In this document: positions 1 to 42,784 of the stretch, piece after piece | Layout of the letters: every line of letters starts with the position of its first letter | How positions within the stretch are numbered: the stretch's first letter is position 1 | Source: an uncultured Saccharospirillaceae bacterium | GTDB lineage: Bacteria; Bacteroidota; Bacteroidia; Flavobacteriales_D; CAJJDF01 | DNA: 42,784 nt | Reading direction: 5' to 3' | Assembly: GCA_950054195.1 (NCBI GenBank) | Contig: CATLPG010000023.1 | Location: 1 to 42,784 of the forward strand | Position numbers and translations under genes: made by a program | The notes under the pieces: model-generated | The model's input: only the letters and a program-made list of their open reading frames with translations | Databases searched by the model: none | What the model was told of the DNA's origin: nothing

Positions 1-637
1 ACGAAAGACCTTCTAAGTCTAATCCTTTTAATAAGTCATAAAGAGCTTCTGCTCCCATCTTAGCGATGAACTTATTTGGATCAGCGTCATCCATGTATTG
101 ATTTTCTTTTGGAAGCTTTTCAAGAACATCTAAGTATTCTTCTTCTGTTAAGAAATCTAGGTGAGCTAAAGGCTCTCCTTCACTATTTGTAGCGCCAGCA
201 GGTTGGATAACCACATAACGCTCATAATAAATGATTTGATTTAGTTTTTTTGTAGGTAGTCCTAATAAGTAACCAATCTTATTAGGTAATGATCTGAAGT
301 ACCAAATGTGAGCAACAGGAACAACTAACTGGATATGTCCAGTTCTTACCCTTCTTACTTTCTTTTCAGTTACTTCAACCCCACATCTGTCACAAACAAT
401 TCCTTTGTAACGGATTCTTTTATACTTACCACAAGCACATTCGTAATCCTTTACAGGACCGAAGATACGCTCACAAAACAAACCATCTCTCTCGGGTTTG
501 TATGTACGGTAATTAATAGTTTCAGGTTTTAATACTTCTCCGTGAGAACTTTCTAAAATTTTCTCTGGAGACGATAAGCTAATTGTTATCTTATTAAAAC
601 TCTTTGGTTCGTTTTGGTTATTTTTTCTGTAAGCCAT
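1..637 (-). CDS. rpoC: RNA polymerase beta' subunit, N-terminal part (runs off the window)
   Basis: Catalytic-core subunit of RNA polymerase. The visible 212 codons start at ATG 637-635 ([13 protein letters not shown]) and give the usual beta' N-terminus: the clamp region with [14 protein letters not shown], the zinc-binding cysteines (CACGKY followed by CDRCGVEV), and the [17 protein letters not shown] segment. The rest of the gene lies beyond base 1. The start is 24 bp downstream of the rpoB stop, so the two genes are co-transcribed as in almost all bacteria. The reading frame is open to the window edge and shows no sign of damage. Identification is from conserved sequence and gene order. 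Confidence 0.98.
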
Positions 638-661
638 ATTCTACAGTTGTAATCTAATAAA

Positions 662-3600
662 TTAATCTAAAGTTATGCTAAGACCGAGTCCTTTCAATTC
701 GTGAAGTAATACATTGAAAGATTCTGGAATTCCAGGTTCTGGCATTCTATCACCTTTAACGATTGCTTCGTACGTTTTCATTCTTCCGTATACATCATCT
801 GACTTAACAGTTAATATTTCACGTAAAATGTGGGCAGCACCAAATGCTTCAAGCGCCCATACTTCCATTTCCCCGAAACGCTGACCTCCAAACTGAGCTT
901 TACCTCCAAGTGGTTGTTGCGTAATTAAAGAGTATGGTCCGATAGAACGTGCATGCATCTTGTCATCTACCATGTGACTTAGTTTCAGCATATAAATAAT
1001 ACCTACTGTTGCTGGTTGGTCAAATCGTTCACCAGTTCCTCCATCATATAAGTATGTTTTACCAGATCTTGGCACTCCTGCCTCATCTGTATACTTATTG
1101 ATTTCATCAAAAGTAGCTCCATCAAAAATTGGAGTAGCAAACTTTTTCCCTAATTTTTGTCCAGCCCATCCAAGAACAGTTTCATAAATCTGTCCAAGGT
1201 TCATCCTAGAAGGTACCCCTAATGGGTTAAGTACAATATCAACATTTGTACCGTCCTCTAAGAAAGGCATATCTTCATCACGAACTATTTTAGCAACAAT
1301 ACCTTTGTTTCCGTGACGACCTGCCATCTTATCACCTACTTTAAGCTTTCTTTTCTTAGCTAAGTAAATCTTTGCAAGTTTAACGATACCGTTTGGTAAT
1401 TCATCACCTACTGTTACTTGGAACTGCTTACGCTTAAATGCACCTAATAAATCATTAGACTTGATAGCAAAATTGTGTAATAATCTACTAATTAAACCGT
1501 TGATTTCTTCATCAGAAGTCCAATTGTTAGGACTGATTGTTGTGAAGTCAATTCTTTCCAATGTTTTAGTAGAGAATTTAACACCTTTTTTAATTACTTC
1601 CTCATTAAAATTATTGAATACTCCAGCACTCTTGTTATCTCCAACAATCTCTTGAAGTTTTCCAATCATTACATTTTTAAGAGCAGCGTAATCTTTGTTA
1701 TATTCAGCTTCTAATTCAGCTAAAATAGCTTTATCAGCAGCTCTAGACTTTCTGTCTTTAATTGAACGAGCAAAAAGTTTCTTGTCGATCACGACACCTT
1801 TAACAGATGGTGCAGCTTTTAAAGAAGCATCTTTAACATCTCCAGCTTTATCACCAAAGATTGCTCTCAATAGTTTTTCTTCTGGAGAAGGATCAGACTC
1901 TCCTTTTGGAGTAATCTTACCAATTAAGATATCACCTTCTTTAATTTCAGCACCTACTCTAATGATACCGTTTTCATCAAGGTCTCTAGTAGCTTCTTCA
2001 CTAACGTTAGGAATATCAGCAGTAAGTTCTTCAAGACCTCTTTTCGTATCTCTCACTTCTAATGTATACTCATCAATATGAATAGAAGTAAAGATATCTT
2101 CTCTAACGACTCTTTCAGAGATTACAATTGCATCCTCAAAGTTATATCCTTTCCATGGCATGAAGGCAACTTTCAAGTTTTGTCCAATTGCTAATTCACC
2201 TTTTTCAGTTGCATAACCTTCGGTTAGTACTTGTCCTTTTGTTACCTTATCACCTACTCTTACTAATGGACGTAAATTAATAGATGTATTTTGGTTTGTT
2301 TTTTGGAACTTAACTAATTGATATTCTTTTTTATCTCCATCAAAAGAAACTAATTTTTCATTGCTGTCTCTTTCATACTCGATAACAATTTTCTTAGCAT
2401 CAACATAATCAACAACTCCATTTCCTTCAGCAGTAACTAGAACTCTAGAATCTCTAGCAAGTAACCTTTCAATACCTGTACCTACAATCGGAGATTGTGG
2501 GTTCATTAAAGGAACTGCTTGACGTTGCATGTTAGATCCCATCAAGGCTCTGTTTGCATCATCATGCTCTAAGAATGGAATCAATGATGCTGCAATAGAT
2601 GCAATTTGGTTTGCACCTACATCCATATATTTAGCGTCTGTTGGTGGTACAACTGGGAAGTCACCTTCTGATCTTGCTTTAATTAAGTCTGTTGTAAAGT
2701 TTCCTTTTTTATCAACATTTGCATTTAACTGAGCGATGATTGTTCCATCTTCCTCTTCTGCACTTAAATATTTTGGACCTTGCTCTAATTTTACTTTTCC
2801 ATTATCAATTTCCCAATATGGTGTTTCGATAAATCCAAGCTTATTAATTTTCGCATATACACAAAGTGAGGAAATCAAACCAATGTTTGGTCCTTCAGGT
2901 GTTTCGATAGTACATAAACGCCCATAATGTGTGTAGTGAACATCACGCACCTCGAAACCTGCTCTTTCTCTTGATAAACCACCTGGTCCAAGAGCTGACA
3001 ATCTTCTTTTGTGTGTAATCTCAGAAAGTGGATTTGTTTGATCCATAAACTGAGATAGTTGGTTTGTACCAAAGAATGAATTAATAACAGAAGATAATGC
3101 TTTTGCATTAATCAAATCAGTAGGTGTAAATACTTCGTTATCTCTAACGTTCATACGCTCACGGATTGTTCTAGCCATACGAGCTAAACCTACTCCGAAT
3201 TGAGAATATAATTGTTCTCCTACTGTTCTAACTCTTCTATTACTTAAGTGATCAATATCATCAACATCTGCCTTGGCATTAATTAACTCAATTAGATACT
3301 TAATAATTGAAATAATATCATCTTTTGTTAAAACTCTTTGATCAGATTCAACTCCAATTCCAAGTTTTTTATTGATTCTGTAACGACCAACTTCTCCTAA
3401 GTCATAACGAGATTCTGAGAAAAATAATTTGTCAATAACTCCTCTTGCTGTTTCCATATCTGGTGGTTCAGCATTACGTAATTGACGGTAGATATACTCT
3501 ACAGCTTCTTTTTCAGAGTTTGTGGTATCTTTTTGAAGTGTGTTGTATATAATAGAGAAATTAGAAGCAGTAAGATCTTCTTTGTTTACAATAACACTTT

Positions 3601-4474
3601 TGATCCCTTCTTCCAACATTAAATCAACGTTCTCTTCGGTTAATACAGAATCTCTTTCGATGATAACTTCATTTCTTTCAATAGAAACAACCTCTCCAGT
3701 ATCCTCATCAACAAAATCCTCCACCCAAGATTTTAATACTCTAGCAGCTAGCTTTGCTCCTACTAACTTCTTTTTGGCAGATTTATTTAATTTAACCTCG
3801 TGAGCTAAATCAAAGATATCCAGAATGTCTTTATCTGATTCATATCCGATTGCTCTAAGTAATGTTGTTACAGGTAACTTCTTTTTACGATCAATGTATG
3901 CATATAAGATATCGTTAATATCTGTTGCAAACTCAATCCAAGAACCTTTAAAAGGTATTACTCTTGCAGAGTATAATTTAGTACCGTTTGCATGTCTGCT
4001 ATGACCAAAGAAAACCCCTGGTGAACGGTGCAACTGACTTACAATAACTCTTTCAGCTCCATTTATAATAAATGATCCTTTTGGTGATAAATAAGGAATA
4101 GTCCCTAAATATACATCTTGCACGATAGTTTCAAAATCTTCGTGCTCAGGATCTGTACAATATAATTTTAATTTAGCCTTTAGTGGCACACTGTAAGTTA
4201 ATCCTCTCTCTATACATTCAGTAATTGAATATCTTGGTGGATCAACGAAATAGTCCAAAAACTCTAATACAAATTGATTTCTTGTATCAGTTATTGGAAA
4301 GTTTTCACTAAAAACTTTAAAAAGACCTTCATTTTCCCTGTTATCAGGAGTGGTCTCTAGTTGGAAAAAGTCTTGAAAAGACTCTAATTGAATTTCCAGG
4401 AAGTCTGGATAATCGAATTTGTTTTGATTAGAGGTAAAATCAACTCTAATCGGATCAAATTTTATGCTAGCCAT
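662..4474 (-). CDS. rpoB: RNA polymerase beta subunit
   Basis: Beta subunit of RNA polymerase, 1270 residues, a normal length for Bacteroidota. The rifampicin-binding region is visible ([24 protein letters not shown]) and carries the residues that correspond to wild-type D516, H526 and S531 of E. coli, so no classical resistance change is seen there. Further markers are EGPNIGLI, the KGYNFEDAI active-site segment, the [14 protein letters not shown] segment with the conserved lysines, and the C-terminal [18 protein letters not shown] that packs against beta'. It lies 161 bp downstream of rplL with two stem-loops in the gap, and 24 bp upstream of rpoC. Confidence 0.99.
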
Positions 4475-4489
4475 ATAATATATATTTAC

Positions 4490-4518
4490 GAGCCTTTATT
4501 GTTACTTTCGAAAGGCTC
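4490..4518 (-). other. Stem-loop in the rpoB leader
   Basis: Perfect 8-bp arms (GAGCCTTT at 4490-4497 and AAAGGCTC at 4511-4518) around a 13-nt loop, 15 bp upstream of the rpoB start on the minus strand. No T-run follows, so it does not look like an intrinsic terminator. It may be an mRNA processing or translational control structure. The structure is seen in the sequence; the role is inference. Confidence 0.45.
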
Positions 4519-4587
4519 AAACGAAAGATAAAATTCCTAACCAGTTGTTTTACAGCTATTTATTTCGATAAGCTATAAACGACAAAA

Positions 4588-4613
4588 GGTTTAGATGCTT
4601 TCGCACCTAAACC
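4588..4613 (-). terminator. Candidate attenuator/partial terminator between rplL and rpoB
   Basis: Arms GGTTTAG (4588-4594) and CTAAACC (4607-4613) extend through an internal A/C mismatch to a further TGC/GCA pairing. On the minus strand the hairpin is followed by TTTTG. It begins 22 bp after the rplL stop. E. coli has a partial terminator at this junction that lowers rpoBC expression relative to the ribosomal genes; the same role here is inferred from position and shape. Confidence 0.6.
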
Positions 4614-4635
4614 ATTGTCAAAAATTTGAGGTCTA

Positions 4636-5013
4636 TTACTTAAGCTCAACTTCAGCTCCAGCCTCTTCTAAAGATGCTTTTAACGCTTCAGCTTCGTCTT
4701 TAGCGATACCTTCCTTGATAGGGCTTGGTGCACCATCAACTAATTCTTTTGCTTCTTTAAGACCTAATCCAGTTAATTCTTTAACTAATTTAACTACTGC
4801 TAATTTAGATCCACCAGCAGCCTTTAAAATTACATCAAACTCTGATTTTTCTTCACCAGCTCCACCATCAGCCCCAGCAGGACCAGCAGCAACAGCTACA
4901 GCTGCAGCAGCAGGCTCGATACCATACTCATCTTTTAATACTTGAGCTAACTCGTTAACTTCTTTAACTGTAAGGTTAACTAATTGTTCTGCTATCGCAC
5001 TTACATCTGCCAT
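4636..5013 (-). CDS. rplL: 50S ribosomal protein L7/L12
   Basis: Stalk protein of the large ribosomal subunit, which recruits translation factors. At 125 residues it has the family layout: an N-terminal dimerisation domain ([33 protein letters not shown]), an alanine/glycine-rich hinge ([14 protein letters not shown]) and the C-terminal factor-binding domain ([39 protein letters not shown]). It lies 89 bp downstream of rplJ, which encodes its ribosomal anchor, with a stem-loop in that gap. L7/L12 is needed in several copies per ribosome, so separate control of this cistron would make sense. Confidence 0.99.
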
Positions 5014-5052
5014 TTTATTCTTATTTTTTTGTTATTGTTTTTATTTTATTTC

Positions 5053-5093
5053 TTAAAGAGAGAGAAGCGTCTCCAGAGGAAACCTCTCTTTAA
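5053..5093 (-). other. Stem-loop between rplJ and rplL
   Basis: Ten-base arms (TTAAAGAGAG at 5053-5062 and CTCTCTTTAA at 5084-5093) pair perfectly around a 21-nt loop in the 89-bp gap. No U-run follows on the minus strand, so termination is unlikely. An mRNA processing or stabilising element that raises rplL output is possible, but this is inference. Confidence 0.5.
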
Positions 5094-5102
5094 AGCTCTA
5101 AT

Positions 5103-5627
5103 TTACGAATTTCTTTCTTCTAATGTTTTTACTAAACCAGCAATAGTTTGCCCACCAGACTGTAAAGCTGAAAGTACATTTTTTGCAGGTGATTGTAATA
5201 AACCAATGATGTCTCCAACTAATTCATCTTTAGACTTAAGTTCTGCTAATGCATTAAGCTGGTCATCACCTATGAATAAAGCTTCTTCAACAAAAGCTCC
5301 TTTCAATAATGGCTTATCTCCTTTCTTTCTAAATTCTTTAATTACTTTAGCAGGCTCATTACCTTTTTCACTAATCATTAAAGAAGTTTGACCTTTTAAA
5401 AGATCATAAAATGAAGATAAATCTCTTCCTTCTACCTTTTCAAAAGCTTTTTTAAGAAGTGTGTTTTTTACAACTTCTAATTTAACTTCTCCTTTATGAC
5501 ACCTTCTTCTAAGGTTACTAACTTGATCAGCAGTTAAATCTGAAGTATCTGCTAAGTAAAATACGTTCGCATCAGCAACTTTTTGCGCTAATATATCTAT
5601 CGCTTGATTTTTATCTTCTCTAGTCAT
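5103..5627 (-). CDS. rplJ: 50S ribosomal protein L10
   Basis: Base of the L7/L12 stalk. It binds 23S rRNA through its N-terminal domain and L7/L12 dimers through its C-terminal helix. The 174 residues begin MTREDKNQAIDILAQKVADANVFYLADTSDLTADQ, and contain the typical LRRRCHKGEVKLEVVKNTLLKKA block. It starts only 8 bp after rplA, so there is no room for a long L10-binding leader immediately upstream as in E. coli. If L10 autoregulates here, the site must be elsewhere. Confidence 0.99.
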   Translation of the reverse strand: MTREDKNQAIDILAQKVADANVFYLADTSDLTADQVSNLRRRCHKGEVKLEVVKNTLLKKAFEKVEGRDLSSFYDLLKGQTSLMISEKGNEPAKVIKEFRKKGDKPLLKGAFVEEALFIGDDQLNALAELKSKDELVGDIIGLLQSPAKNVLSALQSGGQTIAGLVKTLEERNS

Positions 5628-5635
5628 ATCTCTAC

Positions 5636-6328
5636 TTAATTAACTGATGAAACATCTATTTTAATACTTGGGCTCATCGTAGAAGAAATATACATACTAT
5701 CTACATAAGCTCCTTTAGCTGAAGCAGGCTTTAACTTTAAAATTGTTTGAAGAACTTCTTTTGAGTTATCAAATAACTTTGCTCCATCGAAAGAAGATTT
5801 ACCAATAGAAGAATGGATAATTCCATACTTATCTACTTTAAAATCAATTTTACCAGCTTTAGAATCTGTTACAGCTTTAGCTACATCCATAGTAACCGTT
5901 CCTGTTTTTGGGTTTGGCATCAAACCTCTCGGTCCTAAAACACGACCTAAAGCTCCAATTTTCCCCATTACGTTAGGAGTTGCCACTATAACATCAATGT
6001 CAGTCCAACCACCTTTGATTTTTTCTACGTAATCGTCAAGACCTACGTAATCAGCTCCAGCTTCCTTAGCGGCAGCTTCTTTATCTGGTGTACATAATAC
6101 AAGTACTCGCACATCTTTACCAGTTCCGTGAGGTAGAGAAACACTTCCTCTTACCATTTGATCCGCTTTTCTAGGATCTACATTTAGCTTTACAGCTAAA
6201 TCTACAGACGCATCAAAGTTTACATTGGTAACTTCTTTTACCAAGTCTGATGCTTCTTTTAAAGAATAGACTTTTTCAAAGTCAAATTTCTCTAATAAAG
6301 CTTTACGCTTTTTTGATAATTTTCCCAT
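5636..6328 (-). CDS. rplA: 50S ribosomal protein L1
   Basis: Large-subunit protein at the E-site stalk, and in many bacteria a translational repressor of the rplKA mRNA. It is 230 residues, normal for the family. Diagnostic blocks are the N-terminal [44 protein letters not shown], and the L1 signature region [23 protein letters not shown]. It is preceded by rplK with a 57-bp gap and followed directly by rplJ. Confidence 0.99.
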
Positions 6329-6385
6329 TTTATTTTTTTTCTTGGTTCAAACGTTTAATTAAATAAACTCCCAATTAATTATTTC

Positions 6386-6829
6386 TTATGCTTCCCAAGG
6401 TGCTTTACCTTGAACAGTAATCCCCATGCTTCTTGCTGTACCTGCCACCATTCTCATTGCTGGTTCAACTTCAAAACAGTTTAGATCAGGCATTTTATCC
6501 TCAGCGATTGCTTTCACAGCATCCCAAGAAACCTTTGCTACTTTTTTTCTGTTAGGTTCAGAAGATCCTGACTTTATTTTAGCAGCCTCTAATAATTGCA
6601 CTGCTGCTGGAGGTGTTTTAATAACAAACTCAAAAGATTTATCAGAGTACACAGTAATAACAACTGGTAATACTTTTCCTGCTTTGTCTTGAGTTCTAGC
6701 ATTAAATTGCTTACAAAACTCCATGATGTTAACACCTTTAGCACCAAGTGCTGGTCCTACTGGTGGAGATGGGTTTGCTGCCCCTCCTCTAACTTGTAGC
6801 TTAATTAATCCACTAACTTCTTTAGCCAT
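6386..6829 (-). CDS. rplK: 50S ribosomal protein L11
   Basis: Protein of the GTPase-associated centre of the large subunit, involved in factor binding and the stringent response. The 147 residues carry the proline-rich N-terminal motif [25 protein letters not shown] and the C-terminal rRNA-binding domain ending RSMGITVQG. It starts 8 bp after nusG, in the standard secE-nusG-rplK-rplA order. Confidence 0.99.
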
Positions 6830-6837
6830 ATTCTTAT

Positions 6838-7371
6838 TTATTGCTTTTCAACTTGCATGTAATTAAGCTCTACTGGTGTTTTACGACCAAATATCTTAAT
6901 CATCACACTTAATTTTTTCTTCTCTTCGTTAACTTCTTCGATAACACCTTCAAAATTATTGAAAGGACCATCTACTACTTTAATATTTTCACCAACTTTG
7001 TAATCTATCAATAATTGCTCGTCCATATCGACAGCTTCATCAGCTTTTCCTAGCATTCTATTAACATCCGATTCCTTAATTGGAGTTGGATTACCATTTT
7101 TATCAACATCAACAAAACCAATGATGTTAGGAATTGATTTGATCACATACTGTGATTCTCCTTCCAGGCTAGTTTGCACTAACATATAACCTGGTAAAAT
7201 ATTTTTTTCTTTGATGGTTTTTTTACCATTTCTAATTTGAATAACACGCTCTGTAGGAACTACAACTTGAGCAATAACATTATCCATTTTATATTTGCTC
7301 ACTTCAAGGTCTAAGTATTCTTTAGCCTTTTTCTCTTTACCGCTTATTGCTCTAACTACGTACCACTTCAT
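6838..7371 (-). CDS. nusG: Transcription termination/antitermination protein NusG
   Basis: Elongation factor that binds RNA polymerase and links it to Rho or to the ribosome. The 177 residues have an N-terminal NGN domain (starts [20 protein letters not shown], with [10 protein letters not shown] around residue 70) and a C-terminal KOW domain ([22 protein letters not shown], then [19 protein letters not shown]). It starts 4 bp after the secE stop, so the two are tightly coupled. Confidence 0.99.
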
Positions 7372-7375
7372 ATCC

Positions 7376-7609
7376 CTACTGACTAATAAAACTATAGATA
7401 AAACCTAATACTCCCCTCCATACTACATTGCCATCATCAAGACTCCCTTGAATACCGAAAGTAAAATCCATAAGCCATACCATCAATGCTACAATAACTG
7501 AGGAGATTAATACAATGTATGAACTGTTTTGAAGCTCTGACCAAGAAGGCCAAGTAACTTTATGAAACATTTCATCTACTACAGATTCTATATAAGTTCT
7601 TAATTTCAT
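7376..7609 (-). CDS. secE: Preprotein translocase subunit SecE
   Basis: Small membrane subunit that clamps SecY in the Sec translocon. The 77 residues have the short single-span architecture of the family: an amphipathic segment with the conserved VTWPSWSEL motif (about residues 18-26) and one transmembrane helix (SSYIVLISSVIVALMVWLMDF). The C-terminal tail is a little longer than in many bacteria. It sits between tRNA-Trp and nusG, its usual place. Confidence 0.97.
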   Translation of the reverse strand: MKLRTYIESVVDEMFHKVTWPSWSELQNSSYIVLISSVIVALMVWLMDFTFGIQGSLDDGNVVWRGVLGFIYSFISQ

Positions 7610-7658
7610 GAATTAAGCTTTATTTAATTATTTAAAGAAGCAACTCGCTTCTATTTAG

Positions 7659-7731
7659 CACGGGTGGAGAGACTCGAACTCCCAGCCAATAGTTTTGGAG
7701 ACTACTACTCTACCAATTGAGCTACACCCGT
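7659..7731 (-). tRNA. tRNA-Trp (anticodon CCA)
   Basis: The minus strand folds as a 73-nt cloverleaf: acceptor stem ACGGGTG pairing with CACCCGT, D-arm GTAGCTCAATTGGTAGAG, anticodon loop CTCCAAA with anticodon CCA, T-arm GGGAGTTCGAGTCTCTC, and discriminator G. The 3' CCA is not encoded. It lies between tuf and secE, a common position in bacteria. Confidence 0.96.
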
Positions 7732-7742
7732 AAACAAGTAAA

Positions 7743-7768
7743 CAATTCCAGCCCTAAAGCTGGAATTG
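7743..7768 (-). terminator. Hairpin after tuf
   Basis: Perfect 10-bp arms (CAATTCCAGC at 7743-7752 and GCTGGAATTG at 7759-7768) around a 6-nt loop. On the minus strand it is followed by a weak T-rich stretch (TTTACTTGTTTA). It begins 24 bp after the tuf stop and lies before tRNA-Trp. A partial terminator or processing site is likely, because the genes beyond have no clear promoter of their own. Confidence 0.6.
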
Positions 7769-7792
7769 CATTACTTAATTTATTTTATTTAA

Positions 7793-8980
7793 TTAATCTA
7801 AGATTTCAGTCACTTGACCAGAACCTACAGTTCTACCACCTTCTCTGATAGCGAATCTTAAACCTTTGTCCATTGCTACTGAAGTAATTAACTCAACAGT
7901 AATTTCTAAGTTATCACCAGGCATTACCATTTTCACTCCGTCAGGTAATTGGATTTCTCCAGTTACATCAGTTGTTCTAAAATAGAATTGCGGTCTATAT
8001 TTATTCATAAATGGAGTATGACGTCCACCTTCTTCTTTCTTTAAGATATATACTGTTGCCTTGAACTTAGTATGAGGAGTAATTGTCCCAGGGCGAGTAA
8101 TTACCATCCCTCTTTTAATATCATTCTTATCAACACCTCTTAATAAAAGACCTACGTTATCACCTGCTTCACCTCTGTCTAGGATTTTTCTAAACATTTC
8201 AACACCAGTGATAGTTGATTGAATTGGCTTATCAAGAAATCCTGAAATTTCAACAGCATCACCAGAGTTAATAACACCAGTTTCGATTCTACCAGTTGCT
8301 ACAGTACCTCTACCAGTAATAGAGAATACATCTTCAATTGGCATCAAGAATGGCTTATCAACTTCTCTTGGAGGTAGTTCAATCCAGCTATCAACTGAAT
8401 CCATCAATTCCTCAACGGTCTTTACCCATTTTTCTTCTCCGTTAAGAGCTCCTAAAGCAGAACCCATGATTACAGGAGTGTTATCTCCATCATAGTCGTA
8501 GCTAGATAACAAATCTCTAACTTCCATATCTACTAACTCTAATAACTCCTCATCATCAACCATATCCACTTTATTCAAGAATACAACCATTCTTGGAACA
8601 CCTACTTGTCTTCCTAAAAGGATGTGCTCTCTAGTTTGAGGCATTGGTCCATCAGTAGCAGCACAAACAAGGATAGCTCCATCCATTTGCGCAGCACCAG
8701 TCACCATGTTTTTAACATAATCTGCGTGACCTGGACAATCTACGTGAGCGTAGTGTCTGTTAGCAGTTTCATATTCAATGTGTGAAGTATTAATAGTAAT
8801 ACCTCTTTCTCTTTCTTCTGGAGCGTTATCAATAGATCCAAAATCCTTTTGTTGAGCTAACCCTTTGCCAGCTAAAACAGAAGAAATTGCTGCAGTCAAG
8901 GTAGTTTTACCGTGATCTACGTGTCCAATAGTACCAATATTTACGTGTGGTTTTGAACGGTCAAATGTTTCTTTAGCCAT
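7793..8980 (-). CDS. tuf: Elongation factor Tu
   Basis: GTPase that delivers aminoacyl-tRNA to the ribosome. The full-length 395 residues carry the G1 motif GHVDHGKT (residues 19-26), [16 protein letters not shown] with the switch threonine, DCPGHADY (81-88, containing the catalytic histidine H85) and NKVD (about 136-139). Domains 2 and 3 follow, ending [15 protein letters not shown]. It is preceded by four tRNA genes and followed by tRNA-Trp and secE. Confidence 0.99.
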
Positions 8981-9033
8981 TTTTGTTCTTGTTTGTTGTT
9001 TATTATTTATTTAAAATACTTAACTCTTAAAAA

Positions 9034-9105
<72 letters not shown>

Positions 9106-9113
9106 AAAAAAAG

Positions 9114-9187
9114 AGCGGGAGACGGGATTCGAACCCGCGACCCTCAGCTTGGAAGGCTGACGCTCTAGCCAGCTGAGCTACTCCCGC
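9114..9187 (-). tRNA. tRNA-Gly (anticodon TCC)
   Basis: A 74-nt cloverleaf on the minus strand. The acceptor stem is GCGGGAG pairing with CTCCCGC, the D-arm GTAGCTCAGCTGGCTAGAGC, the anticodon loop CTTCCAA with TCC, and the T-arm GCGGGTTCGAATCCCGT. It is 8 bp upstream of tRNA-Thr(GGT). Confidence 0.96.
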
Positions 9188-9210
9188 TTTTAAATGCTTT
9201 CAATTAGTTG

Positions 9211-9292
9211 TGGGGAGAGCAGGATTCGAACCTACGAAGTCGAAGACAGCAGATTTACAGTCTGCCCCAGTTGGCCGCTTTGGTATCTCCCC
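9211..9292 (-). tRNA. tRNA-Tyr (anticodon GTA)
   Basis: An 82-nt class II tRNA on the minus strand. The acceptor stem is GGGGAGA pairing with TCTCCCC, the anticodon stem CAGAC/ATCTG encloses a loop with GTA, a long variable arm lies between anticodon and T arms, the T-arm is TAGGTTCGAATCCTG, and the discriminator is A. Confidence 0.96.
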
Positions 9293-9325
9293 AACAATAT
9301 TTTTTAAAATTCTTTTCAGAACTTG

Positions 9326-9399
9326 AGCCGATAGAGGGACTCGAACCCACGACCTGCTGATTACAAATCAGCTGCTCTAGCCAGCTGAGCTATATCGGC
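9326..9399 (-). tRNA. tRNA-Thr (anticodon TGT)
   Basis: A 74-nt cloverleaf on the minus strand. The acceptor stem is GCCGATA pairing with TATCGGC, the anticodon stem CTGAT/ATCAG has loop TTTGTAA with TGT, and the T-arm is GTGGGTTCGAGTCCCTC. It is the first transcribed gene after the consensus promoter at 9428-9458. Confidence 0.96.
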
Positions 9400-9427
9400 A
9401 CACTGCCACTCTGTTTCGAATGGTTTG

Positions 9428-9458
9428 CAAATTTATAAAAGATTTCATTACGCACAAA
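9428..9458 (-). promoter_or_regulatory. Bacteroidota-type promoter for the tRNA-tuf-secE-nusG-ribosomal unit
   Basis: On the minus strand a TTTG (-33 element, bases 9458-9455) is followed by exactly 19 bp and then TAAATTTG (-7 element, bases 9435-9428). This fits the published TTTG-N19-TAnnTTTG consensus for the Bacteroidota primary sigma factor. Transcription would begin near 9421, about 20 bases before tRNA-Thr(TGT). No other consensus promoter was found before rplK. Confidence 0.8.
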
Positions 9459-9522
9459 CATTTTGAAAAAATATTTTTAAAATAATCTCAATAAGTTTTT
9501 GTGACGTTAAGAAAAAAACAAA

Positions 9523-9555
9523 AACCGCAGATTGAATTGTATTCGATCTGCGGTT
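9523..9555 (-). terminator. Intrinsic terminator of hpf
   Basis: Ten-base perfect arms (AACCGCAGAT at 9523-9532, ATCTGCGGTT at 9546-9555) with further GAAT/ATTC pairing inside. On the minus strand it is followed by a T-rich run (TTTGTTTTTTT). It begins 25 bp after the hpf stop and separates hpf from the tRNA promoter. Confidence 0.85.
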
Positions 9556-9579
9556 CGATATTACTGATAAACAATAAGA

Positions 9580-9876
9580 TTAAGCTAATGCTTTCTCTTT
9601 ATGTTTAATTATTTGTTTTCTTAAAGCCTCCACAGCTTCGTCTCCTGCTTTTTCAAAAGAATCTGCTTGTTTAGCGGCAAAAACATCTTTTCCAGGAATA
9701 TTTAATCGAATATCTACGACTTTATTACCATTAGTTTTTGCTTTATCAATTTTAAGAAAAACTTCTGCTCCTATGATGTTATCATAAAACTGACTTAATT
9801 TATTTAATTTTTCTTTTAAAAATGCTTCTAATTTTTCGTCTGCATTAAAATGGATTGCTTGAATTTGAATTTCCAT
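9580..9876 (-). CDS. hpf: Ribosome hibernation-promoting factor, short HPF/RaiA type
   Basis: Small protein that binds the 30S decoding region and silences ribosomes in stationary phase. Its 98 residues match the short (YfiA/HPF) class: MEIQIQAIHFNADEKLEAFLKEKLNKLSQFYD, then an alternating strand (IIGAEVFLKI, VVDIRLNIPG) and a lysine-rich C-terminal helix (DEAVEALRKQIIKHKEK). It lacks the C-terminal dimerisation domain of long HPF, so ribosome dimers would need another factor. It lies 21 bp downstream of the recombinase gene, probably in the same transcript. Confidence 0.93.
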   Translation of the reverse strand: MEIQIQAIHFNADEKLEAFLKEKLNKLSQFYDNIIGAEVFLKIDKAKTNGNKVVDIRLNIPGKDVFAAKQADSFEKAGDEAVEALRKQIIKHKEKALA

Positions 9877-9897
9877 GACTTAATTGTTTTATACGTT

Positions 9898-10791
9898 TTA
9901 CTTCTCTTTTGGATGGAACTTTTTATATGCTTCTTTTAAACGTTCAATCGAATTATGGGTATATACTTGAGTTGCTGCTAAGCTTGAATGCCCTAAAACC
10001 TCTTTCACGGTATGAAGCTGTGCTCCATTATTTAATGTATTAGTTGCAAAAGAATGCCGTAATGTATGCGGACTTCTCTTTTGCTCCGTAGATACAACAT
10101 TAATATACTTATTTACCACTCGATAGACAAACTTTGGATACATTTTTTTTCCATTATCAGTTACTAGTAATTCTATGGTTTTAAAATTATTATCACTCTT
10201 TTGTTTTTGGTAATCTAGGATTAGTTGGTAGAGTTCTTGGGTAATAGGCACTAGTCTTTCTTTGTTTCTCTTCCCCAGCACTTTAATGAACTCACTTGAT
10301 ATGTTATTTTCTTTAAGTTCTATCAATTCTGATTGCCTGATACCTGTGCTATACAATAGATTTATTATCAAGTAATCGCGTGTTGTTTGAAACCCAGATT
10401 GATTCTTTTTCATTATTTCCAACAACTGATCTAATTGCTTATTACTGAAAAATGTGGGCAGTTTTTTTTCTGATTTGGGTATTACAATATTTTCAGTATA
10501 ATCTATCGCAACTATTTCGTGTTTTAGCAAAAATTTATAAAATGACTTTAGTGCAGAAATTTTACGATGAATGGTTCTATTACTATTACCTAAATCTTTT
10601 AAAGACACCATCCACCCTCTAATAATACCCGTATTAATCTCTTCTAAATTGTCTAATTCTTTATAAGATGAAACAAACTCATAAAAACTGCTCATATCAT
10701 TATCATATGCTTTAACGGTATGAGCACTCAGCCGCTTTTCTATTTTAGTGTAATTAATAAACTGCTCAATATGCTCTTTTAAAAGTTCCAT
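9898..10791 (-). CDS. Tyrosine recombinase, XerC/XerD-like
   Basis: Site-specific recombinase of the phage-integrase superfamily, 297 residues. The N-terminal core-binding domain (about 5-90; SAHTVKAYDNDMSSF) precedes a complete catalytic domain. The active-site set is all present: R152 (STGIRQSEL), K174, H242 and R245 (PHTLRHSFAT), H268 (LGHSS) and the nucleophile Y277 (TQVYTHN). Length and intactness fit a chromosome-dimer-resolving Xer enzyme more than an element integrase. No att site or mobile-element genes are nearby, and a recombinase next to hpf is common in Bacteroidota. XerC versus XerD cannot be settled from this sequence. Confidence 0.9.
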   Translation of the reverse strand: MELLKEHIEQFINYTKIEKRLSAHTVKAYDNDMSSFYEFVSSYKELDNLEEINTGIIRGWMVSLKDLGNSNRTIHRKISALKSFYKFLLKHEIVAIDYTENIVIPKSEKKLPTFFSNKQLDQLLEIMKKNQSGFQTTRDYLIINLLYSTGIRQSELIELKENNISSEFIKVLGKRNKERLVPITQELYQLILDYQKQKSDNNFKTIELLVTDNGKKMYPKFVYRVVNKYINVVSTEQKRSPHTLRHSFATNTLNNGAQLHTVKEVLGHSSLAATQVYTHNSIERLKEAYKKFHPKEK

Positions 10792-10900
10792 ATCTTTTAA
10801 ACGAATAGTTGGATAAAAAGTTATATTTTTTTTAATTTTTAAAATATACTCCTTTACAATAATCTATTAGAGGTTAGTACCAGGTAGCATCAAACAAAAA

Positions 10901-10927
10901 AGGCAGTCTAAAATTTTTAGACTGCCT
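10901..10927 (-). terminator. Intrinsic terminator of dnaK
   Basis: Arms AGGCAGTCTAAAA (10901-10913) and TTTTAGACTGCCT (10915-10927) form a long perfect stem with a minimal loop. On the minus strand a TTTTTTG run follows. It lies 25 bp after the dnaK stop. Confidence 0.88.
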
Positions 10928-10951
10928 TTGCACATTTCAACAATGTATAGT

Positions 10952-12862
10952 TTATTTATCTTCTGTAACTTCTTCGAAGTCAACATCAGTTACTTCTTCA
11001 TCTTCTGTATTGGAAGAATTACTTTCAGCAGATGCACCTTCATTAGCATTACCAGCTTCTTGTTGTGCTTGATACATTTCTTGTGATGCTGCTTGAAAAA
11101 CTGTGTTAAGCTTTTCCATAGCGGTATCAATGTTTGAAATATTTTTAGCTTCAAAAGCTGTTTTTAATTCAGCTAAAGCATCTTCAATTGGTTGCTTTTT
11201 ATCTGCTGGAATTTTATCTCCATACTCTTTCAGTTGCTTTTCCGTTTGGAAAATTAAGCTATCTGCTTGATTAAGCTTCTCTATTTCTTCTTTTTTCTTA
11301 TTGTCAGCATCTGCATTTGCCTCTGCTTCTTGCTTCATTCTTTCAATTTCTTGCTCACTTAATCCTGAAGAAGCTTCTATTCTGATATTTTGCTCTTTAC
11401 CTGTAGCTTTATCTTTAGCTGATACTTGAATGATACCATTTGCATCAATATCAAAAGTTACTTCAATTTGAGGAACTCCTCTAGGTGCTGGCGGAATATC
11501 CGTTAATTGGAATCTTCCAATGGTACGGTTATCTGCTGCCATTGGTCTTTCACCTTGAAGCACATGAATATCTACAGCTGGTTGATTATCTGCTGCAGTA
11601 GAAAATACTTGAGATTTTTTTGTTGGGATTGTTGTGTTAGCCTCAATAAGCTTTGTAAACACACCTCCCATTGTTTCAATACCTAAAGAAAGTGGAGTTA
11701 CATCTAGTAAAAGTACGTCTTTAACTTCACCAGTTAACACACCTCCTTGAATAGCTGCACCTACAGCAACAACCTCATCAGGGTTTACACCTTTAGATGG
11801 AGCTTTTCCAAAGAATTTTTCTACAGCTTCTTGAACAGCAGGGATACGCGTTGATCCACCAACTAAAATAATTTCATCGATATCGCCTGTTGATAATCCT
11901 GCACTTTTAAGTGCAGTTTGACAAGGTTCAATTGTTCTTTTTACTAAATCATCAATTAATTGCTCAAATTTTGCTCTGCTCAACGAACGAACCAAGTGTT
12001 TTGGAATTCCATTAACGGGCATAATATATGGCAAGTTAATTTCTGTAGAACTAGAACTAGAAAGTTCAATCTTAGCCTTTTCAGCAGCTTCTTTCAATCG
12101 TTGAAGTGCCATTGGATCTTCTCTAAGATCAATTCCTTCATCAGATTTAAATTCATCAGCTAACCAATTAATAATTTTCTCATCAACATCATCACCACCT
12201 AGATGCGTATCTCCATCGGTAGATAATACTTCGAATACACCATCTCCTAATTCTAAGATAGATACATCGTGTGTTCCTCCACCAAAGTCGAAAACTACAA
12301 TTTTTTGATCTGAATTTTTCTTGTCCAAACCATAAGCTAAAGCTGCGGCTGTTGGTTCATTAATAATTCTTTTAACGGCTAAACCTGCAATTTCTCCAGC
12401 TTCTTTTGTTGCTTGACGTTGCGCATCATTAAAGTATGCTGGCACAGTAATAACCGCTTCATTTACGGAAGTCCCTAAGTAATCTTCAGCAGTTTTTTTC
12501 ATTTTTTGAAGTACAATTGCTGAAATTTCTTGTGGCGTATATAAACGATCATCTATTTTTACTCTAGGAGTATTGTTATCCCCTTTAACTACTTCATAAG
12601 GTACTCTATCAATTTCTCTTGAGGATTCATCATAGCTACTTCCCATGAATCTTTTGATAGAAAAAATTGTTTTTGTAGGATTAGTGATTGCCTGACGTTT
12701 TGCAGGATCTCCAACTTTTCTTTCTCCTCCCTCTACAAAGGCTACAACAGAAGGTGTTGTTCTTTTCCCTTCATTATTTTGAATAACAACAGGCTCATTC
12801 CCCTCCATTACAGCAACACAAGAGTTTGTTGTACCTAAATCTATTCCTATTATTTTACTCAT
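10952..12862 (-). CDS. dnaK: Chaperone protein DnaK (Hsp70)
   Basis: ATP-dependent Hsp70 chaperone, 636 residues. The nucleotide-binding domain shows [16 protein letters not shown] at the N-terminus, the [17 protein letters not shown] block, [11 protein letters not shown], the [13 protein letters not shown] phosphate loop and [13 protein letters not shown]. The linker ([16 protein letters not shown]) leads into the substrate-binding domain and an acidic tail ([16 protein letters not shown]) typical of bacterial DnaK. It is monocistronic by appearance: a terminator lies downstream, and neither grpE nor dnaJ is adjacent. No CIRCE element is seen upstream, but there is an inverted repeat at 12966-12980. 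Confidence 0.99.
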
Positions 12863-12965
12863 TTTTTATTTATTTTAAAATTAGTTTTTGATTTCAATAG
12901 TAATATCTCAAGTTCTATGCCATTAGCAATTTTATGACATTTACTGAAAAACCTTTACTTTTTTC

Positions 12966-12989
12966 ATGACAGATCGTCATTTTGGCAGA
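12966..12989. promoter_or_regulatory. Inverted repeat upstream of dnaK, candidate operator
   Basis: ATGAC-N5-GTCAT at 12966-12980, running into TTTGGCAGA, about 105 bp upstream of the dnaK start. No TAnnTTTG -7 element is found in this 211-bp gap on the minus strand, and the CIRCE sequence of HrcA regulons is absent. The gene may rely on another sigma factor or a regulator binding here; this is inference. Confidence 0.35.
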
Positions 12990-13073
12990 ATAACACAGGA
13001 TATTGTATTAATAGGTGTTGGACTGTTAAATTTGGCTAAACCCTAACGAGGAAACCGATAACTTAAGTATTAA

Positions 13074-14738
13074 CTAATAACCTAACTTAAATTCAATTCT
13101 GCGGTTTTCGAGGTGCATTTCATCAGGACAATCAACTCCATTGGAGCATTTATTTAAGAGTTCTTTTTCCCCTTTTCCTTCTGGTTTAATTTTTTCTCTG
13201 GGAATTCCTTTTGACACTAAGTATTCCATACAAGATTTGGCTCTACGTTCTGATAATTTAAGATTGTATGTGTCTGAGCCTCTAGAATCTGTATGTGCTT
13301 CCAGATAGACCATTTTGCCATCTATGGCATTAAAATATTCTACTATAAAATCGAGTTTTCTAGCTGAGTAAGGATAGATTTCGGCTGAATTTAGTGCGAA
13401 ATGTATATTTTTTAGACGTACGTTAACTGTACGATCTTTTTCATTTCGAACAATTGTCATCTCACTATTATCAACGTCTTTTTTTCTTTCAAAAGAGAAA
13501 ACTCCAATATCATTTTGAGGCAAGCTTATATCTGCATTTGGCATATCAACTTTGAAAGACTCTTCAACCAAATCCTGAGTTATGTTTTTTTCTAAAAGAA
13601 ACTCTTTCGTACTATCTCCTTTCGAAAAAATCAATTTATAGTCTTGTCCTTTGGAAAGACCATAGAAATTTACTTTACCATTGAGATTTGTAAAATCTTC
13701 AGAAATTAAGTTTCCTTTATTATCATATAATTGAATGTAGGCACTATCTATCATCTGATCAAATTGATTCATAAACTCAGCCGAGAGGGCATATTTTTTT
13801 TCAATTTTAATTTCATCCATCTTAAATTGATAGATATCATCATTTTCTGGGAAAAGATTATTTCTATTACTCGTTACATATCCAACATACTTGCCTGCTG
13901 AATCTTCAAAGCAAAAACCAAAATCATCAGCTTTAGAATTAATTCCTATAGGCATTGGTTTAGGATCAGTTAGTAATATTTCATATTCGGAAATGTAATA
14001 TACATCTAAGTCATTACCTTTTTTACCTCTTCTTTTTGTTGTTGAAAAAAACAAGATAGTGTCTTTAGCATATGGGAATAACTCTTCTCCATCAGTATTT
14101 ACTCTTCTTCCTAAGTTTACAGGTTCTAACCATGAGCCATCTTTTAACTTTTGAGAATAATAAAGATCGCTTCCCCCTTTTCCACCTCTACGTGTAGAAG
14201 CAAAATATAACCGTTTAGTTACGTGAGAATAACTAGCATGACCAAACGAATATGATGGATCATTGAAAGGAAACTCTTTTATATTCTTGATTTTTCCTTT
14301 TCCATCATAGGTACCTTCAACAATTCTTAGTCTGTTTTCATCAATATGATTATTTTCTGCTTGATCTTTATACCCTTCTTTAGTAAAAGCGTTGATAGTC
14401 AAAAAAATCTTATCATTTTTTGTATCCATAAAAGCTGGTCCCTCGTGATAATGTGAAACACCTTTTATAATTTTTGATATGGACTCACTTTTATTAAAAC
14501 TTCTTTTTTTGTTTACTTTCTCAATTTTTATTCGATGGAAATCATAATATTTACTAAGTCTTTGATAGAATCTTTTTGTTCTGTAAAAATAGAGATAACC
14601 ATGCGCTACATCAGAAGATATCTCAGAAAGATTAGTATTTAAGTTAATTTTATCTACGATTACGGTATCCTGTGTTTGAGAAAGGACAACATTAAATTCA
14701 ATGATGAATAACAAAAAGATTAGCCAGATTCTTGTCAT
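13074..14738 (-). CDS. OmpA-family outer-membrane protein with PD40 propeller repeats
   Basis: Predicted periplasmic, outer-membrane-associated protein of 554 residues. It has a signal peptide (MTRIWLIFLLFIIEFNVVLSQ), PD40/WD40-like propeller repeats (HEGPAFMDTKNDKIFLT, SFGHASYSHVTKRLYFASTRRGGKGGSDLYYS, ELFPYAKDTILFFST; about 90-310), a carboxypeptidase-like Ig domain (about 320-400) and a C-terminal OmpA peptidoglycan-binding domain (LEAHTDSRGSDTYNLKLSERRAKSCMEYL). The layout resembles PorE of the T9SS but lacks the N-terminal TPR repeats. Its ATG shares one base with the stop of the PorP/SprF-like gene (TAATG), so translation is probably coupled. A role anchoring the PorP/SprF partner to peptidoglycan is inferred. 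Confidence 0.85.
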   Translation of the reverse strand: MTRIWLIFLLFIIEFNVVLSQTQDTVIVDKINLNTNLSEISSDVAHGYLYFYRTKRFYQRLSKYYDFHRIKIEKVNKKRSFNKSESISKIIKGVSHYHEGPAFMDTKNDKIFLTINAFTKEGYKDQAENNHIDENRLRIVEGTYDGKGKIKNIKEFPFNDPSYSFGHASYSHVTKRLYFASTRRGGKGGSDLYYSQKLKDGSWLEPVNLGRRVNTDGEELFPYAKDTILFFSTTKRRGKKGNDLDVYYISEYEILLTDPKPMPIGINSKADDFGFCFEDSAGKYVGYVTSNRNNLFPENDDIYQFKMDEIKIEKKYALSAEFMNQFDQMIDSAYIQLYDNKGNLISEDFTNLNGKVNFYGLSKGQDYKLIFSKGDSTKEFLLEKNITQDLVEESFKVDMPNADISLPQNDIGVFSFERKKDVDNSEMTIVRNEKDRTVNVRLKNIHFALNSAEIYPYSARKLDFIVEYFNAIDGKMVYLEAHTDSRGSDTYNLKLSERRAKSCMEYLVSKGIPREKIKPEGKGEKELLNKCSNGVDCPDEMHLENRRIEFKLGY

Positions 14739-15787
14739 TAAAATGCTTTTAATGTTTTAGGAGTTGCTACAGGGTCATTAGTAAATAATCCATTATATGA
14801 TAAGGAGATTTCAAAACCACCTCTATACCTTGTAGCGGCAGCCAGGGGTGATATATTTATGTCATAACTCAGACCTAATGAATAAGCTCCTTTATAAAGT
14901 ACTTTACTCATAATAACGATAGCATCTCCCCAACGATATAACGCACCTAAATAAATATTTAAATTTCTGTAAAAACCAGTGTATTGAGAAACCATTCCAA
15001 AGTCTCTTCTTAAAAGAAAACCTGTATTTACTTCCTTTGCAGTTCTTTGTAAAGTTGCAAAACCTAATGCGTGACCACCCCAGTTTCCATTTCTACTAAA
15101 ATTAAATTCTTTATTTCCATGAAATGCAAACTTTAAGGGTATTACATCATAGCCTCCTTGGGGTAAAAGTACCATCCCAACTTCTGGACGTAAGAAATGA
15201 TACACTGAAAACCCTAACTCTAATGGGTAACCGTTAATGTCGAACTTTCTGTATAGTAATCCTCCTGAGATATCTGGAGCTTTTTTACTTAAAAATGTAA
15301 AGCTTTCTATAGTAGGTAATCCTTCATCAAATTCTTGACCATCCCATTGTGTTGCCCACAATAATTGGAGATAATTTGCAGACATATCCATATAACTAAA
15401 ACCGACTCCTAAAGTCAAATCACTCTCGCTTGTTAGGTATACCGTTTGAGAAATATCTAAATCAATACGTGTTGTTTTTGTTTTTGAAGTTCCTGCAATA
15501 TCTTGAAAAAAGTTTAATCCAATACCTGTAGACTTTAGTCCTTTACTATTTTTTAATAGCGTACAATCAAACGAGGCTGCATAAGTTTTATAGGAGTTTT
15601 TAATTACAGCCCATTGCTCCTTAAAATTCATTACAAAACGATAATCTCCACTATACATACCAGCATAGGCTGGATTTAATGTTAATGGTGATTCATTAAA
15701 CTGTGAAAAATGAATATCCTGTGATCTTCCTTGGTTTAGAAAGAATACTACAACCAATATTATCGCTATTTTATATCTCACTCTCAA
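14738..15787 (-). CDS. PorP/SprF-family type IX secretion outer-membrane protein
   Basis: Outer-membrane beta-barrel of the PorP/SprF family, 349 residues. The family N-terminus is clear after a signal peptide: SQDIHFSQFNESPLTLNPAYAGMYSGDYRF. Amphipathic strands follow (ALGFATLQRT, NIYLGALYRWGDAIVIMSKV, YSLGLSYDI), ending GGFEISLSYNGLF. SprF-like proteins are needed in Flavobacterium johnsoniae for secretion and surface attachment of type B-sorted cargo, and here the gene directly follows such a cargo gene. The start must be non-ATG: TTG at 15787 is 1 base after the upstream stop, with GTG two codons later as an alternative. Either keeps the signal peptide. Confidence 0.88.
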   Translation of the reverse strand: MRVRYKIAIILVVVFFLNQGRSQDIHFSQFNESPLTLNPAYAGMYSGDYRFVMNFKEQWAVIKNSYKTYAASFDCTLLKNSKGLKSTGIGLNFFQDIAGTSKTKTTRIDLDISQTVYLTSESDLTLGVGFSYMDMSANYLQLLWATQWDGQEFDEGLPTIESFTFLSKKAPDISGGLLYRKFDINGYPLELGFSVYHFLRPEVGMVLLPQGGYDVIPLKFAFHGNKEFNFSRNGNWGGHALGFATLQRTAKEVNTGFLLRRDFGMVSQYTGFYRNLNIYLGALYRWGDAIVIMSKVLYKGAYSLGLSYDINISPLAAATRYRGGFEISLSYNGLFTNDPVATPKTLKAF

Positions 15788-15788
15788 T

Positions 15789-17072
15789 CTATCTAACTAA
15801 TGTAATATCTCCACTTTGTTCTAAAATTTGGTTGTCTACCAACCCTGCTTTAAGATAAAAAACGTAGACTCCAGGTTGGGCATCACTTCCTCTAAATTTT
15901 CCATTCCAACCAATATTTTGATCTTTTGTTTCAAACACTTTTTCGCCCCATCTATTATAAACTATAAATTCTAATTCTTCAATTTCTGTACCTAATACGA
16001 AAAGTTCATCATTTATACCATCATTATTTGGAGAGAAAATTTGAGGAACTCTAGCTGTTATCTTATCCCTAACAGCTAGGGCATAAACATCGTTACCAAA
16101 GTTTGAAATAGTATTTCTCATGAATCGTTCTGGATTACCTATACTTGGTCTGCCAGTATTAAAGTTAACAGCAAAATCATCTCTTTCCCATTGAGGGATT
16201 GAATTTTCCCAAACAGCCATTATATTAAATTCATACGGGTAAATTTCATCAGCTCCAAAATAGAAAACATCAGCCAACGCTTCACTTGTTCCACTAAATC
16301 TTGCTATGTGGTGATAAAAAGCATCGTTTACTCCATACAGCTGAGGACCTATATCTGATCTATTAAATGGACCAAATGAGCCAGTAAAAGATGTATCTAA
16401 ATTATTTTCTAGGTCTGGGTTTCTATCTGCAAGTCTAACAGCAAAAACAGATGCATCAGAAGTAGTTGGTGTTAATTCAACAGCTCTATATGTATTTGTT
16501 AGATTAATACTACCAACGGGAAACATGTAAGCTGCTGTTCTATTAGTTGATCGTGCAAAGTAACCTCCTACAGTATCTCCTGAAACAAAACCACCATTCC
16601 ATGATAAAGCACTTGGTTCTGGATTTTGAAGGTGTAAGATATTTTTATTTAGAGCTAACTCAGCATCATTGAGATCAAGGACACCATCAACATTAGCGTC
16701 AATAAACATTTCTTTCATCATTGGATTGAACAACTGAAGGCTGTGAAAATCTGTTACATTTGTACCTGCAATTCTTTGATATCTTCCAGTCATCCTAACG
16801 ATTCCAGAATCTTGATCCCAAAAAGTGGGATTTGTATTACTATCTAACCAATCACCGTCTAGAGCAATTACTCCTCTATTATCACATAGGGCAAAATTTT
16901 TATGGACAACATGGGCTGATCCTTGGTCGCCTCTAACATATATACTATCAGAAGAGTTAACATAAACTACTGAACCAGAATTAAACCAGCCAATATCGTC
17001 TTGCGCGAAAACGGAAGTAGTAATTAATACAATAATTACAGAAAATATATGTAATGTTTTAATACTCATCAA
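15789..17072 (-). CDS. Secreted protein with T9SS type B (gliding-motility-associated) C-terminal domain
   Basis: Predicted cell-surface or secreted protein of 427 residues with a signal peptide (MMSIKTLHIFSVIIVLITTSVFAQ). Its last 85 or so residues are a type B sorting domain: PQIFSPNNDGINDELFV, IYNRWGEKVFETKD, WNGKFRGSDAQPGVYVFYLKA, ending ITLVR. The body matches no family I recognise. A short acidic motif near residue 130 (DANVDGVLDLNDAEL) resembles a calcium-binding EF-hand/dockerin loop. It is the first gene of a tight three-gene run with a PorP/SprF-like protein and an OmpA/PD40 protein, so it is probably the dedicated cargo of that pair. Confidence 0.85.
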   Translation of the reverse strand: MMSIKTLHIFSVIIVLITTSVFAQDDIGWFNSGSVVYVNSSDSIYVRGDQGSAHVVHKNFALCDNRGVIALDGDWLDSNTNPTFWDQDSGIVRMTGRYQRIAGTNVTDFHSLQLFNPMMKEMFIDANVDGVLDLNDAELALNKNILHLQNPEPSALSWNGGFVSGDTVGGYFARSTNRTAAYMFPVGSINLTNTYRAVELTPTTSDASVFAVRLADRNPDLENNLDTSFTGSFGPFNRSDIGPQLYGVNDAFYHHIARFSGTSEALADVFYFGADEIYPYEFNIMAVWENSIPQWERDDFAVNFNTGRPSIGNPERFMRNTISNFGNDVYALAVRDKITARVPQIFSPNNDGINDELFVLGTEIEELEFIVYNRWGEKVFETKDQNIGWNGKFRGSDAQPGVYVFYLKAGLVDNQILEQSGDITLVR

Positions 17073-17124
17073 CTATATAACGTACCAATATATGAAAAGA
17101 TGTCTTTCATGTATACGAAAAAAC

Positions 17125-18303
17125 TTAATTTAAGTTTTCTATAACAATTGCGGAAGCTCCTCCTCCTCCATTACAAATACCTGCGGCTCCTAATTTACCA
17201 TTGTTTTGTTTAAGAACGTTAATAAGTGTAACAATAATTCTCGAACCAGAATTTCCTAGTGGGTGACCAAGTGAAACAGCACCACCATTGACGTCTACTT
17301 TTGCTGGATCTAATCCTAATTTTTGAATATTTGCTAAACCTACCACGGAAAATGCTTGATTTAACTCCCAATAATCAATGTTATCATTTGAGAGCCCTGC
17401 CTTTTTTAGTGCTTTCGGTAAAGCTTTAGACGGAGCTGTAGTAAACCATTCTGGCTCTTGAGCTGCGTCAGCATAAGAAACAATTTTAGCAATTGGTTTT
17501 AAACCTAATTCATCCACTTTTTTCTTACTAGCCAGAATAAGTGCAGAAGCTCCATCGTTCAATGTTGAAGCATTAGCTGCTGTTACGGTTCCTTCTTTTT
17601 GGAACACTGGTCTTAGGTTAGGTATTTTATCTAGGTTAACTCTTTTGTATTCTTCATCCTCTAAGACTATAATTGAATCTCCTTTACGTTGAGGCACTTC
17701 TACAGGTATAACTTCATTTTCAAATTTCCCTTCTTCCCAAGCCTTAGCGGATCTTTTATAAGATTCAATAGCGAAATCATCTTGCTCTTCTCGAGAAATA
17801 CCGCAATCTTTTGCGCATAGTTCTGCTGCATTCCCCATGTGATAATCATTATAAACATCTGTTAAGCCATCTTTGATCAATCCATCTACTAATTTAGTAT
17901 CACCAAGCTTCACTCCATTTCTTGCATTCATGTAATGAGGCACAAGACTCATGTTTTCCATCCCTCCAGCTACAACGATATCATTATCTCCAAGCATAAT
18001 CGTTTGAGCAGCGAGTGAAACAGCTTTCATTCCAGAAGCACAAACTTTGTTTATTGTAGTGGCTGGAACATTATTCCCAATTCCAGCGAATTTAGCTGCT
18101 TGTCGTGCTGGTGCTTGCCCCATACCAGCTTGGAGAACATTTCCCATAAAAACTTCATCAATTTGATCTAAAGGAATTGATGCTTTTTTAATAGCTCCTT
18201 TAATAGCTGCTGCACCTAATTTAGGAGCAGGCACAGTTGATAAAGCACCTCCAAAACTACCCATTGGAGTTCTAACAGCTGATATAATATATACTTCGTT
18301 CAT
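17125..18303 (-). CDS. Acetyl-CoA C-acetyltransferase (thiolase)
   Basis: Thiolase that condenses or cleaves acetyl-CoA/acetoacetyl-CoA (or longer 3-ketoacyl-CoA). The 392 residues hold the complete catalytic set: C88 (INKVCASGMKAV), H347 (GHPLGNSGSR) and C377 (GICNGGGGASA). The pattern resembles biosynthetic-type acetoacetyl-CoA thiolases, but specificity cannot be read from sequence. It stands alone among envelope genes: 52 bp from the type B cargo gene and 118 bp from the upstream terminator. In Bacteroidota this enzyme often serves fatty-acid or branched-chain degradation. Confidence 0.93.
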   Translation of the reverse strand: MNEVYIISAVRTPMGSFGGALSTVPAPKLGAAAIKGAIKKASIPLDQIDEVFMGNVLQAGMGQAPARQAAKFAGIGNNVPATTINKVCASGMKAVSLAAQTIMLGDNDIVVAGGMENMSLVPHYMNARNGVKLGDTKLVDGLIKDGLTDVYNDYHMGNAAELCAKDCGISREEQDDFAIESYKRSAKAWEEGKFENEVIPVEVPQRKGDSIIVLEDEEYKRVNLDKIPNLRPVFQKEGTVTAANASTLNDGASALILASKKKVDELGLKPIAKIVSYADAAQEPEWFTTAPSKALPKALKKAGLSNDNIDYWELNQAFSVVGLANIQKLGLDPAKVDVNGGAVSLGHPLGNSGSRIIVTLINVLKQNNGKLGAAGICNGGGGASAIVIENLN

Positions 18304-18367
18304 ATGTTATTCAATTTAATTTAAAAATAAGTATAAATAGACAATAACGAAAGTTATTAACAATAAA

Positions 18368-18396
18368 AAGCCTTTGTTGATAAGTAACAAAGGCTT
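18368..18396 (-). terminator. Intrinsic terminator after the PorE-like gene
   Basis: Perfect 11-bp arms AAGCCTTTGTT (18368-18378) and AACAAAGGCTT (18386-18396) around a 7-nt loop. On the minus strand the stem is followed by TTTTATTG. It lies 25 bp after the stop of the PorE-like gene and separates it from the thiolase. Confidence 0.85.
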
Positions 18397-18421
18397 AACG
18401 TATTAAAATTATATACTGGAT

Positions 18422-20779
18422 TTACTTATTACAATTCATATCTGGATCGTTACTTAACTCTCTTTGAGCAGCTTCATCAAGTCCAGTAATGTTAAATTCA
18501 ATTCTTCTGTTTACTTTCCATTGTTCTTCATCACAATATTTATAACAGTCTTTAGGACCTTCGTCTCCACAATCAACTTTAGGCTTCGTTTCACCATATC
18601 CTTTTGATGCTATTTTGTATTTGGAAATTCCTTTTGATCTCACATATCTTTCACAAGATTTTGCTCTCTTCTTAGATAATCTAAGATTATATTTTCCATT
18701 ACCTTGACAATCCGTATGAGCTTCAATTCTAATTTTAAGCACAGGGAAATCTTGCATGCACTGAACCAATTTATCTAACTCTACTGCAGCGTCTGGCCGA
18801 ATATCATCACTGTTGTAATCAAAACGAATCTCTTCAATATTACAAAGTTTACGAACATCACCTCTTTCTTTTTGAATTTTTATCATTCCTGATTTAAGCA
18901 ATGTATTTAAATCTATAATACCTGGCTTGGTTATATTATATTTAAAATCAAACTTACTTGATAGGTAACCTATCTTACAAAGCTTTAATGTATAATCTAT
19001 TTCACCTCCTGGACATAAGATGCCGACTAGTGAATCAACAAACTTTCCTGCTCCATCTGTTAAATGGATATACTTTTCTCCTGTAGTGTTATTAACTACA
19101 GTTACACGAACGCCATCTACTGGCTGGTCTGTTTCTGCATCTGTTACAAGACCTAAAAGACCACATTCATACTTCTTTAACCTAACTACATTAGTATCCT
19201 TAGATATAACTGTTTTATCATTTTCTTTAAATGAAAAGATAGTTTGAGGCTCGTATTTATCTTTTTCTACGATTATTTTACATGCTTTTTCAGTTCTTTT
19301 TCTTAACCTAAAGAAGCCTGTACTATCTGCTACAATTTTTTGAATTACTTCTCCTGTTTTATCATCAATTATTTTAATTTCTGCTCCAGGCAAAGGCTCT
19401 CCAGTTTTATCATCAACAACAAATCCATTGATTACAGTTCCAAAAGGGAATAATATTTTAACACTGTATATATCGTCATCACCTATGGCATCCGGTACTT
19501 TTCTGTTAGAGCTAAAAAATCCTTTTTCTTCTAATGGATCAACTACTAAACCAAAATCATCATAATTTGTATTCAGTTCAGCTCCCATATTAAAGAAATC
19601 CCAACCATCACCAGTTGGCTCTGCTCTATACAAATCCAACCCTCCTAAACCAAGGTGTCCATCAGATGCAAAATATAAAATTCCATCTGGCCCTAACTGA
19701 GGAAACATCTCATCTCCAATTGAGTTAAGGTCGCTGACATTCTCTGGTAAGCCCCACTCTCCATTAGGTTTTTTTTCACATTTCCAAATATCTTTTCCTC
19801 CTCTACTCTTATTACCATTTCCACCTCTTGGTTCTTGCATATCTGAAACAAAGTACATTGTATTGCCATCTTCAGTTACCGTTGGGTGTGCTGTAGAATA
19901 GTCATCATTATTGTATTTAAAAGGTTTTAATTCTCCCCATTCTTCTCCTTCTTTTTTTGCTATATATATTTGAAGGTTATTGTGTCTTTTATTGGACAAC
20001 CCTTTTTTCTTGTTAAGGTAGTTACTTCTTGTAAGGTACATAACAGTTCCTTCATTACTGAAAGAAACTGGTCCTTCGTGATATTTAGAACGAACTTCTT
20101 TATTGATAAGCTTTGGTTTTCCTGTAACAGTCCAGTCATCTGACAGTGGTGCTGCCCACACATCTGTAAAGTGCTCTCCATCCCAATTAGACTTTTTGTT
20201 ATAAGCACTCATGTTTTTTCTAGAAGAAATAAATACAAGCATAGCATTACCTGACTTATCTTTCATGTAAACAGGTGAATAGTCTCCATCTTCACTATTT
20301 AGGACTTTTCCCGCGTTTTTAATTGTATACCTACCTTTATTTGCATTTAATTCTTCAACATAGTTCCCTTTACTTTCCAAGTGCTTTTTAGAAAAATCAT
20401 CTTCTTTAGTTTTCTTCTCTGCGTATTTTTCTAACTGTTGTTGAGCTTCCGTATACTTCTCATTAGCTTTCAGCATTTGAGCATAATAGTAGTAATCATC
20501 AGCCATTGCATCATCATTACTTGTTGTTTTTGCATACCAAATTTCGGCATTTTTAGTATCACCAATTAAGCGGTAACATTCTGCAGTTCTCCTCATTTGG
20601 TAGGTAGTTGCTTTTCTCTTTCTGCTTGCTAAATCTTCGTAAAGCTTTACTGCTTTGAAATATGCTAATTCATCATATAATCTATCAGCCACTTTTTGTT
20701 TCATTTGAGAAACTGCTTGAAAAGCAAAAACACTCACAAAAACGGTAAGTAGGGCTTTAACTAAATTCTTTTTAAACAT
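18422..20779 (-). CDS. PorE-like protein: TPR, PD40 propeller, carboxypeptidase-like and OmpA domains
   Basis: Large periplasmic, outer-membrane-associated protein of 785 residues. The domain order matches PorE, the T9SS component that links the machinery to peptidoglycan: signal peptide (MFKKNLVKALLTVFVSVFAFQAVSQ), TPR-like helices (about 30-130), PD40 propeller (about 165-445; HEGPVSFSNEGTVMYLTRS, MFPQLGPDGILYFASDGHLGLGGLDLYRA), two carboxypeptidase-regulatory-like Ig domains (about 450-640; NGFVVDDKTGEPLPGAEI, GLVTDAETDQPVDGVRV), and a C-terminal OmpA domain (RIEAHTDCQGNGKYNLRLSKKRAKSC). It follows a PorP/SprF-like gene by 45 bp; PorE binds PorP in Porphyromonas gingivalis. Whether this is the core PorE or a paralogue is undecided, because porKLMN are not in the window. 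Confidence 0.88.
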   Translation of the reverse strand: MFKKNLVKALLTVFVSVFAFQAVSQMKQKVADRLYDELAYFKAVKLYEDLASRKRKATTYQMRRTAECYRLIGDTKNAEIWYAKTTSNDDAMADDYYYYAQMLKANEKYTEAQQQLEKYAEKKTKEDDFSKKHLESKGNYVEELNANKGRYTIKNAGKVLNSEDGDYSPVYMKDKSGNAMLVFISSRKNMSAYNKKSNWDGEHFTDVWAAPLSDDWTVTGKPKLINKEVRSKYHEGPVSFSNEGTVMYLTRSNYLNKKKGLSNKRHNNLQIYIAKKEGEEWGELKPFKYNNDDYSTAHPTVTEDGNTMYFVSDMQEPRGGNGNKSRGGKDIWKCEKKPNGEWGLPENVSDLNSIGDEMFPQLGPDGILYFASDGHLGLGGLDLYRAEPTGDGWDFFNMGAELNTNYDDFGLVVDPLEEKGFFSSNRKVPDAIGDDDIYSVKILFPFGTVINGFVVDDKTGEPLPGAEIKIIDDKTGEVIQKIVADSTGFFRLRKRTEKACKIIVEKDKYEPQTIFSFKENDKTVISKDTNVVRLKKYECGLLGLVTDAETDQPVDGVRVTVVNNTTGEKYIHLTDGAGKFVDSLVGILCPGGEIDYTLKLCKIGYLSSKFDFKYNITKPGIIDLNTLLKSGMIKIQKERGDVRKLCNIEEIRFDYNSDDIRPDAAVELDKLVQCMQDFPVLKIRIEAHTDCQGNGKYNLRLSKKRAKSCERYVRSKGISKYKIASKGYGETKPKVDCGDEGPKDCYKYCDEEQWKVNRRIEFNITGLDEAAQRELSNDPDMNCNK

Positions 20780-20824
20780 CTTTCTTCTTTTATCTATGTT
20801 GTAAATATTAAAATGGCCTTATTA

Positions 20825-21778
20825 TTAAAATCTTCTTGGAGTTTTAAATCCTTTTCCTAAGAAATCAAGATCATAATTAACCATAATTTCATGTGACCCT
20901 GTGTTGTAAGTTGACAAACTACTTAAGGAGTAATCATACGCATATCCTGCTCTGAATGTTGGAGAAAAGTGGAACATAAGGTTTGCTACGGCTGCAACAA
21001 TTCCTTTATCTGCATCACCTAAACCTCTTAAGCCCGCACCTACCCATAGTTTCTCATAAAAAAGAAAGTTCAAATTTATATCTGTCGATATTGGCGCATT
21101 AAATACAGTTCTTAGGGCTAAGCTAGGCTGAAATTCTATTACACTAGAAAGATCAAACGTATACCCCCCAGTTAAGAAAAAGTGTCTTTTTTCAGTACCA
21201 CTATTTGGAGCAGTTGTTAAAGCATTATCTAATAATTTTGGAGCTGATAAACCAACATAATATTTTGCACCATACCAATATGCACCTGCTCCAAAGTTAG
21301 GTAGTGGTCTATTAGACACATTAATTTGCGATGGATCATTAGGGTCAATAGAGGTTAAATCGCTTAGATTTGCAGAAAACAATCTAACTCCAGCCTTCAA
21401 GCCGAAAGATAACACACTATTATTTAATTTAATTCTGTAAGCACCATCTAAAAACAATGCATTAGTTTGAATTGCATTCTCACCAATTTCATCATAAAAT
21501 GCAGTAAAACCTACTGCAAAAGACTCATTTCTAAAAGGACTGTGAATAGAAAATGTTCCAGTTGTAGGAGCACCATTAATGCCTACCCATTGCTTTCTAC
21601 CTAAGAGCGTAACACTCAACGCATCTCTACTACCTGCCACAGCTGGATTAACAACTAATGGATTAAAATAGTGCATAGTAAAAAGTGGATCTTGTTGAGA
21701 AAAAGAAACATCCTGTAATAAAGATGTCGCCAAACCAACAAATAACAAACTCTTGGATAGTAAGTTATTTAGCTTCAT
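20825..21778 (-). CDS. PorP/SprF-family type IX secretion outer-membrane protein
   Basis: Outer-membrane beta-barrel of 317 residues. The signal peptide (MKLNNLLSKSLLFVGLATSLLQDVSFS) leads into the family N-terminus QQDPLFTMHYFNPLVVNPAVAGSRDALSVTLLGRKQWVGING. Later blocks are also typical: FSIHSPFRNESFAVGFTAFYDEIGENAI, YRIKLNNSVLSFGLKAGVRLFSANLSDL and FSPTFRAGYAYDYSLSSLSTYNTGSHEIMVNYDLDF. It has its own consensus promoter and precedes the PorE-like gene, so the two probably work as a pair in T9SS. It is only distantly similar to the PorP/SprF-like protein at 14738-15787. Confidence 0.92.
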   Translation of the reverse strand: MKLNNLLSKSLLFVGLATSLLQDVSFSQQDPLFTMHYFNPLVVNPAVAGSRDALSVTLLGRKQWVGINGAPTTGTFSIHSPFRNESFAVGFTAFYDEIGENAIQTNALFLDGAYRIKLNNSVLSFGLKAGVRLFSANLSDLTSIDPNDPSQINVSNRPLPNFGAGAYWYGAKYYVGLSAPKLLDNALTTAPNSGTEKRHFFLTGGYTFDLSSVIEFQPSLALRTVFNAPISTDINLNFLFYEKLWVGAGLRGLGDADKGIVAAVANLMFHFSPTFRAGYAYDYSLSSLSTYNTGSHEIMVNYDLDFLGKGFKTPRRF

Positions 21779-21803
21779 AATCAGACCTAATTTAGTAATA
21801 TGG

Positions 21804-21834
21804 CAAATTTAAACTAACTTTATAGCAAAACAAA
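21804..21834 (-). promoter_or_regulatory. Bacteroidota-type promoter of the PorP-PorE-like pair
   Basis: On the minus strand TTTG (21834-21831) is followed by 19 bp and TAAATTTG (21811-21804). Both elements and the spacing equal those of the tRNA-tuf promoter at 9428-9458. Initiation near 21797 would leave a leader of about 19 nt before the ATG at 21778. Confidence 0.78.
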
Positions 21835-22009
21835 ATTTATTTTAATATTTTACACCTTAGTAACCTGTTTAAAATTAATTATTTCTCAAAAACTAATTCA
21901 TGCAATCTTATCAAATGTTAACTACTAAAATTTAATGTTGCACTGATTGATTTAATTAAATTTAAAAGAAGATATAAAAACATCATATTACTCATTTAAA
22001 ATGTATTAG

Positions 22010-22582
22010 ATGATTGAAATAGATAACAAATTAGTTAGTGAAGAGCTGTTTTCGGAAAGGTTTGTTTGTGATTTATCAGCCTGTAAAGGTGAGTGTTGTG
22101 TTGCCGGTGATGCAGGCGCTCCACTTGAAACCAAAGAAATTGATATTATCAGACAGAATCTTAATCAAATCAAACCCTTCATGACAGAAGAAGGTAAAAA
22201 TGAAATATCCTCAAATGATATTTACTATTACGATAAAGACGGTACTCCTGTAACAACTTTAGTTAATGATGCAGCTTGTGCATTTGTATATTTTGAGGGT
22301 GACGTTGCAAAGTGTTCAATTGAAAAAGCTTATCAGGAAGGTAGTATTGACTTTATTAAACCTATTAGCTGTCATTTATATCCTGTAAGAGTTAAAAAAT
22401 TAAAGTTTTATGATGCACTTAATTATGATCGTTGGGATATTTGCAAACCTGCTTGTGAGTGTGGAAGTGAATTAAATGTTCCCATCTATCGTTTTCTGAA
22501 AGGTCCTTTAATTAGAGCTTATGGAGAAGACTTTTTTAAAAAACTAGAAATTGTAGATAAAGAATATATAGGCAAAACATAA
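22010..22582 (+). CDS. DUF3109 family cysteine-rich protein
   Basis: Conserved Bacteroidota protein of 190 residues with no signal peptide, so probably cytoplasmic. It has a clustered cysteine pattern near the N-terminus (C20, C25, C29, C30 in FVCDLSACKGECC), further cysteines in NDAACAFVYF, AKCSIE and ISCHLYPVR, and a C-terminal cluster (WDICKPACECGSEL). The spacing recalls YkgJ-type zinc/iron-cluster proteins, so metal binding is likely; the biochemical function is not known to me. It is a single-gene unit with a strong terminator 42 bp after its stop. Confidence 0.85.
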   Translation: MIEIDNKLVSEELFSERFVCDLSACKGECCVAGDAGAPLETKEIDIIRQNLNQIKPFMTEEGKNEISSNDIYYYDKDGTPVTTLVNDAACAFVYFEGDVAKCSIEKAYQEGSIDFIKPISCHLYPVRVKKLKFYDALNYDRWDICKPACECGSELNVPIYRFLKGPLIRAYGEDFFKKLEIVDKEYIGKT

Positions 22583-22623
22583 TTTATCACCTGCCTATTG
22601 CCATGTGTAACACACAGAAAATG

Positions 22624-22653
22624 AAAAAGACCATCAAATAGGATGGTCTTTTT
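22624..22653. terminator. Bidirectional terminator between convergent genes
   Basis: Perfect 12-bp arms AAAAAGACCATC (22624-22635) and GATGGTCTTTTT (22642-22653) around a 6-nt loop. The A-run and T-run at the two ends give a terminator in both directions. It serves the DUF3109 gene on the plus strand and the PUR-family gene on the minus strand. Confidence 0.9.
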
Positions 22654-22677
22654 GTTAAAATTAAATTCAAGTGAAAA

Positions 22678-22998
22678 CTATAAGTCTTCAAAAGCTACGT
22701 TTGTAGAGTAACTGTCTTCGTTTTCTTCTGTTTTATAGTTTCCTGTTGCTTTAAGTTCATCGATTTTAGCTAGAGCTTCTTCGAATCCTTCTTGAAATTT
22801 TTCAAAATCTTCTTTGTATAAGAATACTTTGTGTTTTTCAAAATAAAAATCCCCACTATCGTTGTACTTCTTTTTACTTTCGGTAATTGTTAAATACAAA
22901 TCATTTCCTCTTGTAGATTTAACATCAAAAAAATACGTCCTCTTTCCAGCTCTAACTGCTTTAGAAAAGATTTCATCTCTATTCAATACATCTTCCAT
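22678..22998 (-). CDS. PUR-family DNA/RNA-binding protein (DUF3276)
   Basis: Small single-domain protein of 106 residues. The sequence RDEIFSKAVRAGKRTYFFDVKSTRGNDLYLTITESKK followed by FYFEKHKVFLYKEDFEKFQEGFEEAL is the bacterial PUR-alpha-like fold annotated as DUF3276 in Bacteroidota. Borrelia PUR proteins bind DNA and RNA, so a nucleic-acid-binding role is likely here; the target is unknown. It is convergent with the DUF3109 gene, shares the bidirectional terminator, and has a candidate -7 element 28 bp upstream of its ATG. Confidence 0.88.
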   Translation of the reverse strand: MEDVLNRDEIFSKAVRAGKRTYFFDVKSTRGNDLYLTITESKKKYNDSGDFYFEKHKVFLYKEDFEKFQEGFEEALAKIDELKATGNYKTEENEDSYSTNVAFEDL

Positions 22999-23025
22999 TC
23001 AATTATCTTTTTTAAATTTCTATTA

Positions 23026-23033
23026 CAAATTTA
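23026..23033 (-). promoter_or_regulatory. Candidate -7 element for the PUR-family gene
   Basis: TAAATTTG on the minus strand, identical to the -7 boxes of the two consensus promoters at 9428 and 21804 and similarly close to its start codon. A TTTG at the ideal 19-bp spacing is absent; the nearest lies at 15 bp. This may be a weaker or regulated promoter. Confidence 0.5.
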
Positions 23034-23242
23034 ACAAATAAAAAATCACAAAATCAATTTTGGGGTTTGGTTATGAACAATTTATAAACAACTCTACAGA
23101 TAAACATAATGAATAGTTTGTATTTATAATTATCTAACAAAGTCAATAATTATATTATTAATTGATTGAATTTTAGCTTATTTTGAATTAATTCTTTCTG
23201 AACTCGTTTAAAGTATTACGAGATAGTTGTATTTTAGTTGAA

Positions 23243-23992
23243 ATGCTCGCATTTATAAAAAAACATAAGTATGGAATATTAGGAACATTCGTTTTCCATT
23301 TGCTTATTCTTGCTTTTTTTTCTTTAAAAAAGGTTGAATTACCAGTCTTCAAGAAAAAATCTCCTGTTTTGTTGACTCTTGATTTTTCAGAAGAGACAGA
23401 AGAAAAGAATGAAGAGTCTGAAAACCTTGAAGAAGAAATTAGAGATGAAGAACTCACCGAAGAATCAATTAATGAAAAGATTCAAAACCTGATGCGAGAC
23501 GCTAATGATAAGCGTAAAAAATCAAATAAAAATTTCACAGAGCAGGAAATTGAAGAACAATTAGAGAAAAAATATCAAGAGTTAGAGCAGCAAATTATTG
23601 AGAATCGACAAAAGCAAGGTAAACGCTTTGATCCTTCTAAATATCAATCTACTATTAATAAAAATGATAATCAAACTGAGTCTTCTTCGCAAAGCAACGA
23701 AACTCAAGCATCAGGAAGAGTTGCTACTGAATGCAACATACCTAATAGACGATGTTCTGTTAAAACTCCAACTTACAGGTGTCCTGGTAGTGGTTTAGTT
23801 TATATTGACATCAAAATAAATCAGAAAGGAGAAGTTACTAATGCAAAAATCAATGAAAGTAAAAGTACTACGTCAAGTGCATGTATAGTTAACGAAGCAT
23901 TAAAATACGCGGAGAGATTAAGGGCTAATCAAGATTTTAACGCTCCCAAATCTCAAAATGGTTATGTGTCTTTCCATTTTATAGAACAATAA
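23243..23992 (+). CDS. TonB-like energy transducer
   Basis: Predicted inner-membrane protein spanning the periplasm, 249 residues. One N-terminal transmembrane helix (residues about 11-30, [18 protein letters not shown]) is followed by a strongly charged, Glu/Lys-rich stretch that is probably coiled coil (about 45-130), then a C-terminal domain (about 165-249) with the TonB-type pattern [23 protein letters not shown] and a final strand YVSFHFIEQ. No ExbB or ExbD gene is adjacent. It heads a run with a LolD-like ATPase only 2 bp downstream. Its charged linker replaces the proline-rich linker of classical TonB, so a different partner is possible. Confidence 0.75.
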
Positions 23993-23994
23993 AT

Positions 23995-24663
23995 ATGATA
24001 GAAGTAAAAAATGTATATAAATCATATGATGAATTAGCTGTATTAAAAGGAGTTAATTTATCAATCAAAGAAGGTGAAATTGTAAGTATAGTTGGTGCTT
24101 CTGGTGCTGGAAAAACTACTTTGCTCCAGCTTTTAGGAACTCTAGACAAACCTGATGATGGCACAATTATTTACAATGAAGCTAACATTTCTAATTTATC
24201 CAAAAAGCAATTAGCTGCTTTTAGAAATCAATCTATTGGTTTTGTTTTTCAGTTCCATCAGTTGCTCCCTGAGTTTACTGCACATGAAAATGTTTGTATT
24301 CCCGGATATTTAAGCAAAACACCTAAAAAAGATATTGAGGAACGAGCCAAAGAATTACTCACTTTACTAGGTTTGGGCGATAGAATGGATCATAAGCCTG
24401 CACAATTATCAGGAGGAGAACAGCAACGAGTAGCTGTAGCGCGTGCATTAATTAATAAACCAAAAATTATTTTAGCTGATGAACCTTCAGGCAACCTTGA
24501 TTCTCAAAACGCTGAAGAACTCCATCAACTTTTTTTTAAACTGCGTAATGAAATGAACCAAACATTCGTTATAGTTACTCATAATAGGGAATTAGCTAAT
24601 ATGAGTGATCGAAAACTGGAAATGAAAGATGGTATTATCATAAATGAATCATCTATTAATTAA
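23995..24663 (+). CDS. ABC transporter ATP-binding protein, LolD/MacB type
   Basis: ATPase subunit of 222 residues. All nucleotide-binding motifs are intact: Walker [10 protein letters not shown] (34-42), Q-loop Q86, signature LSGGEQQR (138-145), Walker [12 protein letters not shown] (159-169) and H-loop H196. The sequence resembles LolD, which powers extraction of lipoproteins from the inner membrane, but the permease gene is not adjacent, which is common in Bacteroidota. It starts 2 bp after the TonB-like gene, and its stop touches the next gene. Confidence 0.9.
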
Positions 24664-24664
24664 A

Positions 24665-25603
24665 ATGAAAGTTTGTTTAATTGATAAAATACATCCATCA
24701 TTAACAGATACCTTCAAAAGTAAAGGTTGGACTGTTGATGATATCCATCATTATTCGGATGATTTTGTCATAAAACAAATAAAAGAGTACGATGGCATCA
24801 TCATAAGAAGCAGGCTTAAACTAACTGCTAGTATTTTAGCAAACTATCCTAACCTTAAATTCATAGGCAGACCAGGAGCTGGCTTAGAAAATATAGATTT
24901 ATCCTATTGTGAAACGAATAATATCAACGTGTTTCGATCACCAGAAGGCAATAGGGACGCTGTAGCAGAACATGCTATAGGTTCTTTAATTTCTTTGCTT
25001 CGTTATATTCCAAAAGCTAATAACGAAGTTAAATCAGGAACATGGAATAGATTAAGTAATCGAGGCGAGGAAATTATGAATAAAACCATTGGAATTATTG
25101 GTTATGGCTATATGGGAGAAGCTTTTGCTAAGCGTTTAAGTTCTTTTGGAGCAACTGTAATCGCTTATGATAAGTATAAGTCTGATTTTTCTGATAGCTA
25201 TGTTAAAAAAGTTAGTTTAGCCGAATTACAAGCTACTGCTGATATCATTTCTTTACACACACCATTGACTCAAGAGACTAAAGGCTTAGTTAATGACAGC
25301 TTTATAAAGTCCTGCTCAAAAGATTTCTGGCTTCTTAATACAGCTAGAGGTCAATCTGTTGTATTATCAGATTTGGTTCAACATTTAAAAACAGGCAAAA
25401 TTAAAGGAGCTTCCTTAGATGTGCTTGAAATTGAAAAAACTTCCTTTGAAGACGTTCTTATTAACCAACAGTCTGAAGCTGTAAACTTTTTATCACAAGC
25501 AGATAATGTAATTTTAACTCCTCATGTAGCTGGATGGACACATCAATCAAATGAAAAAATGGCTCGTTTTTTAGCCGAAAAAATAATAGCATTTTATGAA
25601 TAG
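24665..25603 (+). CDS. D-2-hydroxyacid dehydrogenase (NAD-dependent)
   Basis: Member of the D-isomer-specific 2-hydroxyacid dehydrogenase family (phosphoglycerate/hydroxypyruvate/lactate-type enzymes). The chosen ATG at 24665 gives 312 residues starting MKVCLIDKIH. An ATG 21 bp upstream is possible but would overlap the ATPase gene and add a non-family extension. The NAD-binding motif is GIIGYGYMGEAF (143-154), and the catalytic triad is complete: R228 (NTARGQ), E257 (LDVLEIE) and H287 (LTPHVAG). The N-terminal substrate domain has GRPGAGLENID. The substrate cannot be read from sequence; 3-phosphoglycerate is one candidate, as no ACT domain is needed in this family. It overlaps idi by 8 bp. 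Confidence 0.88.
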   Translation: MKVCLIDKIHPSLTDTFKSKGWTVDDIHHYSDDFVIKQIKEYDGIIIRSRLKLTASILANYPNLKFIGRPGAGLENIDLSYCETNNINVFRSPEGNRDAVAEHAIGSLISLLRYIPKANNEVKSGTWNRLSNRGEEIMNKTIGIIGYGYMGEAFAKRLSSFGATVIAYDKYKSDFSDSYVKKVSLAELQATADIISLHTPLTQETKGLVNDSFIKSCSKDFWLLNTARGQSVVLSDLVQHLKTGKIKGASLDVLEIEKTSFEDVLINQQSEAVNFLSQADNVILTPHVAGWTHQSNEKMARFLAEKIIAFYE

Positions 25604-26099
25604 AGATCTTGTTATTCTTGTTGATGAACTCGATAATGAAGTAGGAACAGAAGAAAAGCTAAAAGCCCATGAAGAGGGTAAACTTCACCGAGCAGTTTCA
25701 GCATTTGTATTTAATGCAACTGGTGATATGCTAATACAAAAAAGAGCCTCCACTAAATATCATTCTCCTGGGTTATGGTCTAATGCAGCATGTACACACC
25801 CTCAACCTAATGAAGAAAACAAGCTAGCTGCCGAACGTAGATTAATGGAGGAAATGGGGTTTACCACTCCCCTCACCTTTCATTCAACACTACTATACAA
25901 GGCTCCGTTTGATAATGGTTTAACAGAACATGAATATGATCATATTTTTACTGGAACTTATGAAGGAGAAATTTTACCTACACCAGAGGAAGTAGGTGAT
26001 TTCCGCTACATTTCAATCGAAAATCTAAAAAAAGAAGTACGAGAACACCCTCAAAACTTCACTGAATGGTTTAAAATTTTAATAAATCAAAGGTTTTAA
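25596..26099 (+). CDS. idi: Isopentenyl-diphosphate delta-isomerase, type I
   Basis: Nudix-fold enzyme that interconverts isopentenyl and dimethylallyl diphosphate for isoprenoid synthesis in the cytoplasm. The 167 residues contain every key residue of the E. coli type I enzyme: the catalytic cysteine C66 and metal ligand H68 (NAACTHP), H25 and H31, and the acidic pair E111/E113 (TEHEYDHIFTG). The nudix-like helix is LAAERRLMEEMGF. It is the last gene of the tonB-like run, starts inside the end of the dehydrogenase gene, and is followed by a 141-bp gap. Confidence 0.95.
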   Translation: MNRDLVILVDELDNEVGTEEKLKAHEEGKLHRAVSAFVFNATGDMLIQKRASTKYHSPGLWSNAACTHPQPNEENKLAAERRLMEEMGFTTPLTFHSTLLYKAPFDNGLTEHEYDHIFTGTYEGEILPTPEEVGDFRYISIENLKKEVREHPQNFTEWFKILINQRF

Positions 26100-26240
26100 T
26101 ATTAATAACAACAATAAAACTCGATCACTATCAATCACTTGTCCATATAGCATACGAAGAAAATAGTGGTTATGACATCAATCATAGTTTCTAATTCTAA
26201 TTAGTCAAATATTTGTAACAACAAATAAATTACACTCATT

Positions 26241-27491
26241 ATGAAACTGAACTATTTATTCAACTGTTTTATTACAGCGATAGGTTTTTCTTCTATTTTA
26301 GCTCAACCTATTACTGATTCTATAGAATTAAATCCTAATTATACAGAACAAGTGTTTTATCAATTATTTGATGGAAGTAAAGTTTCTGGAAATAATACAG
26401 AATGGGACATCCAAGGTTTTACTAGTTTATTTGCTTCTTCATTTAGAATTAATGGAGGTAATGGTGTTGCACTTTACGATCCTGTTAATAGTGACACAGC
26501 AGATTTCACTACCTCAACATTAGACACAACTGGTATGGTTTTGTTACATGATAGTAATAGTAGATGGCAAGATGATGCTTTTCAAAGTACTGCTACGGGA
26601 CATCCAAATTATGGCTGGGGAGAATATAAAGGACTAGGACTTCTTATTGGAGTTAAAACGTTTGCTATAAAATTATCTTCTGGTGTAGTAAAAAAAATTA
26701 TTATCAGAAGAATGGATCCTAGTGGACCCATGACTTTCGAAATTGCTGATTTAGATGGATCAAATTACCAACAAATTATCGTTGACCGTGTTGATTACGA
26801 AACAAAGTATCATTATTATTTAGATATAGAGAACGATACCGTTTATGATGTAGAAGCATTAAAAAATGAGTGGGATATTGTTTTTAGGAAATATGAAGAA
26901 GAAATTGCACCAGGTGTTTATTACCCAGTCGTTGGTGGACTCTTGAATTATGGTGTTAGCGTTGCTCAAGTTAACAATGTAGATGTTATGGATGCTCAAA
27001 CAACTTGGACAAGTTATACTTTTGAGCAAACATTAAACACAATTGGACATGATTGGAAAACCTTTAACAATCAAACATTCTCTTGGGAACTAGAAGATAG
27101 CTTATCTTACTTTGTACAAGATGTAAATGAAGATATTTACCAATTGGTTTTTACTTCTTTTGAAGGGTCTTCAACTGGTAAATTTCATTTATGGAAGCAG
27201 CAAGTTGGTACAGCTTCTATTGATGAAACAACTGAGGAAGTACAAGTAACAATTTATCCTAACCCAACTACTGATAATCTTAATATTACATTCAATCAAA
27301 ATAACCAAACTGGTGTTAATGTTTCAATTTACAGTACGAATGGACAGTTAGTTAAATCATACACTAAGCAGGCTGTTAAAGGTTTACAGAATTTACAAAT
27401 AGACGTTAATGGGTGGAATAAAGGTATGTACATACTAAACATCACCTCAGATAATCAATTGATTTCTACAAAAACTTTTATCAAACAATAA
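26241..27491 (+). CDS. HmuY-like secreted protein with T9SS type A C-terminal domain
   Basis: Predicted surface or secreted ligand-binding protein of 416 residues with a signal peptide (MKLNYLFNCFITAIGFSSILAQ). The body resembles HmuY, the heme-capturing protein of Porphyromonas: an opening strand (QVFYQLFDGSKVSGNNTEWDIQGFT), a central NEWDIVFRKYEEE, then IGHDWKTFN and SYFVQDVNEDIYQLVFTSFEG. The last 80 residues form a type A sorting domain (VTIYPNPTTDNLNITF, VSIYSTNGQLVKS, GWNKGMYILNITSDNQLISTKTFIKQ). The product of the third gene of this cluster shares the same body blocks. Heme binding is inferred from the family and context; the ligand is not proven. Confidence 0.78.
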   Translation: MKLNYLFNCFITAIGFSSILAQPITDSIELNPNYTEQVFYQLFDGSKVSGNNTEWDIQGFTSLFASSFRINGGNGVALYDPVNSDTADFTTSTLDTTGMVLLHDSNSRWQDDAFQSTATGHPNYGWGEYKGLGLLIGVKTFAIKLSSGVVKKIIIRRMDPSGPMTFEIADLDGSNYQQIIVDRVDYETKYHYYLDIENDTVYDVEALKNEWDIVFRKYEEEIAPGVYYPVVGGLLNYGVSVAQVNNVDVMDAQTTWTSYTFEQTLNTIGHDWKTFNNQTFSWELEDSLSYFVQDVNEDIYQLVFTSFEGSSTGKFHLWKQQVGTASIDETTEEVQVTIYPNPTTDNLNITFNQNNQTGVNVSIYSTNGQLVKSYTKQAVKGLQNLQIDVNGWNKGMYILNITSDNQLISTKTFIKQ

Positions 27492-29723
27492 TTGATATTA
27501 AAACGAACAAATAAATCAGAGGGCATATCCTCAGTTTTTTGCTGGGGTATGCTTATCCTGTTTTCTAATTTAGGATTTGGTCAGGAAACAATTAAAGTCA
27601 TTACTGATACTAAAGATCCAATTCCTTACGCTCATTTAACAATTAAGTGTGATAATAAAGAAATTCATACAATAGCAAATGCCACAGGAGAATTTCAAAG
27701 ACCTGTAGACTGTGATACTATGGAAGTTAAAATCAAAGCTTTGGGCTTTGCTACCTCTTGGAAAAAGGTAACTCCTTCTACTTCTTTTATAAAATTAGCT
27801 CCTCAAGATATTGTAATGAGTGAGTTAGTAGTTACCGGACAGTATGCTCCAGAAAGTGTTGATCAATCGATCAATAAAGTTAGGATAATTGACAGCAAGC
27901 GAATTCAAGCTCAGGGTGCTGTAAACTTGCAGGAAGTTATGGAGCAAGAAATGAATATCCGTGTTTCGCAAGATCAATTTTTAGGTTCATCCATGAGTAT
28001 TCAAGGATTATCGGGTGAGAATATCAAAATACTTGTAGATGGTGTTCCTGTTATTGGACGTCAAAATGGTAATATTGACTTGTCTCAACTCAACCTAAAT
28101 CAGGTAGAACGTATAGAAATTGTTGAAGGCCCAATGTCTGTTAATTATGGTACAAATGCACTAGCCGGCACCATTAATATTATTACAAAGCAACCTACTG
28201 AAAAGCTAGCTGGCTCGATTACTTCCTATGTAGAAAATGTTGGACAATACAATGTTAGCGGTCAAGTATCAACTACGGTCAAAAAAACAAATATTGGTTT
28301 TCATGGAGGGAGAAACTTTTTTAATGGGTTTTCTTTATCAGATTCGGGCAGAGTTCAGCAATGGAAACCCAAAGAACAATTCTTTGGAGGAATTTCAATC
28401 GCTCGTAAAATTAAACAAACAACACTTTCTTTAAAGTCTGATGGGTTTCAAGAAAAATTGATCGTGAGAGGTGCACCACGTGCTCCTTATTACGAAACTG
28501 CCTTTGATGATTATTATTATACGACTCGTTTTACCAATCAACTATCTATCGACCATCAGTATAAAAAGCCTTGGAAGTTAAATATTGTTGCTGCTTACAA
28601 TCATTACAAACGTGAAAAAATTGGGTTCTTAAAGAATTTAGTAACGGTAGAGAACCAAGAATTAACAGCTCCAGAATCTAAAGACACAAGTGTTTTTAAT
28701 TTAATGATGAGTCGAGGAAGTATCTCATATGTTAAGGAAGATGCTAAAATTAATGGACAATTAGGTTATGATATAAACATTGAACAATCAAGAGGTAAAA
28801 GAATTGAAGATCAAACCAGAGAAATTGGAGATTATGCCCTGTTTGGAAGTCTATCATTTGACCCTGTTAAAAAGCTGAGCATAAAATCAGGAATTAGATA
28901 TGCCTACAATACACAATACTCCTCTCCTATTATTCCTTCGGTTAATTTAAAGTATCAAGCCAGTGAGCATTTATCGTTTCGATCATCCTATGGAAGGGGT
29001 TTTCGCTCACCCTCGCTAAAAGAACTCTATTTTTTATTTGTTGATATCAATCATAACATACAAGGCAATCAAAATTTATTGGCTGAAACATCCAATAACT
29101 ATATGTTACAAATGACTTATAAAAGAGGGATTAAACGTGGAGTTTATGATTTTAATTTAGGAGGATTCTACAATGATGTTTCTAATCAGATTGCCTTAAC
29201 ACTTGTAGATCAAGCTTCTCAACTGTATACTTACCAAAATATTGGTCAGTTTTACTCAAACGGCATCAATTTTAGTTCAGGATTTAGGTATAAAACCTAT
29301 AAGACACATTTCGGCTATTCATATATTGGTAGGTATAATATTAATCATGAAACAAACCCAGAAATTCAGGCGTTTAATTACTCTCCTGAACTTGTAGGTA
29401 ATTTTATTTATGAAGTTGAAGAATGGAGAACTTCGTTTAGTTTATTTTACAAATACAATGGGAAGCTTTTGGGGTACCAACTGAGTGATTTTGGAGATGT
29501 TACATCTTTTGAAATCCCAGCTTACAGCATGATGGATGCAAGTATTACTCATTTACTATTTAAAAAGAGATTAAACCTAACGGGTGGTGTAAAGAACATC
29601 TTTAACGTAACAAATTTACAATCTAATGTTTCAGGAGGCATTCACCAATCAAGTGATGGGACTACATCAATTGGTTGGGGAAGATCATTTTTTATTCAGA
29701 TAAGTTATACATTTGCTAAATAG
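27492..29723 (+). CDS. TonB-dependent outer-membrane receptor, HmuR-like
   Basis: Ligand-gated outer-membrane channel of 743 residues. After a signal peptide (ending NLGFGQ) it has a carboxypeptidase-like domain (about 35-110), a plug domain (NLQEVMEQEMNIRVSQDQF, IQGLSGENIKILVDGVPVIG, VERIEIVEGPMSVNYGTNALAGTINIIT) and a 22-stranded-type barrel ending FFIQISYTFAK. A barrel segment reads GRGFRSPSLKELYF, then VDINHNIQGNQNLLAE, resembling the FRAP/NPNL box with an intervening histidine of heme receptors. TTG at 27492 is the likely start, directly after the stop of the HmuY-like gene; the first in-frame ATG would destroy the signal peptide. Heme as substrate is likely but not certain. Confidence 0.85.
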   Translation: MILKRTNKSEGISSVFCWGMLILFSNLGFGQETIKVITDTKDPIPYAHLTIKCDNKEIHTIANATGEFQRPVDCDTMEVKIKALGFATSWKKVTPSTSFIKLAPQDIVMSELVVTGQYAPESVDQSINKVRIIDSKRIQAQGAVNLQEVMEQEMNIRVSQDQFLGSSMSIQGLSGENIKILVDGVPVIGRQNGNIDLSQLNLNQVERIEIVEGPMSVNYGTNALAGTINIITKQPTEKLAGSITSYVENVGQYNVSGQVSTTVKKTNIGFHGGRNFFNGFSLSDSGRVQQWKPKEQFFGGISIARKIKQTTLSLKSDGFQEKLIVRGAPRAPYYETAFDDYYYTTRFTNQLSIDHQYKKPWKLNIVAAYNHYKREKIGFLKNLVTVENQELTAPESKDTSVFNLMMSRGSISYVKEDAKINGQLGYDINIEQSRGKRIEDQTREIGDYALFGSLSFDPVKKLSIKSGIRYAYNTQYSSPIIPSVNLKYQASEHLSFRSSYGRGFRSPSLKELYFLFVDINHNIQGNQNLLAETSNNYMLQMTYKRGIKRGVYDFNLGGFYNDVSNQIALTLVDQASQLYTYQNIGQFYSNGINFSSGFRYKTYKTHFGYSYIGRYNINHETNPEIQAFNYSPELVGNFIYEVEEWRTSFSLFYKYNGKLLGYQLSDFGDVTSFEIPAYSMMDASITHLLFKKRLNLTGGVKNIFNVTNLQSNVSGGIHQSSDGTTSIGWGRSFFIQISYTFAK

Positions 29724-30748
29724 TGATTAAGCAGATACATAGTACTCTTTTAATTATTCTTTTACTCGGTTTAACCAGCTGCGAAAGGAAAGAAAAGCCT
29801 ATTGCTCCATATGATCGTGGAGGAATCGTAGCTAATCAAGTAGGTATTATTGAGAATAATGCTTACACAAATCAAGTATACTTCAATTTAGCTAATAATA
29901 CAGAAGTAAAAACGGTTAATCGTACCATTTGGGATTTATCTTTCAATACAAAAACAAACGAAATTAGACTCAATAGTTCCAATTTTATTACAGTCATAAA
30001 TACGGAAGACACTAACTTTTCAGCTATTACTTCAAGCGCCCCTCCTACAGATTATGATCACTCGAATGGAAACGAGGATTCTGTAGCATTAAAAGGTATG
30101 TTTACTAGCCAGGGGGTAACTAAACATGTTTTTGTTGTAGATAGAGGTCAAAATCCAATACCCATTGGAAGTGTTCCAAACCCAGCTCCATACCAAAGAG
30201 GAACTAAAAAAGTACAACTTTTGGAAGTCTCAGAGTCAAATTATCTAATAAAGTATGCTAATTTAAGTGGGAGTAATGAAAATACATTAAGCATTCCTAG
30301 GGACACTACTCAAAATTTCATTTATTTTTCTTTTGATAATACTGGTAGCATCGTATCTGTAGAACCTCCTAAACAAAGTTGGGATCTTATTTTCACCCGT
30401 TATACAACGGTTGCAAAACTTATTAGCACGCAAGAAACAAAAGATTACTTGGTTACCGGTGTACTAATTAATAAATGGCAAGGGGTTAAAGGAGTTAAAG
30501 TAAATAATAAATCTTACGAGCAAATTACCATTGACGACTTAGCAAATTATTCACTTACTGATTCTCTAGATGTTATAGGTTATGATTGGAAACTTTTTGA
30601 TGATGTACAAGACAGTTATTCTATCAATCCTAGCAGAAGTTACCTTATTCAAGATCAACAAGGTTTTTATTACAAGTTACGCTTTACTGATTTTTACAAC
30701 AATCAAGGAGAACGTGGTTACTCATCTTTTGAATTCCAGAAACTATAA
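29723..30748 (+). CDS. HmuY-like lipoprotein
   Basis: Predicted surface lipoprotein of 341 residues with a lipobox cysteine at C20 (LLLGLTSCERKE). It has two HmuY-type segments: QVYFNLANNTEVKTVNRTIWDLSFNTKTNEIRLN near the N-terminus and PKQSWDLIFTRYTTV in the middle. The end (VIGYDWKLFDDV, SYLIQDQQGFYYKLRFTDFYN, GYSSFEFQKL) matches the body of the secreted protein at 26241-27491. The GTG start at 29723 shares a base with the receptor stop (TAGTG), indicating coupled translation. HmuY itself is a lipoprotein that passes heme to HmuR, which this cluster resembles. Confidence 0.82.
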   Translation: MIKQIHSTLLIILLLGLTSCERKEKPIAPYDRGGIVANQVGIIENNAYTNQVYFNLANNTEVKTVNRTIWDLSFNTKTNEIRLNSSNFITVINTEDTNFSAITSSAPPTDYDHSNGNEDSVALKGMFTSQGVTKHVFVVDRGQNPIPIGSVPNPAPYQRGTKKVQLLEVSESNYLIKYANLSGSNENTLSIPRDTTQNFIYFSFDNTGSIVSVEPPKQSWDLIFTRYTTVAKLISTQETKDYLVTGVLINKWQGVKGVKVNNKSYEQITIDDLANYSLTDSLDVIGYDWKLFDDVQDSYSINPSRSYLIQDQQGFYYKLRFTDFYNNQGERGYSSFEFQKL

Positions 30749-30765
30749 TTGATGAAACCCTTCTT

Positions 30766-31692
30766 TTAAGGATAAATCTTTTCTCCTATTCTTTGCTCTA
30801 TCCCTTCAATTCCTTGCAGTCCACCTGTATGAATCACTAATAGCTTATCTTTTTGGCTAAACCTTCCTTTTTTTATTAAATCTAACAAACCATAAGCCAT
30901 TTTACCATTGTAGATTGCATCCCATTTAATATGATGTGCATTATAAAATTCACCAAGAAACTCTATAAGCTCGGGAGAAATTTTAGCGTACCCTCCAAAA
31001 TGATAATCGGTAACTAATTCCACCCTGCTCATTATATCTTCAACAAATTCTTGATCTGCATCTATCATATGAATAAAACGAATCATTTCATCCTTAATAA
31101 ACGCTCCTCCTTTTAATGCTGGAAAAACCAATAGCTTTTGGTGTGGTTTTAGCATTAATGCAATACCAGCTGCTGTGCACCCAGTACCTGCCGGACAAAG
31201 AATATGAGTGTATTGTTCATCCTCTTTTGTTAAAATTTCCATACATCCATTCAACCCATAGTAGTTACTTCCTCCTTCAGGGATCATATAAAATGCTCCA
31301 AGTTGATCACATAATTGCTCTTTAACTTCAAAGCTATCTTTCTCTTTATAAGTTGATCGATCAAGGTAATGTAATTTCATTCCCCAAGAAACGGCATTAC
31401 TAAGTGTAGGATTTAGTGGCAAATGTTCTTCTCCCCGAATTACACCAATGGTCTCAAAACCATAAAGCTTACCAGCTGCTGCTGTAGCAGATATGTGGTT
31501 TGAGTATGCCCCTCCAAAAGTAAGTATGGTGCTATTACCTCTTAGTTTGGCCTGTTCAAGATTATATTTAAGCTTTCGCCATTTATTTCCACCAATAGTG
31601 GGGTGAATGAGATCTTCCCTACGAATATCAATTTGAATAATATTATATTGTGAACCTAAAGGTATTTCTACTGTAGAAGTGGCGACTTCCAT
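30766..31692 (-). CDS. PLP-dependent enzyme of the ACC deaminase/D-cysteine desulfhydrase family
   Basis: Cytoplasmic pyridoxal-phosphate enzyme of 308 residues. The probable PLP lysine is K37 (GGNKWRKLKYNLEQA), followed by the substrate loop GGAYSNHISATAAAG and a glycine-rich phosphate-binding loop (CPAGTGCTAAGIAL). The C-terminus has HTGGLQGIEG. Family members act as 1-aminocyclopropane-1-carboxylate deaminase or D-cysteine desulfhydrase; bacterial genes of this kind more often encode the latter activity, and sequence alone does not decide. It shares one base with the end of the TraB/GumN lipoprotein gene. Confidence 0.85.
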   Translation of the reverse strand: MEVATSTVEIPLGSQYNIIQIDIRREDLIHPTIGGNKWRKLKYNLEQAKLRGNSTILTFGGAYSNHISATAAAGKLYGFETIGVIRGEEHLPLNPTLSNAVSWGMKLHYLDRSTYKEKDSFEVKEQLCDQLGAFYMIPEGGSNYYGLNGCMEILTKEDEQYTHILCPAGTGCTAAGIALMLKPHQKLLVFPALKGGAFIKDEMIRFIHMIDADQEFVEDIMSRVELVTDYHFGGYAKISPELIEFLGEFYNAHHIKWDAIYNGKMAYGLLDLIKKGRFSQKDKLLVIHTGGLQGIEGIEQRIGEKIYP

Positions 31693-32600
31693 TACTTGTT
31701 ATCAATCGGTTTTACAGTGTAACCTTCTTTACGAAGTAATTCAATGACTCCTTTTTCTTCTGGGAGATGTGCTGCTCCAACAGCAATAAAACATTGCTTT
31801 TCTTGAATTAAAGAGTCGATAGTAGCTATCCAACGGTTGTTTCTATCAGTTAAAAATTCTTCTTTGCTGTTTTGCATGAGCTCTTTGCTATGCTCACTTT
31901 CATTCATAAAGCTAGCTAAGCCATCAATATCTTGACTTTTATACAATTCAATCAACTTATCAAATTCACCTAAAGCAACATCCATGCTATCTATTGTACG
32001 AACAAGCATTGCCACTTGATCATCCATTGGAATAGAGCCAAACACCTCCATTTGGAATGCTAATGTTTCTAATCCAACATTTTCAAGTTTTTTCTTTTTA
32101 GCAATTTTAGAAAACTCGAGTTCATAAGATTTTGTTTCATCTCCAAAAGCTGTAACTAATAATTGCTGTTGAATCACCATAGGCGATAGTTTTGAAAACA
32201 TCATATCAAACATAGGTTTTTGAACACCCATATGTTTTTCAAACAGAGAAACTACTTTTAAATATTGTTCTTCCGTTAATAAACTATCAAGTGTTACTCC
32301 ATCAGCCATTGTCATTTTAGACATATCCGCAGCCATTAAGGCTCCTAATTCTACTTCAGTTACCAAAACATCCGAAGTTGACAATAGTTTTCTGGTAATA
32401 TCGGTAAGAATAAAGTCATCTTTACTGATGATATGGATCGTACCATATAGGTAAGAAGGTTCTTTTAATTCATTCCCGCTAACCTCCCAAAGCAACGTTT
32501 GATTATCTTCTTTATAATCATAGTTTACTTCTTTCTTTTTTTTATCTGAGCATGATAGTCCTAAAAAACTGAAAATGCTAATGGCTACAAGTTGTTTCAT
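31692..32600 (-). CDS. TraB/GumN family lipoprotein
   Basis: Predicted lipoprotein of 302 residues with cysteine C17 in FLGLSCSDK. The family signature is clear: LLWEVSGNELKEPSYLYGTIHII (the GTxH motif), a glutamate-containing TEVEL strand, and near the C-terminus CFIAVGAAHLPEEKGVIELLRKEGYTVKPI. The GxxH motifs and glutamates suggest a metal-dependent hydrolase of the TIKI/TraB type, but no substrate is known for the bacterial proteins. It is co-transcribed with the PLP enzyme (1-base overlap) and the small lipoprotein upstream (9-bp gap). Confidence 0.85.
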   Translation of the reverse strand: MKQLVAISIFSFLGLSCSDKKKKEVNYDYKEDNQTLLWEVSGNELKEPSYLYGTIHIISKDDFILTDITRKLLSTSDVLVTEVELGALMAADMSKMTMADGVTLDSLLTEEQYLKVVSLFEKHMGVQKPMFDMMFSKLSPMVIQQQLLVTAFGDETKSYELEFSKIAKKKKLENVGLETLAFQMEVFGSIPMDDQVAMLVRTIDSMDVALGEFDKLIELYKSQDIDGLASFMNESEHSKELMQNSKEEFLTDRNNRWIATIDSLIQEKQCFIAVGAAHLPEEKGVIELLRKEGYTVKPIDNK

Positions 32601-32609
32601 GTTTACAAA

Positions 32610-33233
32610 TTAAAATTCAATATCTGCTGATTTACTTAACTTAACAAAGTTTTTGTAAAGATTTTCTGCTTCTGCTTGTAATGAAATGACCTTATCGACT
32701 TTTTCTTGAAAATTAAATTTTTTATTCTGATTTACAACAAATTTAGCGTCAAAAGTATCCAATTCCTGCCAACTTTCACTATATGCAGTCATTTCAGAAA
32801 AAAATACACAAAGCTTGTCTAAACTATCGCAAAAGGCCAACATTTTATCAGAAAAACCTTCAATCTCATTAGCTTCAACATCTGTGGATTTAACAAACTT
32901 ATTTAGCTCAAAACCCTTTTGATCAAGCAAAAAATGTTTTGAAAACCAATGTAATAAATTAACTTTTTGTTTTAAAAAATAAAACTCTTTTTCGGCTCTT
33001 TCATATTCAGAAATGATGTTAGTTAATTCTTGTTTATTAATAATATCATAAACATATCTATTTATTAATTTCGTTTGTGAAACTAACATGGAAACATCAT
33101 GTGGTAATTTATAAAATTTGAACTTAAGCAAACCTATTTGTCTGTAGCTAATTTCATTAAACTCCAAGCTTCTATCAACTTCCCCAGAACAGCTAACAAA
33201 TAACAAAACAACAAAGACTAATTTTCTCATCAA
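32610..33233 (-). CDS. Small lipoprotein of unknown function
   Basis: A 207-residue protein I cannot assign to a family. The N-terminus is a lipoprotein signal (MMRKLVFVVLLFVSCSGE, cysteine C15). The rest is predicted to be almost entirely helical and rich in Lys, Glu and Phe, with long amphipathic stretches (IISEYERAEKEFYFLKQKVNLLHWF, VDKVISLQAEAENLYKNFVKL) that could form a helical bundle. It is the first gene of a three-gene minus-strand run with the TraB/GumN lipoprotein and the PLP enzyme. It diverges from the PorV-like gene. Confidence 0.75.
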   Translation of the reverse strand: MMRKLVFVVLLFVSCSGEVDRSLEFNEISYRQIGLLKFKFYKLPHDVSMLVSQTKLINRYVYDIINKQELTNIISEYERAEKEFYFLKQKVNLLHWFSKHFLLDQKGFELNKFVKSTDVEANEIEGFSDKMLAFCDSLDKLCVFFSEMTAYSESWQELDTFDAKFVVNQNKKFNFQEKVDKVISLQAEAENLYKNFVKLSKSADIEF

Positions 33234-33238
33234 TAGTT

Positions 33239-33263
33239 TAACTTTGTATTAAATTCAAATGTA
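33239..33263. promoter_or_regulatory. Candidate divergent -7 elements
   Basis: The short divergent gap holds TAACTTTG on the plus strand (33239-33246), pointing toward the PorV-like gene, and TACATTTG on the minus strand (33263-33256), pointing toward the lipoprotein gene. Both fit TAnnTTTG but neither has a good TTTG at 19 bp. Overlapping divergent promoters are possible. Confidence 0.35.
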
Positions 33264-33324
33264 CAGTTTTTTTTTGTTGGTAGGTTGTCCTATATTTATC
33301 ACTTGTAGAAGAAAACTACTCCAA

Positions 33325-34143
33325 ATGATTAAAAATTTATTACTTCCTCTAGCCTTGGTATTTTCTTTATCAGCAGTTGCAGGGAACGAAAATTTCCCCA
33401 TTGGCGCTAGAGCAACAGGAATGGGAAACACAGGATTAACATTATCTGATGTTTGGTCAACGCATTACAACCAAGCTGGTTTGGCAAACGTTCGCTTAAT
33501 TTCTGCTGGTATATCTTACGAAAGTCGTTTTTTACAATCGGACCTAGGTATCTCTAGTTTTGCTTTCGCTTTACCAATTAAAAGTGGAACATTTGGATTA
33601 AATTATACAGGTTTTGGTGGTAGCTTGTATAATCAATCAAAGGTTGGATTATCCTATGCGATGAAATTTAGCCCTGATATTAGTGGAGGTATTAGCATCA
33701 ATTATCACAATACGCGTTTAGGAGGAGTTTATGGCGGATCAAACGCATTTACATTTGAAGCTGGTGTACTAGCCAAGGTTACAAAAAACCTTCAAATTGG
33801 TTGTCATATTTTTAATCCAACACAATCTAAACTTAATGATTATCAAGACGAGATTATTCCTACCGTTGTTCGATTAGGTTTACGCTATGATTTTTCTGAA
33901 AAAGTAGTAACTCAAATAGAAGTTGAAAAAGATATTGATTTCTCTCCTGTTTACAAGGCAGGGATTGAATATCATCCTTCTGATGTGTTGTATATACGAA
34001 CTGGTATTTCTACTAATCCTTCTTTACCTAGTATTGGTATTGGTTTAAAATTTGATCAGTTTAACATTGATGTAGCAAGTACCTTTCATCCTGTTTTAGG
34101 CGTTACTCCTGCTTTTGGATTGAGATATAATTTAGACAAGTAA
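33325..34143 (+). CDS. PorV/PorQ-like outer-membrane beta-barrel protein
   Basis: Predicted outer-membrane barrel of 272 residues. I chose the ATG at 33325 because it gives a clean signal peptide (MIKNLLLPLALVFSLSAVAGNENF); an ATG at 33259 would add 22 residues that do not fit. The mature N-terminus FPIGARATGMGNTGLTLSDVWSTHYNQAGLANV is the signature of the FadL/PorV/PorQ-like Bacteroidota family. Repeated amphipathic strands follow, ending TPAFGLRYNLDK. PorV and PorQ serve T9SS cargo handling, but this family has many members. It lies 3 bp before the helix-hairpin-helix protein gene and they are surely co-transcribed. Confidence 0.78.
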   Translation: MIKNLLLPLALVFSLSAVAGNENFPIGARATGMGNTGLTLSDVWSTHYNQAGLANVRLISAGISYESRFLQSDLGISSFAFALPIKSGTFGLNYTGFGGSLYNQSKVGLSYAMKFSPDISGGISINYHNTRLGGVYGGSNAFTFEAGVLAKVTKNLQIGCHIFNPTQSKLNDYQDEIIPTVVRLGLRYDFSEKVVTQIEVEKDIDFSPVYKAGIEYHPSDVLYIRTGISTNPSLPSIGIGLKFDQFNIDVASTFHPVLGVTPAFGLRYNLDK

Positions 34144-34146
34144 TTT

Positions 34147-36237
34147 ATGAAGAAAGTTATTCTAATCATACTACTTTTCCCGATGTTGGGTTATTCTCAA
34201 AAAAATAGTGAACTTGAGAAAAATGAAATCATTGAGACTCGTATTGAGTACTTGAGTGGAGAAGATGAAGATCTAGATTATACAACCATTTTTGATAACC
34301 TATACTACTACTTTGATCATCCAATTAACCTAAACCAGGTTAACCAATTAGACAAGCTCCTTGACTTAAGCTTGGTGAACACTATTCAACTTAATGACCT
34401 AAAGCGTCATATTGAAGAAGAAGGAAAGCTAATTTCTATTTTTGAATTACAAGCTATCCCTACGTTTGATATGCAAACAATTCGAAACATTGAACCTTTT
34501 GTAAAAGTTTCAAGAGACTTTGATGATCCTAGCATTACAATTAAGGAAATCTTTAAGTATAGTAAGAGTGAAGTATATGTTAGGAATATTAGAGAATTAC
34601 AGAAACAAGAGGGCTTCTCCCCAATTGATGATGCTGAACTAGAAGAAAATCCAAATAAGAGATACTTAGGTAGTCCTGATAAGCTTTTTTTTCGTTACCG
34701 CTTTAAGTATCAAAATAAAATAAGTGTAAGTTTTTTAGGAGAGAAAGATCAAGGAGAAGAGTTTTTTAAAGGTTCACAAAAGCAAGGGTTTGATTTTTAT
34801 TCTGGGCACTTTTTTATTAAAGGTTTTGGTAAGTTTAAAGCACTTGCCATCGGTGATTACCATGCACAATTTGGACAAGGGCTTACTATTTGGACAGGTC
34901 AAGCATTTGGAAAATCAGCTGATGGTATTAATGGTATTAAGCGAAATGCCTATGGCCTTAAACCCTATGCTGCAGTTGATGAAAATAACTTTTTGAGAGG
35001 AGCTGCTACCACGCTAAGCTTAGGGAAGTTTGAAGTAACAGGTTTTGTTTCTAGAAAAAAAATTGATGCGAATATCGTTCAGGATACCATAGAAGAAGGG
35101 CAAGATATAGCGTTTTCTTCCTTTCAAGCTAGTGGATTTCATCGTACACCTGGCGAATTAGACGATAAAGATGCTGTTGGTGAATTTATTACTGGTGGTA
35201 GAGCTGCATATGTAGGAAAAAGATTAACCATAGGAACACAAGGTATTTACAGTCGATACGATGGTGTGTTTGATCGTAACCTTCAAATTTACAATCAATT
35301 TGATTTTAGTAATAGTCAAAACTCAGTATTTGGAGCTGATTATGATTATGTATATAAAAACTTTAATTTTTTCGGTGAAGTATCTCGAAGTCAAAATGGA
35401 GGAGTTGCTTACATTAATGGTGTATTGATTGCACTTGATCCAAGATTATCATTTACCATAACGCATCGAAGTTATGATAAAGACTTTCAAAACCTATCAG
35501 CCAATGCTTTAGCAGAAGGAAGTAGACCTATCAATGAAAAAGGGATATACATGGGGATGAGTTCTGTTTTAGGCAATGGTTTTACACTCACAGGATATTA
35601 CGATAAATTTCGTTTTCCTTGGTTAAGGTTTCAAACTGATAACATCAGTACGAATGGGTATGAAGCACTAGCTCAACTACATTATAAACCTAAAAGAGGT
35701 ACTACTATGTACTTTCGTATAAGAAGTCAAAATAAGCCAATCAATGATTTTGCTTCTGATGAAATTGAACGTATTAGACCAACTGTTGACCAACTACAGG
35801 TTAACTATCGTTTTAATATTACTTACAAAGTAAGTGACAATTGGTCATTACGTAATAGAGCTGAAGTTATTAATTACACCAGAGGAGATGCTGATAGGGA
35901 AGATGGGTATTTAATTTATCAAGATGTGATATACAAACCAATGGGAAAACCTTATTCGTTTAGTGGACGTTACGCGCTATTCCAAACGGATAGTTACAAC
36001 TCAAGAATATATGCTTATGAAAACGATGTTTTATACTATTTCTACATTCCTGCTTACTATAGAACAGGCTCTAGGTTTTATTTAACTGCCCGCTATAAAT
36101 ACCGTAAAACGTTCGATTTTTGGATAAGATATGGTGTTTGGCAATACCGTAACGAAGAATCTATATTATCAGGTTTAAGTGAAATTCAAGGTAATATTCG
36201 TTCGGATCTAAAGCTAGTTTTTAGATATTTGTTCTAA
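34147..36237 (+). CDS. Outer-membrane protein with N-terminal helix-hairpin-helix domain
   Basis: Predicted envelope protein of 696 residues. The signal peptide (MKKVILIILLFPMLGYSQ) is followed by an acidic segment and a ComEA-like helix-hairpin-helix region (about 57-120; PINLNQVNQLDKLLDLSLVNTIQLNDLKRHIEEEGKLISIFELQAI). The remaining 550 residues are rich in alternating aromatic strands (FFRYRFKYQNKISVSFLGEK, YRTGSRFYLTARYKYRKTFDFWIRYGVW) and end in a barrel-type phenylalanine (LKLVFRYLF). A barrel with a periplasmic helix-hairpin-helix plug is the simplest reading. The function is unknown; DNA binding is one possibility, protein contact another. Confidence 0.75.
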   Translation: MKKVILIILLFPMLGYSQKNSELEKNEIIETRIEYLSGEDEDLDYTTIFDNLYYYFDHPINLNQVNQLDKLLDLSLVNTIQLNDLKRHIEEEGKLISIFELQAIPTFDMQTIRNIEPFVKVSRDFDDPSITIKEIFKYSKSEVYVRNIRELQKQEGFSPIDDAELEENPNKRYLGSPDKLFFRYRFKYQNKISVSFLGEKDQGEEFFKGSQKQGFDFYSGHFFIKGFGKFKALAIGDYHAQFGQGLTIWTGQAFGKSADGINGIKRNAYGLKPYAAVDENNFLRGAATTLSLGKFEVTGFVSRKKIDANIVQDTIEEGQDIAFSSFQASGFHRTPGELDDKDAVGEFITGGRAAYVGKRLTIGTQGIYSRYDGVFDRNLQIYNQFDFSNSQNSVFGADYDYVYKNFNFFGEVSRSQNGGVAYINGVLIALDPRLSFTITHRSYDKDFQNLSANALAEGSRPINEKGIYMGMSSVLGNGFTLTGYYDKFRFPWLRFQTDNISTNGYEALAQLHYKPKRGTTMYFRIRSQNKPINDFASDEIERIRPTVDQLQVNYRFNITYKVSDNWSLRNRAEVINYTRGDADREDGYLIYQDVIYKPMGKPYSFSGRYALFQTDSYNSRIYAYENDVLYYFYIPAYYRTGSRFYLTARYKYRKTFDFWIRYGVWQYRNEESILSGLSEIQGNIRSDLKLVFRYLF

Positions 36238-36239
36238 TT

Positions 36240-36398
36240 ATGCTTAAACGATTTTTATATTACCTCAATCCTGTAACATTGTTTCAACCTTCTGATAAGG
36301 AAGAAAACTTTAATGTGAAAGCCATGCACGTAATAAATAGAGTTTCTATTTATCTGTTTATTATATGCTTAATTTTATTAGTGAGGAAGTATATTTAG
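36240..36398 (+). CDS. Small membrane protein, probably DUF6728
   Basis: A 52-codon reading frame from ATG 36240 to TAG 36398, 2 bp after the stop of the helix-hairpin-helix protein and 9 bp before the regulator gene. The product begins MLKRFLYYLNPVTLFQPSDK, continues NFNVKAMHVINRVSI, and ends with one hydrophobic helix (IYLFIICLILLV) and RKYI. The NxKxMHxINRxSI block before a single transmembrane helix is what I recall of the short Bacteroidota family DUF6728. The placement in a tight plus-strand run supports a real gene; function unknown. Confidence 0.7.
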   Translation: MLKRFLYYLNPVTLFQPSDKEENFNVKAMHVINRVSIYLFIICLILLVRKYI

Positions 36399-36407
36399 AA
36401 AATTTAA

Positions 36408-38096
36408 ATGAAGAAAAAGTCAATAACATTCTATTCTTTTTTGTGTATTATTTTTTTCTCCATTGGACATGCTTACTCATTAGATAATAATGAACTCACA
36501 GAATCTTATGCTCAATTCATAAAAAGATCTCGATCTACTAATCCATCGTATGAAGACTTAAAGTTATCTGGTGATATTTATTACTACCTTCAAAACGAAG
36601 ATTCTGCTACTTATTTTTATCATAAAGCTGTAGATAAAGCTATAGGGATTAAAGACTCTGCCAAAATCAGTACTTCTTATTTATTATTAGCAAAATATCA
36701 TACTACTTATGGAAATGAGTTTAAAAAAGCATTTAAATACATTGATACTGCTGAAAACTTCAATTATAAAGCTCCAGAAGTTCTATACCTATATTGCTAT
36801 GTAAAAAGTATAGCCTTAATGCGTATAGGTATTTACGACAAAGCACTAAGTATTTTACTATCTCATAACATTAAAGAAAATGAATCATCTTATCCATCCG
36901 AACATGTCAGTCTCTATTATAGGGTTTCAAGTGTCATTTATGATCGAATAAATGATGATTATAATGCTAATAAATGGTATGAAAAAAGCTTTATGTATGA
37001 TAGCTTACAATATGCTCAAACCCCCAATTTCGTCAATTGTCTAAATTTGAGCTACTCAACCTTTAATATCTCCCTTAGCTATTTAAATAGTAACCAAGCT
37101 AAAGCAATTTATTACCTAAAAAAATCAATCGTATTTTCTAAAGAGTCAAGAAATAAAAAAATTGAAGAAAAAGCATTAATAACGTTAGCAAAATGTTTAT
37201 ACGAGCAAGCAGATACATCAACATCTTTTAAAATACTAGATAGCTTAGATTATGAAAACATGTTCATTGTGAACAAATTTTATTGGTGGAAGTCAAAATT
37301 AAATATTGGCTATCATAAATCGCTAAATAAAAAAAAGCTTTCTCAATTATTAGAAGAAGGAATGTCTGCTAAATGCTTTGATCGAGTTGATCAATTAACA
37401 AACATGACTTTTGATCTATTCAAAAAAAGTGATTCAACTTTTGCTATGAATTTACTCCGCATGAATAAGACTGCTTCAGACTCTCTTGCTGTATCTGATA
37501 TTCGGCAAAATGCATTGCGTATTGAAATGTTGAAAAATATTGAAGAAAGTGAGGAAAAGCAAGCCTTTTTATTACACCAGATGGAAAAAGAAAAAAAACA
37601 AAAATACAACTGGTTACTCATATTCTTTTTAAGTCTTATTATTGTTGTTTTCATACTGTTTACTCTACGCAACAAACTAAAACAATCGAATAAAACACTT
37701 CACAAAGAGCAAAGTACTACTATTCGATTAAAAGAAGATAATGAACTTTTAAAAGAAACCGTTCGAGTTACAGCATTAACTCAAGAAGAAATTGAATATA
37801 GAATTGAAAATTTAAAAGCTAATCTTAAACAACATGCAGACTGGGCCAAGTTTTTGGTTGAATTTGAAAGCTTATTTCCTAATTTATTGAAAAAAATCAC
37901 CCAAAAGTCTTCAGTTAAATTAACTACTAACGAACTAAGACTACTTTGCTTAATTAAGCTAAACCTTACTAACAAAGAAGCCGCAGAATATTTATTTATT
38001 TCTTACGAAGGAGCTAAAAAAGCTCGTTTAAGACTAGCTAAAAAGTTTAATCTAAAAACTGGCAAAGAACTGGCTCAGTTCATACAAAACGTTTAA
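36408..38096 (+). CDS. Membrane-bound TPR/helix-turn-helix transcriptional regulator
   Basis: Predicted one-component sensor-regulator of 562 residues. A signal peptide (about 1-24) leads into TPR-like helices (about 40-345), a transmembrane helix (401-420, NWLLIFFLSLIIVVFILFTL), a coiled coil (about 423-475) and a C-terminal DNA-binding domain (about 505-562; TTNELRLLCLIKLNLTNKEAAEYLFISYEGAKKARLRLAKKFNL) of the LuxR-like helix-turn-helix type. This places the TPR part in the periplasm and the HTH in the cytoplasm. It ends 10 bp before the TGTCCC repeat of the next gene, so control of the two surface-protein genes is plausible but inferred. Confidence 0.85.
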   Translation: MKKKSITFYSFLCIIFFSIGHAYSLDNNELTESYAQFIKRSRSTNPSYEDLKLSGDIYYYLQNEDSATYFYHKAVDKAIGIKDSAKISTSYLLLAKYHTTYGNEFKKAFKYIDTAENFNYKAPEVLYLYCYVKSIALMRIGIYDKALSILLSHNIKENESSYPSEHVSLYYRVSSVIYDRINDDYNANKWYEKSFMYDSLQYAQTPNFVNCLNLSYSTFNISLSYLNSNQAKAIYYLKKSIVFSKESRNKKIEEKALITLAKCLYEQADTSTSFKILDSLDYENMFIVNKFYWWKSKLNIGYHKSLNKKKLSQLLEEGMSAKCFDRVDQLTNMTFDLFKKSDSTFAMNLLRMNKTASDSLAVSDIRQNALRIEMLKNIEESEEKQAFLLHQMEKEKKQKYNWLLIFFLSLIIVVFILFTLRNKLKQSNKTLHKEQSTTIRLKEDNELLKETVRVTALTQEEIEYRIENLKANLKQHADWAKFLVEFESLFPNLLKKITQKSSVKLTTNELRLLCLIKLNLTNKEAAEYLFISYEGAKKARLRLAKKFNLKTGKELAQFIQNV

Positions 38097-38106
38097 AAAC
38101 ACTAAT

Positions 38107-38164
38107 CTGTCCCGTTTTGTCCCATTTTTAACACTGATAACCAACACCTTATTATTTACATTTG
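38107..38164 (+). promoter_or_regulatory. Promoter with tandem TGTCCC repeat (copy 1)
   Basis: TGTCCCGTTT (38108) is followed directly by TGTCCCATTT (38118), a 10-bp direct repeat, one turn of the helix. CACTGATAACCAA follows at 38132, and a consensus -7 element TACATTTG at 38157-38164. There is no good TTTG -33 element. The repeat lies about 45-65 bp upstream of the expected start point, a typical activator position. The same layout, gap-free, occurs at 40505-40562. Confidence 0.65.
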
Positions 38165-38188
38165 TTTTTATCAGTCTTGTAAATTATT

Positions 38189-40408
38189 ATGGTACAAACT
38201 AATGTAATTCGTTTATTAAAAACGCTTGTTTACCTCTCTATTTTCTTAAAATCCTTTTCTTTTTTTTCTCAGGCAGTTACACTTGATTGGGCATTTAGTA
38301 TAGGTACTGCAAGTAATGAAAATGCTAACTCTATTGCTTCTGATAATTCAGGGAATGTATATATAACTGGACACTTTGAAAATACAGTTGATTTTAATCC
38401 AGGAGCAGGAACAAATAATTTAACCGCTGCAGGAGCTAGAGACATTTACATTTTAAAGCTAGATCCAAATGGTAATTTTATTTGGGCTAAAAGAATTGGT
38501 AGCACTGGAACTGACGCAGGAACGGCAATAAGTATAGATAATAATGGAGATGTATGGGTAACTGGAACTTTTGCTGGAACAGTAGATTTTAACCCAAATG
38601 CAGGCACGAACAACTTAATAGCAAGTGGTGCAACCGACTTGTTTATCCTAAAACTTGATAATGCAGGTAATTATATCTGGGCTGGTAATTGTGGTGGAGG
38701 TACACAAATAACATCCACTAATAAAATTGTTTTTGATGCCTCTAACAATGTATATATAGCAGGTAGATACAGGGCAACCGTTGATTTTAATCCTAATGCT
38801 GGCACCTTTAATTTAAGCTCAATAGTGGTTAACAGAAGTAGTGGTTACGTTTTAAAACTCAATGATAATGGAACATTTGTTTGGGCCGTTAGTTATGGTG
38901 GTGCTGAAAACCTTACAGTAGTTGGGCAATCATTAGACAATGCTTCTAACCTTATAGTTTCTGGTAGATTTAGAGGTACTGTAGATTTTGATCCTGGAGC
39001 AGGAACTAATAACATTACTGCTACCGATGCAGGTGGATCTATTAATGACTTATATATTCTTAAGTTAAATTCTTTGGGGAACTTCATTAATGTTCAAACA
39101 ATAGGAAATGGAATAGATGATATGAAACCTCATGCTGTAGAAACAGATATAGCTAATAATATATATTCCTTAGGACTTTTTACTGGAACCGTTGATTTTA
39201 ATCCTGGTGCAGGCACATTTAATCAAACAGGCACATCGGCTCTTGAAACAATATATGTACTTAAACTTAATGCCTCTGGAAATTTCAGCTGGTGTAATAC
39301 AAGAGATGTTGGTGGTTCAATGACTGGTGTTGGTGGTTATGGCGATATGGTTGTGTCTGATGGAGGGTCAGTTATCTTCTCTGAAAGGATGGGGTCAGGA
39401 ACTATTGATTTCGATCCAGGACCTGGTACATTTAATTTAACTGGGATTAATAATGATGGCAGACATGGTTCAATAACCATTTATGACACCTCAGGAAATT
39501 TTGTTGATGCAGGTCTAATAGGTACACCATCTAAAAAACTCGATTTAAATGCTTCTGGAAGTATTCATTATGCTACTGGATTAGGAATTAGTAATGCAAT
39601 GGACTTTGATCCGACAGCCGGAACATTTTTAGTAAATGCTAATCAAGGTAGTATTAACATTGTAATAGCTAAATTTAATGGTTGCATCCCTCCTTCTATA
39701 ACTATTCCTAATAGTGGCAATTTATGTGTAGGCGATACTTTACTACTTCAACCTGATTCTAATGGTACCTGGTCTAGTAGTAATCCTACTGTAGCAATAA
39801 TTAATGACTCTGGAGTATTAATTGGTGTTTCCACAGGAACAACAAACGTTACATACACAAATACCTCAACAGGATGCTCTTCAGATCCATCTGCTGGATT
39901 AATAACAGTTGGAACAATATCCTCTCCTACAGGAACTGGTGGTAATACTTCCATTTGCGGTGGACAATATTTTGTTTTCCCTTCCAGATCATGTGGTGCG
40001 GGAACTGTTGTTTGGTATGACAATGATACCGCTGGAGGCACAGCCTATACGGATTCTGTACAACCTACTTCAACAACCACCTATTACCCTTTTTGTGAAG
40101 ATGGCTCTTGTTCAAGTATCACTGGCGACTCAGCAATAGCCACTGTCACTTGTTTTCCTACTGTTTTTTCGGGATCTACATGGACTTGGACTGGTTGTAC
40201 AGATACCAACTGGTTTAATCCATGTAACTGGGATAGAGGCAGCATTCCAAATACAACGTCTTTAGTAATCATACCTCCTACAGCAAATGATCCTACAATT
40301 TCAAGTGGAACAGCTAATTGTTTTGATATAACTATTCAATCATCCTTGGGAGCAGTTATCAATTTAAATAGTGGTAGTGGAGGTGTTATAAACATACTTA
40401 AACCTTAA
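38189..40408 (+). CDS. Modular secreted surface protein, DFNPGAGT/SBBP-like repeat head
   Basis: Predicted secreted protein of 739 residues with a signal peptide (about 1-30, ending SFFSQ). The head (about 35-490) is seven repeats of roughly 65 residues, each with a VDFNPGAGTNNL motif and a strand such as DLFILKLDNAGNYIWA, resembling SBBP beta-propeller repeats. A BIG2-like Ig domain follows (about 495-570; NGTWSSSNPTVAIINDSGVLIGVSTGTTNVTY). The tail (about 575-739) is an Ig-like domain (TGTGGNTSICGG to VTCFPTV) plus a TWTGCTDTNWFNPCNWDRGSIPNTT module ending INILKP. No recognised type A or B T9SS domain is present. The tail is shared with the next gene. Confidence 0.82.
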   Translation: MVQTNVIRLLKTLVYLSIFLKSFSFFSQAVTLDWAFSIGTASNENANSIASDNSGNVYITGHFENTVDFNPGAGTNNLTAAGARDIYILKLDPNGNFIWAKRIGSTGTDAGTAISIDNNGDVWVTGTFAGTVDFNPNAGTNNLIASGATDLFILKLDNAGNYIWAGNCGGGTQITSTNKIVFDASNNVYIAGRYRATVDFNPNAGTFNLSSIVVNRSSGYVLKLNDNGTFVWAVSYGGAENLTVVGQSLDNASNLIVSGRFRGTVDFDPGAGTNNITATDAGGSINDLYILKLNSLGNFINVQTIGNGIDDMKPHAVETDIANNIYSLGLFTGTVDFNPGAGTFNQTGTSALETIYVLKLNASGNFSWCNTRDVGGSMTGVGGYGDMVVSDGGSVIFSERMGSGTIDFDPGPGTFNLTGINNDGRHGSITIYDTSGNFVDAGLIGTPSKKLDLNASGSIHYATGLGISNAMDFDPTAGTFLVNANQGSINIVIAKFNGCIPPSITIPNSGNLCVGDTLLLQPDSNGTWSSSNPTVAIINDSGVLIGVSTGTTNVTYTNTSTGCSSDPSAGLITVGTISSPTGTGGNTSICGGQYFVFPSRSCGAGTVVWYDNDTAGGTAYTDSVQPTSTTTYYPFCEDGSCSSITGDSAIATVTCFPTVFSGSTWTWTGCTDTNWFNPCNWDRGSIPNTTSLVIIPPTANDPTISSGTANCFDITIQSSLGAVINLNSGSGGVINILKP
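38385..39650 (+). repeat. Seven in-frame repeats of about 195-210 bp
   Basis: Copies of the DFNPGAGT/DFDPGPGT motif begin near 38388, 38581, 38781, 38982, 39191, 39404 and 39598. The last copies are degenerate (MDFDPTAGT). Bases differ mainly at third codon positions, so these are old protein repeats. The acidic DFDPxxGT loop could bind calcium; this is inference. Confidence 0.75.
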
Positions 40409-40437
40409 TATTGAACCGGTGATTATTTTAACCTTTA

Positions 40438-40469
40438 AAGAATTGCTTAATTAGGGCTAAGCAATTCTT
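40438..40469 (+). terminator. 3' stem-loop of the first surface-protein gene
   Basis: Perfect 12-bp arms AAGAATTGCTTA (40438-40449) and TAAGCAATTCTT (40458-40469) around an 8-nt loop, 29 bp after the stop. No T-run follows (ACGGTTC), so it is either a weak terminator or an mRNA-end or processing structure. The surrounding 60 bases recur after the second gene. Confidence 0.6.
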
Positions 40470-40504
40470 ACGGTTCTATTACTATAAATTGGTTATCATA
40501 ACTA

Positions 40505-40562
40505 CTGTCCCGTTTTGTCCCGTTAAAATCACTCAAAACCAAAAGATATGACTTTAACTTGC
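40505..40562 (+). promoter_or_regulatory. Promoter with tandem TGTCCC repeat (copy 2)
   Basis: CTGTCCCGTTTTGTCCC at 40505-40521 is identical to copy 1 over 17 bases. CACTCAAAACCAA at 40530 and a degenerate -7 element TAACTTGC at 40555-40562 sit at exactly the same distances (25 and 50 bp) as in copy 1. The -33 element is again missing. Start codon 40603 follows. Confidence 0.62.
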
Positions 40563-40602
40563 AAAGACTTATAATTTCTAAATAAAACACTTAACTCTAA
40601 GC

Positions 40603-42720
40603 ATGAGCTGTCCATTTCAAAAAAAATATTTATTAATTACTATAATTTCTATTTTATCACTTGAACTAACTGGACAGTTCTCAAACAAACATTATCTACC
40701 AGTATCTGTTATTAATACAAGATGGAGTGTAGATGATCCTCAATACCGTTTGGTTTCTAGAGAAACGTTTAATGTTACAGTTACAGTTAGAAATGCTAGA
40801 ACTAGCACATTATTAGCTACATTAATTATTCCTCCAAATGGCGAGGTTGCTTATAATTCCCCTTACACACATACAACAATGACATCTACCTCATCAAACA
40901 AGGGAATTGTTATGGAAGGGAATGGTAGATTTTCTGTAACAGGACTCGGAGACCCGGTAGAAACAACAATGGGTTTTGCCTGGGTGTCTAAAGGAGGTTC
41001 AGGTTTAGGAAAAAACTTTAGAGCTTATGCTCCTACCAATGATTTTAGAACATATGCAAGCGATATCTATGGGAATTTTTATTCTGTAATCGCTACTAAA
41101 AATTGTCAAGTTACATTTTCTGGATTTCCTCAAGGAAATGGGACATTCTCTTTAAATGCTGGACAATGTTATACCTTGTATGCTGGGAATAGTGATAACG
41201 AAAATTTATTTATTTCAGGTATCATTACTTCGACAGAAGATATAGCTGTTCTCAATCAAACAATTCAATTTTATAATGGTGGAATAAATGCGAATACTAC
41301 TGGGGGCTCTGATGATGGAGCCGATATGCTTGTTCCTATTCAAAATGCAGGAAGTTACTACGTTGCTCAGGAAGTCCAGTCTGACTATATAAGTATAATC
41401 GGACTCTATGACAATACTACAATTACAATTAATGGGATTCTTCAAGCGACAATTAACAAGGGGCAAAGCAGACATTATGATGGTGCAAGTTGGGTTTCTA
41501 GCACAATGGAAATAGAAACCAATAAACCAGTCTATGCCTTTCAACTTATGTCTGCACCCCAAAGTGGCTATGTGTTATTACCTCCTGTTGATGACTGTGG
41601 AGACCAGCAAACATTCTCTGTTATACCTTCAGGTAATTATAATGATCAAACACTAAGTATAGTATCTTCTCTAGGTGCCTCTATAACCATTGATGGTACT
41701 CCAATAACTCCAACATCATCTAATGCAAATTATCAATTCTACATCGAAACTAGTTTTGATGGCACAAGTCCTAGGATAATTAATTCTGATAAATCACTAA
41801 ATGTAACTGCTTCTACTTATGAAGGTGCTGGTTCTACCGGAACTAGTTACGCTGGTTGGGGTGATGTTGAAGCAAAGGATTCAATTGACTTGATTAGTAG
41901 CACATGTATAAACGATAGTATTAGATTTGTTGTAGATATTTGTGGTAATGAAGGAAGCATTTCAGCTAACTACCCAGTTAGTCTGTATTTAGGTAATCCT
42001 TTTGATTCGACTATCTCTTCTACAAGACTTTCCACAAAGTATACATCAACAATTATCGATAACGTTACTTGTGAACAGTTTATATTTAAAGCTCCATCAA
42101 ACATCATCAATGATTCGTTATTTATTGTTTCAAATGCAGATAGCAGTGATTCCCTACCTTTGAATCAGGACTCAATTTCTAGCCGTTGCTCGCCCAATAG
42201 ATCTATAATAAGTATTGAAAACTTTTTACCAGTCACTCCAACTGGCACTGGAGGAAACAATAGTGTTTGTGGTAGCAATTACTTTATTTTTCCTGTAAGA
42301 AATTGTGCTACAGGAACAATTGAATGGTATGATAATGATTCTGCGGGAGGAATATCATTCACAGACTCAGTTCAACCATCAACAACTACAACATATTATC
42401 CGTTTTGTAACGATAGCTCATGTCTAAGCCCAGCTGGTGACTCTGCTATTGTTACTGTAACGTGTTCCCCTACTGTTTTTTCAGGTTCTACTTGGACGTG
42501 GACAGGCTGTACGAATACCGATTGGTTTAATCCATGCAATTGGGACAGGGGAAGCATCCCTAATACAACCTCGTTTGTGGTAATTCCTCCAACTGCGAAT
42601 GACCCTACTATATCTAGTGGAACGGCAAACTGTTTTGACATAACCGTTCAATCATCTTTAGGAGCAGTCGTTAATTTAAATAGTAGCAGTGGAGGTGCAA
42701 TAAACATATTAAAACCTTAA
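40603..42720 (+). CDS. Modular secreted surface protein, IgGFc-binding-like head
   Basis: Predicted secreted protein of 705 residues with a signal peptide (about 1-25, ending LELTGQ). The head (about 27-420) resembles the bacterial IgGFc-binding-protein N-terminal family: ISTEDIAVLNQTIQ, DDGADMLVPIQNAGSYYVAQEVQSDYISIIGLYDNTTITINGI, NKPVYAFQLMSAPQSGYVLLPPVDDCG. A linker with cysteine-containing strands (about 425-540) precedes the tail: an Ig-like domain (TGTGGNNSVCGS to VTCSPTV), then TWTGCTNTDWFNPCNWDRGSIPNTT ending INILKP. The tail is about 80% identical in protein to that of the preceding gene, while the heads are unrelated. Binding of IgG should not be assumed; this family is widespread in marine Bacteroidota. 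Confidence 0.82.
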   Translation: MSCPFQKKYLLITIISILSLELTGQFSNKHYLPVSVINTRWSVDDPQYRLVSRETFNVTVTVRNARTSTLLATLIIPPNGEVAYNSPYTHTTMTSTSSNKGIVMEGNGRFSVTGLGDPVETTMGFAWVSKGGSGLGKNFRAYAPTNDFRTYASDIYGNFYSVIATKNCQVTFSGFPQGNGTFSLNAGQCYTLYAGNSDNENLFISGIITSTEDIAVLNQTIQFYNGGINANTTGGSDDGADMLVPIQNAGSYYVAQEVQSDYISIIGLYDNTTITINGILQATINKGQSRHYDGASWVSSTMEIETNKPVYAFQLMSAPQSGYVLLPPVDDCGDQQTFSVIPSGNYNDQTLSIVSSLGASITIDGTPITPTSSNANYQFYIETSFDGTSPRIINSDKSLNVTASTYEGAGSTGTSYAGWGDVEAKDSIDLISSTCINDSIRFVVDICGNEGSISANYPVSLYLGNPFDSTISSTRLSTKYTSTIIDNVTCEQFIFKAPSNIINDSLFIVSNADSSDSLPLNQDSISSRCSPNRSIISIENFLPVTPTGTGGNNSVCGSNYFIFPVRNCATGTIEWYDNDSAGGISFTDSVQPSTTTTYYPFCNDSSCLSPAGDSAIVTVTCSPTVFSGSTWTWTGCTNTDWFNPCNWDRGSIPNTTSFVVIPPTANDPTISSGTANCFDITVQSSLGAVVNLNSSSGGAINILKP

Positions 42721-42749
42721 TATGAGCCGGTGATTGTTTAAACCTTTAA

Positions 42750-42779
42750 AGAATTGCTTAATCGGGGCTAAGCAATTCT
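42750..42779 (+). terminator. 3' stem-loop of the second surface-protein gene
   Basis: Arms AGAATTGCTTA (42750-42760) and TAAGCAATTCT (42769-42779) around an 8-nt loop, 29 bp after the stop. It is the counterpart of 40438-40469, with changes confined mostly to the loop and one terminal pair. The window ends 5 bases later, still inside the conserved segment. Confidence 0.6.
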
Positions 42780-42784
42780 CACGG

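Follow-up and report, generated by a model that had tools for sequence, protein, structure and literature searches.

A T9SS-sorted HmuY-like protein, a TonB-dependent receptor and a HmuY-family lipoprotein encoded together as a recurrent gene trio in Bacteroidota

Work on HmuY has mostly dealt with human-associated anaerobes, in which a receptor goes together with one or several lipoprotein HmuYs. In P. gingivalis, the gene of a HmuY-fold lipoprotein adjoins that of a TonB-dependent receptor (HmuY-HmuR, hmuYRSTUV). A preliminary description of the locus studied here took one HmuY and one HmuR to be the known arrangement; this holds for P. gingivalis, but other Bacteroidales have several HmuYs per genome, as the available text of PMC12106395 reports for Porphyromonas. 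In F. psychrophilum, the HmuY relative HfpY binds heme and is co-transcribed with its receptor HfpR under low-iron induction, in the order receptor, THC0290_1813 (an unknown gene), hfpY; the accessible part of that report describes no T9SS-sorted partner (PMC9331221). The HmuY C6N29_01035 of F. columnare has a T9SS tail in the same protein and is stated to be T9SS-secreted (PMC9618737, citing Thunes 2022). In the media tried there, growth was not impaired by its deletion, and the available passages of that paper describe neither a neighbouring receptor nor a neighbouring HmuY lipoprotein. In R. anatipestifer, hmuY adjoins the receptor gene hmuR, and a third gene, RAYM_06185, is merely termed hypothetical in the text available (PMC5609570). 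Finally, an iron-responsive hmuY of P. intermedia is followed by a T9SS-tailed gene, whose likeness to HmuY is not stated in the accessible part of PMC10434189. In the open-access literature, we found no account of a conserved module in which the receptor lies between two HmuYs, one T9SS-sorted and one a lipoprotein. Neither T9SS secretion of a HmuY nor the presence of more than one HmuY in a genome is novel; we regard the conserved trio reported here as an additional form of the HmuYR system.

The window, that is, the whole stretch of DNA analysed (42,784 nucleotides), carries the trio at 26241-30748, with all three ORFs on the + strand (Table 1). The proteins on either side of the receptor are called P1 and P3 below. 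Compared to P. gingivalis, the window adds a second, T9SS-sorted HmuY-like protein, and the bodies of its two HmuY-like proteins are larger (about 300 aa with an insertion, versus about 190 aa for P. gingivalis HmuY). The CobN-type hmuS and the membrane genes of P. gingivalis are not beside the trio: inspection of the adjoining ORFs with profiles revealed no hmuSTUV, so that the locus is not a P. gingivalis-type hmu operon. The next gene (30766-31692, opposite strand) encodes a PLP-dependent enzyme.

Table 1. Features of the trio and of its upstream region in the window
Feature	Position	Strand	Basis	Details
Palindrome TATGAC-ATCA-ATCATA, candidate operator	26171..26186	+	exact match to TATGAYNNNNRTCATA	just upstream of the candidate promoter
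Candidate -7 promoter element AATATTTG	26208..26215	+	by eye, inferential only	
P1, T9SS type A-sorted HmuY-like protein, 416 aa	26241..27491	+	ORF, profiles, model	signal peptide about 1-21; HmuY-fold body about 22-326; sorting domain 338-414
TonB-dependent receptor, 743 aa, TTG start	27492..29723	+	ORF, profiles	FRSP504-His521-NQNL526 heme-type box; second conserved His718
P3, HmuY-family lipoprotein, 341 aa, GTG start	29723..30748	+	ORF, profile, model	lipobox Cys20; HmuY core and large insertion

The ORF coordinates bear out the gene junctions that had been claimed: the P1 and receptor genes touch, and the receptor stop overlaps the P3 start by one base. The receptor TTG lies directly 3' of the TAA stop of P1, in the same frame (27489-27492). 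Read-through of this stop would yield a P1-receptor fusion. Among relatives, a gap of zero length was found in just 3 of 62 direct P1-receptor junctions, and the in-frame abutment is therefore probably a coincidence.

P1 ends in a T9SS type A sorting domain (PF18962, 64 bits for a cut-off of 27; TIGR04183, 53.9 bits for a cut-off of 23), profiles recognise TonB plug and barrel domains in the middle protein, and P3, whose lipobox LTSC ends at residue 20, matches Pfam HmuY (PF14064) with 72.6 bits (cut-off 27). At E<=0.001, PF14064 is found in 62/62 P3-type proteins and in 46/69 P1-type family members. The P1 of the window has no match to this profile at E<=1, which is why we call it HmuY-like only: it is a P3 homolog with the HmuY fold, outside Pfam HmuY membership. 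P1 is homologous to P3 over its full length: BLASTP (E 1e-13, 27% over 292 positions) and profile-profile comparison (100% probability, E 7.6e-54, 271 columns) align nearly the whole of the two bodies. The preliminary description had rested their kinship on shared body motifs; the homology stands, but YxxQDxxxxYYxLxFTxF is exact in P3 only, P1 reading ...IYQLVFTSF by eye. The difference in export that it had pointed out, sorting domain versus lipobox, proved to be a family-wide rule, the T9SS tail being present in 119/123 P1-type and 0/112 P3-type proteins. In 64 of 108 P3-type proteins, the lipid Cys begins a strict C-x-K-(D/E)2 signal for lipoprotein export; the P3 of the window reads C-ERKEK at this place, which departs from the strict surface-lipoprotein (LES) signal. 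The available text of PMC5080379 defines C-x-K-(D/E)2 as a surface-export signal for Capnocytophaga.

A structural comparison with HmuY, suggested in the preliminary description, was carried out on AlphaFold2 models made from alignments of the window and GTDB relatives (69 rows for P1 and 62 for P3, picked from 76 and 68 complete proteins, near-copies and some others being removed). Model pLDDT was 92.9 for P1 and 93.2 for P3. With the P3 model, Foldseek gave 9 matches at E<=0.001, every one a HmuY-type entry, and VIA-align superposed it on heme-bound HmuY (3h8t) with Z 11.7 over 138 residues at 2.3 A. Because these aligned residues are scattered over model residues 32-341, while the next non-HmuY row reaches only Z 3.8 in VIA-align, P3 is modelled as a HmuY core carrying a large insertion. 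For the P1 body, VIA-align gave PinO at Z 12.8 (3.4 A, 145 residues) and HmuY at Z 12.2. In Foldseek, no HmuY entry did better than E 3e-3, and all-beta chains ranked above them; taken alone, this search gave unconvincing P1 hits, headed by GbpA and long all-beta chains. The P1 tail aligned with T9SS C-terminal domains at Z about 11.7, including that of mirolase (Z 11.7, VIA-align), but for the tail by itself a comparable Z is also seen with other immunoglobulin-like rows. In these models, both flanking proteins take the HmuY fold.

How widespread the arrangement is had been missed by the preliminary description. When 199 genomes from the same order were searched with the P1 body, 65 gave matches, the best match being at E 1.6e-17 or stronger in 63 of these. 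Pfam HmuY was present in 58 of the 199 genomes, and 57 of the 58 were also on the P1-body list (the missing one is G044). In a phylum-level genome set, 16/395 genomes matched at E<=1e-8. A scan of GTDB contigs with the single P1 sequence as query yielded no relative, whereas an alignment query succeeded, with 263 relatives, the best 80 of which were kept; these include Crocinitomix, Fluviicola, and MAGs labelled Bacteroidales and Chitinophagales. A full trio on one strand was found in 74 of these best 80 loci, ordered P1-receptor-P3 in 67 and receptor-P3-P1 in 7, and the other six stop at a contig edge. Window, order and GTDB loci were then pooled, and removal of repeats by P1 sequence left 123 distinct loci. 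All three genes lie on one strand in 111 of them and the remaining 12 are cut by contig ends, counts which, the loci having been retrieved via P1, describe what accompanies P1 and not the frequency of receptor and P3 without P1; the latter is addressed by the Pfam HmuY survey, for one order only. Chance adjacency of the three genes is ruled out by this recurrence. Across many Bacteroidota, receptor and lipoprotein have the T9SS-sorted HmuY-like protein as their fixed partner. The recurrence of the trio suggests that capturing heme in two steps is a common design of these bacteria and no oddity.

A tree of 35 P1-type and 36 P3-type proteins (from 34 of the 80 loci kept from GTDB, from the window, and with a second lipoprotein of the window's own genome), rooted at its midpoint, separated the two types into two clades split by one branch (SH-aLRT 100). 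From this separation, the sequences place the origin of the P1/P3 pair in one old divergence. A recent local duplication was also considered, and is ruled out by the two clades with a single label change. Within the loci, the receptor-to-P3 distance is at most 60 nt in 107/111 cases, and exactly -4 in 36. The position of P1 varies, its gene being sometimes parted from the receptor by inserted genes, four in some cases, or placed after P3. This tight spacing of receptor and P3, while P1 moves, suggests that the former two make up a coupled core, with P1 as a peripheral part.

In 13 of the 123 loci, the interval between P1 and the receptor contains genes for a periplasmic binding protein, a FecCD permease, a heme-type ABC ATPase and a HemS-like protein; one further locus has the same set nearby on the other strand, which brings the hmuTUV-hemS-like loci to 14. 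HemS was scored in 15 loci and DUF6607 in 33, with both in 1. DUF6607 proteins have an apparent signal peptide (e.g. L103:9605-10528, L085:10587-11495, L087:9172-10122), and their QH motif (His85) and KHWR (His100) are kept in 33/33. No paper on DUF6607 was found in the open-access literature; we regard it as a candidate heme-processing protein. A secreted CbiX-like protein (sirohydrochlorin chelatase type, with an apparent signal peptide or lipobox) is encoded in 6 loci, among them L083:9161-10114, L090:8351-9307, L143:1743-2651 and L170:10285-11241, these four genes lying directly 3' of the P1-type gene. Their gene position ties both DUF6607 and the CbiX-like protein to heme use. The gene context of the trio in relatives is that of heme and iron. 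In some relatives, small DUF6686 and DoxX/MauE-like genes also separate the P1-type gene from that of the receptor (L088:9249-9653, L085:10165-10590). In the window's own genome, no HemS was found (an E. coli control was positive) and one FecCD permease was. DUF6607 and CbiX-like proteins were not found there either, a weak absence given that this search gave no match anywhere.

The heme-receptor-like box reported for the receptor is present, and its histidine (FRxP-H-NxxL, His521 in the window) is kept in 111/112 full-length receptors. His718 is kept in 110/112, and these two are the only His, Met or Cys residues of the receptor conserved above 70%. FRAP/NxxL by itself is not known to be specific for heme receptors; the histidine is the informative part. 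The box is described in the available text of PMC9331221. The receptor scored 119.5 bits on the TonB-hemin model TIGR01785, below its cut-off of 316.85, and almost as much, 117.0 bits, on the B12-receptor model. For the HmuY-like proteins, the known heme-ligand positions are not evidently conserved in the sequences. Among His, Met and Cys, the lipid Cys is the only invariant residue of the P3 family, which leaves no invariant His or Met, and in a weak P3-Tfo alignment the presumed Met-ligand positions of Tfo pair with Ile and Gln (by eye). One His is conserved in 61/64 P1 relatives and absent in 5/5 rows of the window's clade; conversely, His121 of P1 is invariant in that clade (5/5) and found in 15/64 rows elsewhere. 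The loss of classical residues is not decisive, because F. psychrophilum HfpY, which resembles other HmuYs only slightly, is nonetheless a heme binder (PMC9331221, from the part available).

Sequences upstream of the trio were compared in 100 of the 123 loci (dropped were those where no receptor was seen, where DUF6607 precedes the first gene, or where the upstream was too short) with 409 control upstreams drawn from the same loci. A Fur-box-like motif, TTTAGAATNATTCTAAA, was present at <=3 mismatches in 39/100 trio upstreams versus 13/409 controls (Fisher p 2e-20, a descriptive value, as the motifs were derived by word counts on the same sequences). In sequence it equals the Fur box of R. anatipestifer, ATTTAGAATTATTCTAAAT, which sits upstream of hmuR and bound Fur in EMSA, according to the accessible text of PMC5609570. 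A second motif, the palindrome ATACC-N8-GGTAT, was found at <=1 mismatch in 44/100 upstreams versus 11/409 controls, for example at L107, L170 and L118; 27 loci also have the Fur-box-like site. The window upstream has no good Fur box, the best having 4 mismatches. It has instead the palindrome of Table 1, which lies some 43 bases ahead of the putative start site deduced from the -7-like element; this element is one mismatch away from TAnnTTTG, the Bacteroidota consensus. Exact TATGAY-N4-RTCATA occurs in 6/100 upstreams (window, L065, L066, L068, L069, L117) versus 0/409 controls. A genome-wide regulon marked by the 17-base form of this palindrome is not supported, with 2 sites in the window's own genome versus 2 for a reversed control, and no recognisable iron gene near the other site. 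The case for a candidate operator is one of positional conservation, not of a regulon. A riboswitch was rejected as well: an Rfam scan of 7 sources, including the window, returned tRNAs only, and no cobalamin or other riboswitch.

We consider it rather probable that the trio is a three-part heme acquisition module, made of a secreted P1, a receptor and a lipoprotein P3, with a hand-over from P1 to P3. P1 would be exported by Sec and the T9SS, stay at the surface or be released, and capture heme at a distance from the receptor. P3 would be an outer-membrane lipoprotein, probably surface-exposed, located at the receptor and feeding it as HmuY does with HmuR, and the receptor would import heme across the outer membrane via its conserved loop histidine. 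P1 would most likely pass its heme to the P3-receptor pair. Heme as the ligand here, the P3-receptor complex and the hand-over are what we infer from the above; we hypothesise that a relay runs from P1 to P3, and the trio makes transfer from a T9SS-delivered hemophore to a surface lipoprotein a testable question. The heme reading is supported by the near-invariant receptor histidine, the hmuTUV-hemS-like genes and the Fur-box-like sites. It is weakened by the lack of an invariant His or Met in P3, by the P1-family His lost in the window's clade, by the window's poor Fur box and by a receptor below the TonB-hemin cut-off; for this organism in particular, a genome with no HemS found and a trio with no adjoining hmu genes weigh against it, and the C-ERKEK of P3 weakens the module model as a whole.

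P1 and P3 might instead supply the same receptor independently, each drawing heme from its own kind of source or distance and neither passing it to the other. This we hold to be somewhat unlikely, although the full HmuY fold predicted for both proteins, the one old divergence into two clades, which fits specialisation, and the varying place of the P1 gene beside a constant receptor-P3 pair all agree with it; a secreted P1 would have to dock separately on a receptor that already has P3 as its partner. It is improbable that the HmuY fold has been re-used to carry something other than heme, for instance another tetrapyrrole, cobalamin or an iron chelate. The heme-ligand residues, which are not evidently conserved, the similar scores of the receptor on hemin and B12 models, and the secreted CbiX-like chelatase relatives, which hint at tetrapyrroles generally, would fit this, but the three lines of support for heme just named speak against it, and the lack of any cobalamin riboswitch among the 7 sources of the Rfam scan argues against cobalamin. 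That P1 serves mainly for heme storage at the surface or for heme denial, encoded with the importer incidentally, seems very improbable: T9SS cargo can indeed be attached to the cell surface, and the P1 gene is at times distant from the receptor, but all retrieved loci that are not truncated at a contig end have a P1-type gene together with those of receptor and P3. Going beyond the three-part module, one may speculate that the default heme import route in much of Bacteroidota is an obligate two-hemophore relay. It would consist of a T9SS collector and a receptor-bound lipoprotein gate, born of one early duplication, with interchangeable cargo-processing genes (HemS and an ABC importer, DUF6607, or the secreted CbiX-like chelatase), and with the axial ligand of the collector moved in the window's clade (His lost at 134, the new invariant one being His121). 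We find this extension doubtful.

The second HmuY lipoprotein of the window's own genome (G000:C59, L004:6897-7892, - strand) is encoded near a lysyl-tRNA synthetase-like gene, on a contig that ends about 300 bases upstream of it, before any partner receptor. No second close receptor was found in that genome, distant matches only. The window itself also has five tRNA genes on the - strand (7659-9399) and a gene for a PorP/SprF-type T9SS membrane protein (20825-21778).

Follow-up and report, generated by a model that had tools for sequence, protein, structure and literature searches.

Surface export in Bacteroidota is understood mainly via three classes of T9SS C-terminal sorting domain (CTD), named A, B and C, of which type C shows that new classes arise (PMC10202324). 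These CTDs (A, PF18962/TIGR04183; B, PF13585/TIGR04131; and C) are units of 70-100 residues, reused at the C-terminus of proteins with unrelated heads. Bacteroidota also possess one-component trans-envelope regulators with a TPR sensor and a LuxR- or AraC-type HTH, in which a signal peptide or TM segment is followed by the TPR part, an internal TM segment, a coiled coil and the C-terminal HTH. In the open-access literature, no account was found of TPR-LuxR regulators that form pairs with genes for surface proteins.

The stretch of DNA analysed here (the window, 42,784 nucleotides) is the whole of contig C23 from a 3.27 Mb genome in 118 contigs. The genome is of Bacteroidota type and its T9SS machinery is present. 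Two adjacent genes at the end of the window, genes 1 and 2, terminate in a module which resembles the T9SS CTDs in being a reused C-terminal unit combined with unrelated heads; however, it gives no sequence match to types A and B, its predicted fold is another one, and a sister clade of N-terminal modules exists. The explanation that we favour, with moderate confidence, is that genes 1 and 2 arose by tandem duplication within a family of module surface proteins, that the module serves in sorting or attachment from its terminal position, and that the pair is switched by an adjoining trans-envelope regulator of the kind described above.

The tandem gene pair and its shared tail

The features of the locus are the following.

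36408-38096, + strand: presumed local regulator, ORF of 562 aa, which precedes the tandem genes 1 and 2
38108-38123, + strand: probable operator of gene 1 (predicted), direct repeat TGTCCCGTTTTGTCCC with a 10-bp phase
38189-40408, + strand: gene 1, ORF of 739 aa, secreted; a signal peptide precedes an SBBP-like propeller head of seven repeats, followed by Ig-like segments and the C-terminal module
39917-40150, + strand: Ig_7-like part of the gene 1 tail, boundaries by alignment with gene 2
40181-40405, + strand: module of gene 1, 75 aa, which ends ...INILKP at the stop
40409-40481, + strand: 3' element of gene 1, in which a GAACCG/CGGTTC outer stem encloses a 12-bp hairpin (AAGAATTGCTTA/TAAGCAATTCTT)
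40506-40521, + strand: probable operator of gene 2 (predicted), identical direct repeat TGTCCCGTTTTGTCCC
40603-42720, + strand: gene 2, ORF of 705 aa, secreted, with a head of no known family, an Ig_7-like domain and C-terminal module
42229-42462, + strand: in gene 2, Ig_7-like domain of the CHU_C-associated type, PF19081 below the Pfam cut-off
42493-42717, + strand: module of gene 2, 75 aa, C-terminal, predicted compact beta fold (pLDDT 88)
42723-42784, + strand: 3' element of gene 2, sequence match to copy 1, which ends at the contig end

An earlier note on this DNA had described genes 1 and 2 as sharing a C-terminal part of about 155 residues, and over their C-terminal 155 residues the two proteins indeed agree in 123 (79%). 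The nucleotide differences in this tail fell at codon positions 1, 2 and 3 in the numbers 25, 13 and 82, with a dN of 0.129 and a dS of 2.26 (NG86); as dS is saturated, these values say no more than that the copies are old and the selection purifying, and the age is a lower bound. The tail is clearly under purifying selection on the protein, which agrees with the proposal of old copies that differ mostly at silent positions. It consists of an Ig_7-like domain, which in gene 2 matched PF19081 with an E-value of 1.1e-4 (score 22.8 against a cut-off of 27.3), and of the terminal 75-residue module.

The heads of the two proteins fared differently. The propeller-like head with seven copies proposed for gene 1 was confirmed by seven xDF[ND]P units, by a PF06739 match above the cut-off and by a match to the NCBIfam SBBP-propeller. 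In contrast, the "IgGFc-binding-like" head of gene 2 had to be abandoned, since no Pfam family matched it even at E<=10. Signal-peptide-like segments open both gene products, but the two sequences are dissimilar. The head of gene 1 is 39% identical to a paralogue (L122 6834-8522) in which, by appearance, a type A-like T9SS CTD replaces the Ig-like domain and the module. A 1164-aa protein (L022 6119-9613) has in common with gene 2 just the middle domain (residues 427-514, 39%), and because the match is confined to that region this domain, too, must be shuffled. Just upstream of the regulator lie two adjacent genes (33259-34143 and 34147-36237), which by eye appear outer-membrane-protein-like, as a PorV/PorP-like and a helix-hairpin-helix protein.

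Promoter block and 3' element of the pair

The promoter similarity between the two genes is shorter than the 60 bp or so first claimed: the block 38107-38144 is 82% identical to 40505-40542 over 38 bp, but just 65% identity is found over 60 bp. Its centre is a 16-bp direct repeat, TGTCCCGTTTTGTCCC, which is identical at both genes and, in this exact form, is present in the genome only there. The 3' elements, on the other hand, show the extent that had been announced, with 90% identity over 62 bp. Copy 1 folds with a z-score of -4.15; the contig stops within copy 2. The element is like a terminator or mRNA end; it matched no Rfam family at E<=1, and no copy was found in the assembly beyond genes 1 and 2. 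Since non-coding sequence is conserved at 90% beside saturated silent sites, the 3' element must be under selection or have been homogenised.

A genome-wide cassette with a common promoter and 3' element was rejected, as both are confined to this pair. What remains of the cassette is the reuse of the tail module with different heads, in 16 copies across the genome. For the 3' element of the pair, and for the length over which the two tails are alike, local tandem duplication is indeed the explanation.

Module copies in this and other genomes

A genome search for the tail recovered its terminal 75 residues, in 16 intact or contig-cut copies and one degenerate copy. The module occupies the extreme C-terminus in six of the 16 (genes 1 and 2, C45, C53, C1 and the cut copy ending C84), and the mature N-terminus, directly after the signal peptide, in the ten others (C38 among them). 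Thus the tail, which had been taken as purely C-terminal, is built on a module found at either protein end, in two position-specific clades. The C-terminal form reads WTWTGC..DTDWF.PCNWD ... LNVxKP-stop. The heads with which the module is paired include propellers, Ig-like arrays, "NPSFE" carbohydrate-binding-like domains and Fib_succ_major, and similar head types occur with both N- and C-terminal modules.

In a Saprospiraceae MAG, several module copies ended within two residues of the end of the matched module, mostly in LN[VI]xKP. One C-terminal copy in this MAG (L144) is preceded by the Ig-like domain of the window, i.e. the whole tail recurs, and one N-terminal module copy is also present. 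In a maximum-likelihood tree of 28 modules, the C-terminal and N-terminal copies were split by one change (support 97/94), while shuffling of the positions gave a mean of 8.8 changes and none of 500 shuffles was as clean. The C-terminal clade covers this genome, Saprospiraceae and one Bacteroidales MAG, and the heads are unrelated. The placement of the module is therefore conserved while the heads change.

Across 399 genomes of the order, the module has expanded in this one only; five others contain one strong copy each, and no copy was found in the same-genus sister genome (n=1) and in four genomes of the family. The idea that the module is common in the order was thus rejected. In other families of the order, a related motif starts long beta-solenoid-like stretches.

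The degenerate copy (C10:63675-63862), with an in-frame TAG and a frame change, is 3.6 kb away from an N-terminal copy that is intact. At C84:9639-10039 and at window position 42784, a contig breaks off within a module gene or just behind it. As two contigs end at module genes, the assembly may miss further copies. The window stops within the second 3' element because the assembled contig stops there; no other copy of that element is present in the assembly.

Predicted fold and relatives of the module

No Pfam family matched the module above the cut-off. The AlphaFold2 model of the gene 2 module is a small beta fold, predicted with confidence (pLDDT 88). The module profile matched residues 891-956 of PDB 8gl6_D, a chain named RemA, with an E-value of 1.1e-9; this chain and the solenoid starts of large Bacteroidota surface proteins share the signature W.G..DTDW...NW....P....V.IP with the module. 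In 8gl6_D, which is of gliding adhesin type, the segment is internal, whereas here the module is a stand-alone terminal unit of 75 aa with added cysteines.

The best fold match was the N-terminal beta-helix of amnionless (PDB 6gje_A 26-90, PF14828), a vertebrate protein. All scores of this comparison were weak, both by VIA (Z 5.2, 64 residues, rmsd 2.6 A) and by Foldseek (E 1.4, prob 0.47). Weak Pfam Amnionless matches were obtained for eight of 15 module members, the best PF14828 E-value being 0.013, below the 30.4-bit cut-off for family membership. The likeness of the predicted fold to amnionless may serve as a lead rather than as a claim of homology.

Regulators adjoining module genes

The regulator 36408-38096 comprises an N-terminal, presumed periplasmic region, a TM segment (residues 402-420), a coiled coil and a C-terminal LuxR/response-regulator-like HTH. 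TPR gave no Pfam match in this protein, and the assignment is made by paralogy; TPR matches above the cut-off were found in 8/8 LuxR-type paralogues scanned. The genome contains eleven strong members of one TPR-TM-LuxR-HTH family, nine of which adjoin module genes (ten genes), on C23, C45, C1, C15 (two alternating pairs), C2, C4, C5 and C84. The adjacency expected by chance is about 1% per regulator, from 16 module genes among some 2,900 genes (estimated from the genome size). In all nine linked regulators, one TM segment separates the sensor part from the HTH, whose profile matches DNA-binding domains of NarL/LuxR-type response regulators. One locus (L021 6950-12856) displays a same-strand tandem of regulator, module gene, regulator and module gene.

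For six module genes, no TPR-LuxR regulator is seen nearby (C53, C89, C10, C38, C47 and the contig-cut end of C84); that on C47 is adjoined by a regulator which combines a TPR-like part with an AraC-type HTH. The Saprospiraceae MAG has its regulators and its modules on separate contigs, and the pairing is thus lineage-specific and not needed by the module. Pairing as a universal rule was rejected on both counts. Furthermore, the divergence of regulators and that of modules were uncorrelated (Mantel p 0.12 and 0.47), so that co-divergence as duplicated units is unsupported. In the sister species, related regulators precede other secreted proteins which lack the module, several with type A-like ends. 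Therefore, the general design would be a regulator with a surface protein, the module being the partner in this lineage.

Some further arrangements were observed. In the sister species (G001; L125 5237-13004 and L126 1-7573), regulator homologues are followed by a secreted protein whose CTD is type A-like and then by an RHS-like protein; both RHS-like proteins (1420-1518 aa) are cut by the locus ends. Two TPR proteins with a histidine-kinase-like end flank an N-terminal module gene of a Saprospiraceae MAG (L088 2543-4243 and 5790-7478), so that TPR sensors and a module gene are paired there as well. A module gene of a Flavobacteriales MAG is preceded, two genes away, by the gene of a TPR-TM-winged HTH protein (L085 2268-3524); the layout is similar, the HTH family different.

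A motif shared by regulator-linked promoters

By expectation maximisation, a motif, CGTTTTGTCCAC / CgTTTTGTCCAC, was found in 10/10 regulator-linked module promoters. The log-likelihood of CgTTTTGTCCAC was 43.9, versus 21.5 to 27.5 in six dinucleotide-shuffled sets, and no good site was present in five module genes without a TPR-LuxR regulator. In leave-one-out scoring against 176 other promoters, drawn from the genome stretches examined, 8/10 promoters were beaten by at most five of the background promoters, two of which form the other half of a shared divergent region (at C84 and at C4). The two others were C45, which was weak (beaten by 13/176), and C5, which was not significant (62/176). 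A second half-site is present at 10-12 bp in five promoters, a spacing which fits a dimer on one helix face.

The TGTCCCGTTTTGTCCC of the window is a variant of the motif, with C for A. When both window genes were left out, their sites scored at the 6% level of random 140-mers; that they belong to the motif set is therefore owed to the tandem repeat no less than to the matrix. Apart from the divergent region shared at C84, the motif is missing from regulator promoters, which speaks against autoregulation as a general feature. The recurring control system can be read as an adjoining TPR-TM-HTH regulator together with a shared but divergent putative operator, of which TGTCCCGTTTTGTCCC would be one form. 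The gene pair singled out in the earlier note is a true local case of a larger pattern, in which the module, the two clades and the proposed regulator-operator pairing recur.

Discussion

The genome encodes SprA and gives 87 matches to the type A CTD (PF18962). Neither this CTD nor type B (PF13585, CHU_C) was matched in genes 1 and 2 or in the other module proteins scanned; the nearest feature to type B in gene 2 is the CHU_C-associated Ig_7 domain, below the cut-off. A role in surface sorting or attachment is made likely by these missing CTDs in a genome so rich in them, by the strict C-terminal placement with different heads, which fits a C-terminal signal, and by the relative of the gene 1 head that ends in a type A-like CTD instead. 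The most probable role of the module's C-terminal form is that of a terminal domain for sorting or attachment.

A stricter version would see in the C-terminal module a further class of T9SS sorting domain, one that the translocon recognises as it does the A, B and C CTDs, with the head exported through SprA. The placement at the very last residues, the conserved LN[VI]xKP end in distant Bacteroidota with unrelated heads, the presence of a T9SS and the natural exchange of CTD and module on propeller heads all speak for it, as do the missing CTDs, and type C CTDs show that classes can be added (PMC10202324). We nevertheless find it unlikely: type A CTDs are Ig-like beta-sandwiches, whereas for the module a small beta fold without such a match is predicted, and the segment related to the module lies inside the RemA-named chain 8gl6 (891-956), a type A substrate. 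Moreover, a C-terminal signal is out of the question for the N-terminal clade, whose proteins are likewise devoid of a CTD, so that a general terminal attachment or sorting domain is favoured over a strict T9SS signal. Another reading is that of a mere stand-alone adhesive or oligomerisation domain, derived as a truncated beta-solenoid start, which has no sorting role and whose proteins use another export route and have inherited their domain order. The motif that begins long solenoid-like stretches in other families of the order and the occurrence of the same kinds of heads with both module positions are in keeping with this idea, which is possible but doubtful, as position-specific clades across lineages and exact C-terminal ends exceed what loose domain order would produce.

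With regard to control, the module protein itself might be the signal, the periplasmic TPR part of the regulator binding its partner and thereby sensing export in a feedback loop. The adjacency in 9/11 cases and the predicted periplasmic location of the TPR parts would suit such a loop; it is quite unlikely, given that regulator homologues of the sister species adjoin secreted proteins without a module, that several module genes have no regulator and that co-divergence is absent. Finally, ordinary local tandem duplication with replacement of one head would account for the shared promoter, tail and 3' element, the rest being coincidence. The confinement of the 3' element and of the exact operator repeat to this pair speaks for it, but as a full explanation it is contradicted by the 16 module copies, the regulators and the shared motif, and we hold it to be highly improbable.

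In the explanation that we favour, genes 1 and 2 would be tandem duplicates within a secreted family with a beta-rich terminal module and interchangeable heads. The C-terminal module would place the head on the cell surface, and would stand at the position which a T9SS sorting domain occupies in other proteins of this genome. The TPR part of the regulator, probably periplasmic, would sense a signal, and the cytoplasmic LuxR-type HTH would bind a predicted TTTTGTCCAC site, often a direct repeat of 10-12 bp, some 50-110 bp ahead of the module gene. In the window, genes 1 and 2 would both answer to the regulator 36408-38096 via a TGTCCCGTTTTGTCCC repeat each, and their mRNAs would end at the 3' hairpins. 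An extension to which we assign a low probability is that the C-terminal clade represents a new, unrelated class of sorting or attachment domain of the T9SS or of another outer-membrane route, that the sister clade does the equivalent from the N-terminus, and that its expansion in this genome has produced a set of surface proteins which are switched individually, each by a trans-envelope TPR-HTH regulator of its own, with a common operator code.

An end-specific module in proteins without a recognised CTD is a concrete candidate for another export route or mode of attachment, and the regulator pairing with a shared putative operator provides a testable model of how the surface proteins to be displayed are chosen.

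The gene just before a module gene often encodes a fibre-like protein ("VGIGT..PD.SA.LD") or a coiled-coil-ended protein. Such upstream genes were observed in L084, L085, L086, L087, L090 and L092 and, in this genome, in L024 (11835-12539); their products are possible partners or co-displayed fibres of the module proteins.
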